DNA from: Alphaproteobacteria bacterium
Lineage (GTDB): Bacteria; Pseudomonadota; Alphaproteobacteria; UBA9219; RGZA01
Direction: 5' to 3'
DNA length: 64,000 nucleotides
NCBI GenBank assembly: GCA_033762625.1
Contig: JANRLI010000021.1
Location: 1-64,000 of the forward strand
The notes under the pieces were generated by a model. The model searched no databases. It was not told the origin of the DNA and worked only from the letters and a program-made list of their open reading frames with translations. Positions 1-64,000 of this stretch are shown piece by piece; the stretch's first letter is position 1; the number at the start of each line of letters is the position of its first letter. A program made the position numbers and the translations under genes.

Positions 1-344
1 CATCATCAGAGCCTTCTAGCGCACCTTCATCAGAGCCTTCTAGCGCGCCTTCATCCGGACCATCGAGCGCGCCATCATCAGAGCCTTCTAGCGCGCCTTC
101 ATCCGGACCATCGAGCGCGCCATCATCAGAGCCTTCTAGCGCGCCTTCATCCGCACCAAGCCGTGCCAATACTCCTAGCAACACGCCCTCGGAAGTAAGA
201 GAAGTAGCAGCAAATTATGGTGCCCGGTCATATGCTGCTTCGTTCGTTCCTGATGAACCTACAGGCACACCAAGCGATACACCTGTGAGACAGGCAATCG
301 CTAACTACGTTGCGCCAGGCAGAAAAAACGACTTCACCGTTTAG
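1..344 (+). CDS. C-terminal part of a Ser/Pro-repeat protein (partial)
   Basis: The reading frame enters from outside the window (first complete codon at 3) and stops with TAG at 342-344, giving about 113 residues. The first ~50 residues are a four-residue periodicity of the type P-S-S-X, where X is Glu, Ala or Gly. After this comes a non-repetitive tail with two related stretches, VREVAANYGARSY and VRQAIANYVAP, followed by a basic end (GRKNDFTV). The repeat looks like a flexible, extended, possibly surface-exposed or glycosylated linker; that is inference. No domain can be recognised because the N-terminus is missing. The glycosyltransferase at 499 lies 154 bp downstream on the same strand, and the intervening sequence shows no clear terminator. 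The coding sense is supported by the 12-bp multiple periodicity, which preserves this frame. Confidence 0.7.
   Translation, partial: SSEPSSAPSSEPSSAPSSGPSSAPSSEPSSAPSSGPSSAPSSEPSSAPSSAPSRANTPSNTPSEVREVAANYGARSYAASFVPDEPTGTPSDTPVRQAIANYVAPGRKNDFTV
3..161 (+). repeat. Nested 12-bp / 48-bp in-frame tandem repeat
   Basis: Twelve-base units encoding PSSE, PSSA and PSSG are arranged in a higher-order 48-bp unit. Copies at 33-80 and 81-128 are identical. A half copy precedes them (9-32) and a partial copy follows (129-161). All units are multiples of three, so gain or loss changes protein length without frameshift. The array runs into the left window edge and its full extent is unknown. Confidence 0.9.
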
Positions 345-498
345 GTGAAGTAGGGGGGTGGGTGGCGTAATAGCTACAGTCCCTTAAATATAGGTTTTTT
401 AAAGCCGACACTAAAGCGATCCGGCCCCGTATTGGTTGCGTTAATATAATCGCAATCAGTTACGGCTAGCCTTTAAGGGACATATCTATTGTTCCGCC

Positions 499-1629
499 AT
501 GCAAAAGAAAAACCATACCTTATCGCTAGCCGTCATTGTAAAAAATGAAGAGGTTCATTTACCTACACTGATGGAAACTGCACGCATTTACGCTGATGAA
601 ATCATCATTGTTGATACTGGCTCAACCGACCGTACAAAAGAAATAGCCCGCCAATACACTGATAAAATATTCGATTTTGTATGGGTCGATGATTTTTCGA
701 AAGCGCGCAATTTTGGTCTCGAAAAATGCACCAGCGACTTCATCATCTGGCTAGATGCCGATGACTTGATACCCAAAGATACAGCACAAATGCTCTGTGA
801 TATGAAAGCAAAGCCCATCGAATGGGACGTGCTTTATCTGCCCTATGTTTATGCTCGTAATGCAGAGGGGCAGATTACACTTTCACAAGTGCGTGAACGC
901 ATATTCCGTAACAACAAAGGACTGAAATTCGAATTTCCGATTCACGAATGTTTGAAATATGTGGGCGAACTTAAGTTCGAACACAGGAACGATATCAAAG
1001 TTATTCATAACAAAGTAGTTGCCAATGAACCAAGCGTAACGCGCAATTTACGCATCTTGTCAAAAGCTGTTGAAACCGAGGAATACCGTGAAAATGTGCG
1101 CATCTGGTCATACCTCGCGCAGGAATCCGATGCACATAAAGGCGTTGCCTATTATGAGTATATGTTTAGAGAACTGTGTAATGAGCCTATTGATAAAGTC
1201 TGGTACTCCCAAACCATGGTCCATTACATGCGCAAGCTCATCGCACTTAAAAAATACGATAAAGCACTGGAAGCAGGGGGCAAAGCAATTGCCTATTATC
1301 CATTATGGAGAGAGCCGTTTTTCTACACTGCACATGTGTATTTTTATACAGCGCGCTATAAAGAAGCATTGAAGATGATGCTGATAGCGAATGGCATCCC
1401 TTTGCCATCTAATGACTCACACATCATCTATGATAAGTCTATTTATGAAGGTGATTGGTTTTATGAATGGCTGTTCTTCGTTTATCATTATCTGTGGGAC
1501 CGCGATAAAGCCGTCGCCGTTCTGGAAGATGTGCTAAAACGCAATCCCAATAGCCAGACATTCTTGCGTTTAAAGCAGGAAAAAATGGATTGGCTGTACC
1601 CCAAGGACGCTAAACACGGCAAAAAATAA
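499..1629 (+). CDS. Family 2 glycosyltransferase with TPR-like C-terminal half
   Basis: A 376-residue protein. The N-terminal GT-A domain shows the nucleotide-sugar motif DTGSTDRT at residues 39-46 and the metal-binding LDADD at 85-89, as in GT2 enzymes of the SunS/WaaE-like group that start with an 'AVIVKNEE' strand. The C-terminal half (about 215-370) is helical and looks like degenerate tetratricopeptide repeats (for example 'YDKALEAGGKAIAYYPLWREPFFYTAHVYF'-type segments), common in this group. It probably transfers a sugar to a protein or surface glycan; acceptor unknown. It lies just upstream of a flagellin gene, so flagellin glycosylation is a reasonable but unproven idea. The ATG at 499 is 19 bases after AAGGGA, a poor spacing, so initiation efficiency is uncertain. 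Confidence 0.85.
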   Translation: MQKKNHTLSLAVIVKNEEVHLPTLMETARIYADEIIIVDTGSTDRTKEIARQYTDKIFDFVWVDDFSKARNFGLEKCTSDFIIWLDADDLIPKDTAQMLCDMKAKPIEWDVLYLPYVYARNAEGQITLSQVRERIFRNNKGLKFEFPIHECLKYVGELKFEHRNDIKVIHNKVVANEPSVTRNLRILSKAVETEEYRENVRIWSYLAQESDAHKGVAYYEYMFRELCNEPIDKVWYSQTMVHYMRKLIALKKYDKALEAGGKAIAYYPLWREPFFYTAHVYFYTARYKEALKMMLIANGIPLPSNDSHIIYDKSIYEGDWFYEWLFFVYHYLWDRDKAVAVLEDVLKRNPNSQTFLRLKQEKMDWLYPKDAKHGKK

Positions 1630-1776
1630 GGGTGCTAAAAATTAGCTGTTCGAGAATCCTGATTCTCCAGTCGTTTGATATTGATAATAATTACCATCGT
1701 ATGTTACCGCTGAAGTGTCAAAGCAGTGTGATTCATTCGCATTCACACATTTGCGAACATGATGGAGCTAACACAC

Positions 1777-2607
1777 ATGCCGATATCAAATATTTCACTT
1801 ACCGCAGGCGCACGCGCCAATTTGTTATCTCTGCAACAGACCGCAGGTCTTTTAAACCAAACGCAAAACCGTCTTTCAACGGGCAAACGCGTCGCTTCCG
1901 CGCTTGATGGCGCAACCGCCTATTTTGCCAGCATCGGCTTTCTAAACCGCGCCAACGACTTATCGAACGTGAAAGACGGTTTATCAAATGCGCTACAAAC
2001 CGTGAAGGCGGCTGCGGTAGCCATTGATGGCATCACCAAGATTGTCCAGCAGGCCCAAGGTTTGACTACTGCTGCCTTACAAACAACGGATGCAACGACG
2101 CGTTCAGGTCTTGCTGTTCAGTTCAATGACTTGCTGGTCCAGGTCAACTCGCTCGTAAACGATGCGCGCTTCAATGGCACCAACCTTATTGGGCAGACAT
2201 CGCTTAGCCTTGTGGTTTATTTTAATGAAGACAACACATCAAAACTGACCATCACCAACACCAATTTGTCGATTGATACAACCGCGGGCCTCAGCGTTGC
2301 GGTAGCGGCTGCGGGCTTTGTTTCTGACAGTAACATCAATACGGCCGTATCGCAGCTTGCTACGGCGTTAACGAAGCTGCGTACGACAGCATCCAGTTTT
2401 GGTAATAATACCACGGTTATCACAACACGGCAGGACTTCACCGACAACCTGATCAGCACGCTGCAAACCGCATCAGATAATCTTACCTTGGCCGATACGA
2501 ACGAGGAGGGCGCAAATTTGCAGGCATTGCAAGCCCGCAACTCCCTTGGCATAACATCGCTTGGCATCTCCGGACAGCTGCAACAGGCCATCCTGAAGCT
2601 GTTCTAA
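1777..2607 (+). CDS. Flagellin, short form
   Basis: About 276 residues from the ATG at 1777, chosen because TGGAG lies 9 bases upstream and the protein then starts MPISNISLTAGARANLLSL like other flagellins; the in-frame ATG at 1759 would add six residues. The N-terminal D0/D1 helices (LNQTQNRLSTGKRVASALDG) and the C-terminal D1/D0 helices ending in ARNSLGITSLGISGQLQQAI and LKLF are well conserved. The central variable domain is very short, as in many alphaproteobacterial flagellins. The product is exported by the flagellar type III apparatus and polymerises into the filament. No other flagellar gene is in the window. The 147-bp 5' region carries a hairpin at 1652-1667 and an inverted repeat at 1726-1748, but I see no convincing sigma-28 promoter. 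Confidence 0.93.
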   Translation: MPISNISLTAGARANLLSLQQTAGLLNQTQNRLSTGKRVASALDGATAYFASIGFLNRANDLSNVKDGLSNALQTVKAAAVAIDGITKIVQQAQGLTTAALQTTDATTRSGLAVQFNDLLVQVNSLVNDARFNGTNLIGQTSLSLVVYFNEDNTSKLTITNTNLSIDTTAGLSVAVAAAGFVSDSNINTAVSQLATALTKLRTTASSFGNNTTVITTRQDFTDNLISTLQTASDNLTLADTNEEGANLQALQARNSLGITSLGISGQLQQAILKLF

Positions 2608-2921
2608 TTTAGTTTTATTATATGGCACTTAGACACGCGTAACGTCGCGTGCAAAGCCGCTTTGCTGGCTCAGTGGTGTTGTCGATGGGTATCGGCGCCC
2701 TAATGACAAAGGGGATGTTGGTGCGACCATTCCGACAAGGCTGTACATGCCTTGTTGGGAAGGGGTAGAAATTACCCATCCAGAATCATGTACAGATTTC
2801 CACAGGCTTAGGTAGTTCAAGGGGTTAGCCAACCAGGTTCAGCATTGGCCGAGAGGGCCTGGGCTCCCCACATAGCCCAAAGGCCCCTCGAGGCCGTTGG
2901 TATAAGCAATCAGACTTTCAT
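2608..2921. other. Non-coding stretch with a large imperfect hairpin
   Basis: This 314-bp gap separates the convergent flagellin and GT32-like genes. No convincing gene is present; the short minus-strand frame at 2629-2832 has no family resemblance. At 2847-2895 the two arms (ggccgagagggcctgggct and its near-complement ending at 2895) can form a G+C-rich hairpin with loop ccccacat. It lacks a T-run on either side, so I would call it a possible transcript end or RNA structure only. Confidence 0.45.
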
Positions 2922-3664
2922 TTATTTTAAAATGAGCGGTTCAAAAAGACTGCGGTAGTGATTTGGCGTAAGAGCCTCATGTACCAATCGTCCGCTGCGT
3001 TGGAATTCTTCATTGGATGGATCGAAGAATGAATAGACAAGACCTAGATCGCCAATGTTGACGAGGCGCGACTTCACCTGACCCAGCAAAGGACGGATTG
3101 CTTTAGTATAGGCAATCGGTCCGGTGACCCGAAGAACCGCCCGCTTACCGGTACCATCCAGAGATGCGTTATAGCAGTGTATGTTCATCTGAACGGATCG
3201 AATAACGCGTTCCAGAAATGGATGCCGAGGTGCGGCGAAAATATGCCATTGTTGAAATTCACCAGGATACGGTGTTTCTGCATGTATGCCCCATCCTTCA
3301 AATGGCCTGCCACGCGCATTATCCCAGTGTGATAACAAATACTGGTCAGTGCTTTGCAAAACACTATCTAAACAGATTGTCGTTGAAGATTTTATGTCGA
3401 GGTAAACACCGCCACATTGATAAAGCAATAAATATCGGAACAAATCGGCACGGGCTGGGCATACTTGGGATTGATAGAAAGATATGTTCGCACCATCTCC
3501 TTGTCAAAGTGCTTGCGGATAAAATCGAGACGGCCTGCGCCATCGTAAAAGGCAAACGTCCAGCCAGGATGCAAATCTTTCATGGTTTGAAGATTTGCTT
3601 TAAACGGCTCTGTGAGTGTGTCGCGCGACGTCGTCGTTTGATGGATCAGTTTGGGTATGGCCAT
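2922..3664 (-). pseudogene. GT32-like glycosyltransferase split by a frameshift
   Basis: Two frames together make one protein of the family with the DXD sugar-binding motif (OCH1/capsular-polysaccharide type). The first (3392-3664) starts MAIPKLIHQTTTSRD, typical of the family, and reaches PKYAQPVPICSD. The second (from codon 3443 to 2922) continues LFRYLLLYQCGGVYLDIKSS, with the catalytic YLDIK. The junction is at about 3440-3449. The bases there (gccgatttgttccgat on the minus strand) would restore the family sequence PICADLFRYLLLYQ if gccgatttgt were present twice in tandem. So loss of one copy of a 10-bp direct repeat explains the shift. It could be a true inactivation, a reversible slippage switch, or a sequence error. 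It lies between the flagellin gene and the czc operon, and no partner gene is apparent. Confidence 0.8.
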
Positions 3665-3832
3665 GCGTCCTCAATCAGGTCCGTTCAAAGGACACGGAGC
3701 TAAAGGGAATCGTAGCGGTAGTGTGCCGTATCTACATGGCGTCTCACGCCGATAGGCATCGAGGCTGGATCCTCTGTTTTTTGCTTTGTCTTCGCGCATA
3801 TCGGTCTCTGCTGAGCTGTAAAGCATCGACCC

Positions 3833-6800
3833 TCATTCCTTGCTACGTGAAAACATGCCGAAGCACTTGTAGGCTGCTGGCAATACAAACAGGGTAAGCA
3901 CTGTGGCCGTGATCAGGCCGCCAATGACGACGGTGGCCAAAGGCTTTTGCACCTCTGCGCCAGCGCCGGTCGCGAGTGCCATCGGTACAAAGCCAAGGCT
4001 GGCAACGAGGGCGGTCATCAGCACCGGACGAAGCCGCGAAAGACAGCCTTCGATAATGGCCTGGTGCACCTCTAATCCATCCTCGATCAGCTGATTGATA
4101 CGGGTGATCATGACGAGCCCATTGAGGACGGCAACACCCGAGAGGGCAATGAGCCCTACCGCCGCCGAAATCGAGAACGGCATATCGCGCAGCCACAGGG
4201 TGAATATCCCGCCGCTCAGCGCGAGAGGGACGCCGGAGAAAACGAGCAGCGCTTGCTTGGCCGAACCTAGGGCTGCGAACAGCAGCACCAGGATCATGAG
4301 AAAGCACGCCGGCACGACGATGCTCAATCGTGCCTTGGCCTGTTCGAGGTTTTTGAACTGACCGCCCCAGTCCAACCAGTAGCCGGACGGGAGCGTGACT
4401 TGGCGATCAATCGCCGCTTTTGCCTCGGCGACGAACGAGCCAATGTCTCTGCCACGGATATTGGTCTGGACGACGATGCGGCGTTTGCCATTCTCACGGC
4501 TGATTTGGTTCGGACCGTCACTGATGACGGGGGAGGCCAACTGCTTCAGTGGCACGTAGATGGGCCGATCGTTGACATGCCCGTCCATGGCAATCGTGTT
4601 TTCGGAAGCGGGCAACAGGATGGGCAGGTTTTCGAGTGCGGCAAGGTCTTGCCGCAGGCGATCGGGAAGGCGGACGACGATCTCGAAGCGCCGATCTCCC
4701 TCGAAGACTAGGCCGGCGTCGCGCCCGCCGATGGCGATTGCAATCACGTCGAGCACATCGCTGGCATTGAGCCCATGACGAGCAATGGCGGTGCGGTCGA
4801 GTTGGATGTCGAGAACTGGCAGGCCCGAGGTTTGTTCGGTCTTGATATCGGCGGCGCCTGCAACGGACTTCAGCGTTTGCATGATTTTGGCGGCGGTTGC
4901 TTCGAGCACCGCCGAGTCATCGCCATAGACTTTAACAGCGACATCGGAACGCACACCGGAGATGAGCTCATTGAAGCGCATCTGGATGGGCTGCGTGAAC
5001 TCGTAGTTGCTGCCAGGCACGGCGGCCACGGCGGCGGCGATCTTCTCGATCACCTGTGCCTTGGTCATCGACGTATCGGGCCATTGGTCATGATCTTTGA
5101 GAATGATGAAGGTGTCGGAGACGTTGGGGGGCATGGGATCGGCCGCCATCTCCGCAGTGCCGGTTTTGGAGAAGACGAACGAAACCTCGGGTACTGTGCT
5201 GACGGCACGTTCAACTGCAAACTGCAGCTCCTGCGACTGGGACAGCGAGGTCGAGGGAATGCGCATGGCGTGCATGGCGATATCCTTCTCATCGAGCGTG
5301 GGAATGAACTCCTGGCCCATGCGCGAGAACACGAGTATCGCGAGCGCGACACCCGCGAGTGCTGCTATGAACAACGGGATCGGCGCTCGAAGCACGTGTG
5401 ACAGCGCTTTTTCGTAGCCATGCTTGGCATTGCTAATTAGTTGGTTTTCTTTCTCCTCGATTTTTCCTGTCACCAGCAGTGCGAGCATCGCTGGCACAAA
5501 GGTGAGCGAGAGAACAAATGCGGCGACCAGGGCGATGATGACGGTGAGAGCCATGGGCGCGAACATCTTGCCTTCGACGCCGGTAAAGGCCAGCAGGGGC
5601 AGATAGACCATGATGATGATGCCCTGGCCGAAGAGCGAGGGGCGCACCATTTCGCTGCTGGCCGACATGACTTCATCGAGCCGCTCCTCGAGCGTCAGCA
5701 GGCGCTGTTCATGATGCTGGCGCAGGGCGAGACGCCGCAGACAATTCTCGGTGATGATCACGGCGCCATCGACAATGAGTCCGAAATCTAACGCGCCGAG
5801 GCTCATGAGATTGCCGCTGATGCCCCAATGGACCATGCCAATGGCCGTCATCAGCATCGACAGCGGGATCACCAGAGCGGTGATGAGGGCAGCACGAAAA
5901 TTCCCAAGAAGCGCAAACAGAATCGCGATGACGAGCAGCGCGCCTTCGGTGAGGTTGGTCTTGACGGTCGCGATGGTGCGATCGACCAACTTGGTGCGAT
6001 TGAGAACCGTCTTGATGCGAATACCGGGCGGTAGAGTTTTCGCAATTTCGGTGATGCGGGCGTCAACCGCTTCCGACACGGTCCGGCTGTTTTCTCCAAT
6101 CAGCATGAGGGCTGTACCGACGACCACTTCCTCGCCGTTCTCGGAGGCGGAGCCGGTGCGCAGCTCGGTGCCGATGGCGACGGTCGCAAGATCCTTAATG
6201 CGTGTTGTGACACTGCCGCGAGTGGCAACAACAACATCGCCAATTTGCGCCTTATCCGCGATGCGGCCATCGGCGCGGACGACATAGGCTTCACCGTGAC
6301 GCTCTACATAACCGGCGCCGATGCTGAGGTTGTTGCGCTCGAGTGCCATGACGATGTCAGTGAAGCTGAGCGCGAGGGCAACCAGTTTGGCCGGGTCGGG
6401 CTGAACCTGGTACTGTTTGACATAGCCGCCGATCGCATCTACGCCGGCGACGCCTTTGACGCCCTTGAGTTGCGGACGGATGATCCAGTCCTGAACGGTG
6501 CGGAGATAGGCTGCCTGTGCGATAGAATCTGAAAGACGCTGCCCTTCCGGTGTGAGATAGCTGCCGTCTGCTTGCCAGCCGGGTGTATTTTCTGTGGGTT
6601 GTGCGCCTTTCCCGGCGGGGTGTTCGTACTCGACCGTCCACATATAGATTTCGCCAAGGCCCGTCGAAATTGCACCAAGCCTTGGGTCGACACCGGCTGG
6701 GAGACTTTCCTTAGCTTCCGTCAGGCGTTCGTTGACTTGAGCGCGCGCAAAATAGATGTCGATGTCGTCGCGGAAGATTGCGGTGACCTGGCTGAAGCCA

Positions 6801-7063
6801 TTGCGTGAGATGGAACGCGTTGATTCCAGGCCGGGAATTCCGGCGAGCGCCGTCTCGACCGGAAAAGTAACAAGCTTCTCGACGTCGGTTGGCGAGAGCG
6901 CCGGTGCAAGAGTGTTGATTTGAACCTGATTGTTGGTGATGTCGGGGACGGCATCGATCGGCAGCGACCGCAGTGTGAAGAGGCCAAGGGCAGCAATGGC
7001 AGCAACAATCAAAACGATCAGCAGGCGATAGCGCAAAGAAAAAGATATAATACGTTCAATCAA
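3833..7063 (-). CDS. czcA: CzcA/CusA-type heavy-metal efflux RND pump
   Basis: A 1076-residue inner-membrane proton/metal antiporter of the HME-RND family. It drives divalent metal (Co, Zn, Cd type) from periplasm or cytoplasm through CzcB and CzcC to the outside. The N-terminus MIERIISFSLRYRLLIVLIV is the first membrane segment. The signature GALDFGLIVDGAVIITEN lies near residues 422-440 and carries the family's proton-relay acidic residues. A second group of membrane segments is at about 900-1060. Length is slightly above the usual 1040-1050, with an insertion of polar residues near 150-195. It is the last gene of czcICBA, 20 bp after czcB. Base composition of this gene and czcB is clearly richer in G+C than the flanking chromosome, suggesting acquisition. 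Metal specificity cannot be decided from sequence alone. Confidence 0.93.
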   Translation of the reverse strand: MIERIISFSLRYRLLIVLIVAAIAALGLFTLRSLPIDAVPDITNNQVQINTLAPALSPTDVEKLVTFPVETALAGIPGLESTRSISRNGFSQVTAIFRDDIDIYFARAQVNERLTEAKESLPAGVDPRLGAISTGLGEIYMWTVEYEHPAGKGAQPTENTPGWQADGSYLTPEGQRLSDSIAQAAYLRTVQDWIIRPQLKGVKGVAGVDAIGGYVKQYQVQPDPAKLVALALSFTDIVMALERNNLSIGAGYVERHGEAYVVRADGRIADKAQIGDVVVATRGSVTTRIKDLATVAIGTELRTGSASENGEEVVVGTALMLIGENSRTVSEAVDARITEIAKTLPPGIRIKTVLNRTKLVDRTIATVKTNLTEGALLVIAILFALLGNFRAALITALVIPLSMLMTAIGMVHWGISGNLMSLGALDFGLIVDGAVIITENCLRRLALRQHHEQRLLTLEERLDEVMSASSEMVRPSLFGQGIIIMVYLPLLAFTGVEGKMFAPMALTVIIALVAAFVLSLTFVPAMLALLVTGKIEEKENQLISNAKHGYEKALSHVLRAPIPLFIAALAGVALAILVFSRMGQEFIPTLDEKDIAMHAMRIPSTSLSQSQELQFAVERAVSTVPEVSFVFSKTGTAEMAADPMPPNVSDTFIILKDHDQWPDTSMTKAQVIEKIAAAVAAVPGSNYEFTQPIQMRFNELISGVRSDVAVKVYGDDSAVLEATAAKIMQTLKSVAGAADIKTEQTSGLPVLDIQLDRTAIARHGLNASDVLDVIAIAIGGRDAGLVFEGDRRFEIVVRLPDRLRQDLAALENLPILLPASENTIAMDGHVNDRPIYVPLKQLASPVISDGPNQISRENGKRRIVVQTNIRGRDIGSFVAEAKAAIDRQVTLPSGYWLDWGGQFKNLEQAKARLSIVVPACFLMILVLLFAALGSAKQALLVFSGVPLALSGGIFTLWLRDMPFSISAAVGLIALSGVAVLNGLVMITRINQLIEDGLEVHQAIIEGCLSRLRPVLMTALVASLGFVPMALATGAGAEVQKPLATVVIGGLITATVLTLFVLPAAYKCFGMFSRSKE

Positions 7064-7083
7064 TGGCGGGGTGCCCTTTCAGA

Positions 7084-8142
7084 TTAGTGGTCATGCTCGG
7101 CGCCGGCTTTGCCCATCTCGGCTTTAAGAATGAAGCTGTTCGATGCAACGTAGCGCTGGCCTGCAGCCAGGCCACTGCGCACTTCCGTCCATGTGCCATC
7201 GCTGATGCCGAGGACGATGGGTTGGGCTTGGTAAGTGTCATCCGCCGTCTGCACGAAGACGACGTCGACCCCTTCCACGCGCTGGATCGCCTGCGATTGC
7301 ACGGCGACCGTGACATTCGATTCGGCATGCGCGATCGACGCCCGTACGCTCATGCCCGCGCGCCATAGGCCCTCGGCGTTGGGCAGTGTGGCGCGGGCGA
7401 CGATGGTTTGGCTGGAAGGGTCGGCTGTGGGCAAAACCAGCGTGAGCGTGGCTTCGGCTGCGGCGGTATCATCAAGGCGGCGGACACGAACGGGCTGGCC
7501 AGCTTTGATCTTATCGCCATCGCGGGCAAACACAAAGAGTTCGACCCAGAGCCTGCTCAGATCAGCAACAACGAAGAGGGCACTGTCATTGGCAAGCTCA
7601 CCGATATTGGCTGTGCGCGTGAGCACGGTGCCGGTGACAGGCGACTTGACCGGATAGACCTGCAAACTGTCGTTACTTTCGACGGTGGCCAGAGTGTCGC
7701 CAGCTTTGACGACATCGCTAGGTTGCTTGACGACACTGCGAATAATGCCGGGAAACCGCGCCTTAACTTGCGCAGTCGTCGTCTGATCGAGCGTGATGCG
7801 GCCTGTAACATCGATGGTTTGGCGTATGGTGCCGCTGCCGGCTTCGAGGACGTTTATTTGCAGTGCACGAGCGGCGGCTGGATCAATTTTGACGGAATCA
7901 TCATGAGACTTAGCCTCAGTGTGGGCATCACTTTTCTCATGCTCATGCGTGTCAGCGACGGTTGCGGGTTTTTCCTCACCGTGATCCTCGTGCGCGTGAC
8001 CATCATGTGCATGGGTATCGATGCTATCAGAGGCAGATGCGGACTTGTCCAGGCGCGGCACATGCTGCCTCAGAGCAAGGTAAGATCCTCCGCCCACAAG
8101 TGCCAGCACGGCAAGAATGATAAAAACAGTTTTACTCGGCAT
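7084..8142 (-). CDS. czcB: CzcB-type periplasmic adaptor (membrane fusion protein), His-rich
   Basis: A 352-residue membrane fusion protein. An N-terminal membrane anchor (residues 5-22) is followed by a His/Asp/Glu-rich segment at 43-82 with at least nine histidines. This suits a periplasmic metal-binding sponge found in several Czc adaptors. Then come the barrel-sandwich (lipoyl-like) and beta-barrel domains (for example ARFPGIIRSVVKQPSDVVKA and the PVTGTV turn). The C-terminus ends in AEHDH, again metal-liganding. It bridges CzcA and CzcC. Its start overlaps the end of czcC by 11 bp, and czcA follows after 20 bp, so the three are probably translated from one transcript. G+C is high, as in czcA. 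Confidence 0.92.
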   Translation of the reverse strand: MPSKTVFIILAVLALVGGGSYLALRQHVPRLDKSASASDSIDTHAHDGHAHEDHGEEKPATVADTHEHEKSDAHTEAKSHDDSVKIDPAAARALQINVLEAGSGTIRQTIDVTGRITLDQTTTAQVKARFPGIIRSVVKQPSDVVKAGDTLATVESNDSLQVYPVKSPVTGTVLTRTANIGELANDSALFVVADLSRLWVELFVFARDGDKIKAGQPVRVRRLDDTAAAEATLTLVLPTADPSSQTIVARATLPNAEGLWRAGMSVRASIAHAESNVTVAVQSQAIQRVEGVDVVFVQTADDTYQAQPIVLGISDGTWTEVRSGLAAGQRYVASNSFILKAEMGKAGAEHDH

Positions 8143-9460
8143 GATGCTCTCCTGATTGCGATGGTTTGGCAGGTGCCTTGGCGATCAGACGCGTCAGCTC
8201 AGCCTTGGCGGTATGAAATTCCCGAAGGGCATCAATTTTTTGCTGACGCGCTAGAAAAAGGCTTCGCTGTGCGTCAAGCACTTCTAAATAGGGAAATCGT
8301 CCTGCGGTGTAACCTTCCCTTGATAAACGAAAGGCTTGTGTAGCAGATGGTAGGATTGAGTTTTTGAGCGTATTGACCTCGACAAAACTACGCATCAGCC
8401 GTGCATGTGCGCGGGAGACTTCTGCTGTGCGATCGCGCGATGCCTGCTTGTTATCAAGCTCCGTGCGCAAGGCCTCTTGGCGTGCCTTTTCAATATTGCC
8501 GCCGTTTAAATCAAAGATAGGAATTGGCATGGCCAAAGAAACCAGTAAGGCGCGGTCATCGGTTGCCTGAAATTCCCTAACGCCCACGCTTACCCGTGGA
8601 TCGGGAAGTGCATTGGCTTGCTCCAGCTCAATGCGGGCTCTGGCCTGTGCAAGGGTGCTGTCTTGCCGTAAACGGTCAATCAAAGGATCATCGGGACGCA
8701 AGTTAGCAAGAGGGGCAGGTTTCTCAATTTCATAAAACACCTCCTTCGCTAAGGAGGCTTCAAAAACATCTTGGCCAATTATTGCCGCCAGCGCATGACG
8801 TGAAATATCTCGTTCACGCGAAGCTTTATCAAGCGCCAGAATGGCCGTTGCATACTCAACCTCGGATCGACTGCGCTGAATAAGGGGAGCAGCAGCGGCA
8901 CCAACGCGGCGGCTTACCGATTGAAGTACGTCTGCGGCAAGTTCCTTTTGTTCTGTTGCAAGATAGACGCTTTCTTCGGCTGCAACCACTGCCATGAATG
9001 CGATTGTTGTATCACGAATGACATCAAGCCTTGCAGCCTCTTCATCCAGCGTGGCGCGGCTAACCCCAGCTTCAGCAATAGCTTTACGAGCATCAAGCTT
9101 ACCTGTGATGGGCAGCTGCTGTGAAACGCCATAATTCAGTTCGGCAGATGTGAAGGAGCCATAAGGCCCGCTTCCAGCAAAGTTTTCAGCACCAACTCCG
9201 ATTTCAGGATTTGGCCAAGCACCCGCTTGGTCACGCGCGCTTCGTGCTGCATTTGTGCTTTTTTGAACACCTTGTAGGCGCGGCGATTGAGTAAGCGCTG
9301 TCGCTATAACCTTTTCTAACGTCAAGCCAGTACCAGCTTTAGAAGCCGTTTTAGCAAGCAGCGGAATATTACCGTTATCTGCTGCCTCAATCGTAGCAAA
9401 GGCTGAGTGGGCTGTAAAAATAATGCCGCAGAACAGGGCTAATAAATAAGCTAGATGCAT
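8132..9460 (-). CDS. czcC: CzcC-type outer-membrane efflux channel (TolC family)
   Basis: A 442-residue outer-membrane factor with signal peptide MHLAYLLALFCGIIFTAHSA. Two OEP helical repeats follow, as in CzcC/CusC. Typical stretches are the SPRLQGVQKSTNAARSARDQ helix near the start and 'SREGYTAGRFPYLEVLDAQR' late in the protein, which is the conserved OEP motif. It forms the exit duct of the Czc pump. Interestingly, its base composition is lower in G+C than that of czcB and czcA, although the genes overlap, so the operon may be a patchwork. A second, unrelated TolC homologue is at 54040-55458. Confidence 0.92.
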   Translation of the reverse strand: MHLAYLLALFCGIIFTAHSAFATIEAADNGNIPLLAKTASKAGTGLTLEKVIATALTQSPRLQGVQKSTNAARSARDQAGAWPNPEIGVGAENFAGSGPYGSFTSAELNYGVSQQLPITGKLDARKAIAEAGVSRATLDEEAARLDVIRDTTIAFMAVVAAEESVYLATEQKELAADVLQSVSRRVGAAAAPLIQRSRSEVEYATAILALDKASRERDISRHALAAIIGQDVFEASLAKEVFYEIEKPAPLANLRPDDPLIDRLRQDSTLAQARARIELEQANALPDPRVSVGVREFQATDDRALLVSLAMPIPIFDLNGGNIEKARQEALRTELDNKQASRDRTAEVSRAHARLMRSFVEVNTLKNSILPSATQAFRLSREGYTAGRFPYLEVLDAQRSLFLARQQKIDALREFHTAKAELTRLIAKAPAKPSQSGEHHAE

Positions 9461-9555
9461 GAGATAACTTCACAAAACTTGTTAATTTATATGGATGCCA
9501 ATTTCGTCTTAATCCATAAAACCGAAAGTGCTCCATCGAGGACAATTAGAACAAG

Positions 9556-9873
9556 TTAAGCTGTGGGTGGCTCTAAAGCAGGCTCAACAATGGCAGATGA
9601 TTTAGATGTATCTTTAAAAATAAAAGTAGCCGTTGAAAATATACTGCCACTGAAATGGATTTTTTCGAAGAAAATATAAGAAGAATGATCACCACAGCAT
9701 TTGTGCGTGGAGTGGGTGATATCCACTTTGTCATCTGCACAGTCGCCCGTTTTTTCCAATGCTATTACCATGACATCAGATACACTTGCGCTGCCATGCA
9801 TTTCGAGTGCATGCACACAAGGTGCCCACAGAAGGCAAAGCACAATGATGATATGAATTAGCTTTTTCAACAT
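9556..9873 (-). CDS. Small secreted Cys/His protein, CzcI-like
   Basis: A 105-residue protein with a signal peptide (about 1-23, ending VHALE). It carries Cys45 and a Cys-Cys pair at 59-60 in HSTHKCCGDHSS, and the C-terminus reads EPALEPPTA. Small periplasmic proteins of this size, with His/Cys clusters and a Pro-rich tail, are encoded just upstream of czcCBA in several bacteria (CzcI). The position here (95 bp upstream of czcC, same strand) fits. A role in periplasmic metal sensing or buffering is inferred, not shown. The start ATG has no strong ribosome-binding site. The IS copy starts about 140 bp upstream and may have separated the operon from its original regulator. Confidence 0.55.
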   Translation of the reverse strand: MLKKLIHIIIVLCLLWAPCVHALEMHGSASVSDVMVIALEKTGDCADDKVDITHSTHKCCGDHSSYIFFEKIHFSGSIFSTATFIFKDTSKSSAIVEPALEPPTA

Positions 9874-10015
9874 CAGGTGAACAAAACAAGTCTAGTAGAA
9901 GGGAAAACAGTAGCGCATATTTCTTGCAATAACAATCTTCAGTGAAAAAAGGATTCATACCGCAACTGATTAGCACTTATAGTGGGTCGGCTCGCCGACT
10001 TCAAGGGGCTCATGG

Positions 10016-11625
10016 AATCGCCGAGGGCAGAGTTTGATTATGCAGTTTTTGCAAACGATATCCGCCCCTTAATCACTCCGCTGGCAGCTGATCCAGCAGC
10101 TCGGCTCTTGCGCCGCGCTGCAAGCTTGTGTTCATGTTCAGCCCGTTTTTCCGCCTGAATCTGCCGGCCAATAGCCAAACACAATTCATCTTCGTAAGAA
10201 AGGATTGGTGTCGATTCCGACGGTCGACGCATCATCGGGGGCTTCTTTCTTAGTTCGACGACGGTTGATGCCAGTTTGCGAGTTTTACGCTTCTGACTAA
10301 TTGGAGTTCCCTGAGAAAATGGCGCGACAGTAACCGAACTCCAACGTGGTGCCTTCTCGCTGCGATACATAGGACGCTTCGCTTGCTCCGCCTGAATATG
10401 TTCCAAGGCCGCAGAGAGACGCTTGTTGTCAACAATCGCTGCTTGGTTGACTTGTCTGACCTTATCAAAAATTTGGTAGGTCAAAGGCAACCCTTCATAG
10501 GAGATCATAATCCGTCCACTTGGATAGACCGAAACGGTAACGCGTTTGCCTGCCAGTTTTGATGCCACTTCGCCAGGCTCCAACATGAATACGACTTTGT
10601 CGAACTGAAGCGTAAGGTTTTGCGACACTGAACGCTCTTCCCTCCATACGAAGATGTCTCTCAAACTTTCATCTGCCTCAAGTTGTCGATGAAGATTTTT
10701 GTCATTCAAGGGGAGGCGACTGAAACGCGAGTTGTAGTCTACGATAAATGTCGAAAGCAAAGCGTTGCCAGCCTCGATGCCAGTCACCCCAGCTAGCCTC
10801 AGCTCTTTGACAAGACGATCTTGCAGAGTTCGGTTCGCGCGTTCCACACGACCTTTGGCTTGTGGTGTGTTCGCGCAGATAATGTCAATGTTTAACTCGC
10901 GAAGGGCGCGACCAAATTGTGTCATCCCATTGCCACCAACCGCGTTTTTGTTTGTCACCCGAAAGACGCTGTGTTTATCGCTGTAGAACGCCACAGGCTT
11001 TCCATGCATCTCGAGGTACTCAGTCGTTGCTTCGAAGTAGGCGAACGCACTCTCCGTTGGCACAAACTTCAGATGCATCAATTTGCTCGTTGCGTCATCG
11101 ATGAAGACGAGCAGAGTGCATTTGGGTGCCCTATCCTCAAACCACCAGTGCTGTGAGCCATCAACCTGAACTAGCTCGCCATAACATTCTCTACGGTAGC
11201 GGGGCTGATGCACTTTCTTGGCTCGTTCAATCTTATGGAGCCAGATGCCTTCACTCATCATCCATGCTCTCAGCGTACCAATGCTGACATGTATGCGGTG
11301 TTGCTCGCGGAGTTTTTGGCATGCGAATGTAGGACCGAAGTCGGCGTAATAAGTCTTCACGATGTTGATTGCGTGATGCCGCAGTGTTTCAGGTAGTCGC
11401 CGATTACTTGGTTTGCCACGGCGGCGGGAGGTGAGGCCAGCTGGGCCATGCTCAACAAATCTAGCTCTCAGATTCCTAATCTGCCGATGCGTGATACTTA
11501 ACAGTTGGGCGGCAGCCATCACAGTGGTTCGTTGGCTGATAAGGTCTTGAATAACGCGCAGGCGTTGTATCTCTCTTTGGTTCATCGTAACTAATCCCAT
11601 TCTTCTCATTGTTCCCTCGGTGCTT
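10016..11625 (-). mobile_element. Insertion sequence, ISNCY/IS1202-like
   Basis: One complete transposase frame is bracketed by a weak terminal inverted repeat: aatcgccgagggcag at 10016-10030 and the complement of 11611-11625 (aagcaccgagggaac), 12 of 15 matching. A second palindrome (gttccc...gggaac, 11611-11642) overlaps the right end. These ends are tentative. I could not find a convincing target duplication, so the true boundaries may lie further out (9880-10016 and 11625-11690). The element separates the czc operon from the minus-strand housekeeping array and sits next to the dif-like site at 11691. Confidence 0.55.
10038..11609 (-). CDS. ISNCY-type DDE transposase
   Basis: A 523-residue transposase. 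Residues 10-70 form a helix-turn-helix region with the characteristic 'AAQLLSITHRQIRNLRARF...GPAGLTSRRRGKPSNRRLP' style of ISNCY/IS1202 enzymes. The integrase core shows D150 (QVDGSQHWWFED), D211 (YSDKHSVFR) and E256 (KGRVERANRTLQDRLVKEL), i.e. an intact DDE triad. The C-terminal ~150 residues are basic and presumably contact DNA. The frame is uninterrupted, so the element may be active. Starts at Met1, Met4 or Met9 are all possible; GAGGGA lies just upstream of Met1. It is the only transposase in the window. Confidence 0.9.
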   Translation of the reverse strand: MRRMGLVTMNQREIQRLRVIQDLISQRTTVMAAAQLLSITHRQIRNLRARFVEHGPAGLTSRRRGKPSNRRLPETLRHHAINIVKTYYADFGPTFACQKLREQHRIHVSIGTLRAWMMSEGIWLHKIERAKKVHQPRYRRECYGELVQVDGSQHWWFEDRAPKCTLLVFIDDATSKLMHLKFVPTESAFAYFEATTEYLEMHGKPVAFYSDKHSVFRVTNKNAVGGNGMTQFGRALRELNIDIICANTPQAKGRVERANRTLQDRLVKELRLAGVTGIEAGNALLSTFIVDYNSRFSRLPLNDKNLHRQLEADESLRDIFVWREERSVSQNLTLQFDKVVFMLEPGEVASKLAGKRVTVSVYPSGRIMISYEGLPLTYQIFDKVRQVNQAAIVDNKRLSAALEHIQAEQAKRPMYRSEKAPRWSSVTVAPFSQGTPISQKRKTRKLASTVVELRKKPPMMRRPSESTPILSYEDELCLAIGRQIQAEKRAEHEHKLAARRKSRAAGSAASGVIKGRISFAKTA

Positions 11626-11690
11626 TTTAGAAAAAAGGGAACGTTGTATATGACGCTTATGGGAAAAGACTACTAAATTTCTACATGCCT

Positions 11691-11718
11691 TAGTCGTATA
11701 ATATGTATTATGTTAAAT
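11691..11718 (+). other. dif: dif-like XerC/XerD recombination site
   Basis: The right 11 bases (11708-11718, TTATGTTAAAT) match the XerD arm of the proteobacterial dif consensus exactly. The left 11 (11691-11701, TAGTCGTATAA) share T-C-G...ATAA with the more variable XerC arm, and the 6-bp centre is TATGTA. The arms show the expected imperfect dyad. Chromosomal dif marks the replication terminus and resolves chromosome dimers. To the right of the site, genes are predominantly on the minus strand to about 37 kb, which is co-directional with a fork arriving from that side. The IS right end is within about 70 bp. Confidence 0.7.
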
Positions 11719-11737
11719 TAAGAAGTAACGGCAGGTA

Positions 11738-12838
11738 TTATAGGCCAATATATATCTTGGCCGCCGCGCGGTAATCGGCTCCTCTAAACATGGTTCCCTT
11801 GGCAATCTGAACCTTGGCCGCCATCGCCTTCGACAGATATTTTCTCACCTGAGGCGCAACGGTTATCACGCCGTCCTTTTCATAGCGCTTGGCATTGGCC
11901 GCCAGAACCCGGTCGTTCATCGAATAATAATATCTAACGCGCGGATCGCTCGGATCATCTACCAAAATCTCGGCAATATCTGCGCCGACCGGCACATGTA
12001 ATCCGGCTGCATTATCGACAAATCCCGGCTTGCCATCACGGCCTTGCTTCATACGCATGATAAACACGGCGATTGCGCGCTTGGTCGCTTCCAGAACCTT
12101 TGGCTCCGACATTGCATCTCCACCAGCTGCCCGTGCTGCACGCAATGTTTCCAGCGATATTGGTTTTTTGGCTTCAGACAGACTTTCTGTTAATGCCGCA
12201 ATATCAGCTTCAGTGGCATCCGTTTGCAGCCACTTATCAAAGCCGATAAGCGGTGATAGCGTTGCCATTTCAATAATTGAAGGAAAATGTTCTTTAATGA
12301 CTTTGCGGGCTTCTTCAACTTGGCGCGCGCCAATTCCCTTACTCAATTCCTTGCGGCGGCCCGTATCCTTATGCGCCATATTAATTGCGCTGTAGCACGT
12401 AACAGTGCTTGCAGTATCTCCGTTTTGATTGCCAAAAATTCCTGAGATAATTTCACGCAGCGTTCTAGCAAGCCGGCCACTGACCGCGCCATAAATAATA
12501 CTTAACGGCTCAGCGATGTGGCCTTCGGGGGCATCCTTGTCATCCATAATTGCAAACACCATGCGCCTCGAATTGGTATGACCAAAACGACGTTTCAATT
12601 CGTCATGCAAACTGCCATCGGTTGGGTATGGCGCAACAACTTCATAATCCACCAGCTTTGCAATAAAACCTGGTTTGCGTACCTCCATTTCCAAAATCAT
12701 GTCATAGGTCAAGCGCACAAGAGTGCCGCTCTTGGTTGGTTTGCTGTCAAAAACCTCCGGGCTATATTGAATTTCCTGCGCGCTGCTGCGGAATAAGGCG
12801 GGCACGCTTGACGAAATTCGACTTAAAATATGCAACAT
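11738..12838 (-). CDS. Malonyl-CoA decarboxylase-like protein
   Basis: A 366-residue protein. The region at 140-205 (STVTCYSAINMAH ... ATLSPLIGFDKWL) corresponds to the catalytic GNAT-like domain of malonyl-CoA decarboxylase, where the family has 'FFSSLSPIPGFTKWL'. Ser195 would be the catalytic serine and His281 (GLHVPVGADIAEIL) the catalytic histidine. The C-terminal segment about 285-350, with an NDRVLAANAKRYEKDGVI-like stretch, also matches. The enzyme would convert malonyl-CoA to acetyl-CoA and CO2. It is shorter and more divergent than the usual 400-460 residues, and a relaxed or different acyl-CoA substrate is possible. It is the last minus-strand gene before the dif-like site, 20 bp from it. 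Confidence 0.7.
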   Translation of the reverse strand: MLHILSRISSSVPALFRSSAQEIQYSPEVFDSKPTKSGTLVRLTYDMILEMEVRKPGFIAKLVDYEVVAPYPTDGSLHDELKRRFGHTNSRRMVFAIMDDKDAPEGHIAEPLSIIYGAVSGRLARTLREIISGIFGNQNGDTASTVTCYSAINMAHKDTGRRKELSKGIGARQVEEARKVIKEHFPSIIEMATLSPLIGFDKWLQTDATEADIAALTESLSEAKKPISLETLRAARAAGGDAMSEPKVLEATKRAIAVFIMRMKQGRDGKPGFVDNAAGLHVPVGADIAEILVDDPSDPRVRYYYSMNDRVLAANAKRYEKDGVITVAPQVRKYLSKAMAAKVQIAKGTMFRGADYRAAAKIYIGL

Positions 12839-12958
12839 TAATATCGCCCTCTAACATACTGGGATTGCTATACTTCATCCTATGCAGACTAAATGCCGCT
12901 TGGCAATTGCCCAGTATAGTTTCATGCCCATATTAATACTCATAAAAGGCTGAATTCG

Positions 12959-13723
12959 TTAGCTGGCGAGTCGAATTTTTGGCCTATTCCGTTTGTGAAT
13001 ATCAATATGATGCGCTGGACGCTGCGTTAAAATGCACAATGCATCGAAATAGTTTTCAAACACGTGCGCACCGTGTTGATGCATTTCGTCCTTTAAATTG
13101 GCTTTATCCGCAGCAGTGCCTTTAAATGCGCCTATAACCGTATAGACCGTAAGCCCTGCGGCCTTGCCGGCATGCACATCGGCCATGGTATCGCCAAAAA
13201 ATGCGATTTCATGCGGCCGGATGCCCTGCTGCGCTGCCTGTTCAATAATATGAAGCAACATATCCGGTGCTGGTTTCGGCCGCGCCACTTGTGCGCCAAC
13301 TACTATGCTGTGAAACCGCTGCGCATAACCCACACGCTCAAGCGACGCCATTACATTATGATGTGCGCCATTCGATGCAGCAGCAAAAATGCAATTGCGG
13401 CTTTCCGCCATATCAAAGAATGTTGGGAACCCTTCAACGCACAAACTATCCGCATGAATCTGGTGCAAAGCATTTAAAAAATTGGCATCGGCGTGTGTCT
13501 TGAACGCTGCAAAATCAGCATCTGCCGAAAAGCCATGTTGCGGATGTGTGCGCAAGAATTCGAATGCCGTGCGTCCATCCATGCCTGCCGTCAAATCCAA
13601 CAATTCTTGCGGTTGGATATCAATGCCCAGCGCTTTCAATGCCATGCTGGATGCTTGCGCATGCACCATACTGGTATCGACAATGGTACCATCACAATCA
13701 AATATGATTAGTTTGATCGCCAT
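12959..13723 (-). CDS. HAD-superfamily phosphatase (Gph/PGMB-like)
   Basis: A 254-residue haloacid-dehalogenase hydrolase. Motif I is FDCDGTIVDTS with nucleophile Asp9 and acid Asp11. The cap domain spans about 18-90. Motif II is the AASNG stretch near 127, motif III is KPAPDML, and motif IV is FFGDTMADVHAGKAAGL. The pattern is that of phosphoglycolate phosphatase/beta-phosphoglucomutase relatives; substrate undetermined. A short extension after residue 220 (THIDIHKRN-like, basic) is not part of the fold. It lies 28 bp downstream of the MBL hydrolase gene and is probably co-transcribed with it. Confidence 0.85.
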   Translation of the reverse strand: MAIKLIIFDCDGTIVDTSMVHAQASSMALKALGIDIQPQELLDLTAGMDGRTAFEFLRTHPQHGFSADADFAAFKTHADANFLNALHQIHADSLCVEGFPTFFDMAESRNCIFAAASNGAHHNVMASLERVGYAQRFHSIVVGAQVARPKPAPDMLLHIIEQAAQQGIRPHEIAFFGDTMADVHAGKAAGLTVYTVIGAFKGTAADKANLKDEMHQHGAHVFENYFDALCILTQRPAHHIDIHKRNRPKIRLAS

Positions 13724-13750
13724 AATTGCTCCGGATAAATAAATAAAAAA

Positions 13751-14524
13751 TCACGCTAAATTAATTTTTAAACCATCATAAGCAGGTTCGATATGGCTTG
13801 GCAATTCCTGCTTGATTGCTGCGTAGTCCAGCCCCTGCCCCATATGGGTTAAATACGCCATTTTAGGCTTTACTCGGGCAACCCAGTCGATGGTTTGCTG
13901 CAAATGCGAATGCGTGGGATGCGGGTTTTTGCTCACACAATCCACCACCCATACATCCACCCCTTCTAATGCCTTAAACGCATCCTCATCAAGCCGCTTT
14001 GCGTCGGTCGTATAAGCGAATTTACCCATACGAAATCCAAGTGATTTGACGTAGGTATGGTCTTGTTCGAAGGGCAAGATTGGTATTGTCCCAAGCGTTA
14101 GCTGCTTTCCCGCCTCGATAATATGGGGATTAAGTGCTGGTTTATAATACGCATCACCTTCCACACGGTGATTAAAAATATAATCAAACCGTGACGTCAG
14201 TTTTTGAATGGTTAGTGCATCACCATAAATATCAATTGGCTTTTGCATGCGCCAATTCATCGAACGCAAATCATCAATGCCATGGCAATGGTCGGCATGG
14301 GCATGGGTATATAAAACCGCATTCAACTTTTGCACATTTTCGCGCAGCAATTGCTCGCGCATATCGGGGCTTGTATCAATCAGCAGGGTTGTATCATCCT
14401 GCTCGATTAGCACAGATGCACGCGTGCGGCGGTTTTTGGGATTGTTCGGATCGCACTTTCCCCAGTCATTGCCAATAAGCGGCAATCCACCTGATGAACC
14501 GCACCCCAAAATGGTGACTGTCAT
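13751..14524 (-). CDS. MBL-fold hydrolase, PhnP-like
   Basis: About 257 residues from the ATG at 14524, where the protein begins MTVTILGCGSSGGLPLIG as relatives do; in-frame starts at 14536 and 14545 (GTG) add 4 or 7 residues. It has the zinc motif THAHADHCHGIDDLR and further His/Asp ligands downstream (TTDAKRLDE, LTHMG). This is the subgroup related to phosphoribosyl-1,2-cyclic phosphodiesterase PhnP and the MBL protein usually encoded after tatD in alphaproteobacteria. It probably cleaves a cyclic phosphodiester; substrate unknown. In other alphaproteobacteria it follows metG-tatD directly; here an opposite-strand gene (14638-15258) intervenes. Confidence 0.85.
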   Translation of the reverse strand: MTVTILGCGSSGGLPLIGNDWGKCDPNNPKNRRTRASVLIEQDDTTLLIDTSPDMREQLLRENVQKLNAVLYTHAHADHCHGIDDLRSMNWRMQKPIDIYGDALTIQKLTSRFDYIFNHRVEGDAYYKPALNPHIIEAGKQLTLGTIPILPFEQDHTYVKSLGFRMGKFAYTTDAKRLDEDAFKALEGVDVWVVDCVSKNPHPTHSHLQQTIDWVARVKPKMAYLTHMGQGLDYAAIKQELPSHIEPAYDGLKINLA

Positions 14525-14637
14525 ATTGCTTTTCATAGGGGGCACTTTTACAGATTCTCGCTTGACTTCAAATACTACCGGTACATAGTAATTGGCATCA
14601 ATTTACCCTTGTAATCATATATATTGGTAGGATGTTT

Positions 14638-15258
14638 ATGAGCGAAAACAACGACGTACCACCCGTTCCAAAGCTCCGAAACAAAATCTCCAAGGAGATT
14701 GAAACACTAACTTCCGCCACCGACACCGAGGTTCTGGCCGCAGCCACCAAAGGAAACACTTTGGTGGTTTTTTTTATGGTCAATGGAACGGATGTAGTGC
14801 GCGTGCATGAACGCCACGTACGGGTCAGCAATGCCAGCGGCAAGATTTCTAAAGCGCAAGCCGAACGTATTGTTAAATTCCTCTATGCACAAGTCGTCTC
14901 CGATAAAAAACTTATGGAAGTGACAGAAGAACGCGCTGCTATTTCCCAAGGTCTGCTTGCGTCAAACCCCTATGGCATCACGGCGAATGATATTTCCATT
15001 CATGGCATGTCGGCCAAGGAATTATGCGGGCGCGAAGCACGCACAATCGGCGGGCGCAATGCTGCATTGATTGAAGTTGCCAAGATTATGGATATCGAGG
15101 TAACACCTGAATTGATAGTAGCAACCTTGCACCGCAGCTGCCCGCAAACACGTGGAAAGCCAATGCCTGCCGCGGTTCAAACCAAGGCAAAACCGCCGCA
15201 AATATGGCCTGCGGTCGCAACAGGTGCAGCAGCAATCACGCAACCGACGTTTAATTAG
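14638..15258 (+). CDS. Unknown protein, inserted in the tatD-MBL array
   Basis: About 206 residues from the ATG at 14638, preferred because TAGG lies about 9 bases upstream; the in-frame ATG at 14632 adds two residues. I recognise no family. A mixed alpha/beta N-terminal half (TLVVFFMVNGTDVVRVHERHVRVSN) is followed by a helical part (ISKAQAERIVKFLYAQVVSDKKLMEVTEE) and a Pro/Ala-rich tail. No signal peptide or membrane segment. It faces the opposite way to its neighbours and overlaps the end of tatD by 8 bp. A perfect terminator-like hairpin lies inside the frame at about codons 36-46. An alternative start at Met47 (ATG at 14776, directly after the T-run) has no ribosome-binding site. Confidence 0.6.
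   Translation: MSENNDVPPVPKLRNKISKEIETLTSATDTEVLAAATKGNTLVVFFMVNGTDVVRVHERHVRVSNASGKISKAQAERIVKFLYAQVVSDKKLMEVTEERAAISQGLLASNPYGITANDISIHGMSAKELCGREARTIGGRNAALIEVAKIMDIEVTPELIVATLHRSCPQTRGKPMPAAVQTKAKPPQIWPAVATGAAAITQPTFN
14744..14775 (+). terminator. Perfect intrinsic-terminator structure inside an ORF
   Basis: An 8-bp perfect stem CCACCAAA / TTTGGTGG (14744-14751 and 14760-14767) with loop GGAAACAC is followed immediately by eight T residues (14768-14775). It reads on the plus strand about 106 bases into the gene at 14638. Structure and T-run are those of a rho-independent terminator. It could attenuate the gene, or end a short leader transcript. Confidence 0.6.
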
Positions 15259-16057
15259 GCGCACTCATTAAATTAAATACGCGCAGCGCGTTTTCAGTTG
15301 TAATTCGGCCCAGCTCTTCCAAACTTACACCCTTAACATCGGCAATCGTTGCAGCAGTATGAACCACATAAGCAGGTTCATTGGTGCGCCCGCGATGCGG
15401 CATTGGTGCCAAAAACGGCGCATCCGTTTCCACTAAAATTTTATCCAGCGGAATGTTCTTCACAATGTCGCGCAGATCCTGCGATTTTTTGAATGTCACA
15501 ATACCCGAGAGAGACAAATAAAAACCCATCTCCACTGCTTGCTCGGCCAGCTTTGCGCCAGAACTAAAACAGTGCAATAAGCCCCGCAGCCTCCCCTGCC
15601 CTTCGCGCTTAAGGATTTGGTAAGTATCTTCATCTGCATCGCGCGTATGCACTATCAATGGCAAATCGGTTTCCAAAGCTGCGTGGATATGTCGTTTAAA
15701 GCTTTCTTTTTGCAATTCTACAGGGCTGTTATTGTAATAATAATCCAGCCCCGTTTCACCAAGCCCGACGACTTTTTTATATTTGCTCTGTTCCACCAGC
15801 CATTTGGCTTCCACCAATTCGCCTTCTTCACCACTGTGGTGCGGATGAACGCCAAGGCTGCAATACACATCATCATATGTCTCTGCAACTTGCCGAACGC
15901 CTTCAAACCGGCTGGCATGGGTGCAGATGGTAATCATCCGCTTTACGCCGGAATCGCGTGCGCGTTGTACAACGGCATCACGCTGTTCTTTAAACTCCGG
16001 AAAATCGAGATGGCAATGTGTGTCAATTAACACCAAGTTGTTAGGATTGGGGCTCAT
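15251..16057 (-). CDS. tatD: TatD-family metal-dependent deoxyribonuclease
   Basis: A 268-residue TIM-barrel hydrolase. It shows DTHCHLDFPEF near the start, the GLGETGLDYYY strand, VHTRDADED, the HCFSSG motif and the C-terminal ETDAPFLAP; these carry the two-metal ligands of the family. TatD enzymes have 3'-5' exonuclease activity and are implicated in DNA repair and turnover. Its ATG overlaps the metG stop (ATGA, 16054-16057), indicating translational coupling in the holB/metG/tatD array. Length is standard. Confidence 0.93.
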   Translation of the reverse strand: MSPNPNNLVLIDTHCHLDFPEFKEQRDAVVQRARDSGVKRMITICTHASRFEGVRQVAETYDDVYCSLGVHPHHSGEEGELVEAKWLVEQSKYKKVVGLGETGLDYYYNNSPVELQKESFKRHIHAALETDLPLIVHTRDADEDTYQILKREGQGRLRGLLHCFSSGAKLAEQAVEMGFYLSLSGIVTFKKSQDLRDIVKNIPLDKILVETDAPFLAPMPHRGRTNEPAYVVHTAATIADVKGVSLEELGRITTENALRVFNLMSAPN

Positions 16058-17601
16058 GCGGCGGGTGCCTCAACAAAGCGCGGGAAGATACCTTGCGGTG
16101 CAGGCAATGGGGTTCCAGCTTTTAGTGCATGACTTGCGTTCAGTTCCGTATAATTTCTGTGGCCTTCACTTACCGCTAATTGGTCAAGCAATTTATTCAT
16201 GGATGATGGCATAAATGGCAACGTAATCAGCGCAAGGCAGCGAATGGTTTCAACCAATACATATAAAACCGTTTCCATGCGCAGGGGGTCGGTTTTTTTC
16301 AATGTCCACGGCATTTGTTCATCAATATAACGGTTGGCCTCGCCCGACACTGCCCAGATTTCATCCAGCGCTTTGTTAAACGCCTGCACATCCAAATGAC
16401 CACGGCATAGCGGCAGCAAATTATAGGCACGTTGCAGTAAAGCTTTATCTGCTTCAGTAAGTGCGCCTGCATTCGGCACAGCGGCATTGCAATTTTTATT
16501 GATTATGGACAATGTACGCTGTGCCAGATTACCAAAATTGTTCGACAAATCGGAATTGATGCGCTGGATCATCGCGGCCTTGGCATAATCGCCATCTTGA
16601 CCAAACGGCACTTCGCGCAGCAGGAAATAACGCACCTGATCCAAACCATAGGTTGCAGTAAGTTCCAGCGGGTTAATCACATTACCGGTTGATTTGGAAA
16701 TTTTCTGCCCTTCATTGGTCCACCACCCATGGGCGAACACCCGCTTTGGCGGCTCTAAACCGGCAGCCATCAGGAATGCAGGCCAATACACGGTATGAAA
16801 ACGCAAAATATCCTTGCCCACCATGTGCACGTCTGCGGGCCAATGCTTTTTATAAAGTGACGAATTCGTATCAGGGTAACCGAGCGCCGTAATGTAATTC
16901 GTCAACGCATCCAGCCACACATACATGATATGCTTTTCATCACCGGGCACGGAAATGCCCCATGTAAAGGTCGTGCGTGAAACCGACAAATCGCGCAAAC
17001 CGCCCTTTACAAAACTAATCACTTCATTTCTACGGCTTACTGGTAAAATGAAATCAGGATTTTTTTCATAAAACGCCAACAGCTTGTCCTGCCATGCCGA
17101 TAGTTTGAAAAAATAGCTGGGTTCTTCCACCCATTCGCATTCCGCGCCGGAAGGGGCAATTTTTTTGCCATTTGGACCATCCTTTAATTCATCGGCAGCA
17201 TAAAATGCTTCATCGCGCACGGCGTACCAGCCTGCATATTTATCCAGATAAATCTCGCCGCGCTTAATCAGCTCCGCCCACAGCGCCTGACATGCCTTGA
17301 TGTGGCGGGGTTCGGTTGTCCGAATAAAATCATCATTCGTATATTGCATCGCCTTGCCAAGATCACGGAAGTTTTGCGATACACGGTCACAAAATGTTAA
17401 CGGGTCAACGCCCGCAGTTTCGGCGGATTTGGCAACCTTCTGCCCATGTTCATCCGTACCGGTAAGAAAATGCACATCATATCCATCCATGCGCTTAAAC
17501 CGCGCCAGCACATCACACGCCAACGACGTGTAGGCATGGCCAATATGCGGGCTATCATTCACATAATAAATCGGGGTGGTGATGGTATAATGCTTCGTCA
17601 T
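16054..17601 (-). CDS. metG: Methionyl-tRNA synthetase
   Basis: A 515-residue class I aminoacyl-tRNA synthetase. The HIGH motif appears as SPHIGHAYTS and KMSKS as KISKSTGN. A TGTDEHGQK stretch follows the first crossover. The connective region lacks the Cys4 zinc knuckle of the E. coli type and the C-terminal dimerisation domain, as is usual for the short alphaproteobacterial form. It charges tRNA-Met and tRNA-fMet. Upstream, the opposite-strand M48 peptidase gene separates it from holB, with which it is normally contiguous. Confidence 0.95.
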   Translation of the reverse strand: MTKHYTITTPIYYVNDSPHIGHAYTSLACDVLARFKRMDGYDVHFLTGTDEHGQKVAKSAETAGVDPLTFCDRVSQNFRDLGKAMQYTNDDFIRTTEPRHIKACQALWAELIKRGEIYLDKYAGWYAVRDEAFYAADELKDGPNGKKIAPSGAECEWVEEPSYFFKLSAWQDKLLAFYEKNPDFILPVSRRNEVISFVKGGLRDLSVSRTTFTWGISVPGDEKHIMYVWLDALTNYITALGYPDTNSSLYKKHWPADVHMVGKDILRFHTVYWPAFLMAAGLEPPKRVFAHGWWTNEGQKISKSTGNVINPLELTATYGLDQVRYFLLREVPFGQDGDYAKAAMIQRINSDLSNNFGNLAQRTLSIINKNCNAAVPNAGALTEADKALLQRAYNLLPLCRGHLDVQAFNKALDEIWAVSGEANRYIDEQMPWTLKKTDPLRMETVLYVLVETIRCLALITLPFMPSSMNKLLDQLAVSEGHRNYTELNASHALKAGTPLPAPQGIFPRFVEAPAA

Positions 17602-17684
17602 TCAGTTCCGTTTCTTATCATTTTTATCCTATTAACCATTCATGCCTCCTAATCAGCCCTCGTAATGAAAGTATTATTATGCGG

Positions 17685-17690
17685 TATAAT
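17685..17690 (+). promoter_or_regulatory. Likely -10 box of the M48 peptidase gene
   Basis: A perfect TATAAT is found 38 bp upstream of the start codon at 17728. A good -35 hexamer is not evident at 16-18 bp spacing. The position in the divergent gap between metG and the peptidase gene supports a promoter. Confidence 0.4.
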
Positions 17691-17727
17691 GGCTAAGGAT
17701 TAAAATCTTAATGTAGGTATTTTTTAT

Positions 17728-18879
17728 ATGTTATACCGCACTTTGGCTAGAACAAATGCACGTAGAGCAAATCGATATTACTACATTAATGGCGCGCCAA
17801 ATGCCCCAGAATCCCTGAAAGCTGGTGTTGATGTCACAAAGCCAGTTATTGGCCCGATTACCGGAACCCCTATTCCCGATAAAGACCTCAAAGTACTTGG
17901 TGAAGGTTTCGATAAACTGGCAGCTCAATACAAAATAAATCCAAGAAGCGTCCATGTTACCATCCAACGCAGAACAAGCAGGATAAGTACAAGAAGAAGC
18001 CGTCAATTTCATTTAAATGCAATGGCACGCTCCTACCTGCTTGATGTAAAGGCAATCAAAAAAGCATCCTACAAGACACCAAGCGTAACGGCACGAATTG
18101 CGGAAGGATTTTATGCCCCGTTCCGCGAATTCCAAGGAAGGGTGAGCATTTATCCAGCAATGGTTGAAATATGCAATCCGCGTGAGTTGGCGATCGTCAG
18201 TGCGCATGAGTTATCACATATCAAAAACCGCGACTGGCGACGGGTTTTTCCTTACGCTGCAATAAGCCTGCCAGTATGCGTTGCTACAACCGCTATCATG
18301 ACGAAGATATCTGAATTGCTACCGGGTAGTTCTATGCTCATAGATCTTACTACAATGTACTACTCGGTCATTTTTGGCAGCGTCGCAAGCCATTATGTAA
18401 TGGCTCCCCACAACCACGCCATGGAGTTTCGTGCAGATCTGGATGCGGTGAAGATGACCCTTGATCCAGCCGCAGCCATAAGTTATCGCAAAAAAATGAT
18501 GTTCATGCAGCAGCTTGAAAAAGAAACATCCTTCATAGGCAGCATAAGCGGTGCCATTCGCCGATTTAGAGAAGCCAACGGCATCGTCCGCAAGGAAAAA
18601 AAGAAAGCCGCAATAAAAGAAACAAAAACGTCTAGAATAACAGCACCGACCCATCCTACTTCAGAAAACAGGATTAAGGCGATTGAAGCCTATGCAAATG
18701 AACAGGGAATGAACCTTGATGACATACCACAATCAACCGAATTAAATAAATTGGCATTCCGAAGAATAATTGAAAAATTGAAACGGCGCGGCGAAGTGAA
18801 CAGCGATGCTGCCCTTGCACGCCTGCGTCCTGAAACACGCAAACAACTGCTTGCTTATGCGGGGCTTACACAATCCTAA
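17728..18879 (+). CDS. M48-family zinc metallopeptidase
   Basis: A 383-residue protein. The zinc motif HELSH is at residues 160-164, the third ligand Glu233 lies in MEFRADLDA, and the typical THPTSENRIKAIE segment follows near 315. Two hydrophobic segments after the HELSH motif (about 174-195 and 205-225) suggest membrane association, as in HtpX/Oma1 relatives. The last ~60 residues are a charged helical extension. A role in membrane-protein quality control is inferred from the family. The gene is on the plus strand inside an otherwise minus-strand array, and its stop codon directly abuts that of holB (18879/18880). Confidence 0.8.
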   Translation: MLYRTLARTNARRANRYYYINGAPNAPESLKAGVDVTKPVIGPITGTPIPDKDLKVLGEGFDKLAAQYKINPRSVHVTIQRRTSRISTRRSRQFHLNAMARSYLLDVKAIKKASYKTPSVTARIAEGFYAPFREFQGRVSIYPAMVEICNPRELAIVSAHELSHIKNRDWRRVFPYAAISLPVCVATTAIMTKISELLPGSSMLIDLTTMYYSVIFGSVASHYVMAPHNHAMEFRADLDAVKMTLDPAAAISYRKKMMFMQQLEKETSFIGSISGAIRRFREANGIVRKEKKKAAIKETKTSRITAPTHPTSENRIKAIEAYANEQGMNLDDIPQSTELNKLAFRRIIEKLKRRGEVNSDAALARLRPETRKQLLAYAGLTQS

Positions 18880-19911
18880 TTATGCAGCGAGTAAATTCGC
18901 TGTCTTATCAAACATGTTTAACAATACAATTTTATGATCAAGATTATGATGCTCGGCATCCTTGGCTTGGCCGGACAACTCATCCCATAACTGCAATAGC
19001 CTTTCAAGCCGCAGTTGCGGATAAAGCCCCTGCAACATCGCAATTTCCGATGGCAGCAGCGGCTCGGGCTTTGTTCCACGCGCCTTGGCCTGTATCAACC
19101 GCTGAAGCCATGAAAACATCACTTCCTGCGCGGTGTAATACACATCCTCGTTGTTTCGTCCGGACCAGCTTTCTGCCAGCTTTAAACGCAAAACGGGGCT
19201 GTCGGGGGTTTTTAAAAATTCGCACCAGCTTTGATAAAGTTCATGTGCTTCACATGCCGCATAGCGCAGCATCCGCGCTGCGCTGCCATCCGCCAGTTTC
19301 AAGATAAAGTCCAGATTTTCGGATATGTCATGCTGCGCGGCAATCTGGCGTAAATGCGCTTCCGATAAACGGTCTAACTTCAATACACGGCAACGCGAAC
19401 GAATAGTCGGCAACAATACTGCTGCACTTTCTGCCGTTAACAAAATAATCGCGTTTTCAGGCGGTTCTTCCAGAATTTTCAAAATTGCGTTTTGCCCTGC
19501 ACGGCCAAGGGTGCCAGCACCATCCACAATCACAACGCGCGCGCTGCCCTGACTGGCGGTCAGGCGTAGAAACGGCGCAACCTTGCGTACGTCATCAACG
19601 GGGATATTCTGTAAATATCGCCCTTTTTTCTCATCAAACGGGCGTTCAAGCACCAATAAATCAGGGTGCGATGAAGCAGCCATGAGTTTTGCTGCCGAAG
19701 CATCCGGTGATACAGATAAATCTTTACCGCCCTTTTTATTGGCCAAAATCGCGCGAGCAAAACGGTAAGCCAGTGTTGCCTTGCCAACACCTTCAGCGCC
19801 GGTAATCAACCACGCATGGGGTAAGCGGCCACCCGCCAGAGCCTGAACAATTTGCTGTTCAGCACCATCATGGCCAATAAAATCATATTGCTCGCGCGGG
19901 TGATTTGACAT
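18880..19911 (-). CDS. holB: DNA polymerase III delta-prime subunit
   Basis: A 343-residue AAA+ clamp-loader subunit. It shows a Walker A-like GAEGVGKAT, an SRC-type motif (IRSRCRVLKL) and the sensor region PPENAIILLTAES. The RRLPHAWLITG-like start is typical of alphaproteobacterial HolB. It is part of the clamp loader that places the beta clamp on DNA. It follows tmk by 27 bp, the usual order. Confidence 0.92.
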   Translation of the reverse strand: MSNHPREQYDFIGHDGAEQQIVQALAGGRLPHAWLITGAEGVGKATLAYRFARAILANKKGGKDLSVSPDASAAKLMAASSHPDLLVLERPFDEKKGRYLQNIPVDDVRKVAPFLRLTASQGSARVVIVDGAGTLGRAGQNAILKILEEPPENAIILLTAESAAVLLPTIRSRCRVLKLDRLSEAHLRQIAAQHDISENLDFILKLADGSAARMLRYAACEAHELYQSWCEFLKTPDSPVLRLKLAESWSGRNNEDVYYTAQEVMFSWLQRLIQAKARGTKPEPLLPSEIAMLQGLYPQLRLERLLQLWDELSGQAKDAEHHNLDHKIVLLNMFDKTANLLAA

Positions 19912-19938
19912 ACGCCAACCTTAGCATGGGCAACCACG

Positions 19939-20568
19939 TTAAATAAAGCTGCTAATATGTTGAAAAATAGCGTTTTCTACAACTTCGACGGTCTGGGTTG
20001 CATCAATCACTTTGATGCGTCCGCTTTCTGCTTTTGCCAGGGTTAAAAAACCCTGCCGCAACTTTTCATGAAAGGCCGTGCCCATACGTTCATAACGCTG
20101 TTCAACGGCGGCGCGTTTCAAACCGACTTCAACCGGCAAATCCAAAATAAAAGTAACATCGGGTTTTAGTTCACCGATTGAAAGCTTACGCAGCTCATCC
20201 AGTTTCGATAGCTCCAATCCCTGACCATATCCTTGATACGCAGTGCTGCTGTCATAAAACCGGTCGCTAATCACCCAATCTCCGCGGGCCAATGCTGGCG
20301 CGATAACTTTTTCAACATGGTCACGGCGCGCGGCAAATAGCAACATCGCCTCGGTCATTGCATCCCAGCGATGCGTATCACCCTCCACCAGTAATTTACG
20401 AATAGCTTCTGCGCCTACGCTGCCGCCCGGCTCTCGCGTCGTGATAACTTTTTTGCCCAAAGCTTCCAGCCGGTTTTTCAGGCGCGCAATCTGCGTGGTT
20501 TTACCCGCGCCCTCGCCGCCTTCCAATGTAATGAATGTGCCGTATGTATTCAGCGCGTTATTCGTCAT
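19939..20568 (-). CDS. tmk: Thymidylate kinase
   Basis: A 209-residue kinase converting dTMP to dTDP. The P-loop GGEGAGKTT, the TREPGGSVGAEAIR motif and the DRFYDSSTAYQGYG stretch are all intact. The start overlaps the end of the upstream carboxypeptidase gene by 11 bp, so the two are translationally coupled. Standard length. Confidence 0.95.
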   Translation of the reverse strand: MTNNALNTYGTFITLEGGEGAGKTTQIARLKNRLEALGKKVITTREPGGSVGAEAIRKLLVEGDTHRWDAMTEAMLLFAARRDHVEKVIAPALARGDWVISDRFYDSSTAYQGYGQGLELSKLDELRKLSIGELKPDVTFILDLPVEVGLKRAAVEQRYERMGTAFHEKLRQGFLTLAKAESGRIKVIDATQTVEVVENAIFQHISSFI

Positions 20569-21748
20569 ATTTCCCGGTGATCATAAAGCGTAATTTTGCC
20601 CACATTAAAGGGAAAAAGCCAAGCTTTGGCACGCTTTCGCCTGCAACCAGCGGATAAGTTGCAAGTTTTTCATCACCCATAATGACGTTAAATTTGCCAA
20701 TTTCGGTACCCTTGGCAATTGGCGCTTCAAGTGGTTCAACCAATTGCACATTAGATTTTATTTTCGAGCGATCGGCATTTCGCACCGTCACGGCCGCATC
20801 ACGAGTAATTGCGACGGGAACTGTTTTAGCTTCCCCAAACGCTACCTTTACAGTGCGGATGGGTTCGTCTTTCTTTGCAACATTTAGAAGCGCGAATTCA
20901 TCGTAGCCATAATTGATCAAACGCTCTGCTTCATCGGAACGCTCCTGCATATTGGCAAGCCCATTCACAACTAAAATAAGGCGGCGTCCGTTGCGAATGG
21001 CAGATGCCGTAATGCCATAACCCGCTTCATCGGCATGACCGGTTTTTAGTCCATCAACACCAAGGTTTTTATACAGCAGCGGGTTGCGGTTACCCTGCTT
21101 GATATTATTGAAGGTAAATTCTTTCTCCGCGAAATAATGATAATATTCGGGGAAATCATAAATCAGATGCCACGCCAGCAACGCTAAATCCTGCGGGGTG
21201 GAATAATGCTCAGGGTCAGGAAGGCCTGATGGATTTGCGAAATGCGTGTTCTTCATGCCCAATTGCTGCGCTTTGTCATTCATTGCTGCGACAAAGGCAC
21301 TTTCCGAACCCGAAAGCCCTTCGGCCAACACTATGGTTGCATCATTGCCGGATTGGATGATGATACCGCGGATTAAATCTTCAACCTTCACTTTGCTGTT
21401 GAGCGGCATAAAGGAACTGGAACCTTCCGCCTTATAGGTGGATCGCCATGCTTTTTCGCTCACTGTGTATTCATCCGTCAGCGCGGCTTTATTGGCCTTG
21501 AGCGCTTCGAACATCACATAAACGGTCATCATCTTGCTCATACTTGATGTCGGCATGCGCACTTCGCCGCCCTTATCAAGCAGCACAGTCTGCGTATTCA
21601 TATCAATTAAATAGGCTTGTTTGGCAATTGAACCGCCCACCATCACAGCAGCGGGTTTTTCAGCAGGTTTGGCGGCAAATGAAAAAGAAGGGAGCAGCGC
21701 AAGCAACAGCGCAATTAGAAAACGCATTAAGGAAAAACTCCAACGCAA
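20558..21748 (-). CDS. dacC: D-alanyl-D-alanine carboxypeptidase (PBP5/6 type)
   Basis: A 396-residue periplasmic serine peptidase that trims the terminal D-Ala of peptidoglycan stem peptides. A signal peptide covers about residues 1-25. The active-site SxxK is in PTSSMSKMMTVYV, the SGN motif in IQSGNDATIVL, and the KTG motif in GLKTGHADEAGYG. The C-terminal beta-rich domain and a final hydrophobic/amphipathic segment (FFPLMWAKLRFMI) suit a membrane-anchored class C low-molecular-weight PBP. It lies 5 bp after rlpA, so the cluster groups wall-remodelling genes. The exact paralogue name (dacA/C/D) is a convention. Confidence 0.92.
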   Translation of the reverse strand: MRWSFSLMRFLIALLLALLPSFSFAAKPAEKPAAVMVGGSIAKQAYLIDMNTQTVLLDKGGEVRMPTSSMSKMMTVYVMFEALKANKAALTDEYTVSEKAWRSTYKAEGSSSFMPLNSKVKVEDLIRGIIIQSGNDATIVLAEGLSGSESAFVAAMNDKAQQLGMKNTHFANPSGLPDPEHYSTPQDLALLAWHLIYDFPEYYHYFAEKEFTFNNIKQGNRNPLLYKNLGVDGLKTGHADEAGYGITASAIRNGRRLILVVNGLANMQERSDEAERLINYGYDEFALLNVAKKDEPIRTVKVAFGEAKTVPVAITRDAAVTVRNADRSKIKSNVQLVEPLEAPIAKGTEIGKFNVIMGDEKLATYPLVAGESVPKLGFFPLMWAKLRFMITGKYDE

Positions 21749-21753
21749 TTAGA

Positions 21754-22920
21754 TTATTCAACAGTAATACGCGCCTGTTTGCTGAGCGGCAGTACTTTGG
21801 CAAGTACACGGTCAGCTTCACTCACATTTTTAATTGGCCCAAGCCTTACACGGTAAAGCTTTTTACCTTTCACCGTAATCGGGCTTACATCAGCCTTCGC
21901 AATCTTGGAAAGCGATGCCTTTAAGCGGGTTGCATTATCCTGCTGGGCAAATGCGCCAGCTTGAATAAAGATGCGGTCTTTGCCAGTCACCTTCATTTGC
22001 TTCACCTGTGGCGCTGGGTAGAAACGCCCTTGAACTGTGTGTCCAGGAACCGTTGTTACCTTGTCACGAACCAATGGTATCGGCGCTTGCAGTGTGCGCT
22101 TTGGCGCAGCCGCGGTTGCAACCTTGGTATTACCCGCAGCAACAACTTTGGAAATATCGACGGTTTTGGCGGGTGGCGCTAAATTGCTGGGCGCATCCAA
22201 TTCAGCAGACTGCACTGAAGTGTCAATCTGCGCATCAGAGTCATTTGCCTGAGGGGCTGATGTTGCATCGAGCGGCACAGCCTCTACGCTTTCAACCTTG
22301 GCAGTTTGCGTAATTCCTTCGCCATCCTGCATTTCTGCTTTTGGCATAATAAATTCATCCTTTGGTGATGAACTCTTTGCCGCATATTGCGTTTCTCCGC
22401 GGCGAGGTGCGATATAGCCACGTTTTTTAGCAGCATCGGCGATTGCGCGGCTTTCAATCTCCATGATGTCCACTCGCACCTTTGCCGTTCCCTGCCCTGC
22501 AAATCCGAGAAGTTCAGCAGCACGCTGCGACATGTCGATGATGCGGTTGTTGGCAAATGGGCCGCGATCATTAATACGAACAACAACGGACTTGCCGTTA
22601 TCAAGATTGGTTACACGTGCCAGCGATGGCATCGGAAGCGTTCTGTGCGCAGCTGTCAGTTCACCCGGATCAAAGGTTTCGCCGTTTGCCGTGCGCTTAC
22701 CTTCAAAGCCTGGCCCGTACCACGAAGCAATACCGGTTTCCGAATATTTGAAATCTTCTCGCGGTATGTATTGCACGCCATCAATTTCATAAGGCTCACC
22801 GACTTTATATTGTCCGGGTGTGCCGCTGCCTTTTCCATAATCGCGCGTATCTGAACATGCAGAGACAACCACCAGCATGAGCAGCGCAAAAGCGAAGCGA
22901 GTTAAATAACGAGATGACAT
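21754..22920 (-). CDS. rlpA: RlpA-like septal-ring lipoprotein with SPOR domain
   Basis: A 388-residue lipoprotein. The lipobox is in MLVVVSACSD. The double-psi beta-barrel at about 60-150 (ASWYGPGFEGKRTANGETFDP, AHRTLPMPSLARVTNL, INDRGPF) has the acid residues of the lytic-transglycosylase RlpA family. A long Ala/Pro-rich linker leads to a C-terminal SPOR domain (about 310-388), which binds denuded septal peptidoglycan. It probably acts in daughter-cell separation. It is the first gene of the rlpA-dac-tmk-holB run. Confidence 0.93.
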   Translation of the reverse strand: MSSRYLTRFAFALLMLVVVSACSDTRDYGKGSGTPGQYKVGEPYEIDGVQYIPREDFKYSETGIASWYGPGFEGKRTANGETFDPGELTAAHRTLPMPSLARVTNLDNGKSVVVRINDRGPFANNRIIDMSQRAAELLGFAGQGTAKVRVDIMEIESRAIADAAKKRGYIAPRRGETQYAAKSSSPKDEFIMPKAEMQDGEGITQTAKVESVEAVPLDATSAPQANDSDAQIDTSVQSAELDAPSNLAPPAKTVDISKVVAAGNTKVATAAAPKRTLQAPIPLVRDKVTTVPGHTVQGRFYPAPQVKQMKVTGKDRIFIQAGAFAQQDNATRLKASLSKIAKADVSPITVKGKKLYRVRLGPIKNVSEADRVLAKVLPLSKQARITVE

Positions 22921-23012
22921 GAAGAATCCTTTTAGCCAAGAACCATCGGGTTTTTGACATTCTTCCAGATTCGGTTACCAAAGCGTAAACAATTTTTGCC
23001 TTAATTAACGGC

Positions 23013-23993
23013 TTATTTATTGCCCAGTTTGTCAGCAATCATGCCGATTGAGGTCGCGAAGTATGTGGATTTGTTCCACTGCATAATCACATTGAAATTA
23101 TTGTAAACAAGAAAGCTAACCCCATCCGAACCATCGGGCGTAATCAACGATGCCTCCATGTTTTTATTTTCTGGCAAGGCCTTGCCGTTCATTGCTCTTA
23201 CGCCCATTGCGGCCCATTCACTGATCGGGCGGCGAACATCACGGCCCATGAATTCTTCCGGCACGGGTTTGGTCAACCGCACTTGGCGGCCCCATGTTTC
23301 ATTGCTGCGCCAACCAATTTCATGCATGTAATTGGCGGCTGATGCCGCTGCATCCGCAACGGAATGCCAAATATCCGTGCGGCCATCCCCGTCAAAATCA
23401 ACTGCGTATTTCAAGAAGGTCGAAGGCATAAACTGACACCACCCCATCGCCCCTGCCCATGAACCAACCATCTCTTCCTGAGTAATATGGCCTTTATCAA
23501 TAATCTTTAGCGCGTTAAATAATTCACCTTTAAAAAAAGCAGTGCGCCGTCCATCGTAGGAAAGCGACGTCAACGCAGGGATAATCAGCTCCTCGCCCTG
23601 CACGTCTCCAAAATTGCTTTCGATGCTCAAAATCGCTACCAGAAAGCGCGGTTGCACGCCATAGGTATCGCCAATCTGGTTCAACAATACCCGGTTGGCA
23701 TTGTAAAAACTTTTCGCGCGCTCCATGCGCTGGCTGGTGATAATCTTTTTCCAGTATTGCTGCGCCGTAATCTGGCTTTCGGGCTGTTTTCTGTCTTTTT
23801 CGATGATGCTGGGGTCAAATTCCACATTGGCCAAAGCATTATAAGCGGTCTGCGGGCGCACGCCGTGCTGAATGGCTTCCTTTATCAAATCACCCAGCCA
23901 GATGCTGTATTCAGGTTTATATTCCTGCGCATGAACAAGAGACGTTTGAAACGCAAGCAAGATGAAGAAGAAAAGTGAGACCAGTTTTTTCAT
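23013..23993 (-). CDS. Lytic murein transglycosylase, MltB family
   Basis: About 326 residues from the ATG at 23993, chosen because it gives a clean signal peptide (MKKLVSLFFFILLAFQTSLVHAQ); an upstream in-frame start at 24029 is inside the preceding gene. The catalytic Glu lies in ILSIESNFGDVQG. The SYDGRR, MGWCQFMPSTF and YAVDFDGDGRTDIW stretches are MltB/SLT3 hallmarks. It cleaves the MurNAc-GlcNAc bond to anhydro products in the periplasm. No lipobox is present, so it is a soluble or loosely attached form. Confidence 0.92.
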   Translation of the reverse strand: MKKLVSLFFFILLAFQTSLVHAQEYKPEYSIWLGDLIKEAIQHGVRPQTAYNALANVEFDPSIIEKDRKQPESQITAQQYWKKIITSQRMERAKSFYNANRVLLNQIGDTYGVQPRFLVAILSIESNFGDVQGEELIIPALTSLSYDGRRTAFFKGELFNALKIIDKGHITQEEMVGSWAGAMGWCQFMPSTFLKYAVDFDGDGRTDIWHSVADAAASAANYMHEIGWRSNETWGRQVRLTKPVPEEFMGRDVRRPISEWAAMGVRAMNGKALPENKNMEASLITPDGSDGVSFLVYNNFNVIMQWNKSTYFATSIGMIADKLGNK

Positions 23994-23998
23994 GGAAA

Positions 23999-24820
23999 TT
24001 ATTGCAATGTTTGTTTGTTGACCGAGCATGTCATGAAATTGTCACTACGACCCATCATGGAATTGAACAGCAGGCCAACATATTCATGTGCTGCTGTATC
24101 TAATTTTAATAGCGTTTGCAACAAATCAAACTTGAACTCGAATTTGAATTTTCCGGCTGTTTTATAATCAACAGTATAGGGATAGAACATTGTTTCCGAT
24201 TTTTCGCCCATTTTCTGGAACAGTCCAAATGCGCGCGGCATATGGAATGCCGATGTCACCAAAAGCCAGTTCTGCTTGGGCGTGATGCTATAAGCATCTT
24301 TGGTTTCTTTTGCATCTTCATATGTATTGCGTGATTTGCTTTCAAATATCATGTTGGCTGGCTTTGCGCCAATTTCATCTAAAAACATGCGCACATAATC
24401 GGCTTCACCCATGTTCATTTTCTTCAATGAATTGCTGCCTCCGGCATAAACAAACTGCGCGGTTGGATATTGTTTGATAAGTTTAAGCATCGCAAAAATA
24501 CGCTCGCCGGCATCGTTAAAAGCAATCGCGTTGCGCGCATCGGAAACCGATATATTTACAGCCCCGCCTAAAACCAGTACGCCATCAACACGCATCGGCA
24601 TTCCTTGGTTGGAATTACACTGCTCCAATGGCAACAACGCCCAATCACCAACTGGAAACATGAACGCAACAACAAAAAAAACGGTCACACACCCGCGTAA
24701 AATAATCTTGAAAAGATGTCCTCTGATTAAAAAGCTGAAAAGAAGCAAAAGTACGGCGAAGTGCGCCGGCGAACAAATCGCCCATAAAACTTTGCTAAGC
24801 CAGAATGCTATATTGTCCAT
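23999..24820 (-). CDS. ElyC/SanA/YdcF-family membrane protein (DUF218)
   Basis: A 273-residue protein with two N-terminal membrane segments (about 17-33 and 40-60). A DUF218 domain follows (DGVLVLGGAVN, YAGGSNS, ESKSRNTYEDA, LLVTSAFHMPRAF). DUF218 proteins of this topology (ElyC type) affect envelope biogenesis, probably lipid-carrier or peptidoglycan precursor metabolism; the biochemical function is not settled. The stop codon lies only 5 bp before the MltB start, so the two are likely co-transcribed. Confidence 0.88.
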   Translation of the reverse strand: MDNIAFWLSKVLWAICSPAHFAVLLLLFSFLIRGHLFKIILRGCVTVFFVVAFMFPVGDWALLPLEQCNSNQGMPMRVDGVLVLGGAVNISVSDARNAIAFNDAGERIFAMLKLIKQYPTAQFVYAGGSNSLKKMNMGEADYVRMFLDEIGAKPANMIFESKSRNTYEDAKETKDAYSITPKQNWLLVTSAFHMPRAFGLFQKMGEKSETMFYPYTVDYKTAGKFKFEFKFDLLQTLLKLDTAAHEYVGLLFNSMMGRSDNFMTCSVNKQTLQ

Positions 24821-24870
24821 TCATCGCCATAATTAATTGAGGACCGGATAGGAATTGGACGAATCTGGTG

Positions 24871-25938
24871 TCAGCTTCGCCAGCGCAATGTTACGTCAGG
24901 AACAGGGTTATTAAAAGTACGAGACTCGGACAAAGCCTTTACATATTCCTGCTTTAACTGGAAATACCAGCGCGCCGGAGTATCCGCATCCTTTAGCAAT
25001 AGCATGGATTTTTCATGGCGCAGCCCTACCTGCTGCTTTGCCACTACATCCTTATCCTGTTTGATAAATCCTTCCATGAATGGCCGGAAAAACGGCTTAA
25101 TCAGCCCCAGCCAAGGCTGCGTCCAATAAATCAAATGGGTAATTTCGGTTTCTGTTTCGCTGATGGGTGTTACACAGGTCAGGTTAATCACGTGATGTTT
25201 ATTTTTTTCTTGGCCGATTTGAATATGTTCAATGCGCACACCTGGCAGCGCAAAGAAAATCTCAGTTTCCGGCACACCGCCTAAAATTTTATATCCAAAT
25301 GAATTGCTGGATGGCTTGTGCTTCTTCATCACAAACCCGAATGGCGATGCACCAAATGCTTTTGCTTTTTCATGGATAGATGCTTTACCGCGCCACCACC
25401 ATGCCTGATGCACAAATGGCCCGTGTGCAGGATCCATCAATCCAATCACCGCATGATCCATATGGCACGGAAATAACGAACTGGTCCAAAGCCCTGCTTG
25501 CGCATCGTTTCCAATACCGGGCAGCACGGGCGGTTTTTGCACCGACACATCTGCAGTCACGCCAGGCTTTTCGGACATGAAAATCCAGATATTGCCTTGT
25601 GTTTCTATCACCGGATAGGTGCGCACCTTGATGTTTGTTGGGTCAATGGCTTCATGTCCGGTCAGCCAAGGAATATCACGGCATACGCCTTCCTTATCGA
25701 ATTTCCAACCGTGATAGCAGCATTCCACCTCGCTGCCATCAAACCTGCCACATGACAATGGCATGGCGCGGTGCGGGCATACATCGCGCAACGCGAATAC
25801 GGTTCCATCGTCCTTACGTGCGAATAGCACCGGTTCACCCAGCAACGTCTTGGCAACCATCTTGCCTTTGGCAAGCGTCTGCGATGGCAGTGCGTAATAC
25901 CAAATGTTTCTTAAAAAGAATGGTGCAAATTCAGCCAT
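24871..25938 (-). CDS. Rieske-type aromatic ring-hydroxylating oxygenase, alpha subunit
   Basis: A 355-residue non-haem iron oxygenase. The Rieske [2Fe-2S] ligands are C54-P-H56 and C73-x-x-H76 (CPHRA and CCYHGW). The mononuclear iron site is visible as a D...H...H cluster in MDHAVIGLMDPAHGPFVHQ. Single-component enzymes of this shape act on sterol, porphyrin-breakdown or other hydrophobic rings; I cannot assign a substrate and no catabolic genes are nearby. Its reductase must be encoded elsewhere. It stands between a YdcF gene and gapR. Confidence 0.85.
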   Translation of the reverse strand: MAEFAPFFLRNIWYYALPSQTLAKGKMVAKTLLGEPVLFARKDDGTVFALRDVCPHRAMPLSCGRFDGSEVECCYHGWKFDKEGVCRDIPWLTGHEAIDPTNIKVRTYPVIETQGNIWIFMSEKPGVTADVSVQKPPVLPGIGNDAQAGLWTSSLFPCHMDHAVIGLMDPAHGPFVHQAWWWRGKASIHEKAKAFGASPFGFVMKKHKPSSNSFGYKILGGVPETEIFFALPGVRIEHIQIGQEKNKHHVINLTCVTPISETETEITHLIYWTQPWLGLIKPFFRPFMEGFIKQDKDVVAKQQVGLRHEKSMLLLKDADTPARWYFQLKQEYVKALSESRTFNNPVPDVTLRWRS

Positions 25939-25960
25939 TTCGACTTTCTAAGAGGTTTTG

Positions 25961-26242
25961 TTAAAGCATCCCGAGGGCAGCTTTATAAAGCTCAAGAATT
26001 TCTTCCTGCTCGGCACGTTCATTACCGTCAATCTTGCGCAGGCGAATAACCTGACGCATCACCTTAACATCAAAGCCTGCCGATTTTGCCTCGGCAAATA
26101 CATCGCGCACATCTTCGGCCAAGCCTGCCTTTTCTTCTTCAAGGCGTTCAATGCGTTCAATGAGTGTTTTTAGACGGTCACCTGCAAAATTACCTGGGGT
26201 TGTTCCGGCACTGACCTTAATGGCGCTGGTTTGAGCGGGCAT
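25961..26242 (-). CDS. gapR: GapR nucleoid-associated protein (DUF2312)
   Basis: A 93-residue, highly charged coiled-coil protein. The core GDRLKTLIERIERLEEEKAGL and DVFAEAKSAGFDVKVMRQVI is the DUF2312 signature, found almost only in alphaproteobacteria. In Caulobacter, GapR binds overtwisted DNA ahead of forks and RNA polymerase and aids topoisomerase action. Length and N-terminus are normal. It is followed after 22 bp by the Rieske gene on the same strand. Confidence 0.95.
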   Translation of the reverse strand: MPAQTSAIKVSAGTTPGNFAGDRLKTLIERIERLEEEKAGLAEDVRDVFAEAKSAGFDVKVMRQVIRLRKIDGNERAEQEEILELYKAALGML

Positions 26243-26287
26243 GATAATCCTTTAAATCGCTAAAAATTGTGGAGCGATTTTGTAGAA

Positions 26288-29200
26288 CTATTTGACCTTA
26301 ATATCAACCCTGTCATCACCGCGATTATCGCTAGCTGGCCCAACCGCACGTACATCGATACGACTGCTGGCTAATCCCTTACGCATTAAATAGCTGCGCA
26401 CGGCCAATGCACGGGCCAAGGCCATACGGCGGGATTCCTGCTGGTCGCCATCTGCTGGTGGTGCAGCATAAGCGTTCAAGGTCACGATACTTTTATCGTT
26501 ACCATTCAATTCATTCATCACACCGTCAAGCGCATTAATCGCACTGCTATCCAATCCCTCCGATGTTGGGGGGAATGTAATCGTTGTCATGTCTTCAGTT
26601 GTGGTGGCTGTGGTTGCAGCTTGTTTGTAACGCGGGGTATATAATTTCTTCGGTGCATCCAGTTGTTTGGCTGGCATCGGCGCAATTTCCGGCAACACTT
26701 CCGTTACCTTGTGGCTTGGCGTTTGTGTTTCCAGTTTGCCGGGCGACGGGGATACAGGCGCGCTATCAGTCGCAGCTGCGCAACTATTCGATAACCATAC
26801 GCCGCGTTCAACGCCAGTGGGGCATAGCGTTTGGGTTTCGCCAACAATCACCCCTGTGTAATTGGATGGGTAGCCGCCCTGTTGGCAAGTAATCGTCCAA
26901 CGCTTCACCGATGGGGTGCATTCATTGCCAGCCTTCGCGGTTGCTTCCGGCACATGCACTTCAGGTGCTGGCGCAGCCGGTGGTGGAACTGGGTCAGGTG
27001 TAGCCGTGATCATAGGTGCCTGACATGTGGTGCTGATACCGCCGCCGGAGCCGCTGCACGTCCATACAAATGGACCATTACCGGAAACCGCTGATGCAGT
27101 ACCACTTCGGCACAAATTATTGATTGGCGCGATATTTACAGGCACGCCATCTGCGCCGCCACATGCGCCATTCACTTGCAAGGGGGCCATACAATTAATT
27201 GCGCTGCCACCATTCGCACCTTGGCATGACCACATGAATGGACCGCTACCAATTACAGTGGTTGGCGTGCCTGATGCACACAGATTATCGGTCGGCGGTG
27301 CAGTCACACTCACGCCATGCGCTGAACCACACCCAGCATGAACCAGTGGTTGTGAAACACATGTAGCGGTGATACCGCCGCCAGCGCCCTGACATGACCA
27401 TTGCCATGGGCCGCTACCAGCAACGGCACTTGGCGTACCGGAGTTACATAAACCTGCTGTCGGTGCATCGGATGAACCTGCCTGATGCGCTGGACCGCAA
27501 ACACCATCAAGTTTCTTGGGCGCCATACAATCCGCCATTGCACCGCCATTTTCCCCGTTGCAAGTCCAATTCCATGGGCCTGTACCGCTAACAGCGCTTG
27601 CTGATCCTGACATACATAGATTTTCGGCAGGCGCAACCGCGACGCCAACGCCATGCGCAGCGCCACAAGCAGCATTCAGCAGAATTGGTGCAGAGCAGCT
27701 AACCGATGCGCCACCATTTTCACCCGCACACTTCCAATTCCATGGGCCTGCACCGGAAACGGCGCTTGGATTACCCGATGCGCACAATCCGCTATGTGGC
27801 GCTGATGTTGCGCCAATGCCGTTGGCTTGACCACATACCCCTTCTTTCAGAACTGGCGCTGTGCAGCTTACAGTCGTATTTTCGCCTGAACCCGTGCAGC
27901 TCCAGCTCCATGGGCCTTCGCCAATGACTGCGGTTTCATGGCCAGATTTGCAAAGGCCGGTTGTTGGTGCAGAACCCGTTGCAACATTGTTGGCAGGACC
28001 ACAAGCACCACTGACCAAGGTATAGACAACGCACTGCGCAGTCACACCGCCATTATCGCCAAAGCAGCTCCAATACCATGGGCCATCTCCGGTGATGCTG
28101 GTTGCTTTGCCTGACGAACACAATTTATTGGGCGGCGGTGAAGCTGAGAGCGAGCCATTAGCCGGGCCACATTCGCCATTGATTTGTACGCTGGCTGAAC
28201 ACTTGACCGTTGAACCACCATTGCTGCCATTGCATGACCAGTTCCACGGGCCCTTCCCTGTAACTGCTGACGCCGTGCCTTGTGTGCACAAATTACTTGT
28301 TGGTTTGGACGCAAGCCCAACACCATTCACAGCGCCGCATGAACCATGAACCACACCGCCCGCTGCCGGATTGTGCACGCTGGTTGTAACGCGATGCTCA
28401 CTTGGAGCGACGGTTGATGTTGCTGGTGCTTTTGGGGCTTCTACTACTGCCTCATTCTCTGTCGCTTCATTCATGGCTTCTGCTGATGTGTCAGCAGGCG
28501 CTGCAGATTTTACTTCCGGCTTTTCTTCCGATTTCTTTTCATCTTTTTCTTCTGATTTATTTTCTTCAGGCGGCGGGGAAGCCTCGTTACTTGCTTCTTC
28601 CGTCGAAATGACTTCACCCTTGGTGGATAAAGGTTCTGGCGCGGCTTTGGTTACAGTGCCATCCGCACTTTGCGAGAAGATAACTTTCCCTTTGTTCATA
28701 TCGGGCGTTGGCGCACCCCAAATACTCTTTTTCGCGGGATCTTGTGCAGGCGCTGCCTCACCCACAGGTTTAATCATCGGCTCTTTTTGCTGTTCCTTTT
28801 CAACGGCTGACGCTGGCACGGTGGCTTGGGTAACACCTGCTGGCGGCGGCGCAACAGGCGGCAAAGCCGCATTCGGCTCAGCCTGTTTTTCCAGTGGCGC
28901 AGATGACGGCGTTGGCGTTGCGATTGCAGTCTTATGGCGTGTGATACCGGGGCGTTTCTTGGTATCCCCTGCCGCCGAGAATAGCGAGCGTGGCTTTGCA
29001 AATCCTTCAGGCACTTCAGGCTTTGCACTTTCCTTCACCGGTTCGGATGCAGCTTCAATACTGGATACCGAAGTGGCAGACGGCGGGGTTGCTGGTTCTG
29101 TGGGTTTTACGGCAGGGGCTGATGCAGCAGGAGATACAGGCGCAATCGCTTCATCTGCCTTCACCGGAATAGCACCATCCGGTGGTTCATTTAAATCACT

Positions 29201-29848
29201 TAACAATGGTGCGCCGGTTTTAGCTTCTTCTTTTTTTGGCGCTTCTTTGGTTGGCGAAGTTGCGACTTCTTCTTTCTTTGGCTCCTGAGCAACAGGCGGT
29301 GTAGCCGGTATTGGCGCAGGCGTTGCTACAGGGCTGATGAGTGGTGCAGCCGCTCCCGCTTTGGGTGTAACTGGCGGCAGTGCCTGAGCAGTTTCGTCTT
29401 TTGGTGCAGGATGAAATAATTTTTCGGATGGAATAGCCTGCATCGGCTGCTCCGCAGCAACGGCTGGCGCAACCGGCGCGGTGGTGGTTGCTGGCGCAGG
29501 TACAAGCATCGGTGCATCAGGTTGCGCAGCCGGGTCAATGCCTTTGCGCATCGCATTCATTAAATCGTCAGCTTGAACAGCAGCGCCCTTGGCTGCTTTT
29601 TTCGGCGCAGATTTATGTGCGTCGTAAAAATCCTTGGAATGCTTTTTTGATGATTTCTTTTTAGCCTTGGCCTTGGAACTGAATAATGGCCTACTTGCTC
29701 CTTCTTCCGCTACTGGCGCCGCTTGGTACGCCGCGTCCACATCTTGTACCGCTTCCAACGCCGATGGCGCGGCATGGGCAGGCATGGCAACCCACAAGGC
29801 CGCAAGCGCTACAAACAGCAGTGAAAGCTTCAATTTTTGCAAAAGCAT
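26288..29848 (-). CDS. Giant envelope protein: Pro/Ala-rich stalk, eight Cys repeats, OmpA domain
   Basis: A 1186-residue protein. A signal peptide lies at about 1-27 (LLFVALAALWVAMPAHA). Residues ~30-490 are low-complexity Pro/Ala/Lys/Glu, a likely extended periplasmic spacer. Residues ~496-943 hold eight repeats of ~56 residues with the pattern CG..(N/H)G...AP...LC.SG..S.VSG.GPW.W.C.G.NGG....C.AP, four Cys each, presumably two disulfides. A short Cys-containing module follows near 970-1020, then an OmpA-like peptidoglycan-binding domain at ~1088-1186 (VTLNAYA, SRRMALARALAVRSYL, RIDVRAVG). Such Cys repeats occur in surface proteins of several Gram-negatives; function unknown. A structural link between peptidoglycan and the cell surface is inferred. 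The gene stands alone between gapR and suhB. Confidence 0.8.
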   Translation of the reverse strand: MLLQKLKLSLLFVALAALWVAMPAHAAPSALEAVQDVDAAYQAAPVAEEGASRPLFSSKAKAKKKSSKKHSKDFYDAHKSAPKKAAKGAAVQADDLMNAMRKGIDPAAQPDAPMLVPAPATTTAPVAPAVAAEQPMQAIPSEKLFHPAPKDETAQALPPVTPKAGAAAPLISPVATPAPIPATPPVAQEPKKEEVATSPTKEAPKKEEAKTGAPLLSDLNEPPDGAIPVKADEAIAPVSPAASAPAVKPTEPATPPSATSVSSIEAASEPVKESAKPEVPEGFAKPRSLFSAAGDTKKRPGITRHKTAIATPTPSSAPLEKQAEPNAALPPVAPPPAGVTQATVPASAVEKEQQKEPMIKPVGEAAPAQDPAKKSIWGAPTPDMNKGKVIFSQSADGTVTKAAPEPLSTKGEVISTEEASNEASPPPEENKSEEKDEKKSEEKPEVKSAAPADTSAEAMNEATENEAVVEAPKAPATSTVAPSEHRVTTSVHNPAAGGVVHGSCGAVNGVGLASKPTSNLCTQGTASAVTGKGPWNWSCNGSNGGSTVKCSASVQINGECGPANGSLSASPPPNKLCSSGKATSITGDGPWYWSCFGDNGGVTAQCVVYTLVSGACGPANNVATGSAPTTGLCKSGHETAVIGEGPWSWSCTGSGENTTVSCTAPVLKEGVCGQANGIGATSAPHSGLCASGNPSAVSGAGPWNWKCAGENGGASVSCSAPILLNAACGAAHGVGVAVAPAENLCMSGSASAVSGTGPWNWTCNGENGGAMADCMAPKKLDGVCGPAHQAGSSDAPTAGLCNSGTPSAVAGSGPWQWSCQGAGGGITATCVSQPLVHAGCGSAHGVSVTAPPTDNLCASGTPTTVIGSGPFMWSCQGANGGSAINCMAPLQVNGACGGADGVPVNIAPINNLCRSGTASAVSGNGPFVWTCSGSGGGISTTCQAPMITATPDPVPPPAAPAPEVHVPEATAKAGNECTPSVKRWTITCQQGGYPSNYTGVIVGETQTLCPTGVERGVWLSNSCAAATDSAPVSPSPGKLETQTPSHKVTEVLPEIAPMPAKQLDAPKKLYTPRYKQAATTATTTEDMTTITFPPTSEGLDSSAINALDGVMNELNGNDKSIVTLNAYAAPPADGDQQESRRMALARALAVRSYLMRKGLASSRIDVRAVGPASDNRGDDRVDIKVK
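27015..28365 (-). repeat. Eight tandem ~168-bp coding repeats
   Basis: These encode the eight Cys-rich modules of the OmpA-type protein. The most constant part of each unit encodes GPWxWxC; its DNA (ccattccatgggcc and variants on the plus strand) recurs at regular intervals. The units are diverged at base level, so this is an old expansion rather than a recent one. Confidence 0.85.
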
Positions 29849-29962
29849 CAGGTGAGATAAAGTGAAAGCAGAAAATTAAGGCTTGGATATTAAATGCTTT
29901 TTTCACCAAGGGCAAAGCCCATAGTGCGCCATAATGCGTTACAGATTCGATTATTTTTTTAA

Positions 29963-29998
29963 GTGCAGCGACCGCTGCACCGCCCGCTTATGTGGGCG
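29963..29998 (-). terminator. Two adjacent hairpins downstream of suhB
   Basis: GTGCAGCG/CGCTGCAC (29963-29980, loop of 2) lies beside CGCCC...GGGCG (29981-29998), just after the suhB stop. On the minus strand the sequence after them is TTAAAAAAAT, not a T-run, so termination is possible but not textbook. Confidence 0.35.
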
Positions 29999-30001
29999 AG
30001 T

Positions 30002-30799
30002 TTAAATAATAGTATAGGCCGCGCCTAATAACTCGCATAGCTGTTTATGGATGCTTTGGTTGCTAGCCAGCAAATCGCCCTTAAACACAGGGTTATCGTT
30101 ACGGGTAAATGGGCTGACGCTGCCGCCGGCCTCCATAACCAAGGCGATGCCCGCGGCAACATCCCATGCCTTTAGGTTACGTTCCCAATAGCCATCATAG
30201 CGGCCTGCGGCAACATAGGCCAAATCCAGCGATGCCGCACCCATACGACGAATACCTGCCACCTTTGGGGCAACATTTTGTAACTCCGTCATAAAGGTCG
30301 GAGACTCATGACCTTTAAATGGAATGCCGGTTGCAATCAGCAAGCTTTCCAAATTCGTGCGCCCCGAAACACGCAAACGGTTTGCGTTCAGATACGCCCC
30401 CGCCCCTCGTTCACACCAGAACATTTCATCACGAATGGGTTCATAAACAACACCGGCAATCATCTGATCGCCTTTTGCCAAACCAATCGAAACGGCCCAA
30501 TGCGGAATGCCGTGCAAGAAATTGCTCGTTCCATCCAGCGGATCAATAATCCATGTGAATTCGGTATCGGGCCTTGATGTTGTGCTTTCCTCTGCCATCA
30601 AGCCAAAGGCGGGACGAGCCTTGGTCAATTCAGCACGTAGAATTTCTTCCGCCTTGGTATCGGCATTCGATACAAAGTCGGATGGACCTTTTTTGGAAAC
30701 TTGCAACTGCTCCACTTCGCCAAAATCGCGCAGCAAAGCCTTGCCCGCTTTTTCGGCGGCTTTCGTCATAACCACCAGATTGGCAGAGCGCAGAGCCAT
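30002..30799 (-). CDS. suhB: Inositol monophosphatase family protein (SuhB)
   Basis: A 265-residue metal-dependent phosphatase. Metal ligands are in GLMAEES (66-72) and DPLDGTSNF (86-94), and the C-terminal WDVAAGIALVMEAGG is intact. It hydrolyses inositol-1-phosphate or related sugar phosphates; bacterial SuhB also acts in rRNA antitermination complexes. It follows efp by 28 bp on the same strand. Confidence 0.92.
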   Translation of the reverse strand: MALRSANLVVMTKAAEKAGKALLRDFGEVEQLQVSKKGPSDFVSNADTKAEEILRAELTKARPAFGLMAEESTTSRPDTEFTWIIDPLDGTSNFLHGIPHWAVSIGLAKGDQMIAGVVYEPIRDEMFWCERGAGAYLNANRLRVSGRTNLESLLIATGIPFKGHESPTFMTELQNVAPKVAGIRRMGAASLDLAYVAAGRYDGYWERNLKAWDVAAGIALVMEAGGSVSPFTRNDNPVFKGDLLASNQSIHKQLCELLGAAYTII

Positions 30800-30827
30800 G
30801 ATGTAATACTCAATTCTTTAATGGATG

Positions 30828-31391
30828 TTATTTCGCGCGTTCAACGTATGAATTGTCGGATGTATTCACGACAATCTTTTCGCCCGATTCAATAAATGGC
30901 GGCACTAGAACCTTAACGCCATTTGACATCTTGGCAGATTTGTATGACGCCGTTGCGGTCTGGCCCTTGGTATGCGGGTCGGCCTCAACAACTTCCAACA
31001 CAACATGCTTTGGAATTTCAACGGTCAGCGGAATGCCTTCATGCAAACGCACGGTGCAAATCATATTTTCCTGCAAGTACACGGCCTGGTCACCCATGAC
31101 TTCTTTCGTCACCATCACTTGCTCATAATTTTCTTGATTCATGAACGTGAAGTTTTCGCCATCACCGAACAGGTACTGCATATCTTCTTCATCGATATGC
31201 GCTTTCTCAACAGACTCTTGCGTGCGGAAACGAATGTTGGTTTTCACGCCGGTGCGCGCATCGCGCATATCAATTTGCACAATCGCGTTACCTTTACCCG
31301 GAATAACAATTTCCGATTTGGCAATAACCCACAGCTTGCCTTCATAATCAATGACGTGTCCGGCACGTAATGTATTTGCGTCAACGCGCAT
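30828..31391 (-). CDS. efp: Translation elongation factor P
   Basis: A 187-residue, three-domain tRNA mimic that relieves ribosome stalling at polyproline. The tip of the first domain reads VIPGKGNA with Lys33, the residue that carries beta-lysylation in the EpmA-dependent type. KOW and OB domains follow normally, ending SYVERAK. It should matter here, because the neighbouring OmpA-type protein and PopZ are rich in Pro runs. No modification genes are in the window. Confidence 0.95.
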   Translation of the reverse strand: MRVDANTLRAGHVIDYEGKLWVIAKSEIVIPGKGNAIVQIDMRDARTGVKTNIRFRTQESVEKAHIDEEDMQYLFGDGENFTFMNQENYEQVMVTKEVMGDQAVYLQENMICTVRLHEGIPLTVEIPKHVVLEVVEADPHTKGQTATASYKSAKMSNGVKVLVPPFIESGEKIVVNTSDNSYVERAK

Positions 31392-31517
31392 AGTCGAATT
31401 CCTATTTAAGTGATTAGAACGAAGGGGAAACTAGTGCTTTTTTTACGAATGTGCAAGAGATGCTTTACATCAAAAAATAAAGGGTTAGCGTTAATAAGGC
31501 TAACCCAAACGTGTATT

Positions 31518-32201
31518 ATGAAAAACATCATCGACCACCTAAGGACCAATTTTACGGTCACAAAACCCGACTTCATCGATCTGATGGTTCTGTTGTTTGT
31601 CATCGGCTTTGGCTGGCTGGTGGTCGATTTGTGGAACAAGCCGCACGACCTTATCAATATCGCCACCATGCTGGCGGTGATTTATTTTATAATCCGTACG
31701 CTGTATGAAAGGGTATTCAACCGCACCAATATCCCCACACTTGAAACGCCATCCATCCTTATCCGCGAAATGGTAAAACTATTAAAAGCTGATTTTAATC
31801 AAAAGCAGTCCCCATCCTATCACGTGGTTGATTTTGGCTGCGGCGATGGACAAATCACGCGCAAGGTTGCGCGTACATTGCCACTGGCCGATGTATTGGG
31901 TATTGAAAACGCCAAAATTCCCTACACCCAATGCCTGTTCTTTAAAAAATTATTTGGCATCAAGAACGTACGCTACCAGCGATCCGACTTCTTTGATTAT
32001 GACTGCAAAAATGTTGATGCGGTGGTGATGTATTTAAGCGTGCAGATATCGCAAAAGCTTGGCGAAAAACTGTTCCGCGAATTAAAACCCGGCGCGATAG
32101 TAATCTCGAATGAATTTGAATTAAAAGGCCAATGGCCAAAGCCAGAAACCATTGAACGACACACGCCGTTTAAAAACACACTGTATATTTACAGGAAGTA
32201 G
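31518..32201 (+). CDS. Membrane-anchored class I methyltransferase (FAM173-like)
   Basis: About 227 residues from the ATG at 31518; the open frame extends back to 31410, but the extra 36 residues are unlike the family. Two hydrophobic segments (about 20-40 and 47-65) precede a Rossmann methyltransferase domain with the SAM motif VVDFGCGDGQITRKVA. The layout of N-terminal membrane anchor, TP-like entry helix and short Rossmann domain resembles the ATPSc-KMT/FAM173 lysine methyltransferases; that comparison is from memory and the target is unknown. It is divergent from efp, separated by 126 bp. Confidence 0.7.
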   Translation: MKNIIDHLRTNFTVTKPDFIDLMVLLFVIGFGWLVVDLWNKPHDLINIATMLAVIYFIIRTLYERVFNRTNIPTLETPSILIREMVKLLKADFNQKQSPSYHVVDFGCGDGQITRKVARTLPLADVLGIENAKIPYTQCLFFKKLFGIKNVRYQRSDFFDYDCKNVDAVVMYLSVQISQKLGEKLFRELKPGAIVISNEFELKGQWPKPETIERHTPFKNTLYIYRK

Positions 32202-32213
32202 CTTAAAGAAGAA

Positions 32214-32290
32214 TGGTGCCTGGAGACGGGATTGAACCGCCGACACACGGATTTTCAATCCGTTGCTCTACCAGCTGAGCTACCCAGGCA
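32214..32290 (-). tRNA. tRNA-Phe (GAA)
   Basis: Read on the minus strand, a 77-nt cloverleaf with encoded CCA. The acceptor TGCCTGG pairs with the 3' CCAGGCA side. D-loop AGCTCAGCTGGTAGAGCA, anticodon loop TTGAAAA (anticodon GAA) and T-loop TTCAATC are present. It lies directly downstream of yacG, the usual alphaproteobacterial place. Confidence 0.97.
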
Positions 32291-32357
32291 CGCTTCTCAA
32301 GAAGCGATGGTTATAAATGCCAAAGGGCTGCCTTGGCAAGCCATTTCCACCCAATTA

Positions 32358-32555
32358 TTAATGGCTCGTTTCTTCAGGATTATCAGGCGGATTTTGGGGG
32401 TCGGCGTCCAACGCATCATCGCTTTCACTTGGCTTAACGGGGATAGCGTATGATTCACTAAGCCAGCGGTGTAAATCCACATCCGCGCAGCGGGCGCTGC
32501 AAAATGGTTTGTATTTATCCAATGTTGGCTTTTGGCAAATCGGGCATTCGCGCAT
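32358..32555 (-). CDS. yacG: DNA gyrase inhibitor YacG
   Basis: A 65-residue zinc protein with Cys4, Cys7, Cys19 and Cys23 (CPIC...FCSARC), the YacG zinc finger, followed by DLHRWLSESYAIP and an acidic tail. In E. coli, YacG binds GyrB and blocks its DNA binding. It starts 2 bp after the RNase gene, so the two are co-translated. Confidence 0.93.
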   Translation of the reverse strand: MRECPICQKPTLDKYKPFCSARCADVDLHRWLSESYAIPVKPSESDDALDADPQNPPDNPEETSH

Positions 32556-32557
32556 GG

Positions 32558-33664
32558 CTATCCTGTTAGCAATTCGCCAAGGCTATACCCGCGCCGTGCG
32601 CGGCTGATTTCACATAAACCCAAGCGCGTAAAGCCAAACACATCGCAAGTGCTCGCATCCAACTGCGCGCTTGCATCCAGCATATCTGCAATAGCATCAC
32701 GGTCATCGCTGCGCTTCATTTTTAGAAAATCGATCAAGATGATACCGCCTAAATTGCGCCAGCGGATTTGGTTCATCACCAGTTGTGCCGCATCATGGTT
32801 GATTTCAAAAAAATTCGTACGCTCGCCTCCATTCACGTCAATCACATTCAATGTATCGGTGCGCTCGAATTTTAAATTGCCCCCGCGCGGCAAGGGCACG
32901 AGCGGGCTACACAAACTATCGTAAAAGCGTTCCAGATCATTCTGTTCAAATGCACGTTCTATGGGCGTCAAACGAATGTTTGCCAATAAACTGGGGCGCG
33001 CCAGACGCACATAATGCGTCATATGTTCCAGATCGAGATTTTTTTCAATGAATACTTGCAACATATTTCCCGCCGCAGCGCCCGCAGCATTCAGCAATGC
33101 CTGTTCAAATACACTTGGCGCGGGAATAATGGTTGCGTTCAATACTGTTTGGCCTGCAGCTGCCAATTCGGCGATTTCCTGTTCCATTTCAGGGCGGGTT
33201 GCTTTGATGGCACTGCTGCGAATAACCCAACCGCCGGGTTTACCAGCCAAAGCCTTGGTCAAATGTCCCGTTTCTTCGCCCATATCTGCTAGGCGGCGTG
33301 ATAAATGCACGCCCACCCCAAAAGGCTGGTGCACCACAAACACACCGGGCAATGTAACGGCGCGAGTTAATGCAGGCGCCTTTCCTTCGCGTGGTTCGTT
33401 TTTGACTTGTACCCAGATTTTCTGACCACTAACCAAACCGTCATTATCATTCAAGTAACCGTTATCCAGATTTGGAATTTTTATGAAACAACCTTTGCCA
33501 TTTAATATGCGGTCAACGGTGCCTTGATAAATCGTGCCGGTCAGCTGTGGCTGGGCTACTCGATCAAAAAAGCAATCACGCACATGCTTGCCATGCGAAA
33601 TAATCGCACGCGCAATGCCGTCTTGTTCATCATAGCTAAGTGTATAATTAGGCGTTGTAGTCAT
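32558..33664 (-). CDS. rng: Ribonuclease E/G family endoribonuclease
   Basis: About 368 residues from the ATG at 33664, chosen because AAGGTG lies 6 bases upstream; the frame extends to 33712 inside maf. An S1-like region (GTIYQGTVDRILNGKGCFIKI) precedes the RNase domain. The two Mg-binding aspartates are in LNVIDVNGGERT and ILIDFLKM. The zinc-link Cys motif and long scaffold tail of RNase E are absent, so it is the short RNase G-like form. It overlaps the end of maf by 17 bp. It should process rRNA and tRNA precursors. Confidence 0.9.
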   Translation of the reverse strand: MTTTPNYTLSYDEQDGIARAIISHGKHVRDCFFDRVAQPQLTGTIYQGTVDRILNGKGCFIKIPNLDNGYLNDNDGLVSGQKIWVQVKNEPREGKAPALTRAVTLPGVFVVHQPFGVGVHLSRRLADMGEETGHLTKALAGKPGGWVIRSSAIKATRPEMEQEIAELAAAGQTVLNATIIPAPSVFEQALLNAAGAAAGNMLQVFIEKNLDLEHMTHYVRLARPSLLANIRLTPIERAFEQNDLERFYDSLCSPLVPLPRGGNLKFERTDTLNVIDVNGGERTNFFEINHDAAQLVMNQIRWRNLGGIILIDFLKMKRSDDRDAIADMLDASAQLDASTCDVFGFTRLGLCEISRARRGYSLGELLTG

Positions 33665-34223
33665 ATCCAGCACCTTGCAATAGTTGGGCTGCCTCATGCA
33701 AGGGTAAGCCAATCACGTTGGATGGCGAGCCCGACACGTGCTTGATAAATGCAGCTGCACGTCCTTGCAGCGCATAGCCTCCCGCCTTCCCTACTCCTTC
33801 GCCTGATTTGACATAGGCGTCGATTTCAGAATCATGCAGGCGCTTAAACGCAACCGTTGTTTCCACAACGCGCGTGAATTCCCTGCCCGCCGGATTGATC
33901 ACGCACACGCCGCCATACACGCGGTGACGACACCCTGACAGAATTTTTAAACATGTTCGCACCTCGGCATCATCCGCGCATTTGGGCAAAACTTTTGCAC
34001 GTGCATCCACAACCGTATCACCGGCAATCACAAACGCTGCCGGATATTGTTTGTGCACTGCATTTGCTTTAGCGATCGCAAGGCGCAGCGCGAGCTTTTG
34101 CGGCTTTTCATATTTAAGCTGTGTTTCATCACAATTTGGTGACATAACGGAATCTGGCTTAATGCCGATTTGCGCCAATAATTCCAAACGGCGCGGCGAT
34201 GTGGAGGCAAGGATCAGCTTCAT
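33648..34223 (-). CDS. maf: Maf-like nucleotide pyrophosphatase
   Basis: A 191-residue protein of the Maf/YceF family. Family landmarks are LILASTSPRRLELLAQIG, VIAGDTVVDARAKVLPKC, and the C-terminal SPSNVIGLPLHEA. These enzymes hydrolyse modified or canonical nucleoside triphosphates and are linked to division arrest. It sits in the conserved infA-maf-rng-yacG order, with yciI inserted between infA and maf. Confidence 0.93.
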   Translation of the reverse strand: MKLILASTSPRRLELLAQIGIKPDSVMSPNCDETQLKYEKPQKLALRLAIAKANAVHKQYPAAFVIAGDTVVDARAKVLPKCADDAEVRTCLKILSGCRHRVYGGVCVINPAGREFTRVVETTVAFKRLHDSEIDAYVKSGEGVGKAGGYALQGRAAAFIKHVSGSPSNVIGLPLHEAAQLLQGAGYDYNA

Positions 34224-34246
34224 AATTCCGCTTAATCTAAAAGGGG

Positions 34247-34534
34247 TTAGCCTTTGGTCTTTTTAAACGCTGTTAGATTTATGCTTTGCCAAACTTTGGC
34301 GGTATAGAACGGGTCAGCTTTTTGATACGCCTCAACCGCCGCTTTGTTCGGGGCTTCGATCACAAACATGCTTCCAATCGGCGTTTCGCCATCGTCTTTG
34401 ACCAATGGGCCAGACATCACGATGTTAATTCCGAAATCTGCCGTGCGTTCCAAATGCGCCTTGTGCGCTGGATAATTTTCCATGCGGCGCGGATGTCCAT
34501 CAACAGCATCAATGCAATGGATAACGAAAAGCAT
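34247..34534 (-). CDS. YciI-family protein
   Basis: A 95-residue ferredoxin-like fold protein (MLFVIHCIDAVDGHPRR ... HKAHLERTADFGINIVMSGPL ... GSMFVIEAPNKAAVEAYQKADPF). The conserved His and the DGE/SGPL segments match the YCII domain. Some members have dehalogenase-like or lyase activity; here function is unknown. It lies between infA (1 bp away) and maf. Confidence 0.88.
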   Translation of the reverse strand: MLFVIHCIDAVDGHPRRMENYPAHKAHLERTADFGINIVMSGPLVKDDGETPIGSMFVIEAPNKAAVEAYQKADPFYTAKVWQSINLTAFKKTKG

Positions 34535-34535
34535 A

Positions 34536-34754
34536 TTACTTATGGCGGAAAGAAATACGACCCTTGGTCAGATCGTATGGGGTCATTTCAACGGTAACTT
34601 TATCCCCTGCCAAAACGCGGATACGGTTCTTGCGCATGCGGCCTGCAGTGTGTGCAATAATCTCATGGCCATTTTCCAACTTCACGCGGAACATCGCGTT
34701 GGGAAGCAGTTCGGTTACGGTGCCGCTGAATTCGATAACGTCTTCTTTTGCCAT
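34536..34754 (-). CDS. infA: Translation initiation factor IF-1
   Basis: A 72-residue OB-fold protein, [20 protein letters not shown], ending with [12 protein letters not shown], essentially the family consensus. It binds the ribosomal A site during initiation. First gene of the infA-yciI-maf-rng-yacG-tRNA-Phe unit. Confidence 0.97.
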
Positions 34755-34831
34755 CTTGGATTGTGCGTACTTTATAAATGAGGAATGAAAGTTGCGGCAG
34801 ATTGCAATGGTTATAGGGCGTGGTCAAGCCT

Positions 34832-35488
34832 TTATAAGCCTTCCACGGCTTCGCGAAACTTATCTATCCACTGTTTTAGCTGATTTCCCTGCGTCTTATA
34901 GGCGGCGCGGTTGACAATCAGGCGTGAAGAAACCTCCGCCATCACTTCGATTTCCGCAAGATTATTGGCCTTCAGGGTGCTGCCGCTTGCCACCAAATCA
35001 ACCATGGTCGGTGCAAGTCCTAGCAACGGGGCGAGTTCCATCGCGCCGTTCAATTCAATGCATTCTGCTTGAATACCTTTTTCGGCAAAAAAGCTTTTGG
35101 TAAAATTGGGAAACTTCGTCGCAATTTTCATGTGCGATAATTTGCGTGTTTCAATCGGCGCGTCATCTTTGGGCTGGCACAGTGATAAGCGGCATTTACC
35201 GATTTTCAAATCAAGTGGTGCGTAAATTTCATTGTAATCAAATTCCATCAGCACATCATTGCCCGCCACACCAATTTGCGCTGCGCCAAATGCCACGAAG
35301 GTTGCAACATCAAACGAACGCACCCGGATAATGCTAAGCCCCGGCACATTGGTATCAAATTTCAATTTGCGGCTGGCACCATTTTCAAAATCCGGTTCCG
35401 GCGTAATACCTACCTTTTGAAGAACCGGTTTAAGTTCTTCAAGGATACGGCCCTTGGGCAATGCAATGATGATAGGTTGGTCATTCAT
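34832..35488 (-). CDS. hisG: ATP phosphoribosyltransferase, short form
   Basis: A 218-residue HisG catalysing the first step of histidine synthesis (ATP plus PRPP). It shows ALPKGRILEELKP, the VRSFDVATFVAFGAAQIGV segment and the PRPP loop (GLAPTMVDLVASGSTLKANN). It lacks the C-terminal regulatory ACT-like domain, so it should need HisZ, which is not in the window. It is downstream of murA on the same strand, separated by a large palindrome. Confidence 0.93.
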   Translation of the reverse strand: MNDQPIIIALPKGRILEELKPVLQKVGITPEPDFENGASRKLKFDTNVPGLSIIRVRSFDVATFVAFGAAQIGVAGNDVLMEFDYNEIYAPLDLKIGKCRLSLCQPKDDAPIETRKLSHMKIATKFPNFTKSFFAEKGIQAECIELNGAMELAPLLGLAPTMVDLVASGSTLKANNLAEIEVMAEVSSRLIVNRAAYKTQGNQLKQWIDKFREAVEGL

Positions 35489-35517
35489 ATTAAAACTCAG
35501 TATTCATACGTTATCTG

Positions 35518-35640
35518 TAATTTCGCTGCGGCTAAAGATTTTTGTGTTTTTTTGAGAACCGGAACGCAAACGTACATCAAGTACGTGCGTACCGGAAGCG
35601 AAGAAAAAACGCAAAAAGCTAACGCCGCAGATAGAAATTA
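35518..35640. repeat. ~120-bp imperfect palindrome between hisG and murA
   Basis: Two arms of about 50-60 bases face each other around the loop ATCAA (35576-35580). The inner part (cgtac/gtacg, CCGG, acgca) and the outer parts (ctgcggc at 35526 with gccgcag at 35624; TAATTTC with gaaatta at the ends) match with small mismatched islands between. The right end overlaps the murA stop codon. It may be a structured intercistronic RNA, a processing signal or a palindromic mobile element; no T-run follows. Confidence 0.75.
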
Positions 35641-36924
35641 AGCGGCTGCTTTCAAGCGCTCAATATGTGCCCCGCATGCGGCAAGTTTTTGCTCCACATG
35701 GTCATATCCGCGGTCCAAATGGTACACGCGGCTAACAATCGTTTCGCCCTTTGCTGCCAATCCGGCCAGAACCAGACTAACCGAAGCGCGCAAATCCGTC
35801 GCCATCACTGGCGCGCCGTGTAATTCGGGCACACCGCGCACGGTTGCGGTCATTCCATTCACCGTAATGTTCGCGCCCATGCGGCACAATTCCGGCACAT
35901 GCATGAAACGGTTTTCGAAAATCGTTTCATTGATGACCGATGCGCCGTCGGCAAGGCACATCAATGCCATCGCCTGCGCCTGCATATCGGTTGGAAAACC
36001 GGGATACGGTTCGGTGGTAACATCCACACTGCGAATAGTGTTTGATGAACGCGTCACGCGCAGACCATCTTCGGTTTTTGAAACCTCAACTCCCACTTGT
36101 TCCAAATACGCGATGACGGATTGAATATGCTCGGCGCGTGCGCCAATTAATTCCACATCACCATTGGTAATCGCGGCTGCAACGGCATAGGTTCCTACCA
36201 CAATACGGTCAGCAACAATGACGTGGTCTGCGCCGTGTAATTTATCCTTACCCTGAATAACCAATGTGCCCGTGCCAATACCGCTAATATCTGCGCCCAT
36301 TTTTACAAGACATTCGGCCAAATCGGTCACTTCCGGCTCACGTGCGGCATTCACCAACCTTGTTTCACCTTTGGCCAAACATGCCGCCATCAACAAATTT
36401 TCCGTGCCGGTCACTGTCACAACGGGAAAAAAGATTTCCGCGCCTTTCAAACCATTTGGCGCGTTTGCAACAATATACCCATCCTGCAAATCGATTTCCG
36501 CGCCAAGCTGTTGCAGCCCTTTAATGTGCAAATCCACCGGGCGGGTTCCAAGCGCACAGCCCCCCGGCAATGAAACCCGCGCCTTGCCGCATCGGGCAAC
36601 CAACGGGCCAAGCACCAAAATGCTTGCGCGCATTTTGCGCACCAGTTCATACTCGGCTGTGTAGTTGGTTATCGATTTGGTCGAAAAATTTCCGGTAGTT
36701 GCGCTGGTCGCCATCGGGCCATGTTCAATATCGATGCCCACACCCATCTGCTGTAATAGCTTCGCCATCGTATCAATATCGGCGAGCTGCGGGAGGTTAC
36801 GAAGTTTCAAGACCTCATCCGTCAAAATGCCAGCACACATCAATGGCAGAGCCGCATTTTTTGCGCCGCTTATTTCAATTTCACCTTCAAGGCGCGAACC
36901 GCCGCGGATTAAAATACGATCCAT
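35638..36924 (-). CDS. murA: UDP-N-acetylglucosamine 1-carboxyvinyltransferase
   Basis: A 428-residue enzyme of the first committed step of peptidoglycan synthesis (PEP transfer to UDP-GlcNAc). The N-terminus ([24 protein letters not shown]) and the active-site loop with Cys ([18 protein letters not shown]) are intact, so fosfomycin sensitivity is expected from the residue. Normal length. It precedes hisG on the minus strand, a known alphaproteobacterial neighbourhood. Confidence 0.96.
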
Positions 36925-37010
36925 TCAATATCCAAAGAGTGCCTAATAATTAATCAAAACAGGACGATGACCATACCAACAAACCGAAGCGCAAAACAAT
37001 TCAAAAAGAG

Positions 37011-37036
37011 GCATCAGTATGAAAACTGATGCTTTT
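37011..37036. terminator. Hairpin in the murA / 37199 intergenic region
   Basis: GCATCAGT (37011-37018) and ACTGATGC (37025-37032) form a perfect 8-bp stem followed by TTTT on the plus strand and CTCTTTTT on the minus strand. It may end a short transcript. The rest of the 274-bp gap (36925-37198) shows no gene. Confidence 0.4.
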
Positions 37037-37198
37037 GTGCATAACTCGGGATTAATGTGCGCGTTTGCGAGAAGAACCAGTTGTTTTTGCCACAAACATG
37101 CCTAGATTGTGTTCCACAAGAAAGCGCCCGAAGGCGGGTCCACCTTTCCACCTTCAGGATTTTTACTTATTCACTTACACCCTTACGGAGTTACCCAT

Positions 37199-37573
37199 AT
37201 GAAAAATATCGTTTTAGCTGCTGTATTAGCACTTATCGCAGTTCCAGCACTCGCAGTTGGCCCAGAAGCATTCAGCGTTGATGTAAGCCGTGGTTACGCA
37301 GTAACCGCACCATGCAGCGGTGCATCATGCGCACAACAAGAACAAGCACGCAGCAACTGGGCACCACGTGGCCAGCAAGCACAACAAGAAGCATCAGCTT
37401 CTGAAGAACCAGCAGCGAACCAAGCTTCAAACCGCCGCCCATCAGCAACCAAAGCTTCTGGCAAGTCACACCGTGCACGTCACGCTGGCCAAGGCACAGC
37501 ACACTCACCTTCAGCTAAGACCCCAGCAGCTGGTGAAACCGCTCCAAACGCACAACCAGCAGCAAAGCACTAA
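37199..37573 (+). CDS. Small secreted Ala/Gln/Ser-rich protein
   Basis: About 124 residues. ACGGAG is placed 8 bases before the ATG at 37199. A clear signal peptide (MKNIVLAAVLALIAVPALA) is followed by a low-complexity, His/Arg/Gln/Ala-rich mature chain with one nearby Cys pair (APCSGASCAQQ). Alanine is almost always GCA or GCT, a uniform codon choice unlike most neighbours. A strong terminator follows. Together these suggest a highly expressed monocistronic periplasmic or secreted protein. I recognise no family; a structural, histone-like or metal-binding role would be guesswork. Confidence 0.7.
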   Translation: MKNIVLAAVLALIAVPALAVGPEAFSVDVSRGYAVTAPCSGASCAQQEQARSNWAPRGQQAQQEASASEEPAANQASNRRPSATKASGKSHRARHAGQGTAHSPSAKTPAAGETAPNAQPAAKH

Positions 37574-37610
37574 TTGCTGATTAGCGTTTAGCGTTGCTAA
37601 ACACATTAAA

Positions 37611-37638
37611 CCCCGAAGGGAAACCTTCGGGGTTTTTT
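37611..37638 (+). terminator. Intrinsic terminator
   Basis: A 9-bp perfect stem CCCCGAAGG / CCTTCGGGG with a GAAA tetraloop and six T residues, 38 bp after the stop codon of the secreted-protein gene. It is the clearest terminator in the window. Confidence 0.93.
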
Positions 37639-37731
37639 ATTGCAGGTTGCACAATACCGCAAATTAGTCGACAAATATGATTGTGATTATTCAACTCTGA
37701 ATACTCCCAAACACTTATAAGGATATAAAAT

Positions 37732-38142
37732 ATGCGTAACCTTGCCCTCGCCGCCGCTGTATTGCTTCTATCCTCCTGTTCTTCAATTATTGAAGGAACT
37801 AGCCAAGAAATCACCGTAAATACAACGCCTGATAAGGCGCGTTGCGACTTAGTGCGTGAAGGTATCGTGATTGCCAGTATCGCTTCAACGCCCGCAGCAA
37901 CCACCATTCAAAAAACTAAAAACGACATCACAATCAAATGCAACAAACCCGGTTATCAGGAAGCAACCTTCATCAACAAATCAGATGTGGACGGAGCAAC
38001 CGTAGGTAACATTATTCTGGGTGGCGGCATTGGCTGGGCGATTGATTCAGCCTCCGGCGCAGACAATAAATACACCAGCCCCGTGAATATGACCCTTGTC
38101 CCCAGCGGCAAAGCACACAAAAAGCATTCAAAGAAAGAATAA
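37732..38142 (+). CDS. Small lipoprotein
   Basis: A 136-residue protein with lipobox LLLSSCSS (Cys at about 16). The mature part (ITVNTTPDKARCDLVREGI, a PEGA-like beta sandwich pattern) holds two further Cys. A glycine-rich hydrophobic stretch (VGNIILGGGIGWAIDSASGADNKY) could pack against a membrane, and the tail is Lys/His-rich. Conserved in proteobacteria as an uncharacterised lipoprotein, by my recollection. It has its own upstream region after the terminator and a hairpin after its stop. Confidence 0.75.
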   Translation: MRNLALAAAVLLLSSCSSIIEGTSQEITVNTTPDKARCDLVREGIVIASIASTPAATTIQKTKNDITIKCNKPGYQEATFINKSDVDGATVGNIILGGGIGWAIDSASGADNKYTSPVNMTLVPSGKAHKKHSKKE

Positions 38143-38162
38143 TTTTTAACCAAATCACCGAA

Positions 38163-38188
38163 GCCCCGAATGAGCAGTCATTCGGGGC
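38163..38188 (+). terminator. Strong hairpin after the lipoprotein gene
   Basis: An 11-bp perfect stem GCCCCGAATGA / TCATTCGGGGC with loop GCAG. No T-run follows (ATATTG), so it may be a weaker terminator or an mRNA-stabilising end. Confidence 0.55.
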
Positions 38189-38221
38189 ATATTGAAAGCC
38201 ACGACCTAAAGCAGGTGACCA

Positions 38222-39214
38222 ATGGAACTGTTAAACATTTTTTCCCAGAATCTTATCACTCCTGCCATTCTGTTTTTTGTGCTTGGTATAATTGCGGGTT
38301 GCATCCGTTCCGATTTGGAAATCCCCAACAGCATTAGCCGATATTTATCCATCTACCTGATGATGGCGATTGGATTTAAAGGCGGCGTTGCAATCGCAAA
38401 TACCACCCATCTCGATACGCAATTGGTGCTGCTTGTTGCCGCTGGCTTATGCGTTAGCTTCCTGCAACCCTTCATCGCATATTATATTCTCCGCGTTACC
38501 AGCAATCTCGATAAAGCCACCGCCGCAGCTACTGCTGCCCATTACGGTTCAATCAGCATGGTCACCTTTGCAACGGCATCGGCATTTTTAAAATCACAAG
38601 ATGTAACCTATGCCGCTTATATCGTTGCCATCGTGGCATTAATGGAAGGACCAGCGATTTTATCGGGGCTGTTCATTGCGCACCGCACCGAACCACAAAC
38701 CAACACCCATGTGGCCGAACAGAAAAGGCTTACCCGCGATATTTTTACCAATGGCGCAATTTTGTTGCTGATGGGCGCTTTCCTGATTGGCTGGATTACC
38801 GGCGAACGCGGCATGGAAAAGATGGATGCGTTCCTCATCAAACCCTTTGATGGTATTTTGGCGCTGTTCTTGTTGGATATGGGAATTCTTGTTGCCAAAA
38901 ATATTAATCATCTAAAATCCTTCACATGGCCTTTGGCATTATTTGGCATCAACATGCCGCTTATTGGCTGCGCAATTGGTTTGGGGCTTTCAAAACTGAT
39001 AGGGCTTGATGTAGGAACAGGTATGCTCTTCACGGTGCTATGCGCCAGCGCGTCATACATCGCCGTGCCCGCCGCCATGCGTCTTGCGCTGCCCGAAGCC
39101 AAGGCTGCCATTTACATCCCCATGAGCCTCGGCATCACATTCCCGTTTAATGTGGTAGTTGGCATACCGCTTTATTATGCGTTGGCAAAAGTATTCCTTA
39201 AAGCTGCGCAGTAA
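38222..39214 (+). CDS. SbtA-like sodium-dependent bicarbonate transporter
   Basis: A 330-residue integral membrane protein with about ten hydrophobic segments in two inverted halves. The first half has LMMAIGFKGGVAIANT, the family signature. The region AHYGSISMVTFATASAFL and the late LCASASYIAVPAAMRLALPEA are also conserved in the SBT (DUF897) family. Cyanobacterial SbtA imports bicarbonate with sodium. In heterotrophs, as presumably here, it may feed carboxylases. No SbtB-like PII regulator is adjacent. AGCAGGTG lies just upstream of the start. Its 3' neighbour is the parS palindrome. Confidence 0.85.
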   Translation: MELLNIFSQNLITPAILFFVLGIIAGCIRSDLEIPNSISRYLSIYLMMAIGFKGGVAIANTTHLDTQLVLLVAAGLCVSFLQPFIAYYILRVTSNLDKATAAATAAHYGSISMVTFATASAFLKSQDVTYAAYIVAIVALMEGPAILSGLFIAHRTEPQTNTHVAEQKRLTRDIFTNGAILLLMGAFLIGWITGERGMEKMDAFLIKPFDGILALFLLDMGILVAKNINHLKSFTWPLALFGINMPLIGCAIGLGLSKLIGLDVGTGMLFTVLCASASYIAVPAAMRLALPEAKAAIYIPMSLGITFPFNVVVGIPLYYALAKVFLKAAQ

Positions 39215-39345
39215 ACAGATCGATATGAACAACTTACAAAAATTATAAAAATAAAATTGCAACTGGAAATTTGGAAGTCATGATTTTATTGCCACAAATG
39301 CGTATATAGAATTTTTGCTAAATCAGACTCTTCAACTTTGCCGTG

Positions 39346-39361
39346 TGTTTCACGTGAAACA
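39346..39361. other. parS: parS-like ParB binding site
   Basis: TGTTTCACGTGAAACA, a perfect 16-bp palindrome identical to the widely conserved chromosomal parS consensus. It lies in the 212-bp gap between the convergent sbtA-like and dcd genes, where a spurious match would be unlikely. ParB loads and spreads from such sites. A second small palindrome (GTAACA...TGTTAC, 39368-39382) follows 6 bp away. Confidence 0.88.
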
Positions 39362-39426
39362 TTTTGCGTAACACCTTGTTACACAACCACATTTCCAAAA
39401 ATTCCAAATTGGCTATATACGCGCCC

Positions 39427-39981
39427 CTAAATTCTTGGAAGCGTTACGCCCGTTTGCTTCATGTATTTGCCCGCGCGGTCAGCATATGAAATCTCACACG
39501 CTTCTGAACCCTGCAAGAAAAGGAACTGACAAATGCCTTCATTCGCATACACCTTCGCGGGCAATGGCGTGGTGTTGGAAATTTCCAGTGTCACATGGCC
39601 TTCCCATTCGGGTTCTAATGGCGTTACGTTCACAATCAACCCGCAGCGTGCATAGGTGGACTTGCCAAGGCAAATCACCAAAATGTCACGTGGCACGCGG
39701 AAATACTCAACCGTGCGGCACAACACAAATGAATTGGGCGGGATGATGCATTCTTTACCGCGTCGTTCAACAAAACTGGTGCTGCTGAAATTCTTTGGGT
39801 CAACAAGCGCGTTATCAACATTGGTAAAAATGCGGAATTCATCGGCCAGACGTGCATCATATCCATAAGATGAAAGCCCATATGAAATCATGCCTTCGCG
39901 TTTTTGCGCTTCGACAAACGGTACAATCATTTGTGATTTTTCCGCGTGTTCTCTAATCCAACTATCGGGCATCACTGGCAT
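39427..39981 (-). CDS. dcd: dCTP deaminase
   Basis: A 184-residue trimeric enzyme making dUTP from dCTP for dTMP synthesis. The start [15 protein letters not shown], the [21 protein letters not shown] core, and the catalytic Glu in [28 protein letters not shown] are intact. Its start overlaps the 3' end of the small ORF at 39972 by 10 bp. Confidence 0.95.
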
Positions 39982-40130
39982 ACTTCGTTTCCTTTTTTCT
40001 CTGTTTGACGCAGGCTAGCTTGTTCCTTACGCTTGCGCAGGTTTTCACGCAGCGCGTTGGATTCCCTTGCGACCCGTTCAGGTGAAGCTTTCGGTTGCGG
40101 CTGTTTAGGAGATGGTTTTGTGTCAGACAT
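39972..40130 (-). CDS. Tiny basic protein upstream of dcd
   Basis: 52 residues from the ATG at 40130: a Pro/Lys-rich start ([18 protein letters not shown]), then a charged helix ([22 protein letters not shown]). Short ORFs with an 'ALRxNLxKRKxQ' helix are common in alphaproteobacteria next to murA or dcd-like genes; function unknown, possibly nucleic-acid or ribosome binding. It overlaps dcd by 10 bp and its 5' end overlaps the opposite-strand vanX start by 11 bp. Confidence 0.65.
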
Positions 40131-40869
40131 ACTTGCGGAAATAGCCCAAATCCTTCCAATAATCAAACCAAAGGCGCAACCCTTCCACAACATTCCGATT
40201 AAGGATTGCGGAGAAAAGCTGGTTGCCCTTTCTGCGGTGGGCCAATTTGCCTACCAAACTCCCGCACCTTACGAGGCAGCTGGCGCGCCATATAACGGCA
40301 TCAGTCCCTTTTCGCTTCGTTCGGGCGTTGCTGAAAAGCTTTGCATGGCGCAAGCCGAACTGCAACAGGCGAAACCCGGCTGGAGCATTAAGGTTTTCGA
40401 TGCCTACCGCCCGGTTGCGGTGCAAGCCTATATGGTTGCCCACAGCTTTTATCATATTGCAAAGGAGATGGGCCTGAACCCGCTGGCGGTGAATGATGCT
40501 GAGCGAGATTCGGTACTGGCCAAGGTGTATCGTATCTGGTCACCGCCCAACCAAGATCCGCTTACCCCCCCACCCCACAGCACCGGCGCAGCAATCGACT
40601 GCACCCTGGTTGATGATCAGGGCCATGAAGTGGATATGGGTTCGCCCATTGATTTCAACGGCGATGAATCCAATCCTGATTATTTCAAAGATACAAATCC
40701 GTTGGCTCACCAACACCGCGCGCTATTACGCGATTGCATGCAGCACCAAGGCTTCATCATGCATTATGCCGAATGGTGGCATTTCTCATTTGGTGACCAA
40801 TTATGGGTTTGGGCAAAACACAAATCCGGCGACACGACCGAACCGGCAGCGATATACGGCCGCGTTTAA
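40120..40869 (+). CDS. VanX-like D-alanyl-D-alanine dipeptidase
   Basis: About 249 residues from a GTG at 40120, chosen because AGGAGA lies 7 bases upstream and the longer frame back to 40033 is only the antisense of the tiny ORF. Zinc-peptidase motifs: FDAYRPVAVQAYM, HSTGAAIDCTLVD (His and Asp zinc ligands) and EWWHFSFGDQ (catalytic Glu, third zinc His). VanX/DdpX enzymes cleave D-Ala-D-Ala. Outside resistance clusters, as here, the role is probably recycling of wall peptides. No signal peptide, so it is cytoplasmic. No vanHA genes are near, so this is not evidence for glycopeptide resistance. Confidence 0.85.
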   Translation: MSDILAEIAQILPIIKPKAQPFHNIPIKDCGEKLVALSAVGQFAYQTPAPYEAAGAPYNGISPFSLRSGVAEKLCMAQAELQQAKPGWSIKVFDAYRPVAVQAYMVAHSFYHIAKEMGLNPLAVNDAERDSVLAKVYRIWSPPNQDPLTPPPHSTGAAIDCTLVDDQGHEVDMGSPIDFNGDESNPDYFKDTNPLAHQHRALLRDCMQHQGFIMHYAEWWHFSFGDQLWVWAKHKSGDTTEPAAIYGRV

Positions 40870-40913
40870 ACGTATCAGTCTTTTGGCAGGAAATATTTTC
40901 TGTGAGTGTGGAA

Positions 40914-40988
40914 TGGTGCTGCTGAGAGTAATCGAAACTCCGACCCCGTCATTACCAATGACGTGCTCTACCACTGAGCTACAGCAGC
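40914..40988 (-). tRNA. tRNA-Thr (GGT)
   Basis: A 75-nt cloverleaf on the minus strand with encoded CCA. Acceptor GCTGCTG pairs with CAGCAGC, D-arm AGCTCAGTGGTAGAGCA is regular, and the anticodon stem CGTCA/TGACG encloses TTGGTAA (anticodon GGT). The T-loop is TTCGATT. It lies between the vanX-like gene and the XRE regulator, on the other strand. Confidence 0.96.
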
Positions 40989-41138
40989 GACTTTCCTTAA
41001 AGAGGGCATTGTTTGCCACAGAACAAGGACCAGTGCAAGTCATGTATTAACCTTATTTTTATGGCTATCTCCTTGTATTAAGCCAATGCAAGTATTGCGG
41101 TTATTGACGCGGGCGCCTCAAAAACATACTGATAGAGG

Positions 41139-41777
41139 ATGATTGAACCCCGTCAAATCCGCGCTGCACGTGCCCTGCTGAACTGGTCGCAAGATGACCT
41201 TGCGAACGCATCAGGCATTGCGCGTAGCTCCATCAAAAATATCGAAAACGATATTACTACTGCGCGAAAAGACACAATTAACGACATTCAGGTTGCATTT
41301 GAAAATTGCGGTGTCGAATTCACACCCGGTTCCGGTGTACGCATGAAAAATGACATCGTGACCGTTCATGATGGTGAGGATGCATTTAAGAATCTTCTCG
41401 ATACCTTGTACACCAGCGCGAAAGTTAGTCAGGACAACGAAATTCTGATTCTGGGGCTTGATGAAGAACTGACCGAAAAATTCGACAACGTCGAACTGAT
41501 CAAAGACTACCTAAAGAAAATTGAAGCGGCTGGCATCAAGGAAAAAATCATCACCTATGAAGGCAGCAAGCACTTCATCAACAACTGGTCATCATACCGC
41601 AGTATTCCAAAAGAGCATTTCGCCAACATCCCCCTGCATATCAGCGGCGGTAAAATCAGTTTTTTATTTGGCAATATAAACCGCAAAGTTATTGTTATTG
41701 ATAATGAACAATTAGCCATCATGCTTAGAAAACTATTCTATTATATTTGGGAAAAGGCCTCCGTTATTAAAAAATAA
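41139..41777 (+). CDS. XRE-type regulator with TrmB-like sensor domain
   Basis: A 212-residue protein. Residues 1-60 form a helix-turn-helix of the XRE type (QIRAARALLNWSQDDLANAS and IARSSIKNIENDIT). Residues ~95-205 (EILILGLDEELTEKFDNVEL ... ISFLFGNINRKVIVIDNEQL) follow the pattern of the phospholipase D-like effector domain of TrmB sugar regulators, including the closing 'LRKLFYYIWE' helix. That assignment is by pattern memory and unproven. It is 14 bp upstream of a PLP-enzyme gene, so it likely controls or senses the product of that enzyme. Confidence 0.7.
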   Translation: MIEPRQIRAARALLNWSQDDLANASGIARSSIKNIENDITTARKDTINDIQVAFENCGVEFTPGSGVRMKNDIVTVHDGEDAFKNLLDTLYTSAKVSQDNEILILGLDEELTEKFDNVELIKDYLKKIEAAGIKEKIITYEGSKHFINNWSSYRSIPKEHFANIPLHISGGKISFLFGNINRKVIVIDNEQLAIMLRKLFYYIWEKASVIKK

Positions 41778-41791
41778 TTATTTAGATTGAT

Positions 41792-43030
41792 ATGTTAGTT
41801 GATATGACCGACGAACCACACAACATGACCACTTTAATGATGGAGGCCCGCAATTCAGGGGGCATAAATCTCGCCGATGGGCGCACTTCATCGCACCTGA
41901 CATCTGGCCAGAATGCGATTATCAAAGACTTGCCGTTGTTATTCGACCGCGCAAACACCATGAGCCAGGCAGAAGTTGAGCGCGGCTTTGTCGATACATT
42001 TTTTGCAGCAGCCAAACAGACCTGCGCGCGTGGTTATTCGTATTTCTTCCTCACACAATCCGCTTCGCTCTCGACTGACTTTGCGGCCAAACTTCTGGCA
42101 TCACGCAACGCATCCGTGATCATGGTTGAACCGTTCCTTGATTACATGCGCGATATTCTTGACCGCAACCGCGTGCGTTTTGAAGCGTGCGATGAAGAAT
42201 TGATGTTTGGTCCGAATTCCGGCGAATTTATTCGACAATCATCAGCAAGAGCTGTTTTTCTGTGTTCGCCAAATAATCCAACTGGCGCACAAATTTCTGC
42301 CGAGAACTTAAGACAGATTGCCGAGGCATGCAAAGCGACTGGCAAGCTTTTGATGATGGATACCACATTCCGTTTGTTTGACCGCGCACCTTATGACCAG
42401 TACAAAATCCTTCTGGATTCAGGCGTTAGTTTCATGACCGTAGAAGATACCGGCAAGGCATTCCCGACACAGGAAATGAAAGTCAGCATACTGGCATGCA
42501 GTGCGGATTTGTATAAAGACTTGCGCAACATCTATTCCGAAATTTTACTCCGCGCATCACCGGTTCATATATTATTGATGCAGCGTTTTATTGAAGATGC
42601 ACGCATGAAAGGATTTAGAAAAACAATCTGGAAGGATGTAGGCCGCAACCGGTTCAATCTACGCCGCGTCATCAACGGCACTTGTTTTGAGCCGGTTAAT
42701 CCGGCTTCTACCATCAGTCTTGAATGGCTTAAAATTACCGACCCGAATATCAGCGCTGAACAAATCACACGTGATTTGAAGGAACGGGGCCTGCATGTGC
42801 TGTCGGGCCGCAAGTTCCATTGGAGTGGGCGCCGAAATGGCGACCGTTATTTCCGGATTTCGCTGGGCAGACAAAAGGGTGTTTTTGGCGCCGGATTGAG
42901 GATTTTAGAAGAATATATTGGCGAAAAAGGCCTGCGCCGTGCGCAACTTTTACCGCAGCCGCCATCGCAGCTTGATGCGCACCATATGGCTATTGGCGCC
43001 ATGATTGGAACGCCTAAGGAAGGGCCCTAA
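41792..43030 (+). CDS. Fold-type I PLP-dependent aminotransferase-like enzyme
   Basis: A 412-residue protein. SPNNPTG and the MMDTTFRLFD strand are class I/II aminotransferase landmarks. The Schiff-base lysine is most likely in EDTGKAFPTQEMKV, and the phosphate-binding arginine region lies near YFRISLGR. The sequence is divergent from housekeeping AspC/HisC enzymes. The EDTGKxxPT form recalls PLP enzymes of amino-acid-modifying pathways (arginine oxidase/hydroxylase MppP or capreomycidine synthase type), but I cannot decide between these and an ordinary transaminase. Start codons at 41792 and 41804 are both possible. It forms an apparent operon with the XRE/TrmB-like regulator and ends 100 bp before infC. 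Confidence 0.7.
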   Translation: MLVDMTDEPHNMTTLMMEARNSGGINLADGRTSSHLTSGQNAIIKDLPLLFDRANTMSQAEVERGFVDTFFAAAKQTCARGYSYFFLTQSASLSTDFAAKLLASRNASVIMVEPFLDYMRDILDRNRVRFEACDEELMFGPNSGEFIRQSSARAVFLCSPNNPTGAQISAENLRQIAEACKATGKLLMMDTTFRLFDRAPYDQYKILLDSGVSFMTVEDTGKAFPTQEMKVSILACSADLYKDLRNIYSEILLRASPVHILLMQRFIEDARMKGFRKTIWKDVGRNRFNLRRVINGTCFEPVNPASTISLEWLKITDPNISAEQITRDLKERGLHVLSGRKFHWSGRRNGDRYFRISLGRQKGVFGAGLRILEEYIGEKGLRRAQLLPQPPSQLDAHHMAIGAMIGTPKEGP

Positions 43031-43130
43031 AGGAATAAGGGGTGGGCCATAATGCCCCCTTCCCTTTTCCAATAAAAACGCTAGTCTCTCCCGTTACCAC
43101 AATGGTCAACAGCTATAAGGAGACGTTTCC

Positions 43131-43706
43131 ATCGCTAAATTAGATACCCGCCCCCAACGAGGCAACCAAGACAATGCGCAACAACAACAGCCCAAAGATG
43201 GCCCGCGCATCAACCGCGACATTACCGCGAAAGAAATACGTCTCATTAATGCTGATGGAGAAATGCAAGGTGTTGTGACCGTGCGCGCCGCACTGGAAGC
43301 TGCGGAAGCGGCTGGGCTTGACCTTGTGGAAATTTCGCCAAATTCCGAACCGCCAGTTTGTAAAATTCTGGATTACGGCAAATACAAATACGAAATGCAC
43401 AAGAAGGCTGTTGAAGCCAAGAAGAAACAAAAAGTTGTCGAGCTGAAAGAAATCAAACTTCGCCCCACCATCGACGACAACGATTTCAATGTGAAGATGC
43501 GCGCGGCCAAAGCATTTCTGGAGGATGGCGATAAGGTGAAAATCACCCTGCGCTTCCGTGGCCGTGAAATGTCGCACCAAGAGCTTGGCTATCAACTTAT
43601 CAACCGCGTAAAGGAAACCTTGGCTGATTTATCGAAGGTTGAATACGACGCGAAGTTTGAAGGCAAGCAAATCGTCATGATTTTGGCTTCGGTTGTTGTG
43701 AAATAG
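43131..43706 (+). CDS. infC: Translation initiation factor IF-3 with ATC start codon
   Basis: A 191-residue protein if read from ATC at 43131. AAGGAG ends 8 bases before this codon, and the reading continues [16 protein letters not shown]... then [20 protein letters not shown], the normal IF-3 N-domain. The first in-frame ATG (43263) would delete that domain. Non-AUG starts (AUU, AUC, AUA) are a known hallmark of infC and underlie its autoregulation by IF-3. The C-domain ([22 protein letters not shown]) is intact. The rpmI-rplT genes that normally follow are absent; lexA follows instead. Confidence 0.93.
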
Positions 43707-43721
43707 GGTTTTTGTTTAAAA

Positions 43722-43741
43722 ATGCCCGCTTGCGCGGGCAG
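43722..43741 (+). repeat. Single REP-like hairpin after infC
   Basis: TGCCCGC-ttgc-GCGGGCA, a 7-bp perfect stem. It resembles one half of the palindromic elements at 49539 and 53227 (TGCCCGCN4GCGGGCA) and may be a solitary relic of the same repeat family or simply the infC terminator; no T-run follows. Confidence 0.5.
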
Positions 43742-43764
43742 CCTTAATTCGCCAAAAATACCTC

Positions 43765-43819
43765 TTGACTTTATCCACAGAACTAAACTAGAACAAAAGA
43801 AGTATTCATCTTTTGTTCT
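43765..43819 (+). promoter_or_regulatory. lexA promoter with palindromic operator
   Basis: TTGACT (43765-43770) and TAGAAC (43789-43794) are spaced 18 bp. The -10 overlaps a perfect inverted repeat AGAACAAAAGA / TCTTTTGTTCT (43790-43800 and 43809-43819, 8-bp spacer). GAAC/GTTC half-sites are the core of alphaproteobacterial SOS boxes, though usually as GTTC-N7-GTTC direct repeats. The position, 29 bp before the lexA start, fits autorepression. Confidence 0.6.
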
Positions 43820-43847
43820 GTCTTCTGTCATAAGCCATGAGGTTCCC

Positions 43848-44555
43848 ATGCTAACGCGAAAACAACAAGAATTGCTGCTTTTTATCCATGATCGCCTGGG
43901 CAAGGATGGTATTTCCCCTTCGTTTGACGAAATGAAAGATGCCCTGCGTTTAAAGTCAAAATCGGGCATTCACCGCCTGATTTCCGGCCTTGAAGAACGT
44001 GGATTTATCCGCCGTTTGGCGCACCGTGCCAGAGCTTTGGAAGTTATCAAGCTCCCCGAAACCGCCAGCCAAAAATTATCACAGGCCGTTCAAAAAACAT
44101 CTGCCGCCGTTAAAGAAACGGGTGCGCGTTTGGGCGCTGCTGTGACGCGTGTTGCCGAACAGGTTTCCGATGCGGTAACGCAGCTTCCCCTCCTTGGCCG
44201 TATTGCGGCAGGTACGGGTATTGAAGCGCTTCGCGATACATCACGCTTTATGGATGTGCCAACTGCATTGTTGGGACGCGGCGAGCATTATGTTTTGGAA
44301 GTTTCCGGTGACTCAATGGTGGAAGCCGGCATTCACGATGGCGATACCGTGATTATCCAGCAATGTGAAATGGTGGATAACGGTACGATTGCCGTTGCAC
44401 TGATTGATGAACAGGAAGTCACACTTAAAAGCCTTTATAAAAAAGGCAATGTAGTTGACCTTGTTCCTGCCAACCACAATTACAAAACCATGACCTATCC
44501 TGCGCAGCGTATTCGCGTGCAGGGCAAGCTGGTTGGGTTATTGCGCCGCTACTAA
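43848..44555 (+). CDS. lexA: LexA SOS repressor
   Basis: A 235-residue protein starting [20 protein letters not shown]. The winged-helix DNA-binding domain (1-65) has the [20 protein letters not shown] recognition region. A long Ala/Val/Lys linker spans 70-112, the Ala121-Gly122 self-cleavage site is in GRIAAGTG, and the Ser156/Lys194 dyad is in SGDSMVEAG and EVTLKSL. It should repress SOS genes until RecA-ssDNA triggers cleavage. Its 3' end overlaps the convergent comEC by 18 bp. The order lexA-comEC-gltX is typical. Confidence 0.94.
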
Positions 44556-46640
44556 GGCGGAACTCCACGGCCTAGCTTCATTCAAATCAATATGCTCGAT
44601 GCGTATGCCGCTATTGCTGATAAACAGCGTGTAAGCGCCGCGTTGTTCTGCCATTTGCGGAACAATCGTTCTATCGGGGCATGGCGTTGCGCTTGACGGG
44701 GCGATAATTAAATCAACCTTGCCACATAAATCCGGCACGTCATCACGGTTCATTGGAAATGCAATCGATTTGCTTTCTTTTGTAAAAATACAGGTAGTGC
44801 CCGTGCATTTAATTGGCTCTTCGCCGCCACGGTCCATCATATCAAACCAGTTGACCATCTGCGTAAAGTCGCCCGGACGCTTGCCATTACGTTGCAGCCA
44901 TGTTTGCACAGTAAAATCTTCAAGGCTTTTGCTGCGCACAGCCAAACGGTTTTGTTCAAGACGCACGGCAACACTTATTCCATCATCCGCTACGAAAACA
45001 TCGGGGCGCGGCGTTATAAGAAAGGCCAGCGACCCCAAAGCGAATGGAATAATTCCCAAAAATCGCCAGCGCTTGCGCCACAGGCACACCCACAGCCCGC
45101 CAAGGGTGACCAGCAGCAGCGCAGCCATCGGCATGGCGGGATGATAGGTAGCAGCGCCCGGCCAATTTGATACAAACTCTGCGCTATCAATCATCCATTT
45201 AATACCGGTATTCATAATCACAATCGGCCAATGCTGCAAGCCAAACGGCATCGCCAAAACCGTGATGACAGCCATCGGCATGATGATAAAAGTGCTAAGC
45301 GGAACGGCAATAAGGTTGGTAATCACGCCATACCAGTTTATCTGCTGAAAATAATATAAAATGAACGGCAGCGTCGCGATGGTGGCAATAACAGATGTCG
45401 CGATAGAGGCCAAAAACCATAAACGCAATTTTCCAATCCAGCCTTCATTACGAAAATGCCGTAGCCATACTATTTCGTTTTTTTCAAACGCAGCTATCAA
45501 GGCCATTACTGCCCCAAATGATAATTGGAAGCTGGGATCAAAGAGCGATGTAGGCGATAACAGCAAGCTGACCAGCGCGGCAAAGGCAACGAGGCGCATG
45601 GATAAAGCGCGTCTATCCACCATTACCGCAATCAAGATCAAGCTACTCATTAATAGCGAGCGCACCGCCGGAATGGGCGCAGCACACATGAAGGTATAGA
45701 ACATCGCAGCAAGCAATGCAAAAAAGGCAGCAATTTTTTTGATAGGAAGCTGCAAGGTGACCCACGGGAATAGTGCCATTAGCGCGCGCAAAGTAAAGAA
45801 CACAATGCCCGCTACCAAAGTAATATGCAGCCCTGATACTGATAAAATATGCGATATGCCAGATACGCGCATGGCTTGCATCGTGCTCTTATCAATCGTG
45901 GATTGGTCGCCGCTGATCAACGCGGAGGCAACAGCCATATTTCTGTCTTTGCCTTCTGCGACCAGCTTTTCATTGATGCTGACACGCACACGCTCGAAAA
46001 AAAGGGCGATGCGTTGCATTAAATCAGGAGGCTGGCCGATGGCTTTGCGCCATGGGGCAAGAGTATAGCCCGTTGCGCCAAATCCTTGGAAAAAAGCAAA
46101 GCGACGAAAATCGAATGCACCCGGTTCAGCTGGACGCGACAATGGAAAAAGTGATGCGCGAAGCACGACCCAATCCCCCGGGCGGGGAATGTCACTTTGC
46201 GTTTTGACTTTCACGCGAATTTTGCGCGGTGTATCTTTTTGCAAAATACCTTCAATCTGCACATCTTCCAGCCATAACCGATACCCATCCGGCAGATGGT
46301 TGATGACCATGACGCGGCCTGTTACTTCCGCGCGTTCGATTGGCGCACTCAGCATCGGCTGGGTTATCATCAGCGTTTCAATCTTTGCCGCCAGATGCCC
46401 GCTGGTGAATGCCAGCAACGCAAGCAATGCTGGCAGCGCGCTATGTTGCCGAAAGACCGCAACCAACAGGGCAGATATACCCGTTGCAGTAAGGCACAGC
46501 CATAACGCCGGTTCAAAGCCCCAACTGAAATAAAGCCCAATACCACAGGCCATAAACACCGGTAGCCACAGGAACCAGCGTTCACGCTCCTGAATAAAAG
46601 CATCAATAAAAGGCTTTATGATGGATAGCTTGGAAAACAT
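44538..46640 (-). CDS. comEC: ComEC/Rec2-family membrane protein
   Basis: A 700-residue polytopic membrane protein. An N-terminal DUF4131-like region with membrane helices is followed by an OB-like periplasmic segment, then the Competence domain starting around '[20 protein letters not shown]' and '[19 protein letters not shown]', with about eight helices. The C-terminal ~150 residues occupy the place of the metallo-beta-lactamase domain, but I see no HxHxDH zinc motif, so that domain is degenerate or replaced. ComEC forms the DNA-uptake channel in transformable bacteria. Other com genes are not in the window, so competence is not demonstrated. Confidence 0.88.
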
Positions 46641-46695
46641 GGGGTTATCGATTATGGTTTAGCTCCTTACGATTCATATTTAAAGCCCTTCCTGA

Positions 46696-48114
46696 ATGAA
46701 CGCTGCCCGCAAAGTTGTAACCCGTTTTCCACCCTCCCCCACTGGCTTTCTGCACATTGGTGGCGCACGCACGGCATTATTCAATTACCTATACGCGCGG
46801 CATCATGGCGGCACATTTTTGCTGCGTATTGAGGATACCGACCGCGAGCGCTCTACCCAGCCTGCAATCGATGCGATTATCGACGGCATGAAATGGCTGG
46901 AACTGAATTGGGATAATAACGATAAGATTTATCTGCAATCGGAACACATGCCGCGCCATGCCGCAGTTGCCAACGAAATGCTTGCAAAGGGCCATGCCTA
47001 TAAATGTTTTTGCACGCAGCAAGAACTGGAAGAAATGCGCAACCATCAAAAGGCCAATGGCTTGCCCATGCGTTACGATGGCCGCTGGCGCGATAAAGAC
47101 CCCAAAGACGCACCCGCAGGCGCGCCATTTGTGGTACGGCTAAAGGCGCCGACCACGGGTGAAACCACGATAAAAGACCATGTCCGCGGTGAAGTTACCG
47201 TGCAAAACAGCCAGTTAGATGACATGGTGCTGCTGCGCAGCGATGGCACGCCAACCTATATGTTATCGGTGGTGGTTGATGATCATGATATGGGCGTAAA
47301 TACCGTCATTCGCGGCGATGACCATTTCACCAATACCTTCCGGCAGGTACAGATTTTAAAAGCCATGAATTGGGATATTCCGGAATATGCACATATTCCA
47401 CTTATTCATGGCAGCGACGGACAAAAAATGTCAAAGCGCCACGGCGCACTGGGCGTTGATGAATACCGCAAGATGGGTTATTTACCGCAGGCAGTACGTA
47501 ATTATTTATTACGCCTTGGATGGTCACATGGCGATGATGAGATTATCTCCGATAAGCAAGCGATTGAATGGTTTAACCTTGAACACATTGTTTCATCACC
47601 TGCCAAATTTGACTATGTGAAACTGGACAGCGTGAATGCGCATTATATGCGTGAAATGGATGACGATAAACTGGCGCAAACGGTTGTCGCGCGCCTAACA
47701 GAAACTACAGGTCATACGCCAAGCGCCGAACAAATCAGTATCCTGGCCAAGGGCATGGCAGGTTTAAAACAACGCGCCAAGACATTGAAAGACTTAACGG
47801 AAAGCGCAGCGTTCTATATAACACCGCGCCCGCTGGCCATGAATGATGGCGCAAAAAAGATTTTATCACTAGAAGCCAAAACCATGCTGGCTGCGTTGCG
47901 CACAGTTATTGAAGCACAGGCTGATTTCTCAGCGCATGCTATTGAAACAGCCATTAAAGAATATGCTGTTGCACAGGGTAAAAAACTTGGTGATTACGCA
48001 CAACCACTTCGTGCGGCTCTCAGCGGTTCGAATGTGTCACCTCCCATTTTTGAAGTTGCAAGCATTTTGGGTAAACCCGAAACGCTTGGTCGTATTGATG
48101 ATGTCTTAAAATAA
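46696..48114 (+). CDS. gltX: Glutamyl-tRNA synthetase
   Basis: A 472-residue class I synthetase. The HIGH motif is in FPPSPTGFLHIGGARTALFN and KMSKS appears as KMSKRHGALGV. The 'IEDTDRERST' stretch and the C-terminal helical anticodon domain are standard. It charges tRNA-Glu and, in bacteria using GatCAB, possibly tRNA-Gln. It is divergent from comEC with a 55-bp gap. Confidence 0.96.
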   Translation: MNAARKVVTRFPPSPTGFLHIGGARTALFNYLYARHHGGTFLLRIEDTDRERSTQPAIDAIIDGMKWLELNWDNNDKIYLQSEHMPRHAAVANEMLAKGHAYKCFCTQQELEEMRNHQKANGLPMRYDGRWRDKDPKDAPAGAPFVVRLKAPTTGETTIKDHVRGEVTVQNSQLDDMVLLRSDGTPTYMLSVVVDDHDMGVNTVIRGDDHFTNTFRQVQILKAMNWDIPEYAHIPLIHGSDGQKMSKRHGALGVDEYRKMGYLPQAVRNYLLRLGWSHGDDEIISDKQAIEWFNLEHIVSSPAKFDYVKLDSVNAHYMREMDDDKLAQTVVARLTETTGHTPSAEQISILAKGMAGLKQRAKTLKDLTESAAFYITPRPLAMNDGAKKILSLEAKTMLAALRTVIEAQADFSAHAIETAIKEYAVAQGKKLGDYAQPLRAALSGSNVSPPIFEVASILGKPETLGRIDDVLK

Positions 48115-48126
48115 AAGGAGAGAACG

Positions 48127-49080
48127 ATGCCTGTAGAAGCTTATGTAATTGCGATTGTGGTATTGGCGGTTGTGTTTATCCGCAGCGGAATTGTTGTGAT
48201 TTCCCAAGGAATGGAATACACGTTGGAAAGCTTTGGGCGTTATACACGCACGATGGAACCCGGCTTGCACTTCATTGTGCCCCTGATTGAGCGCGTTGGC
48301 GCAAAAATCAACATGATGGAACAGGTGATGGATATTCCATCCCAGCAAATCATTACCAAAGATAACGCGATGGTAACGGCAGACGGCGTTGTGTTTTACC
48401 AGGTTCTGGATGCCGCAAAGTCAGCCTACGAAGTCAGCAATCTCCGTGTTGCGATTTTAAATTTGGTGATGACCAATTTGCGTACCGTGATGGGTTCGAT
48501 GGATCTGGATGAACTGCTTTCACAGCGCAACAAAATCAATGCAGAGCTAATGCACGTGGTGGATGAAGCAACGGGCCCATGGGGCTTGAAATTAACCCGT
48601 ATTGAAATTCGCGATATCCAGCCGCCGCGCGATTTGGTGGATAGCATGGCGCGCCAGATGAAGGCAGAACGTGAACGCCGTGCGCAAATTCTGGAAGCCG
48701 AAGGTTACAAGCAAGCTGCTATTTTGAAGGCAGAAGGCCAAAAACAGGCTGAAGTTCTGAGCGCCGAAGCCCGCAAGCAAGCCGCATTTTTAGATGCCGA
48801 AGCGCGCGAACGCTCCGGCGAGGCGGAAGCCAAGGCAACCCAGATGGTTTCCGACGCCATTGCCAAAGGACATGTTGGCGCATTGAATTACTTCGTTGCG
48901 CAAAAGTATGTTGAAGCATTCAAGCACATGGCGGACAGCCCAAACCAGAAAATGGTGTTCATGCCGATGGAGATGAGCGGCCTTATCAGTTCGATTGGCG
49001 GCGTTGCCGAACTGGCAAAGGATGCGTTAAAGCAAGGCAAGATGCCGGATGTAGCAGCTGGACCATGGAATAAGCAGTAA
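48127..49080 (+). CDS. qmcA: SPFH/band-7 stomatin-like protein (QmcA type)
   Basis: A 317-residue membrane-anchored scaffold. One N-terminal transmembrane segment (4-25) precedes the SPFH domain (GMEYTLESFGRYTRTMEPGL, DNAMVTADGVVFYQV). A long charged coiled coil with AEGYKQAAILKAEGQKQAEV repeats and a short C-terminal domain follow. Paraslipins of this kind form cages in the membrane with NfeD partners. Its stop overlaps the nfeD start (TAATG at 49078-49082), the usual coupling. Confidence 0.92.
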   Translation: MPVEAYVIAIVVLAVVFIRSGIVVISQGMEYTLESFGRYTRTMEPGLHFIVPLIERVGAKINMMEQVMDIPSQQIITKDNAMVTADGVVFYQVLDAAKSAYEVSNLRVAILNLVMTNLRTVMGSMDLDELLSQRNKINAELMHVVDEATGPWGLKLTRIEIRDIQPPRDLVDSMARQMKAERERRAQILEAEGYKQAAILKAEGQKQAEVLSAEARKQAAFLDAEARERSGEAEAKATQMVSDAIAKGHVGALNYFVAQKYVEAFKHMADSPNQKMVFMPMEMSGLISSIGGVAELAKDALKQGKMPDVAAGPWNKQ

Positions 49081-49532
49081 TGGAACAAACAATAACGGAG
49101 ATGCACATGCTGTATTGGCACTGGATTACCATTGGGTTTAGCTTGATGGCCATTGAAATGCTCGTCCCCAGCTTTTTCTTTTTATGGCTGGGCGCTGCTG
49201 CCATTCTAGTCGGGGCGATTATGTTCGTCGTTCCCGATTTATGGTGGAGTTATCAATGGACGCTGTTCGCCGTTATCGGCATTGGCAGCTTTTTTATTTC
49301 ACGCGCTGTGATCAAAAACAAGCCGGCATCCGCTGCGAATTTGCTGAATAAACGCGGAAAAATGCTGATTGGTAATGTGGTAACCATCGAAACAGCCATT
49401 GTGAATGGTAAGGGCAAAGCAAAAGTCGGTGACAGCGTATGGTCAGTCACCGGGCCGGATATGCCTGTTGGCGTAAGCGCCAAAGTGATTGGTGCAAATG
49501 GCACTGAATTAAAAGTCGAGAAAGCATCCTAA
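49080..49532 (+). CDS. NfeD-family membrane protein
   Basis: A 150-residue protein with two or three membrane segments (MLYWHWITIGFSLMAIEMLV, LWLGAAAILVGAIMFVV, WTLFAVIGIGSFFIS) and a C-terminal OB-fold (NKRGKMLIGNVVTIETAIVN ... VWSVTGPDMPVG). The partner of the upstream QmcA-type protein. Its stop codon overlaps the next possible ATG (TAATG, 49530-49534). Confidence 0.9.
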   Translation: MEQTITEMHMLYWHWITIGFSLMAIEMLVPSFFFLWLGAAAILVGAIMFVVPDLWWSYQWTLFAVIGIGSFFISRAVIKNKPASAANLLNKRGKMLIGNVVTIETAIVNGKGKAKVGDSVWSVTGPDMPVGVSAKVIGANGTELKVEKAS

Positions 49533-49538
49533 TGCACC

Positions 49539-49662
49539 GTCATGCCCGCGGAGGCGGGCATCCACGAATTTATTTACGAGAGTTTTCAAATATGAACTTT
49601 GGTGTTTTTTTTATACATATAAAAAAAGTAATCTCGTGGATGCCCGCCTCCGCGGGCATGAC
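49539..49662. repeat. MITE-like palindromic element, copy 1
   Basis: Two perfect 29-bp inverted arms (49539-49567 and 49634-49662) flank a 66-bp A+T-rich centre. Each arm is itself a hairpin, ATGCCCGC-ggag-GCGGGCAT type, and one end translates as the 'MPASAGMT' peptide typical of such repeats. It lies across the 5' end of the next gene. The arms match those of copy 2 at 53227 with one or two base changes. Confidence 0.9.
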
Positions 49663-50575
49663 AATTTTATTTTTTATTATAGGTCTATTATATTCACCGT
49701 ATAGCTATGCACAAGAAAGCGAAAGCAAGCGTTATAATTTTGGCGTTCGCCCACACCCACTTATAAGCGAAGCTGAAGAAAAATCTGACGAAACAGTAAA
49801 AAAAGAAAAGGAAGACGCGGAGAGTAAGGTCGAAGATAAAAAAGACGACGAAAAGAAGGAAGCTGCGGAAACAGTGCCCCCTGCCCCCGTTGCTGAAGCA
49901 CCTAAAGAAGCCCCTGCATTAGTTGATGGTGTTTATAGCCCCAAAGGCAAAGCGGCCGATGCCCCCAAAACCAACCCTAAGCATAATCATGAAAAAAGCA
50001 AAAAGGCCGAAGAATTAGTACGTTTTTTCATGGGTTCATGCCTTAAATTTTATGGTCGCAACAAGGAAATGATTGCCTATATGGACGCAAATTTTCCGCG
50101 CCTTGATACTGACCGTAAGGCTGATTTTGCGCCGGTGATTGGCGGAAATATAAATACGCAATATTGGGATATTGCACGCGGTGATGTGTTTTACATGCTC
50201 GCCAAGGATACCAGCAGCGGGAAATGCGACATTATTGCCAAGGATGGCGCTTCGCATTTTGTGCATAAGGAATTAAAAGCTGTAATGGATGGATTAACCA
50301 TTACCAAAATCCTGATGACTAAAACAGAATATGAAAAGGTTGCGTCACAAAACAAGGAAGTTTCGATGGTGAGTATTCTTGGCCATCCCTTAGAAAAGGA
50401 ATTAGCGATTGTTGCAACAACCAAGATTAAAGACATCGGCGATAATCTGGATGCGCAGATAACGCTGTTCACCGTGCCGCAGGAAACTGTGGATGTGATT
50501 GATGTAACACCCAAGGAAGCAGCGCCAACAGCGACAGAACCTGCCGCAGCTGGCGGTGGGTTTTCAAAAGATTAG
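49592..50575 (+). CDS. Secreted protein of unknown function, 5' end built from a palindromic element
   Basis: About 327 residues from the ATG at 49592, where GAGAG lies 9 bases upstream; ATGs at 49532 (overlapping the nfeD stop) and 49658 are alternatives. A hydrophobic signal-like segment (MTILFFIIGLLYSPYSYAQ) follows. Then comes a highly charged Glu/Lys linker with Pro-rich part (about residues 60-140 of the long frame) and a globular domain (ELVRFFMGSCLKFYGRN ... GDVFYMLAKDTSSGKCDI ... TVPQETVDVIDV). Two Cys may form a disulfide. No family recognised. Everything before the signal core is encoded by the inserted palindromic element. Convergent with valS. Confidence 0.65.
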   Translation: MNFGVFFIHIKKVISWMPASAGMTILFFIIGLLYSPYSYAQESESKRYNFGVRPHPLISEAEEKSDETVKKEKEDAESKVEDKKDDEKKEAAETVPPAPVAEAPKEAPALVDGVYSPKGKAADAPKTNPKHNHEKSKKAEELVRFFMGSCLKFYGRNKEMIAYMDANFPRLDTDRKADFAPVIGGNINTQYWDIARGDVFYMLAKDTSSGKCDIIAKDGASHFVHKELKAVMDGLTITKILMTKTEYEKVASQNKEVSMVSILGHPLEKELAIVATTKIKDIGDNLDAQITLFTVPQETVDVIDVTPKEAAPTATEPAAAGGGFSKD

Positions 50576-50585
50576 TTATTGAGGA

Positions 50586-53219
50586 TTAGCCTGCTAAACG
50601 TGCTTTTGCGGCATCTAAATTAGCAAGCGTAATACGCGCCTGTTCCAGACGCTCGCGGTGATCTGCAACCACATCTTGCGGGGCGAAATCTGCAAATTGC
50701 GGGTTACCCAGTTTTTGCTCCAGACGTGTTGCTTCTTCAAAAATTTTCTTATGCTCTTTTTCAATGCGTGCGCGTTCGGCATCCAAATCAATCACGCCAG
50801 CAAGCGGCATTACGAATGTGGTATTGCCCAATACGGCCTGTGCGGCATCCTTTGGAATGGTGCCGTCATAGGTAAGACCCGCCACACGCGCCATTTTGAA
50901 AATGAAATCCTTATACGCGGTTAGGCGGTGCTTCACGGTTTCATCCGCACCCTGAACAATTAGCTGAATATTGGTTGCTGCAGGTACATTAAGTTCCGCA
51001 CGAACGGAGCGGATAATGCCGATGGCATCAATAACCCAGCGTACTTCCGCCAGCGCATCGACGCTACCCCAGTTGCCTTCTGCCACTGGCCATTCCTGAA
51101 GCATCAGCATTTCATTAGGCTTGTTATTGAATGCCTGCCAGATTTCCTCGGTGATATAGGGCATAATAGGCTGCAATAGGTGCAAAATGGTATTTAAAAC
51201 CCATGCTGCGGTTGCGCGGGTTTCAGCCTTTGCTGCTTCATCTGAGCCCATAAATACAGGCTTTGCAAATTCCAGATACCAGTCGCAATAAATATTCCAT
51301 GCAAACTGATATAGCGCCGTTGCCGTATCATCATAACGGTAAATATTCAGCGCCGCAGTTGTCTTGCGGATGGCTTCTGCTGTTTCACCAATAACCCATT
51401 TATTCAGCGTCAGCGTGACCAATGCTGGATTAAAATTCGCATCCAGCTTGCATTCATTCATTTCGCAGAACCGTGCAGCGTTCCACAATTTGGTTGCAAA
51501 GTTGCGTCCGCTTTCAATACGTCCGGTCGCCAGTTTAATATCACGCCCCGGCGTTGAAAGATTGGTAAGGGTAAAGCGCAACGCATCGGTGCCGTATTTA
51601 TCAATCATATCCAAGGGGTCGATGACATTGCCCTTAGTCTTGGACATTTTCTGCCCTTTTTCATCGCGCACCAGCGCGTGAATGTAAATTTTGCGGAACG
51701 GCACATCCTTCATGAAATGCATGCCCATCATCATCATGCGCGCAACCCAGAAGAAGATAATATCAAAGCCCGTAACCAGCACATCACCCGGATAATATCG
51801 GTTTAGTTCGGGTGTTTGTTGTGGCCAACCAAGCGTTGAAAAAGGCCAGAGCGCGGATGAAAACCATGTATCGAGGACATCTTCATCGCGTGTGAGCTTT
51901 ACACCTGCGCCAGCCTGCCTTTGTGCATCTTCCTCGGTTTCGGCGACATAATATTTGCCGCTTTCATCATACCATGCAGGGATTTGATGACCCCACCAGA
52001 GCTGACGTGAGATGCACCATGGCTGGATATTACGCATCCATTCGAAATAGGTATTTTCCCATTGCTTTGGCACAAATTCGGTCTTGCCTGTTTCAACCGC
52101 TTCGAGCGCTGGCTTGGCAAGCGTCGCAGCATCGCAATACCATTGCTCGGTAAGGAAAGGTTCGATGACCACGCCGGAGCGATCGCCATGCGGTACTTTG
52201 TGCAGATGGGGTTCGATTTTTTCAAGCAAGCCCAACGCTTCCAGATCCGCGACAACTTTTTTGCGCGCTTCAAACCGTTCAAGGCCGCGATAAGCTTCTG
52301 GCACTTCGTTATTGAGGAAGCCGCGACGATCCATAATATTTATCATGGGCAAATTGTGCCGCTTGCCTACCTCGAAGTCGTTGAAGTCATGGGCAGGTGT
52401 AATCTTCACCGCGCCGCTGCCCGTTTCAGGATCAGCGTAATCATCCCCCACGATGGGGATTAAGCGGCCAACCAGCGGCAATTTTACGAACGTGCCGATG
52501 AGCTTTTTATAACGGTCATCATTCGGGTTTACGGCAACCGCGCTATCGCCCAGCATGGTTTCAGGGCGCGTGGTTGCAACCACAATAAATGTATCTGTGC
52601 CATCAACCGGATATTTGAAGTGCCACAGATTGCCTTTGATTTCGCGTGGCTCAACTTCCAAATCGGAAATGGCAGTTTGCAGTTTGGGATCCCAATTCAC
52701 CAAACGGTTATCTTTATAAATCAGGCCCTGCTTATACAGTTCAACGAACACCTTGTTCACCGCCTTGTTCAGGCCTTCATCCATCGTGAAGCGTTCGCGT
52801 GCCCAATCGGGTGATGCGCCAAGACGGCGAAGCTGGCGCGTAATCGTGCTGCCGCTTTCTTCCTTCCATTTCCAGACGCGCTTTAAAAATTCTTCACGGC
52901 CCAAATCGGTTCTGCGCTTTTTTTCTTCCGCACCGATTTTCTTTTCAACCAGCATTTGCGTTGCAATACCTGCGTGGTCGGTGCCAGGCTGCCACAGCGT
53001 ATCCTTTCCAATCATGCGCTGATAACGCACCAATACGTCTTGCAACGTGAAGGTCAGCGCATGGCCCATATGCAGGCTGCCCGTCACATTGGGCGGCGGC
53101 ATCATGATGGTATAGGGCGATTTATTACTGGTTGGCGCGCAAGCAAACGAGCCCGATTTTTCCCAACGGGCATAATGTTTTGCTTCAACGTCTGCGGCGA
53201 TATAAGTCTTTTCCATCAT
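50586..53219 (-). CDS. valS: Valyl-tRNA synthetase
   Basis: About 877 residues from MMEKTYIAADVEAKHYARWE (start 53219); the frame runs further up to 53249, but those residues belong to the palindromic element. HIGH motif: PPPNVTGSLHMGHALTF. KMSKS: GQKMSKTKGNVIDP. The editing domain (VATTRPETMLGDSAVAV) is present, and the C-terminal coiled coil (RIEKEHKKIFEEATRLEQKL) contacts tRNA. It sits downstream of popZ, as in many alphaproteobacteria. Copy 2 of the palindromic element lies 7 bp upstream of its start, within the leader. Confidence 0.96.
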   Translation of the reverse strand: MMEKTYIAADVEAKHYARWEKSGSFACAPTSNKSPYTIMMPPPNVTGSLHMGHALTFTLQDVLVRYQRMIGKDTLWQPGTDHAGIATQMLVEKKIGAEEKKRRTDLGREEFLKRVWKWKEESGSTITRQLRRLGASPDWARERFTMDEGLNKAVNKVFVELYKQGLIYKDNRLVNWDPKLQTAISDLEVEPREIKGNLWHFKYPVDGTDTFIVVATTRPETMLGDSAVAVNPNDDRYKKLIGTFVKLPLVGRLIPIVGDDYADPETGSGAVKITPAHDFNDFEVGKRHNLPMINIMDRRGFLNNEVPEAYRGLERFEARKKVVADLEALGLLEKIEPHLHKVPHGDRSGVVIEPFLTEQWYCDAATLAKPALEAVETGKTEFVPKQWENTYFEWMRNIQPWCISRQLWWGHQIPAWYDESGKYYVAETEEDAQRQAGAGVKLTRDEDVLDTWFSSALWPFSTLGWPQQTPELNRYYPGDVLVTGFDIIFFWVARMMMMGMHFMKDVPFRKIYIHALVRDEKGQKMSKTKGNVIDPLDMIDKYGTDALRFTLTNLSTPGRDIKLATGRIESGRNFATKLWNAARFCEMNECKLDANFNPALVTLTLNKWVIGETAEAIRKTTAALNIYRYDDTATALYQFAWNIYCDWYLEFAKPVFMGSDEAAKAETRATAAWVLNTILHLLQPIMPYITEEIWQAFNNKPNEMLMLQEWPVAEGNWGSVDALAEVRWVIDAIGIIRSVRAELNVPAATNIQLIVQGADETVKHRLTAYKDFIFKMARVAGLTYDGTIPKDAAQAVLGNTTFVMPLAGVIDLDAERARIEKEHKKIFEEATRLEQKLGNPQFADFAPQDVVADHRERLEQARITLANLDAAKARLAG

Positions 53220-53226
53220 ATACTCT

Positions 53227-53356
53227 GTCATGCCCGCGAAGGCGGGCATCCACGAATTTTCTTACTGTTAGTGACTGTTTTTATAGGTATTTAATGGCCA
53301 AGAAAATACTAAAAAGATTAAATAAAGCCGTAGATGCCCGCCTTCGCGGGCATGAC
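53227..53356. repeat. MITE-like palindromic element, copy 2
   Basis: Arms at 53227-53255 and 53331-53356 are inverted repeats matching at 25 of 26 positions, each able to fold as ATGCCCGC-gaag-GCGGGCAT. The 75-bp centre is A+T-rich and only weakly like that of copy 1. It fills most of the 145-bp gap between popZ and valS and may form part of the valS leader RNA. Confidence 0.9.
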
Positions 53357-53364
53357 AGCAATAG

Positions 53365-53895
53365 TTAATTCAAATCGCGGGTGATTTTCTGGATTTCTTT
53401 CTGCACCACGCGCTCGACAATCGCGGGCAGATTGTTATCAAGCCAATCTTTTAGGATTGGACGCAACAAATCAGCAACCATGTTTTCAAGCGTTTTATGG
53501 CCTGAACCGATGGGCTGGGTGTTGATGTTAACCGTACCGCCGACAAGGCGTGATAACCCCGAGAGCGCATTTACAGATGCCTGCGCGGCGGTTTCAGAAA
53601 TCAGACGACTGCGGTCAACCTGAACAGGTTCAGGAGGTGGCGCATAAACGGGTGCCGGTGCCGGCTCTGGTTCCGGTTCGGGTTGCGGCGCAAGATTTTC
53701 AACGCTGCCATCATCTTTAACTTCTTCAATGAGCTCGAGAACCGGCGCTTCTTCCATTTCCACAACCGGCGGCGGTTCTGCATTTGGATCTGCCGGGGTT
53801 GGTTCAACCGTTGCCCCGTCTTCGGAAATAATCCGGCGGATTGAGGCGAGGATTTCCTCCATTGATGGTTCTTGGTTTGGTGGGTTCTCTGCCAT
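53365..53895 (-). CDS. popZ: PopZ polar organising protein (DUF2497)
   Basis: A 176-residue protein. The conserved N-terminal helix is PSMEEILASIRRIISED. A Pro/Glu-rich disordered linker spans about 30-100. The C-terminal oligomerisation helices include TLENMVADLLRPILKDWLDN and LPAIVERVVQKEIQKI. In Caulobacter, PopZ forms the polar matrix that tethers ParB-parS and recruits signalling proteins. A parS site lies 14 kb away in this window. Order pcm-tolC-popZ-valS is conserved. Confidence 0.94.
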   Translation of the reverse strand: MAENPPNQEPSMEEILASIRRIISEDGATVEPTPADPNAEPPPVVEMEEAPVLELIEEVKDDGSVENLAPQPEPEPEPAPAPVYAPPPEPVQVDRSRLISETAAQASVNALSGLSRLVGGTVNINTQPIGSGHKTLENMVADLLRPILKDWLDNNLPAIVERVVQKEIQKITRDLN

Positions 53896-54039
53896 AGATG
53901 TCCGGGTCCGGGAAGAATCAAAAGATAGTCGATAAGAACATTAATCTAATGGCGGAAAGGGTTCAAAGAAAAGGATTTTATCACCCATGAGGTAATTTTG
54001 GGCTGAATCGCGCCGGCGGCCTTCGTTTCGGCCTAGGTT

Positions 54040-55458
54040 TTAGAGGGGGGTTTTAGGGGATGTTTCGACGGCTGGCTCGCCGCTTGGCTCTGGCGTTACT
54101 TCGGGGTTTTTGAACTCCGGATCTTCAGATGCCCCAAGACCTATCCACTTATCCTTGGTGGCTTCATAGTGTGCCGTGGGATCATAGGGTGTAATGGGTA
54201 ATTTAAGTTTTTGTGCGGTAAGCTCACCTATCGCTGCCTTTACAGCGAATAGCGCTACGGCTTTATCGCGTTGCGATTGCACCAGATTAACCCGCGCTTG
54301 CAAGGCTTCGGCTTCAGCGTTCAACCGGTCAAGAATAGTGCGCGTACCCACACGGGATTCTTCTTTCACGCCTTCAAACGCAAGTTGTGCGGCTTCAACC
54401 TGCTTTTGGCGTGATTTGATGGTGGCCTTTGCTGTATTCAGGCTTTCCCAAGCGCGCACGGCTGTTTCACGCGCGGCATCCAACGCGCTGCGGATTTCTA
54501 CGCGGCGTTGGCTAGCGGTTTCCTTTGCGGCACGTGTGCGCGCATAATCAGCGCCGCCACGGTAAAGTGGCATAGTCAGCCGTGCCATAATGCTGGCTGT
54601 ATCGGTTTTTCCTGTTGTTGCCGCCACACTGGAATCCCATGCGCGGTCAGCGTTTGCTTCGAGATGAATTTCCGGCAACAAGGCGCCTTCGGCAGTTGCG
54701 ATATCTTGCTCCGCACCTTCAGCAGTATATTTGGCACTGATGACTTTGGGATTGTTGGCTTGTGCCAAATCAATCATTTCATCAAGTCGCGCGGGAATTG
54801 GGAAATTCACATCGGGCGCAGCGAGTTCAGACGGCGGATTGCCGATGACCTTTTCATAGGTCGCTTTGGCATTTGCCAGCAAACCTTCGGATTCAATGCG
54901 TGATGCAATCGCGCCTGCAAGACGGCTATCGGCCTGCGCTACGTCGGTGCGTGTTGCTTCGCCAACCGCAAAACGGTCACGCGCAGCTTGCAATTCCTGC
55001 TTTAAAACTTCTTCATTTTTTTTGTTAATTTTTAGCGTTGCCTGATACAGCCAAACATCAAAATAACTGGTGGCAACATTGAGAAATAAAGCTTGTTCTG
55101 CATCATCATAGCTTGCGCGCGCAGCTAACACCGCTTTTTCCGCCGAGCTGATACTGGAAGAAATGCTGCCGCCCTTATAAAGAGGCTGCGTTAATGAAAG
55201 TCCCAGATTGCGCGGGGTCGAGTCATTATCAACCGCGCCCTGATTGAATTTCTTTTGGCCGATTGCCGCGCCTAAATCAACCGATGGACGCTGGCCGGAT
55301 TTGGCAAGCGGTACGCCTTCATCAATGGCGCGAAGCTTCGCTTGTTCTCTACGCAACTCAGGGTTGGTTTGATAGGCCCGTATCATCGCGGCTTGCAATG
55401 TTTCGGCATTGGCTGGAAGCGCCATCAAAGCCAATACTAATGCAAGCAGGATGCGCAT
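54040..55458 (-). CDS. tolC: TolC-type outer-membrane channel
   Basis: A 472-residue protein with signal peptide MRILLALVLALMALPANA and OEP repeats (for example AIRAYQTNPELRREQAKLRAI-like helix, 'TRTDVAQADSRLAGAIASRI' and 'VGTRTILDRLNAEAEALQAR'). A Pro/Glu-rich tail ends the protein. It serves type I secretion and multidrug efflux. It is distinct from czcC. It lies 3 bp after the rhodanese gene. Confidence 0.93.
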   Translation of the reverse strand: MRILLALVLALMALPANAETLQAAMIRAYQTNPELRREQAKLRAIDEGVPLAKSGQRPSVDLGAAIGQKKFNQGAVDNDSTPRNLGLSLTQPLYKGGSISSSISSAEKAVLAARASYDDAEQALFLNVATSYFDVWLYQATLKINKKNEEVLKQELQAARDRFAVGEATRTDVAQADSRLAGAIASRIESEGLLANAKATYEKVIGNPPSELAAPDVNFPIPARLDEMIDLAQANNPKVISAKYTAEGAEQDIATAEGALLPEIHLEANADRAWDSSVAATTGKTDTASIMARLTMPLYRGGADYARTRAAKETASQRRVEIRSALDAARETAVRAWESLNTAKATIKSRQKQVEAAQLAFEGVKEESRVGTRTILDRLNAEAEALQARVNLVQSQRDKAVALFAVKAAIGELTAQKLKLPITPYDPTAHYEATKDKWIGLGASEDPEFKNPEVTPEPSGEPAVETSPKTPL

Positions 55459-55461
55459 AAG

Positions 55462-55803
55462 TTAATACCGCGCCACCGTTGGATCGATGTGGACCGACCA
55501 CGCATCAATCCCACCCGATAAATTCGAAGCATTCGCAAAACCATTTTGACGAAGCCATGAAACAACTTTCGCGCTGCGACCGCCATGATGACAATGCACA
55601 ACCAGCGGGTAATCTTTGGTAACTTCGGAAATCCGCGATGGGACTTGGCCCATAGGAATTAAATCTGCGCCTTCAATTTTAGCCCGCGCATACTCATCTT
55701 TTTCACGGACATCAAGCAGCATGAATTTTTCGCCACTATCCATCATTGCTTTGAGGGTTTTTACATCAATTTCGAGTGGTGCTGGGGCAGTCGAGCTAGG
55801 CAT
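55462..55803 (-). CDS. Single-domain rhodanese
   Basis: A 113-residue sulfurtransferase-fold protein with active-site Cys71 in VVHCHHGGRSAKV, an EYARAKIEGADLIPMG entry and GGIDAWSVHIDP at the end. It probably carries or transfers persulfide sulfur; acceptor unknown. It stands between pcm (23 bp) and tolC (3 bp), the common alphaproteobacterial arrangement. Confidence 0.92.
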   Translation of the reverse strand: MPSSTAPAPLEIDVKTLKAMMDSGEKFMLLDVREKDEYARAKIEGADLIPMGQVPSRISEVTKDYPLVVHCHHGGRSAKVVSWLRQNGFANASNLSGGIDAWSVHIDPTVARY

Positions 55804-55826
55804 GAGATTTCCTTGGAATGGATTTC

Positions 55827-56522
55827 TTAAAAAACGAATTTGGGACGTGTGGTAAACCCCGGCAGAACAGGCGCAGCCGCATCAAACAGCTTTTGCTCCA
55901 CAATACCTTTGCTTTGCTTGGTATATAGGCGTACCTCGCCGATTTTTCCATACAGGTCACCTTCCGGATAGACCACGCATACCATGCGGCCACCATCTGC
56001 CAATTGATTGGTAATTTTTTCAGGAATCCATTGTGCTGCGCCTTCGATAATAATGGCGTTATAGGGTGATGCCGGTGCATGACCATCGGATAAACTGCCC
56101 TGCACTAACCGCGTGTTTTCCAGCAAAAAATCAATTTTGTTCTGCTGCAATTGGCGGGTCAACGCCGGGTCACTTTCAAGCGCGATAATTTCACCAGCTA
56201 TGTCATTTAAAATCGCGCTGGAATAACCGGTCGCCGGACCAATATCCAGAACGCGGTCATCATCCTTCAAATTTAGCGCCATAATCATGCGCGCAAGGAC
56301 CATAGGCGATAATAATTTACGGCCATAGCCAACCGACACATCACCGTCAGTATAGGCAAAGGTTTTCTGGTCAGCGGGAAGGAAAGCTTCACGCGGCAGG
56401 CGGCCCATGATATCGAGCAATTTGTCATCAATGACCCTGTTTGGACGAAGCTGGCTTTCAACCATATTAAATCTGGCAGAAGCGTAGAAATCAGGGGCTG
56501 GTTTGGTCGCAGGATTTGACAT
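55827..56522 (-). CDS. pcm: Protein-L-isoaspartate O-methyltransferase family
   Basis: About 231 residues from MSNPATKPAPDFY (ATG at 56522); 25 further upstream residues are open but unlike the family. The SAM-binding motif is DIGPATGYSSAIL. The MVESQLRPNRVID start and the GRLPREAFLP segment are typical of the alphaproteobacterial Pcm-like subgroup. It repairs or marks isoaspartyl residues; some members of this subgroup have lost activity. First gene of pcm-rhodanese-tolC-popZ-valS. Confidence 0.9.
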   Translation of the reverse strand: MSNPATKPAPDFYASARFNMVESQLRPNRVIDDKLLDIMGRLPREAFLPADQKTFAYTDGDVSVGYGRKLLSPMVLARMIMALNLKDDDRVLDIGPATGYSSAILNDIAGEIIALESDPALTRQLQQNKIDFLLENTRLVQGSLSDGHAPASPYNAIIIEGAAQWIPEKITNQLADGGRMVCVVYPEGDLYGKIGEVRLYTKQSKGIVEQKLFDAAAPVLPGFTTRPKFVF

Positions 56523-56691
56523 GTTATGTATGAGGAAATGTTCGTTAATGAGGGGTCGTATTAGATTAGTTTGAGTGCCCGTTTTATAGCACCGCATGAA
56601 ACGACCTTAAAGCGCCATTATTATTTAATTATCAATGCTTGACCCCACCCCTGCTTTTTCATTATGTTCACGCCCAGAATATACCTTAATT

Positions 56692-56765
56692 GGCGCGATG
56701 GCAGAATGGCTATGTAGGGGACTGCAAATCCCCGTATTCCGGTTCGATTCCGGATCGTGCCTCCA
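56692..56765 (+). tRNA. tRNA-Cys (GCA)
   Basis: 74 nt with encoded CCA. Acceptor GGCGCGA pairs with TCGTGCC (one G-T). The anticodon stem GGGGA/TCCCC encloses CTGCAAA (anticodon GCA). T-arm ATTCCGGTTCGATTCCGGAT is regular. It lies 41 bp upstream of the CDF transporter start, same strand. Confidence 0.96.
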
Positions 56766-56806
56766 CTTTTCCAGCTTTACCCCTCACCTACAGATTCTGG
56801 TACTTC

Positions 56807-57772
56807 ATGCCAAATGACGGTCCACAGCATAATGTTGTTCCAAAGGCAGAAGAAAAAAAGCTGTTCTTTGTTTTGTGTCTTACCGCACTGATTATGGTGG
56901 TGGAAGTTTTGGGCGGATATTTTTCCGGCTCCCTCGCCCTGCTTGCTGATGCGGGGCATATGTTCACCGATGTCGCGGCACTGCTGTTATCGTGGCTTGC
57001 CATGCGTTTGGGGCGTAAAGCGCCGGATGCGCAGCGCACTTATGGCTATCAGCGTTTAAAAATTCTGGCCGCATATACCAACGCGGTGCTGCTGTTCTTC
57101 CTTTCCGCAATTATTGTTGCCGAAGCGTTTGACCGTATCTTTAAACCGCACCAGACCATCGACAGCACATTGATGCTTATTGTCGCTGGCGTTGGACTTG
57201 TAACCAATATCGCCAGTGCCGCGATATTGAACCACAAAAGTAAGGTGCATGACGATTTAGTAAACGACCATCACGGCCATGATCACGCTGGCCATACCCA
57301 CGCAGGACATGACCATTCCCATGATTTGAATGTCCAAGGCGCATTGATGCATGTGCTGAGTGATTTGCTGGGATCTGCGGCGGCAGTGGTTGCCGCATTA
57401 TTGATTATGTTTTTTGGATGGAATATTGCCGATCCGATTTTATCGATTTTCGTCAGCTTGTTGATTTTGGGTTATGCGTGGAAACTTGCAAAGCAGACCA
57501 TACACATTCTGATCGAAGGTGCACCCGATGACACGCTGCCCGATAAAATCAAAGAAACCATTTTGAGAAATATTAAAGGCGTCAAGGATGTGCATCACAT
57601 TCATGTGTGGAGCCTGACCGAAAAGCAGCCTATCGCAACACTGGATGTGACGATTGACGATATGGCCGATTACCACACGATTTTGTGCAGTATCCAGCGA
57701 TTACTCGCGGATAAGTATCATCTGGATCATGTGACCATCCAGATTGAAAAAGGGCCGTGTTTTCCGCTTTAA
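56807..57772 (+). CDS. Cation diffusion facilitator (ZitB/CzcD-like)
   Basis: About 321 residues from the ATG at 56807; the open frame runs back through tRNA-Cys and is not translated there. Six membrane segments, with the zinc site HxxxD-type residues in SGSLALLADAGHMFTDVAAL and a second set in LMHVLSDLLGSAAAV. A His-rich loop (HHGHDHAGHTHAGHDHSHD) lies between segments 4 and 5. A C-terminal cytoplasmic domain follows (VKDVHHIHVWSLTEKQ). It exports zinc or similar divalent metals from the cytosol and may complement the Czc pump. Confidence 0.93.
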   Translation: MPNDGPQHNVVPKAEEKKLFFVLCLTALIMVVEVLGGYFSGSLALLADAGHMFTDVAALLLSWLAMRLGRKAPDAQRTYGYQRLKILAAYTNAVLLFFLSAIIVAEAFDRIFKPHQTIDSTLMLIVAGVGLVTNIASAAILNHKSKVHDDLVNDHHGHDHAGHTHAGHDHSHDLNVQGALMHVLSDLLGSAAAVVAALLIMFFGWNIADPILSIFVSLLILGYAWKLAKQTIHILIEGAPDDTLPDKIKETILRNIKGVKDVHHIHVWSLTEKQPIATLDVTIDDMADYHTILCSIQRLLADKYHLDHVTIQIEKGPCFPL

Positions 57773-57877
57773 AACCCAATAAAATCGCATTATTTTGCGG
57801 TTATTAGTTTCATCATTAGCCGTTAAATTATGAAACAGCCCATTTTGGCTGGAGCATTTTTTTAAAGGGTTTTTTTT

Positions 57878-58915
57878 ATGAGCGATATTTCAAACGCCGG
57901 CGCAGAAGTTACACAAAAGCCCAAGCAGCACAGCGGCACGGTAGTGCGCGTAAAAATTGATCAGCAATTTGGTCTATTGCAACTAGATGGCAGCGACACT
58001 CTGGTTTACTTCCGGATAAAAGATGTTCCTAAAACAGAAGTTGATGGCGTTAAAAAACTGGCTATCAAAAAGGGGCAGCGTTTTGAATTTGACGTCGAAC
58101 CAAACGACGCCACGCCAACACCCGATAACCGCCGTTATATTACCCATGAAGGCAAGGTTATCGAATTGAAAGTTGTCGGGAAATTGGTACCAACCGACAA
58201 GCCTGCCCCAGTCGCAGCAAACCAATCAAATCCGGACGTGGAAATCAGTGGAACAGTTAAATGGTTCAATAGCAAAAAAGGATTTGGCTTTATTGTTCCC
58301 GATGATGGTGGCAAAGATGTGTTTGTTCACGTCCAACACAATGCGGGACGCGACCTAAAGGAAGGCGACAGGGTTGTTTTCGATCGTGTAGTTGGCCAAC
58401 GCAGAGAAGGCGAATGGTCTGTATCCCTTATTCATAGCGTGAATGGTGAAGCACTTATTGCCGAAGGCGAAGCTATAAAAGCACCTATTCCCGAACGTAT
58501 TCCTGAAGATGAAATCCACACCTTGAAGCTGGAAGTGCGTGAATATGAAGATGGGTTACGCCTTGCGCTGCCATCGCCTTATACATTCACAATCCCTTTG
58601 AACCAAAGAGCAGATGCAGCGATTTTTGCAAGCTACCCAGAATATCACATCAGCCCGAATGAGCCGTTGGAAGCTGGTGAAACCCTTTCGATGCGCGTAT
58701 GGGTAAGCCAAGACGGCAAAGTGATGTTATTGCCAAAAGATTATAAGTCTGGAGCAACACCGCAGGTACGTTACCAAGATGCTACCGCGCCTGATGGTGT
58801 AACTGTGGCGCGTGGTGAGCGCTCTTTTATTGTTGAAAAAAGAGCTACACGTCCAGTACACGTTAGAACGCCGAGATCTACTGGAAAACCAGGCGGAAAC
58901 GAAGGCCAGAAATAG
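57878..58915 (+). CDS. Double cold-shock-like protein
   Basis: A 345-residue protein. A canonical cold-shock domain at ~123-187 has RNP1 KGFGFI (134-139) and RNP2 VFVHV (148-152). A degenerate copy at ~18-100 ([29 protein letters not shown]) keeps the fold pattern but not the aromatic RNP residues. A C-terminal ~120-residue beta-rich region ([20 protein letters not shown] ... [15 protein letters not shown]) and a basic tail follow. Single-stranded RNA/DNA binding is expected of the central domain; the rest is unassigned. It is much longer than usual 65-200-residue Csp proteins. Its own transcription unit, upstream of eno. Confidence 0.8.
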
Positions 58916-60271
<1,356 letters not shown>

Positions 60272-60364
60272 CCGCTTAATTAAATATTTATGATTTTTAG
60301 CGTATTTATAGGACTTGATTCTGTAGTATTCTGAAAGCTTCAACTATTTAATAACCGCTTTCCC

Positions 60365-60691
60365 ATGTCGTTTCACATGCCTGCCATCACTGGTGACAAG
60401 ATCAAACACTTTTTAGTGGTGAGCATCTGCGTCGGTATTGTGGCCTATTTCATTTGCCACGGCATTATGGGTGAACGCGGGTTTATTACGTTAAGCCAAG
60501 TTGAGTATCAATTATCAGATGCTAAGGCTGACCTTCAAAAAATTCGCACTGAGCGCGAGAAGCTGGAAGCACGTACGCGCTTGCTGCGTCCGGATGGGCT
60601 TGACCTCGATATGCTTGATGAACGTGCAAGAGCAACATTGGGTTATACCAAGCCCAATGATTACGTCGTGATCTACGGCGACAAGAAATAA
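60365..60691 (+). CDS. ftsB: FtsB/DivIC-type septum protein
   Basis: A 108-residue bitopic protein. One membrane segment (about 17-33, LVVSICVGIVAYFICHG) is followed by a coiled coil (QVEYQLSDAKADLQKIRTEREKLEARTRLL) and the family's LDLDMLDERARATLGYTKPNDYV end. It joins FtsL/FtsQ in the divisome. Its usual partner pdhA is separated here by an opposite-strand gene. Confidence 0.9.
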   Translation: MSFHMPAITGDKIKHFLVVSICVGIVAYFICHGIMGERGFITLSQVEYQLSDAKADLQKIRTEREKLEARTRLLRPDGLDLDMLDERARATLGYTKPNDYVVIYGDKK

Positions 60692-60695
60692 TCTA

Positions 60696-61199
60696 CTACG
60701 TTTTTGGAGATGGCTGTTCGCCGGCAGGCAGATGATTTGCCGGGCGGATTTTTGAATTCATATGGGCTATAAATCCACGAACATCATTTTTGTTATGTGA
60801 CTTCAGTTGCGCAGCGAGCGCTGCCATATTCGCTTTTGTAAGTTCGGCAAGTACTTCGGTACTTTGCTTTTCAGGGTTCGAACTTGCTAAAAAGAGCTCG
60901 CAGTTGGGTGAGGCGCGCAATAGCTGTGGAACAAGGGACGCGCTGGTTTTTCCGTTACCCAAATCATGATCGAGATAAACAACTTCGTACACAAAGCGTT
61001 TGATGTGCTCGGCTGCTTGTTCTTTGTTTGCGGCAAAATGCACAACCCAGCCATCCAGCTGATAATCGAACGGGGCAACATCCTGTTTAAAGCCAACCTC
61101 TTCGAGTGCGTCTTCATACAGCATTCTCAAAAGCGCTTCGTCTTCGACGATCAAAATGTATTGGTTATCAATATTCATGGGCATAATCTGCACGCTCAC
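60696..61199 (-). CDS. Stand-alone receiver-domain protein
   Basis: A 167-residue single-domain response regulator. It has IILIVEDE-type acidic pair (Glu19, Asp20), a phospho-acceptor in VVYLDHDLGNG (Asp77 or 79), a Ser in FLASSN, and a possible Lys122. An unusual insertion (about 40-58) precedes the second strand. The C-terminal tail is Pro/Lys rich. No kinase or output domain is nearby. A shorter start at Met8 is possible. It is convergent with ftsB (4-bp gap) and divergent from pdhA. Confidence 0.75.
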   Translation of the reverse strand: MSVQIMPMNIDNQYILIVEDEALLRMLYEDALEEVGFKQDVAPFDYQLDGWVVHFAANKEQAAEHIKRFVYEVVYLDHDLGNGKTSASLVPQLLRASPNCELFLASSNPEKQSTEVLAELTKANMAALAAQLKSHNKNDVRGFIAHMNSKIRPANHLPAGEQPSPKT

Positions 61200-61529
61200 G
61201 CGCGTGGGGAGAAGGGTTTTATTGCTTTCATAAAACGAACCAAAATATCCATTTAGCTGCTTCAGTTCGGTTATTCATTGGTAAAGATAAAAATGCCGAT
61301 TACAACCGTGCAAAAAAATTGTGCTGTTATTTGCTGAATTTGGTTGCTGCACCGCACGGCTAGTTATCCCCAAGAGTCTCGAATTTGTATTTAAGCTTAT
61401 GATTTTATTAGCCAAACTGGTATATTCTGCCATGCTTGATTTGCTTGAAAACACTACTCAAACGCGCTAATTGAACGCGATATAACGACTACTAGTTGAA
61501 TCGGTATCCACCTATCAGGAGTTTTCGGC
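61200..61529 (+). promoter_or_regulatory. 330-bp region upstream of the pdh operon
   Basis: No gene is seen. A possible extended -10 (TGGTATATT, 61418-61426) lies about 100 bp before pdhA without a clear -35. AGGAG at 61517-61521 is well placed for the pdhA start. The divergent receiver gene must also be transcribed from here. Confidence 0.4.
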
Positions 61530-62570
61530 ATGGCTTCAAGTAAGCCCACCACTCTTCCAAATGGCACTGCTACAGGCCACAATAAAGCTACCAGTATCAA
61601 CATCGCGGAACCGACAGCTTCAGAATTAAAGAAGATGTACCGTGACATGCTGCTTATTCGCCGCTTTGAAGAAAAGTCGGGGCAGCTGTATGGGATGGGG
61701 CTTATTGGCGGTTTTTGCCATTTGTATATAGGGCAAGAAGCCGTGGTTGTTGGCATTCAATCGGTTCAAAAACCGCAAGATACGGTTATTACATCGTACC
61801 GTGACCATGGTCACATGCTGGCCTGTGATATGGAACCCAAAGGCGTATTGGCCGAATTAACCGGACGTATTGGCGGTTACTCGCGCGGCAAGGGCGGCTC
61901 CATGCATATGTTCAGTGCGGAAAAGAAATTCTATGGCGGCCATGGCATTGTGGGCGCACAGGTTCCAATCGGAACCGGTTTAGCCTTTGCCCATAAGTAT
62001 AAGAATGATGGCGGCGTCAATATCGTCTATTTTGGCGATGGCGCGGTGAACCAAGGTCAGGTTTACGAAAGCTTCAACATGGCAGCGCTGTGGAAATTGC
62101 CGGTTGTGTATGTGATCGAAAATAACCGCTACTCCATGGGTACATCGCAGGCCAGAGGCGCGGCAGGTGAGCTTTATAAACGCGGCGAAGGATATGGCAT
62201 TCCCGGCTTACAAATTGACGGCATGGATGTTTTGGCCGTGCGCAGCGCAGCTGTGCAAGCATTGGAACACGCGCGTTCCGGCAAAGGCCCGATCATTCTG
62301 GAAATGATGACCTATCGCTATCGCGGGCATTCGATGTCGGACCCCGCAAAATACCGCCAGAAGGAAGAAGTTGAAAAAATGCGCGCGGAGCACGACCCGA
62401 TTGAAACGCTGAAAGCGTTACTGGTGGGCAAGCAGCTTGCGAGCGATGACGATTTCAAGGCCATAGAAAAAGAGGTGAAGCAGCTGGTGAATGAAGCCGC
62501 TGAATTTGCTCAAACATCACCAGAGCCGGATCCGTCCGAACTTTGGACTGACGTGCTTGTGGACGCATAA
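61530..62570 (+). CDS. pdhA: Pyruvate dehydrogenase E1 alpha subunit
   Basis: A 346-residue subunit. The thiamine-diphosphate motif GDGAVNQGQVYES...ENN is intact. The phosphorylation-loop region (YRYRGHSMSDPAKYR) and the RRFEEKSGQLYGMGLIGGF start are typical. With PdhB it decarboxylates pyruvate and reductively acetylates E2 lipoyl groups. First gene of pdhABC. Confidence 0.96.
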   Translation: MASSKPTTLPNGTATGHNKATSINIAEPTASELKKMYRDMLLIRRFEEKSGQLYGMGLIGGFCHLYIGQEAVVVGIQSVQKPQDTVITSYRDHGHMLACDMEPKGVLAELTGRIGGYSRGKGGSMHMFSAEKKFYGGHGIVGAQVPIGTGLAFAHKYKNDGGVNIVYFGDGAVNQGQVYESFNMAALWKLPVVYVIENNRYSMGTSQARGAAGELYKRGEGYGIPGLQIDGMDVLAVRSAAVQALEHARSGKGPIILEMMTYRYRGHSMSDPAKYRQKEEVEKMRAEHDPIETLKALLVGKQLASDDDFKAIEKEVKQLVNEAAEFAQTSPEPDPSELWTDVLVDA

Positions 62571-62581
62571 AGGATAAATAG

Positions 62582-63943
62582 ATGTCGATTGAAATTCTAA
62601 TGCCAGCCCTTTCCCCAACGATGACGGAAGGAAAACTGTCACGCTGGCTAAAAAAAGAAGGCGACGAGATTAAAGCCGGTATGGTGCTTGCCGAAATTGA
62701 AACGGATAAAGCCACCATGGAAGTAGAAGCCGTGGATGAAGGGAAACTGGCCAAAATCCTTATCCCTGAAGGTACGGAAGGCGTTCGTGTAAACACCCCC
62801 ATCGCGCAGATGGACGGTGAAGAAAGCGCACCCGCAAAGAATGGCAAAAGCAATGGTACGCACCATGATGCGCCTTTTGTTGAACCAAGCTGCCTGCCAC
62901 AGACCAAAGCACCCGCAGCAGCTGCGCCCACAGCACAGTATGTTGAAAAAGAATATACATCATTCATCAAGCAAACCGTCAGAGAAGCATTACGTGACGG
63001 CATGGCGGAAGAGATGCGCCGTGATGAAACAGTATTTGTTTTGGGCGAAGAAGTTGCCGAATACCAAGGCGCGTATAAAGTCACCCAAGGCTTGCTTCAA
63101 GAATTCACCGCCAAACGCGTGATCGACAGCCCGATTACCGAGCATGGTTTTGCAGGGCTTGGCGTTGGCGCGGCATTCGCCGGATTGAAACCGGTCATCG
63201 AATTCATGACCTTCAATTTCTCATTGCAGGCGATGGACCAGATTTTGAACTCCGCCGCTAAAACGCGTTATATGTCCGGCGGACAGATGAGCTGCCCGAT
63301 CGTATTCCGTGGCCCTAATGGCGCTGCATCACGCGTAGCTGCGCAGCATTCGCAATGCTTTGCTTCATGGTTTGCGCATATCCCAGGACTTAAAGTTGTT
63401 GCGCCGTATAGCGCCGCCGATGCAAAAGGCTTAATTAAAGCTGCCATTCGTGACCCGAACCCCGTGGTGGTTTTAGAAAATGAAATTCTATACGGTCAAA
63501 GCTTTGATGTTCCGGATGACAAAGATTTCATTGTTCCTATTGGCAAAGCGTTGGTGATGCGCGAAGGTAAAGACGTAACCATCACCGCCTTCTCCATCAT
63601 GGTCGGCAAAGCATTGGAAGCAGCAGAACAATTGGCACAAGAAGGCATTGATTGCGAAGTGATTAATCTGCGCACCATTCGCCCGCTGGATTTAGACTGC
63701 ATCGTGCGTTCGGTTGAAAAAACCAACCATATTGTGTCGGTTGAAGAAGGCTGGCCCGGGGCTGGCATGGGAAGTGAAATCGCCGCACTGATGATGGAAC
63801 ATGCATTTGATTATCTTGATGCGCCCATGGCACGTGTATGTGCAAAGGATGTTCCCCTGCCCTATGCTGCAAACTTAGAAAAACTAGCCCTTCCCCAAGT
63901 CGCTGATATTGTCGAAGCGGTTAAAAAAACCTGCAATAAATAG
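62582..63943 (+). CDS. pdhB: Pyruvate dehydrogenase E1 beta subunit with lipoyl domain
   Basis: A 453-residue protein. An N-terminal lipoyl domain ([20 protein letters not shown]; Lys43 in [11 protein letters not shown]) is joined by an Ala/Pro linker to the transketolase-like E1 beta domain (about 125-453). Fusion of a lipoyl domain to E1 beta is a known alphaproteobacterial trait. 11 bp after pdhA. Confidence 0.96.
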
Positions 63944-63951
63944 GCCCACCA

Positions 63952-64000
63952 ATGCCCATCAAAATCCTTATGCCTGCCTTATCGCCCACCATGACGGAAG
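63952..64000 (+). CDS. pdhC: Start of dihydrolipoamide acetyltransferase (E2), partial
   Basis: The ATG at 63952 opens a frame reading [16 protein letters not shown], the N-terminus of a lipoyl domain, before the window ends. By position (8 bp after pdhB) it is the E2 gene of the complex. Confidence 0.9.
   Translation, partial: MPIKILMPALSPTMTE

Follow-up and report, generated by a model that had tools for sequence, protein, structure and literature searches.

A palindromic pair of CGTC-1 REP units inserted at the start of an exported-protein gene, and the association of such palindromes with small GIY-YIG nuclease genes

Analysis of a 64,000-nucleotide stretch of an alphaproteobacterial genome (the window) revealed a palindromic element in an operon, where it had been inserted behind nfeD and ahead of the gene that follows. 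The frame of that gene was open across the element, and the gene downstream of it was under purifying selection. Palindromic arms of the same type were associated with genes for a small, conserved GIY-YIG nuclease, and both short and nuclease-bearing copies were inserted as whole units. The best explanation as a whole, which we regard as probable without being secure, is that a pair of repetitive extragenic palindromic (REP) units was inserted and supplied the start of the gene, and that the family to which it belongs is moved by the GIY-YIG nuclease. What moves CGTC REPs was left open by the 2013 survey of these sequences, and a candidate enzyme at the same palindromes in many Pseudomonadota makes the question directly testable. 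Three exported-protein genes for which orthologues with and without the element are available also suggest a route from palindromic element to coding DNA, in which insertions are tolerated in the signal-peptide region and their product is cut off. The genome that contains the window is designated G000 (2.23 Mb); G001 and G002 are other species of the same genus.

Table 1. Coordinates of the features of the window discussed in the text
Feature	Position	Strand	Remarks
Palindromic mobile element; inverted pair of CGTC-1 REP units	49539..49662	+	tags outward, CCA tails inward, AT-rich middle
Left arm	49539..49575	+	includes REP unit GTCATGCCCGCGGAGGCGGGCATCCA at 49539-49564
Element middle	49576..49625	+	open loop; contains ATG 49592 and a weak Shine-Dalgarno-like stretch (GAGAG); codes for basic IKK ahead of the signal-peptide core
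Right arm	49626..49662	-	includes inverted REP unit 49637-49662; + strand encodes W-MPASAGMT
nfeD gene	49080..49532	+	upstream, same operon; in G002, 3 nt between the nfeD stop and the next start codon
Exported-protein gene	49592..50575	+	likeliest start in the element loop, 327 aa; alternative starts 49532, 49640, 49658
Predicted signal peptide MNFGVFFIHIKKVISWMPASAGMTILFFIIGLLYSPYSYA	49592..49711	+	from a hydrophobicity window; cleavage site inferred by eye
Second element copy	53227..53356	.	immediately upstream of valS, which is on the - strand

Structure and family of the element

The element was 124 bp long, with arms of 37 nt that were 92% complementary and an AT-rich middle of 50 nt between them. 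Folded as DNA it reached -52 kcal/mol, compared to -16 ± 3 kcal/mol in shuffled sequences (z -11.6; 0 of 200 shuffles did as well), and its RNA hairpin was calculated at -80 kcal/mol. An earlier note on this DNA had proposed a palindromic element with exactly these boundaries. Each arm was itself a small palindrome, TGCCCGCnnnnGCGGGCAT, with the layout GTC-ATGCCCGC-nnnn-GCGGGCAT-CCA.

The CGTC-1 consensus consists of a CGTC or TGTC tag, an 8-bp stem starting with AT, a 4-nt loop and a CCA tail, and the units usually occur as inverted dimers (Di Nocera, De Gregorio and Rocco 2013, PMC3733652). All of these characters were found here. The stem ATGCCCGC-GGAG-GCGGGCAT had 8 bp starting with A-T and T-A pairs and a 4-nt loop; a C preceded the left unit (CGTC), the right unit read TGTC on its own strand, and the unpaired CCA tail was present in both units as GGGCATCCA. 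Inverted pairs were repeated in G000 and G001. Judged by its sequence, this small mobile element consists of two CGTC-1 REP units in inverted orientation. It shared with the published family its alphaproteobacterial host, its occasional location inside genes and its variable spacers, the variability of REP-dimer spacers in both sequence and length being already known (PMC3733652). It differed in that the same arms were here found enclosing or flanking GIY-YIG genes, and in that three exported-protein genes of one genus had a copy in the signal-peptide region. The 2013 survey reported a dedicated transposase to be absent from CGTC REPs and their associations with transposase genes to be only fortuitous (PMC3733652). 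The lack of an associated mobility gene is the one character of CGTC-1 that did not hold here. That reported absence is not a structural criterion; the description of the family is revised by it and membership is not excluded.

The earlier note had likened the element to the palindromic elements found inside Rickettsia genes, and the likeness goes beyond analogy, as RPE-6 of Rickettsia conorii has been equated with CGTC-1, together with dRS3 of Neisseria (PMC3733652). As in the Rickettsia palindromic elements (PMC10969869), a palindrome had entered a working gene in frame and would be translated along with it, the presence of the element peptide in the protein being inferred in our case. An in-frame palindrome with an orthologue lacking the element was found for the window gene, for mlaC and for a BamB-like gene. 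In contrast to Rickettsia, the host was a member of a different alphaproteobacterial lineage, one known from metagenome assemblies; the element sat in a signal-peptide region, which is removed from the mature protein, and both empty and filled orthologues were available.

Elsewhere in the window, a lone TGCCCGC-nnnn-GCGGGCA hairpin followed a gene stop at 43722-43741. It had neither a CGTC tag nor a CCA tail and may be either a terminator or the remnant of a decayed REP.

Insertion before the exported-protein gene and its start codon

G002 had no element at this site: the gene followed nfeD immediately and encoded an ordinary signal peptide (MKFFVFAVLALFLLFQPAHA). Aligned with it, the window has the element in place of the start codon plus some three codons. 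An element was also present at this site in G001, where its right arm was read in the same frame as in the window (MSTMMLKKQKINKVNSWMPAFAGMTAIFVLMLMTSAQA). The frame from 49532 was open across the whole element into an ORF of 347 codons, with the hydrophobic core of the signal peptide beginning at the right edge of the element. For the rest of the gene, dN/dS was 0.08 to G002 and 0.13 to G001; on these ratios the downstream gene is under purifying selection and was not broken by the insertion. Thus the proposal of the earlier note that the element lies in frame and has rebuilt the 5′-end of the gene without breaking it was borne out, including by the comparison with an element-free relative that it had suggested.

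The gene was present in only three genomes, and the sequences of the relatives (L023, L024) were metagenome-assembled. Its product, the export of which is inferred, showed a weak similarity to the NMCC_0638 (lipo)protein family that just reached the cut-off in G001 but not in the window. G000 and G002 were the closer pair (85% DNA identity in the purH flank vs 78%), although the element was common to G000 and G001; whether it was lost in G002 or gained twice is unresolved. At the 3′-end of the same gene in G001 (L024, 3783-3960), the gene ran into a different inverted repeat (CCTCTCCCCTTGAGGGAGAGG...), such that repeat DNA was found at both ends of the gene.

Four in-frame ATG codons could start the gene: 49532, which lies 7 nt before the element, 49592 in the loop, and 49640 and 49658 in the right arm. 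Apart from the first of these, no in-frame ATG, GTG or TTG outside the element keeps the signal peptide. The next in-frame start after the right arm (49874) lies beyond the signal peptide. If the product is exported and begins at a usual start codon, translation must therefore initiate within the element or immediately upstream of it. Initiation downstream at an unrelated codon, which would have refuted the earlier note, is consequently excluded as long as the signal peptide is retained. Folding of the predicted mRNA gave a mean unpaired probability of 0.65 for ATG 49592, compared to 0.00 for ATG 49640 and 0.08 for ATG 49658, and G001 repeated this predicted pattern of an open loop ATG and paired right-arm ATGs. 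The Shine-Dalgarno-like match of the loop ATG was weak (-3.0 kcal/mol) and its G001 counterpart had none. A start in the loop supplies the basic IKK before the hydrophobic core, which a start in the right arm would not, and the G001 loop likewise encoded a basic stretch, KKQKINK. Translation most likely starts at the loop ATG 49592; this is inferred from the folding model and the encoded residues, without expression or N-terminal data. The earlier note had the right arm supply an ATG. In-frame ATGs are indeed present there, but by prediction they pair within the stem and the loop ATG is likelier. The interpretation of the note is thus supported, with the start codon moved.

Two further genes of G001 had a copy of the element at their start. 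In mlaC (PF05494) the copy lay at the start of the gene, with AAGGAG and an ATG inside its middle, and the product began MFLAKKSKLVDTRLRGHD-YKVILVILLSLLVIPAMAQA. The only good Shine-Dalgarno site and ATG of this gene lay inside the element, whereas the G000 and G002 orthologues had short signal peptides and no element. The other gene encodes a BamB-like lipoprotein, an identification that rests on the G000 orthologue (PF13360). Here a 123-bp copy was in frame within the signal-peptide region (MTIFNRAKKQS-[41 codons]-GIKLAVALIAIMLLLSGC), and the orthologues in G000 and G002 were again without it. Three genes of the genus, all for exported proteins, therefore held a copy before the hydrophobic core. 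The n-region of a signal peptide is nearly free in sequence and is later cut off. Copies are likely to survive in signal-peptide regions through tolerance, because almost any n-region is tolerated and removed; copies that destroyed a gene would have been lost.

In our reading, a CGTC-1 REP pair entered the operon behind nfeD and replaced the start codon and first few codons of the gene that follows. Translation would run from ATG 49592 through the right arm, and the element would contribute the basic n-region as well as the residues that lead up to the hydrophobic core. The element could instead be an intercistronic RNA hairpin (a stabiliser, attenuator or partial terminator), with translation starting at ATG 49658 and only Met-Thr coming from the element. 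That codon is close to the ancestral start in the G002 alignment, AATTTTATTTTTT follows the RNA hairpin, which is very strong, and valS (below) shows that ORFs extended into elements can be spurious, a caution already given for N-terminal REPs (Di Nocera 2013, PMC3733652). We nevertheless consider a mere hairpin unlikely. Both right-arm ATGs are predicted to be fully paired, the resulting MTILFFIIGLL would be without a basic n-region, and the G001 loop repeats the design of the window loop with a basic stretch of its own. The in-frame element after MTIFNRAKKQS in the BamB-like gene and the element-borne start signals of mlaC also speak for an element that supplies coding sequence.

Copies in the genome and its relatives

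When the 26-nt core was searched with ≤2 mismatches, it occurred in G000 as only four inverted pairs. G001 had about 26 core copies per strand, mostly in pairs 100-150 bp long, and no core copies were found in G002 at the same stringency. Three of the G001 copies were missing in G000 or G002 and the lengths of the host gaps matched (31/28, 64/56 and 165/167 bp). The arms of different copies were nearly identical, whereas their middles aligned with a score almost as low as that of shuffles (14.3 vs 13.5). By sequence comparison, the spacers of the copies diverge or differ, and we rejected the idea that the copies are simple copies of one 120-bp sequence. That the middle is captured host DNA was rejected as a general rule, as the gap lengths at the three intergenic G001 sites agree only when the insert is taken to be the whole element with its middle. 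Capture remains possible at genic sites; the window middle weakly resembled the start region of the G002 gene (about 1% of shuffles were as good), and the middle at the mlaC site showed no resemblance to the host start region.

A fixed target-site duplication was not found at the element copies. The outer flanks of 22 G001 copies (L034-L057) were often ATCC or AGAA (17 of 44 ends), which hints at a target preference. In L036, L038, L046 and others, the inner stem relied on G-T wobbles that form on only one of the strands (CGAGTTTACTT/AAGTAAGTTCG), from which the element appears to have a defined strand.

The second copy in the window contained the beginning of an ORF (MPAFAGMTEYMMEK...), and automatic ORF calling would extend ValS into it by MPAFAGMTEYM. 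A start of valS inside this element was rejected, as the G002 orthologue starts outside (MEKTYIAAD) and has no element before valS; the extension, judged from this comparison, is probably an over-extension. The ORFs beside L034, L035 and L037 likewise only looked element-started, an ATG just outside the element fitting the gene better.

GIY-YIG nuclease genes bounded by REP arms

One of the four G000 pairs (C2:125373-125745) enclosed an intact 97-amino-acid ORF (C2:125407-125697) with a GIY-YIG domain (PF01541, E 1.1e-16) and the conserved Tyr, Tyr, Arg, Glu and Asn of such nucleases. An alignment with G002 (C8:32312) showed that purH and the next gene, for an FkbM-family methyltransferase, adjoin there without the nuclease unit. 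Both flanks aligned to within a few bases of the junction, the site was free of REPs, and the whole unit including its arms was missing.

We took 90 related nuclease genes from 46 of 96 related genomes. A CGTC-1 arm was found within 350 bp of 34 of the 90, with both arms mirrored in 23, compared to 2 of 90 in the 350 bp beyond that distance. Inverted repeats were also sought without reference to a motif (score ≥14 within 150 nt of the gene); they were detected around 63 of 89 related GIY-YIG genes, mostly of CGTC type, and in 0 of 85 displaced flanks. Among 115 ORFs of the genus the sole scorer was the nuclease gene itself, leaving 0 of 114 others. Across the phylum, inverted repeats flanked 20 of 26 GIY-YIG genes vs 0 of 25 controls, and in a plasmid collection 10 of 12 examined records were flanked, among them Azospirillum lipoferum, Novosphingobium, Rhizobium, Sphingobium, Shinella and Aeromonas; a Neisseria gonorrhoeae record in this collection was a weaker match. 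The association test counted loci from related genomes and was not fully corrected for phylogeny. REPs prefer intergenic DNA, orphan genes have long intergenic flanks, and the earlier survey saw only fortuitous associations of transposase genes (PMC3733652), so the association might be a by-product of REPs gathering around dispensable, horizontally acquired small genes, the nuclease being unconnected. With a matched inverted pair directly around the gene in about 70% of cases and none in displaced flanks or around the 114 other ORFs, this is already disfavoured and looks very improbable.

The residues Y8, Y19, R29, E66 and N85, which we take to be catalytic by analogy with I-TevI, were 98-100% conserved in 56 flanked nucleases. 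Over these 56 genes, arm similarity rose with nuclease identity (from 0.26 to 0.87; Mantel rho 0.18, p about 0.0015). Eight nuclease genes were found in G001, where the flanking palindromes differed or none was recognised, and none of the eight had exactly the window-type arms despite the roughly 26 palindrome copies in that genome. To our knowledge, GIY-YIG nucleases are not known as transposases. We found no open-access PMC paper linking GIY-YIG with repetitive extragenic palindromic sequences (subscription journals and preprints lay outside the search), and the nuclease had no match in 50,697 phage records.

From this correlation we propose that GIY-YIG nucleases move or maintain CGTC REPs, a mobility role that is inferred. 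The element at 49539 would be a short, non-autonomous form (arm-middle-arm), and the complete form would have the same arms around a gene for a nuclease of about 97 amino acids. The nuclease would cut a target or palindrome copies, and an element would be copied in during repair; many such rounds could keep the arms alike while the middles differ. This resembles REPIN/RAYT, where short inverted palindrome pairs occur in many copies per dedicated enzyme gene and that gene is flanked by the same palindromes. The REPIN/RAYT hallmarks were not met, however, as the tag there is GTAG and the enzyme an IS200/IS605-like HUH/tyrosine transposase, whereas here the tag is CGTC and the enclosed gene a GIY-YIG nuclease (PF01541). 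More broadly, CGTC REPs, including RPE-6 and dRS3, may be a mobile system with a dedicated small GIY-YIG nuclease, each nuclease lineage being paired with its own palindrome: a CGTC counterpart of RAYT/REPIN with unrelated chemistry, probably copying by cutting and repair. We offer this generalisation tentatively, as plausible but still short of probable.

The main rival to nuclease-driven mobility is that the GIY-YIG genes are parasites of the REPs, of homing type, which use CGTC palindromes as insertion sites while something else moves the REPs. GIY-YIG domains are typical of homing endonucleases (the PF01541 match was accompanied by a weak match to a group I intron endonuclease model), and in A. 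lipoferum and Shinella the nuclease gene sat between multiple REP units. Insertion sequences are also reported to target REPs (PMC1525189). With free-standing GIY-YIG homing endonuclease genes the present genes share the Pfam domain and the conserved catalytic residues, and selfish behaviour is plausible; they differ in length (about 97 amino acids), in the lack of a separate DNA-binding domain, in being bounded by inverted palindromes and in their intergenic insertion, which is not into an intron or intein. A parasite would not readily account for the REP-free G002 site, from which the nuclease copy is missing together with its arms, or for arms that are mirrored close to the ORF and that differ, where recognised at all, among the eight G001 nuclease genes. 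The joint variation of arms and nucleases points the same way, though it would also fit a parasite adapted to its target. We judge parasitism to be rather unlikely and continue to prefer movement by the nuclease.

In Azospirillum lipoferum AZO_p3 (L235), a GIY-YIG gene with complete REP dimers on both sides separated sufB and sufC. Related Azospirillum plasmids were without this insert, and the operon junction was uninterrupted in related species. On a Planktothrix agardhii plasmid (L244), a GIY-YIG gene with a weak flanking repeat (score 16) lay between an MmeI-type restriction enzyme gene and the DISARM gene drmA. In both G000 and G001, a second palindrome, GTCCCAGCnnnnGCTGGGACCCAG, flanked a single nuclease gene and also had extra copies elsewhere in the genome.
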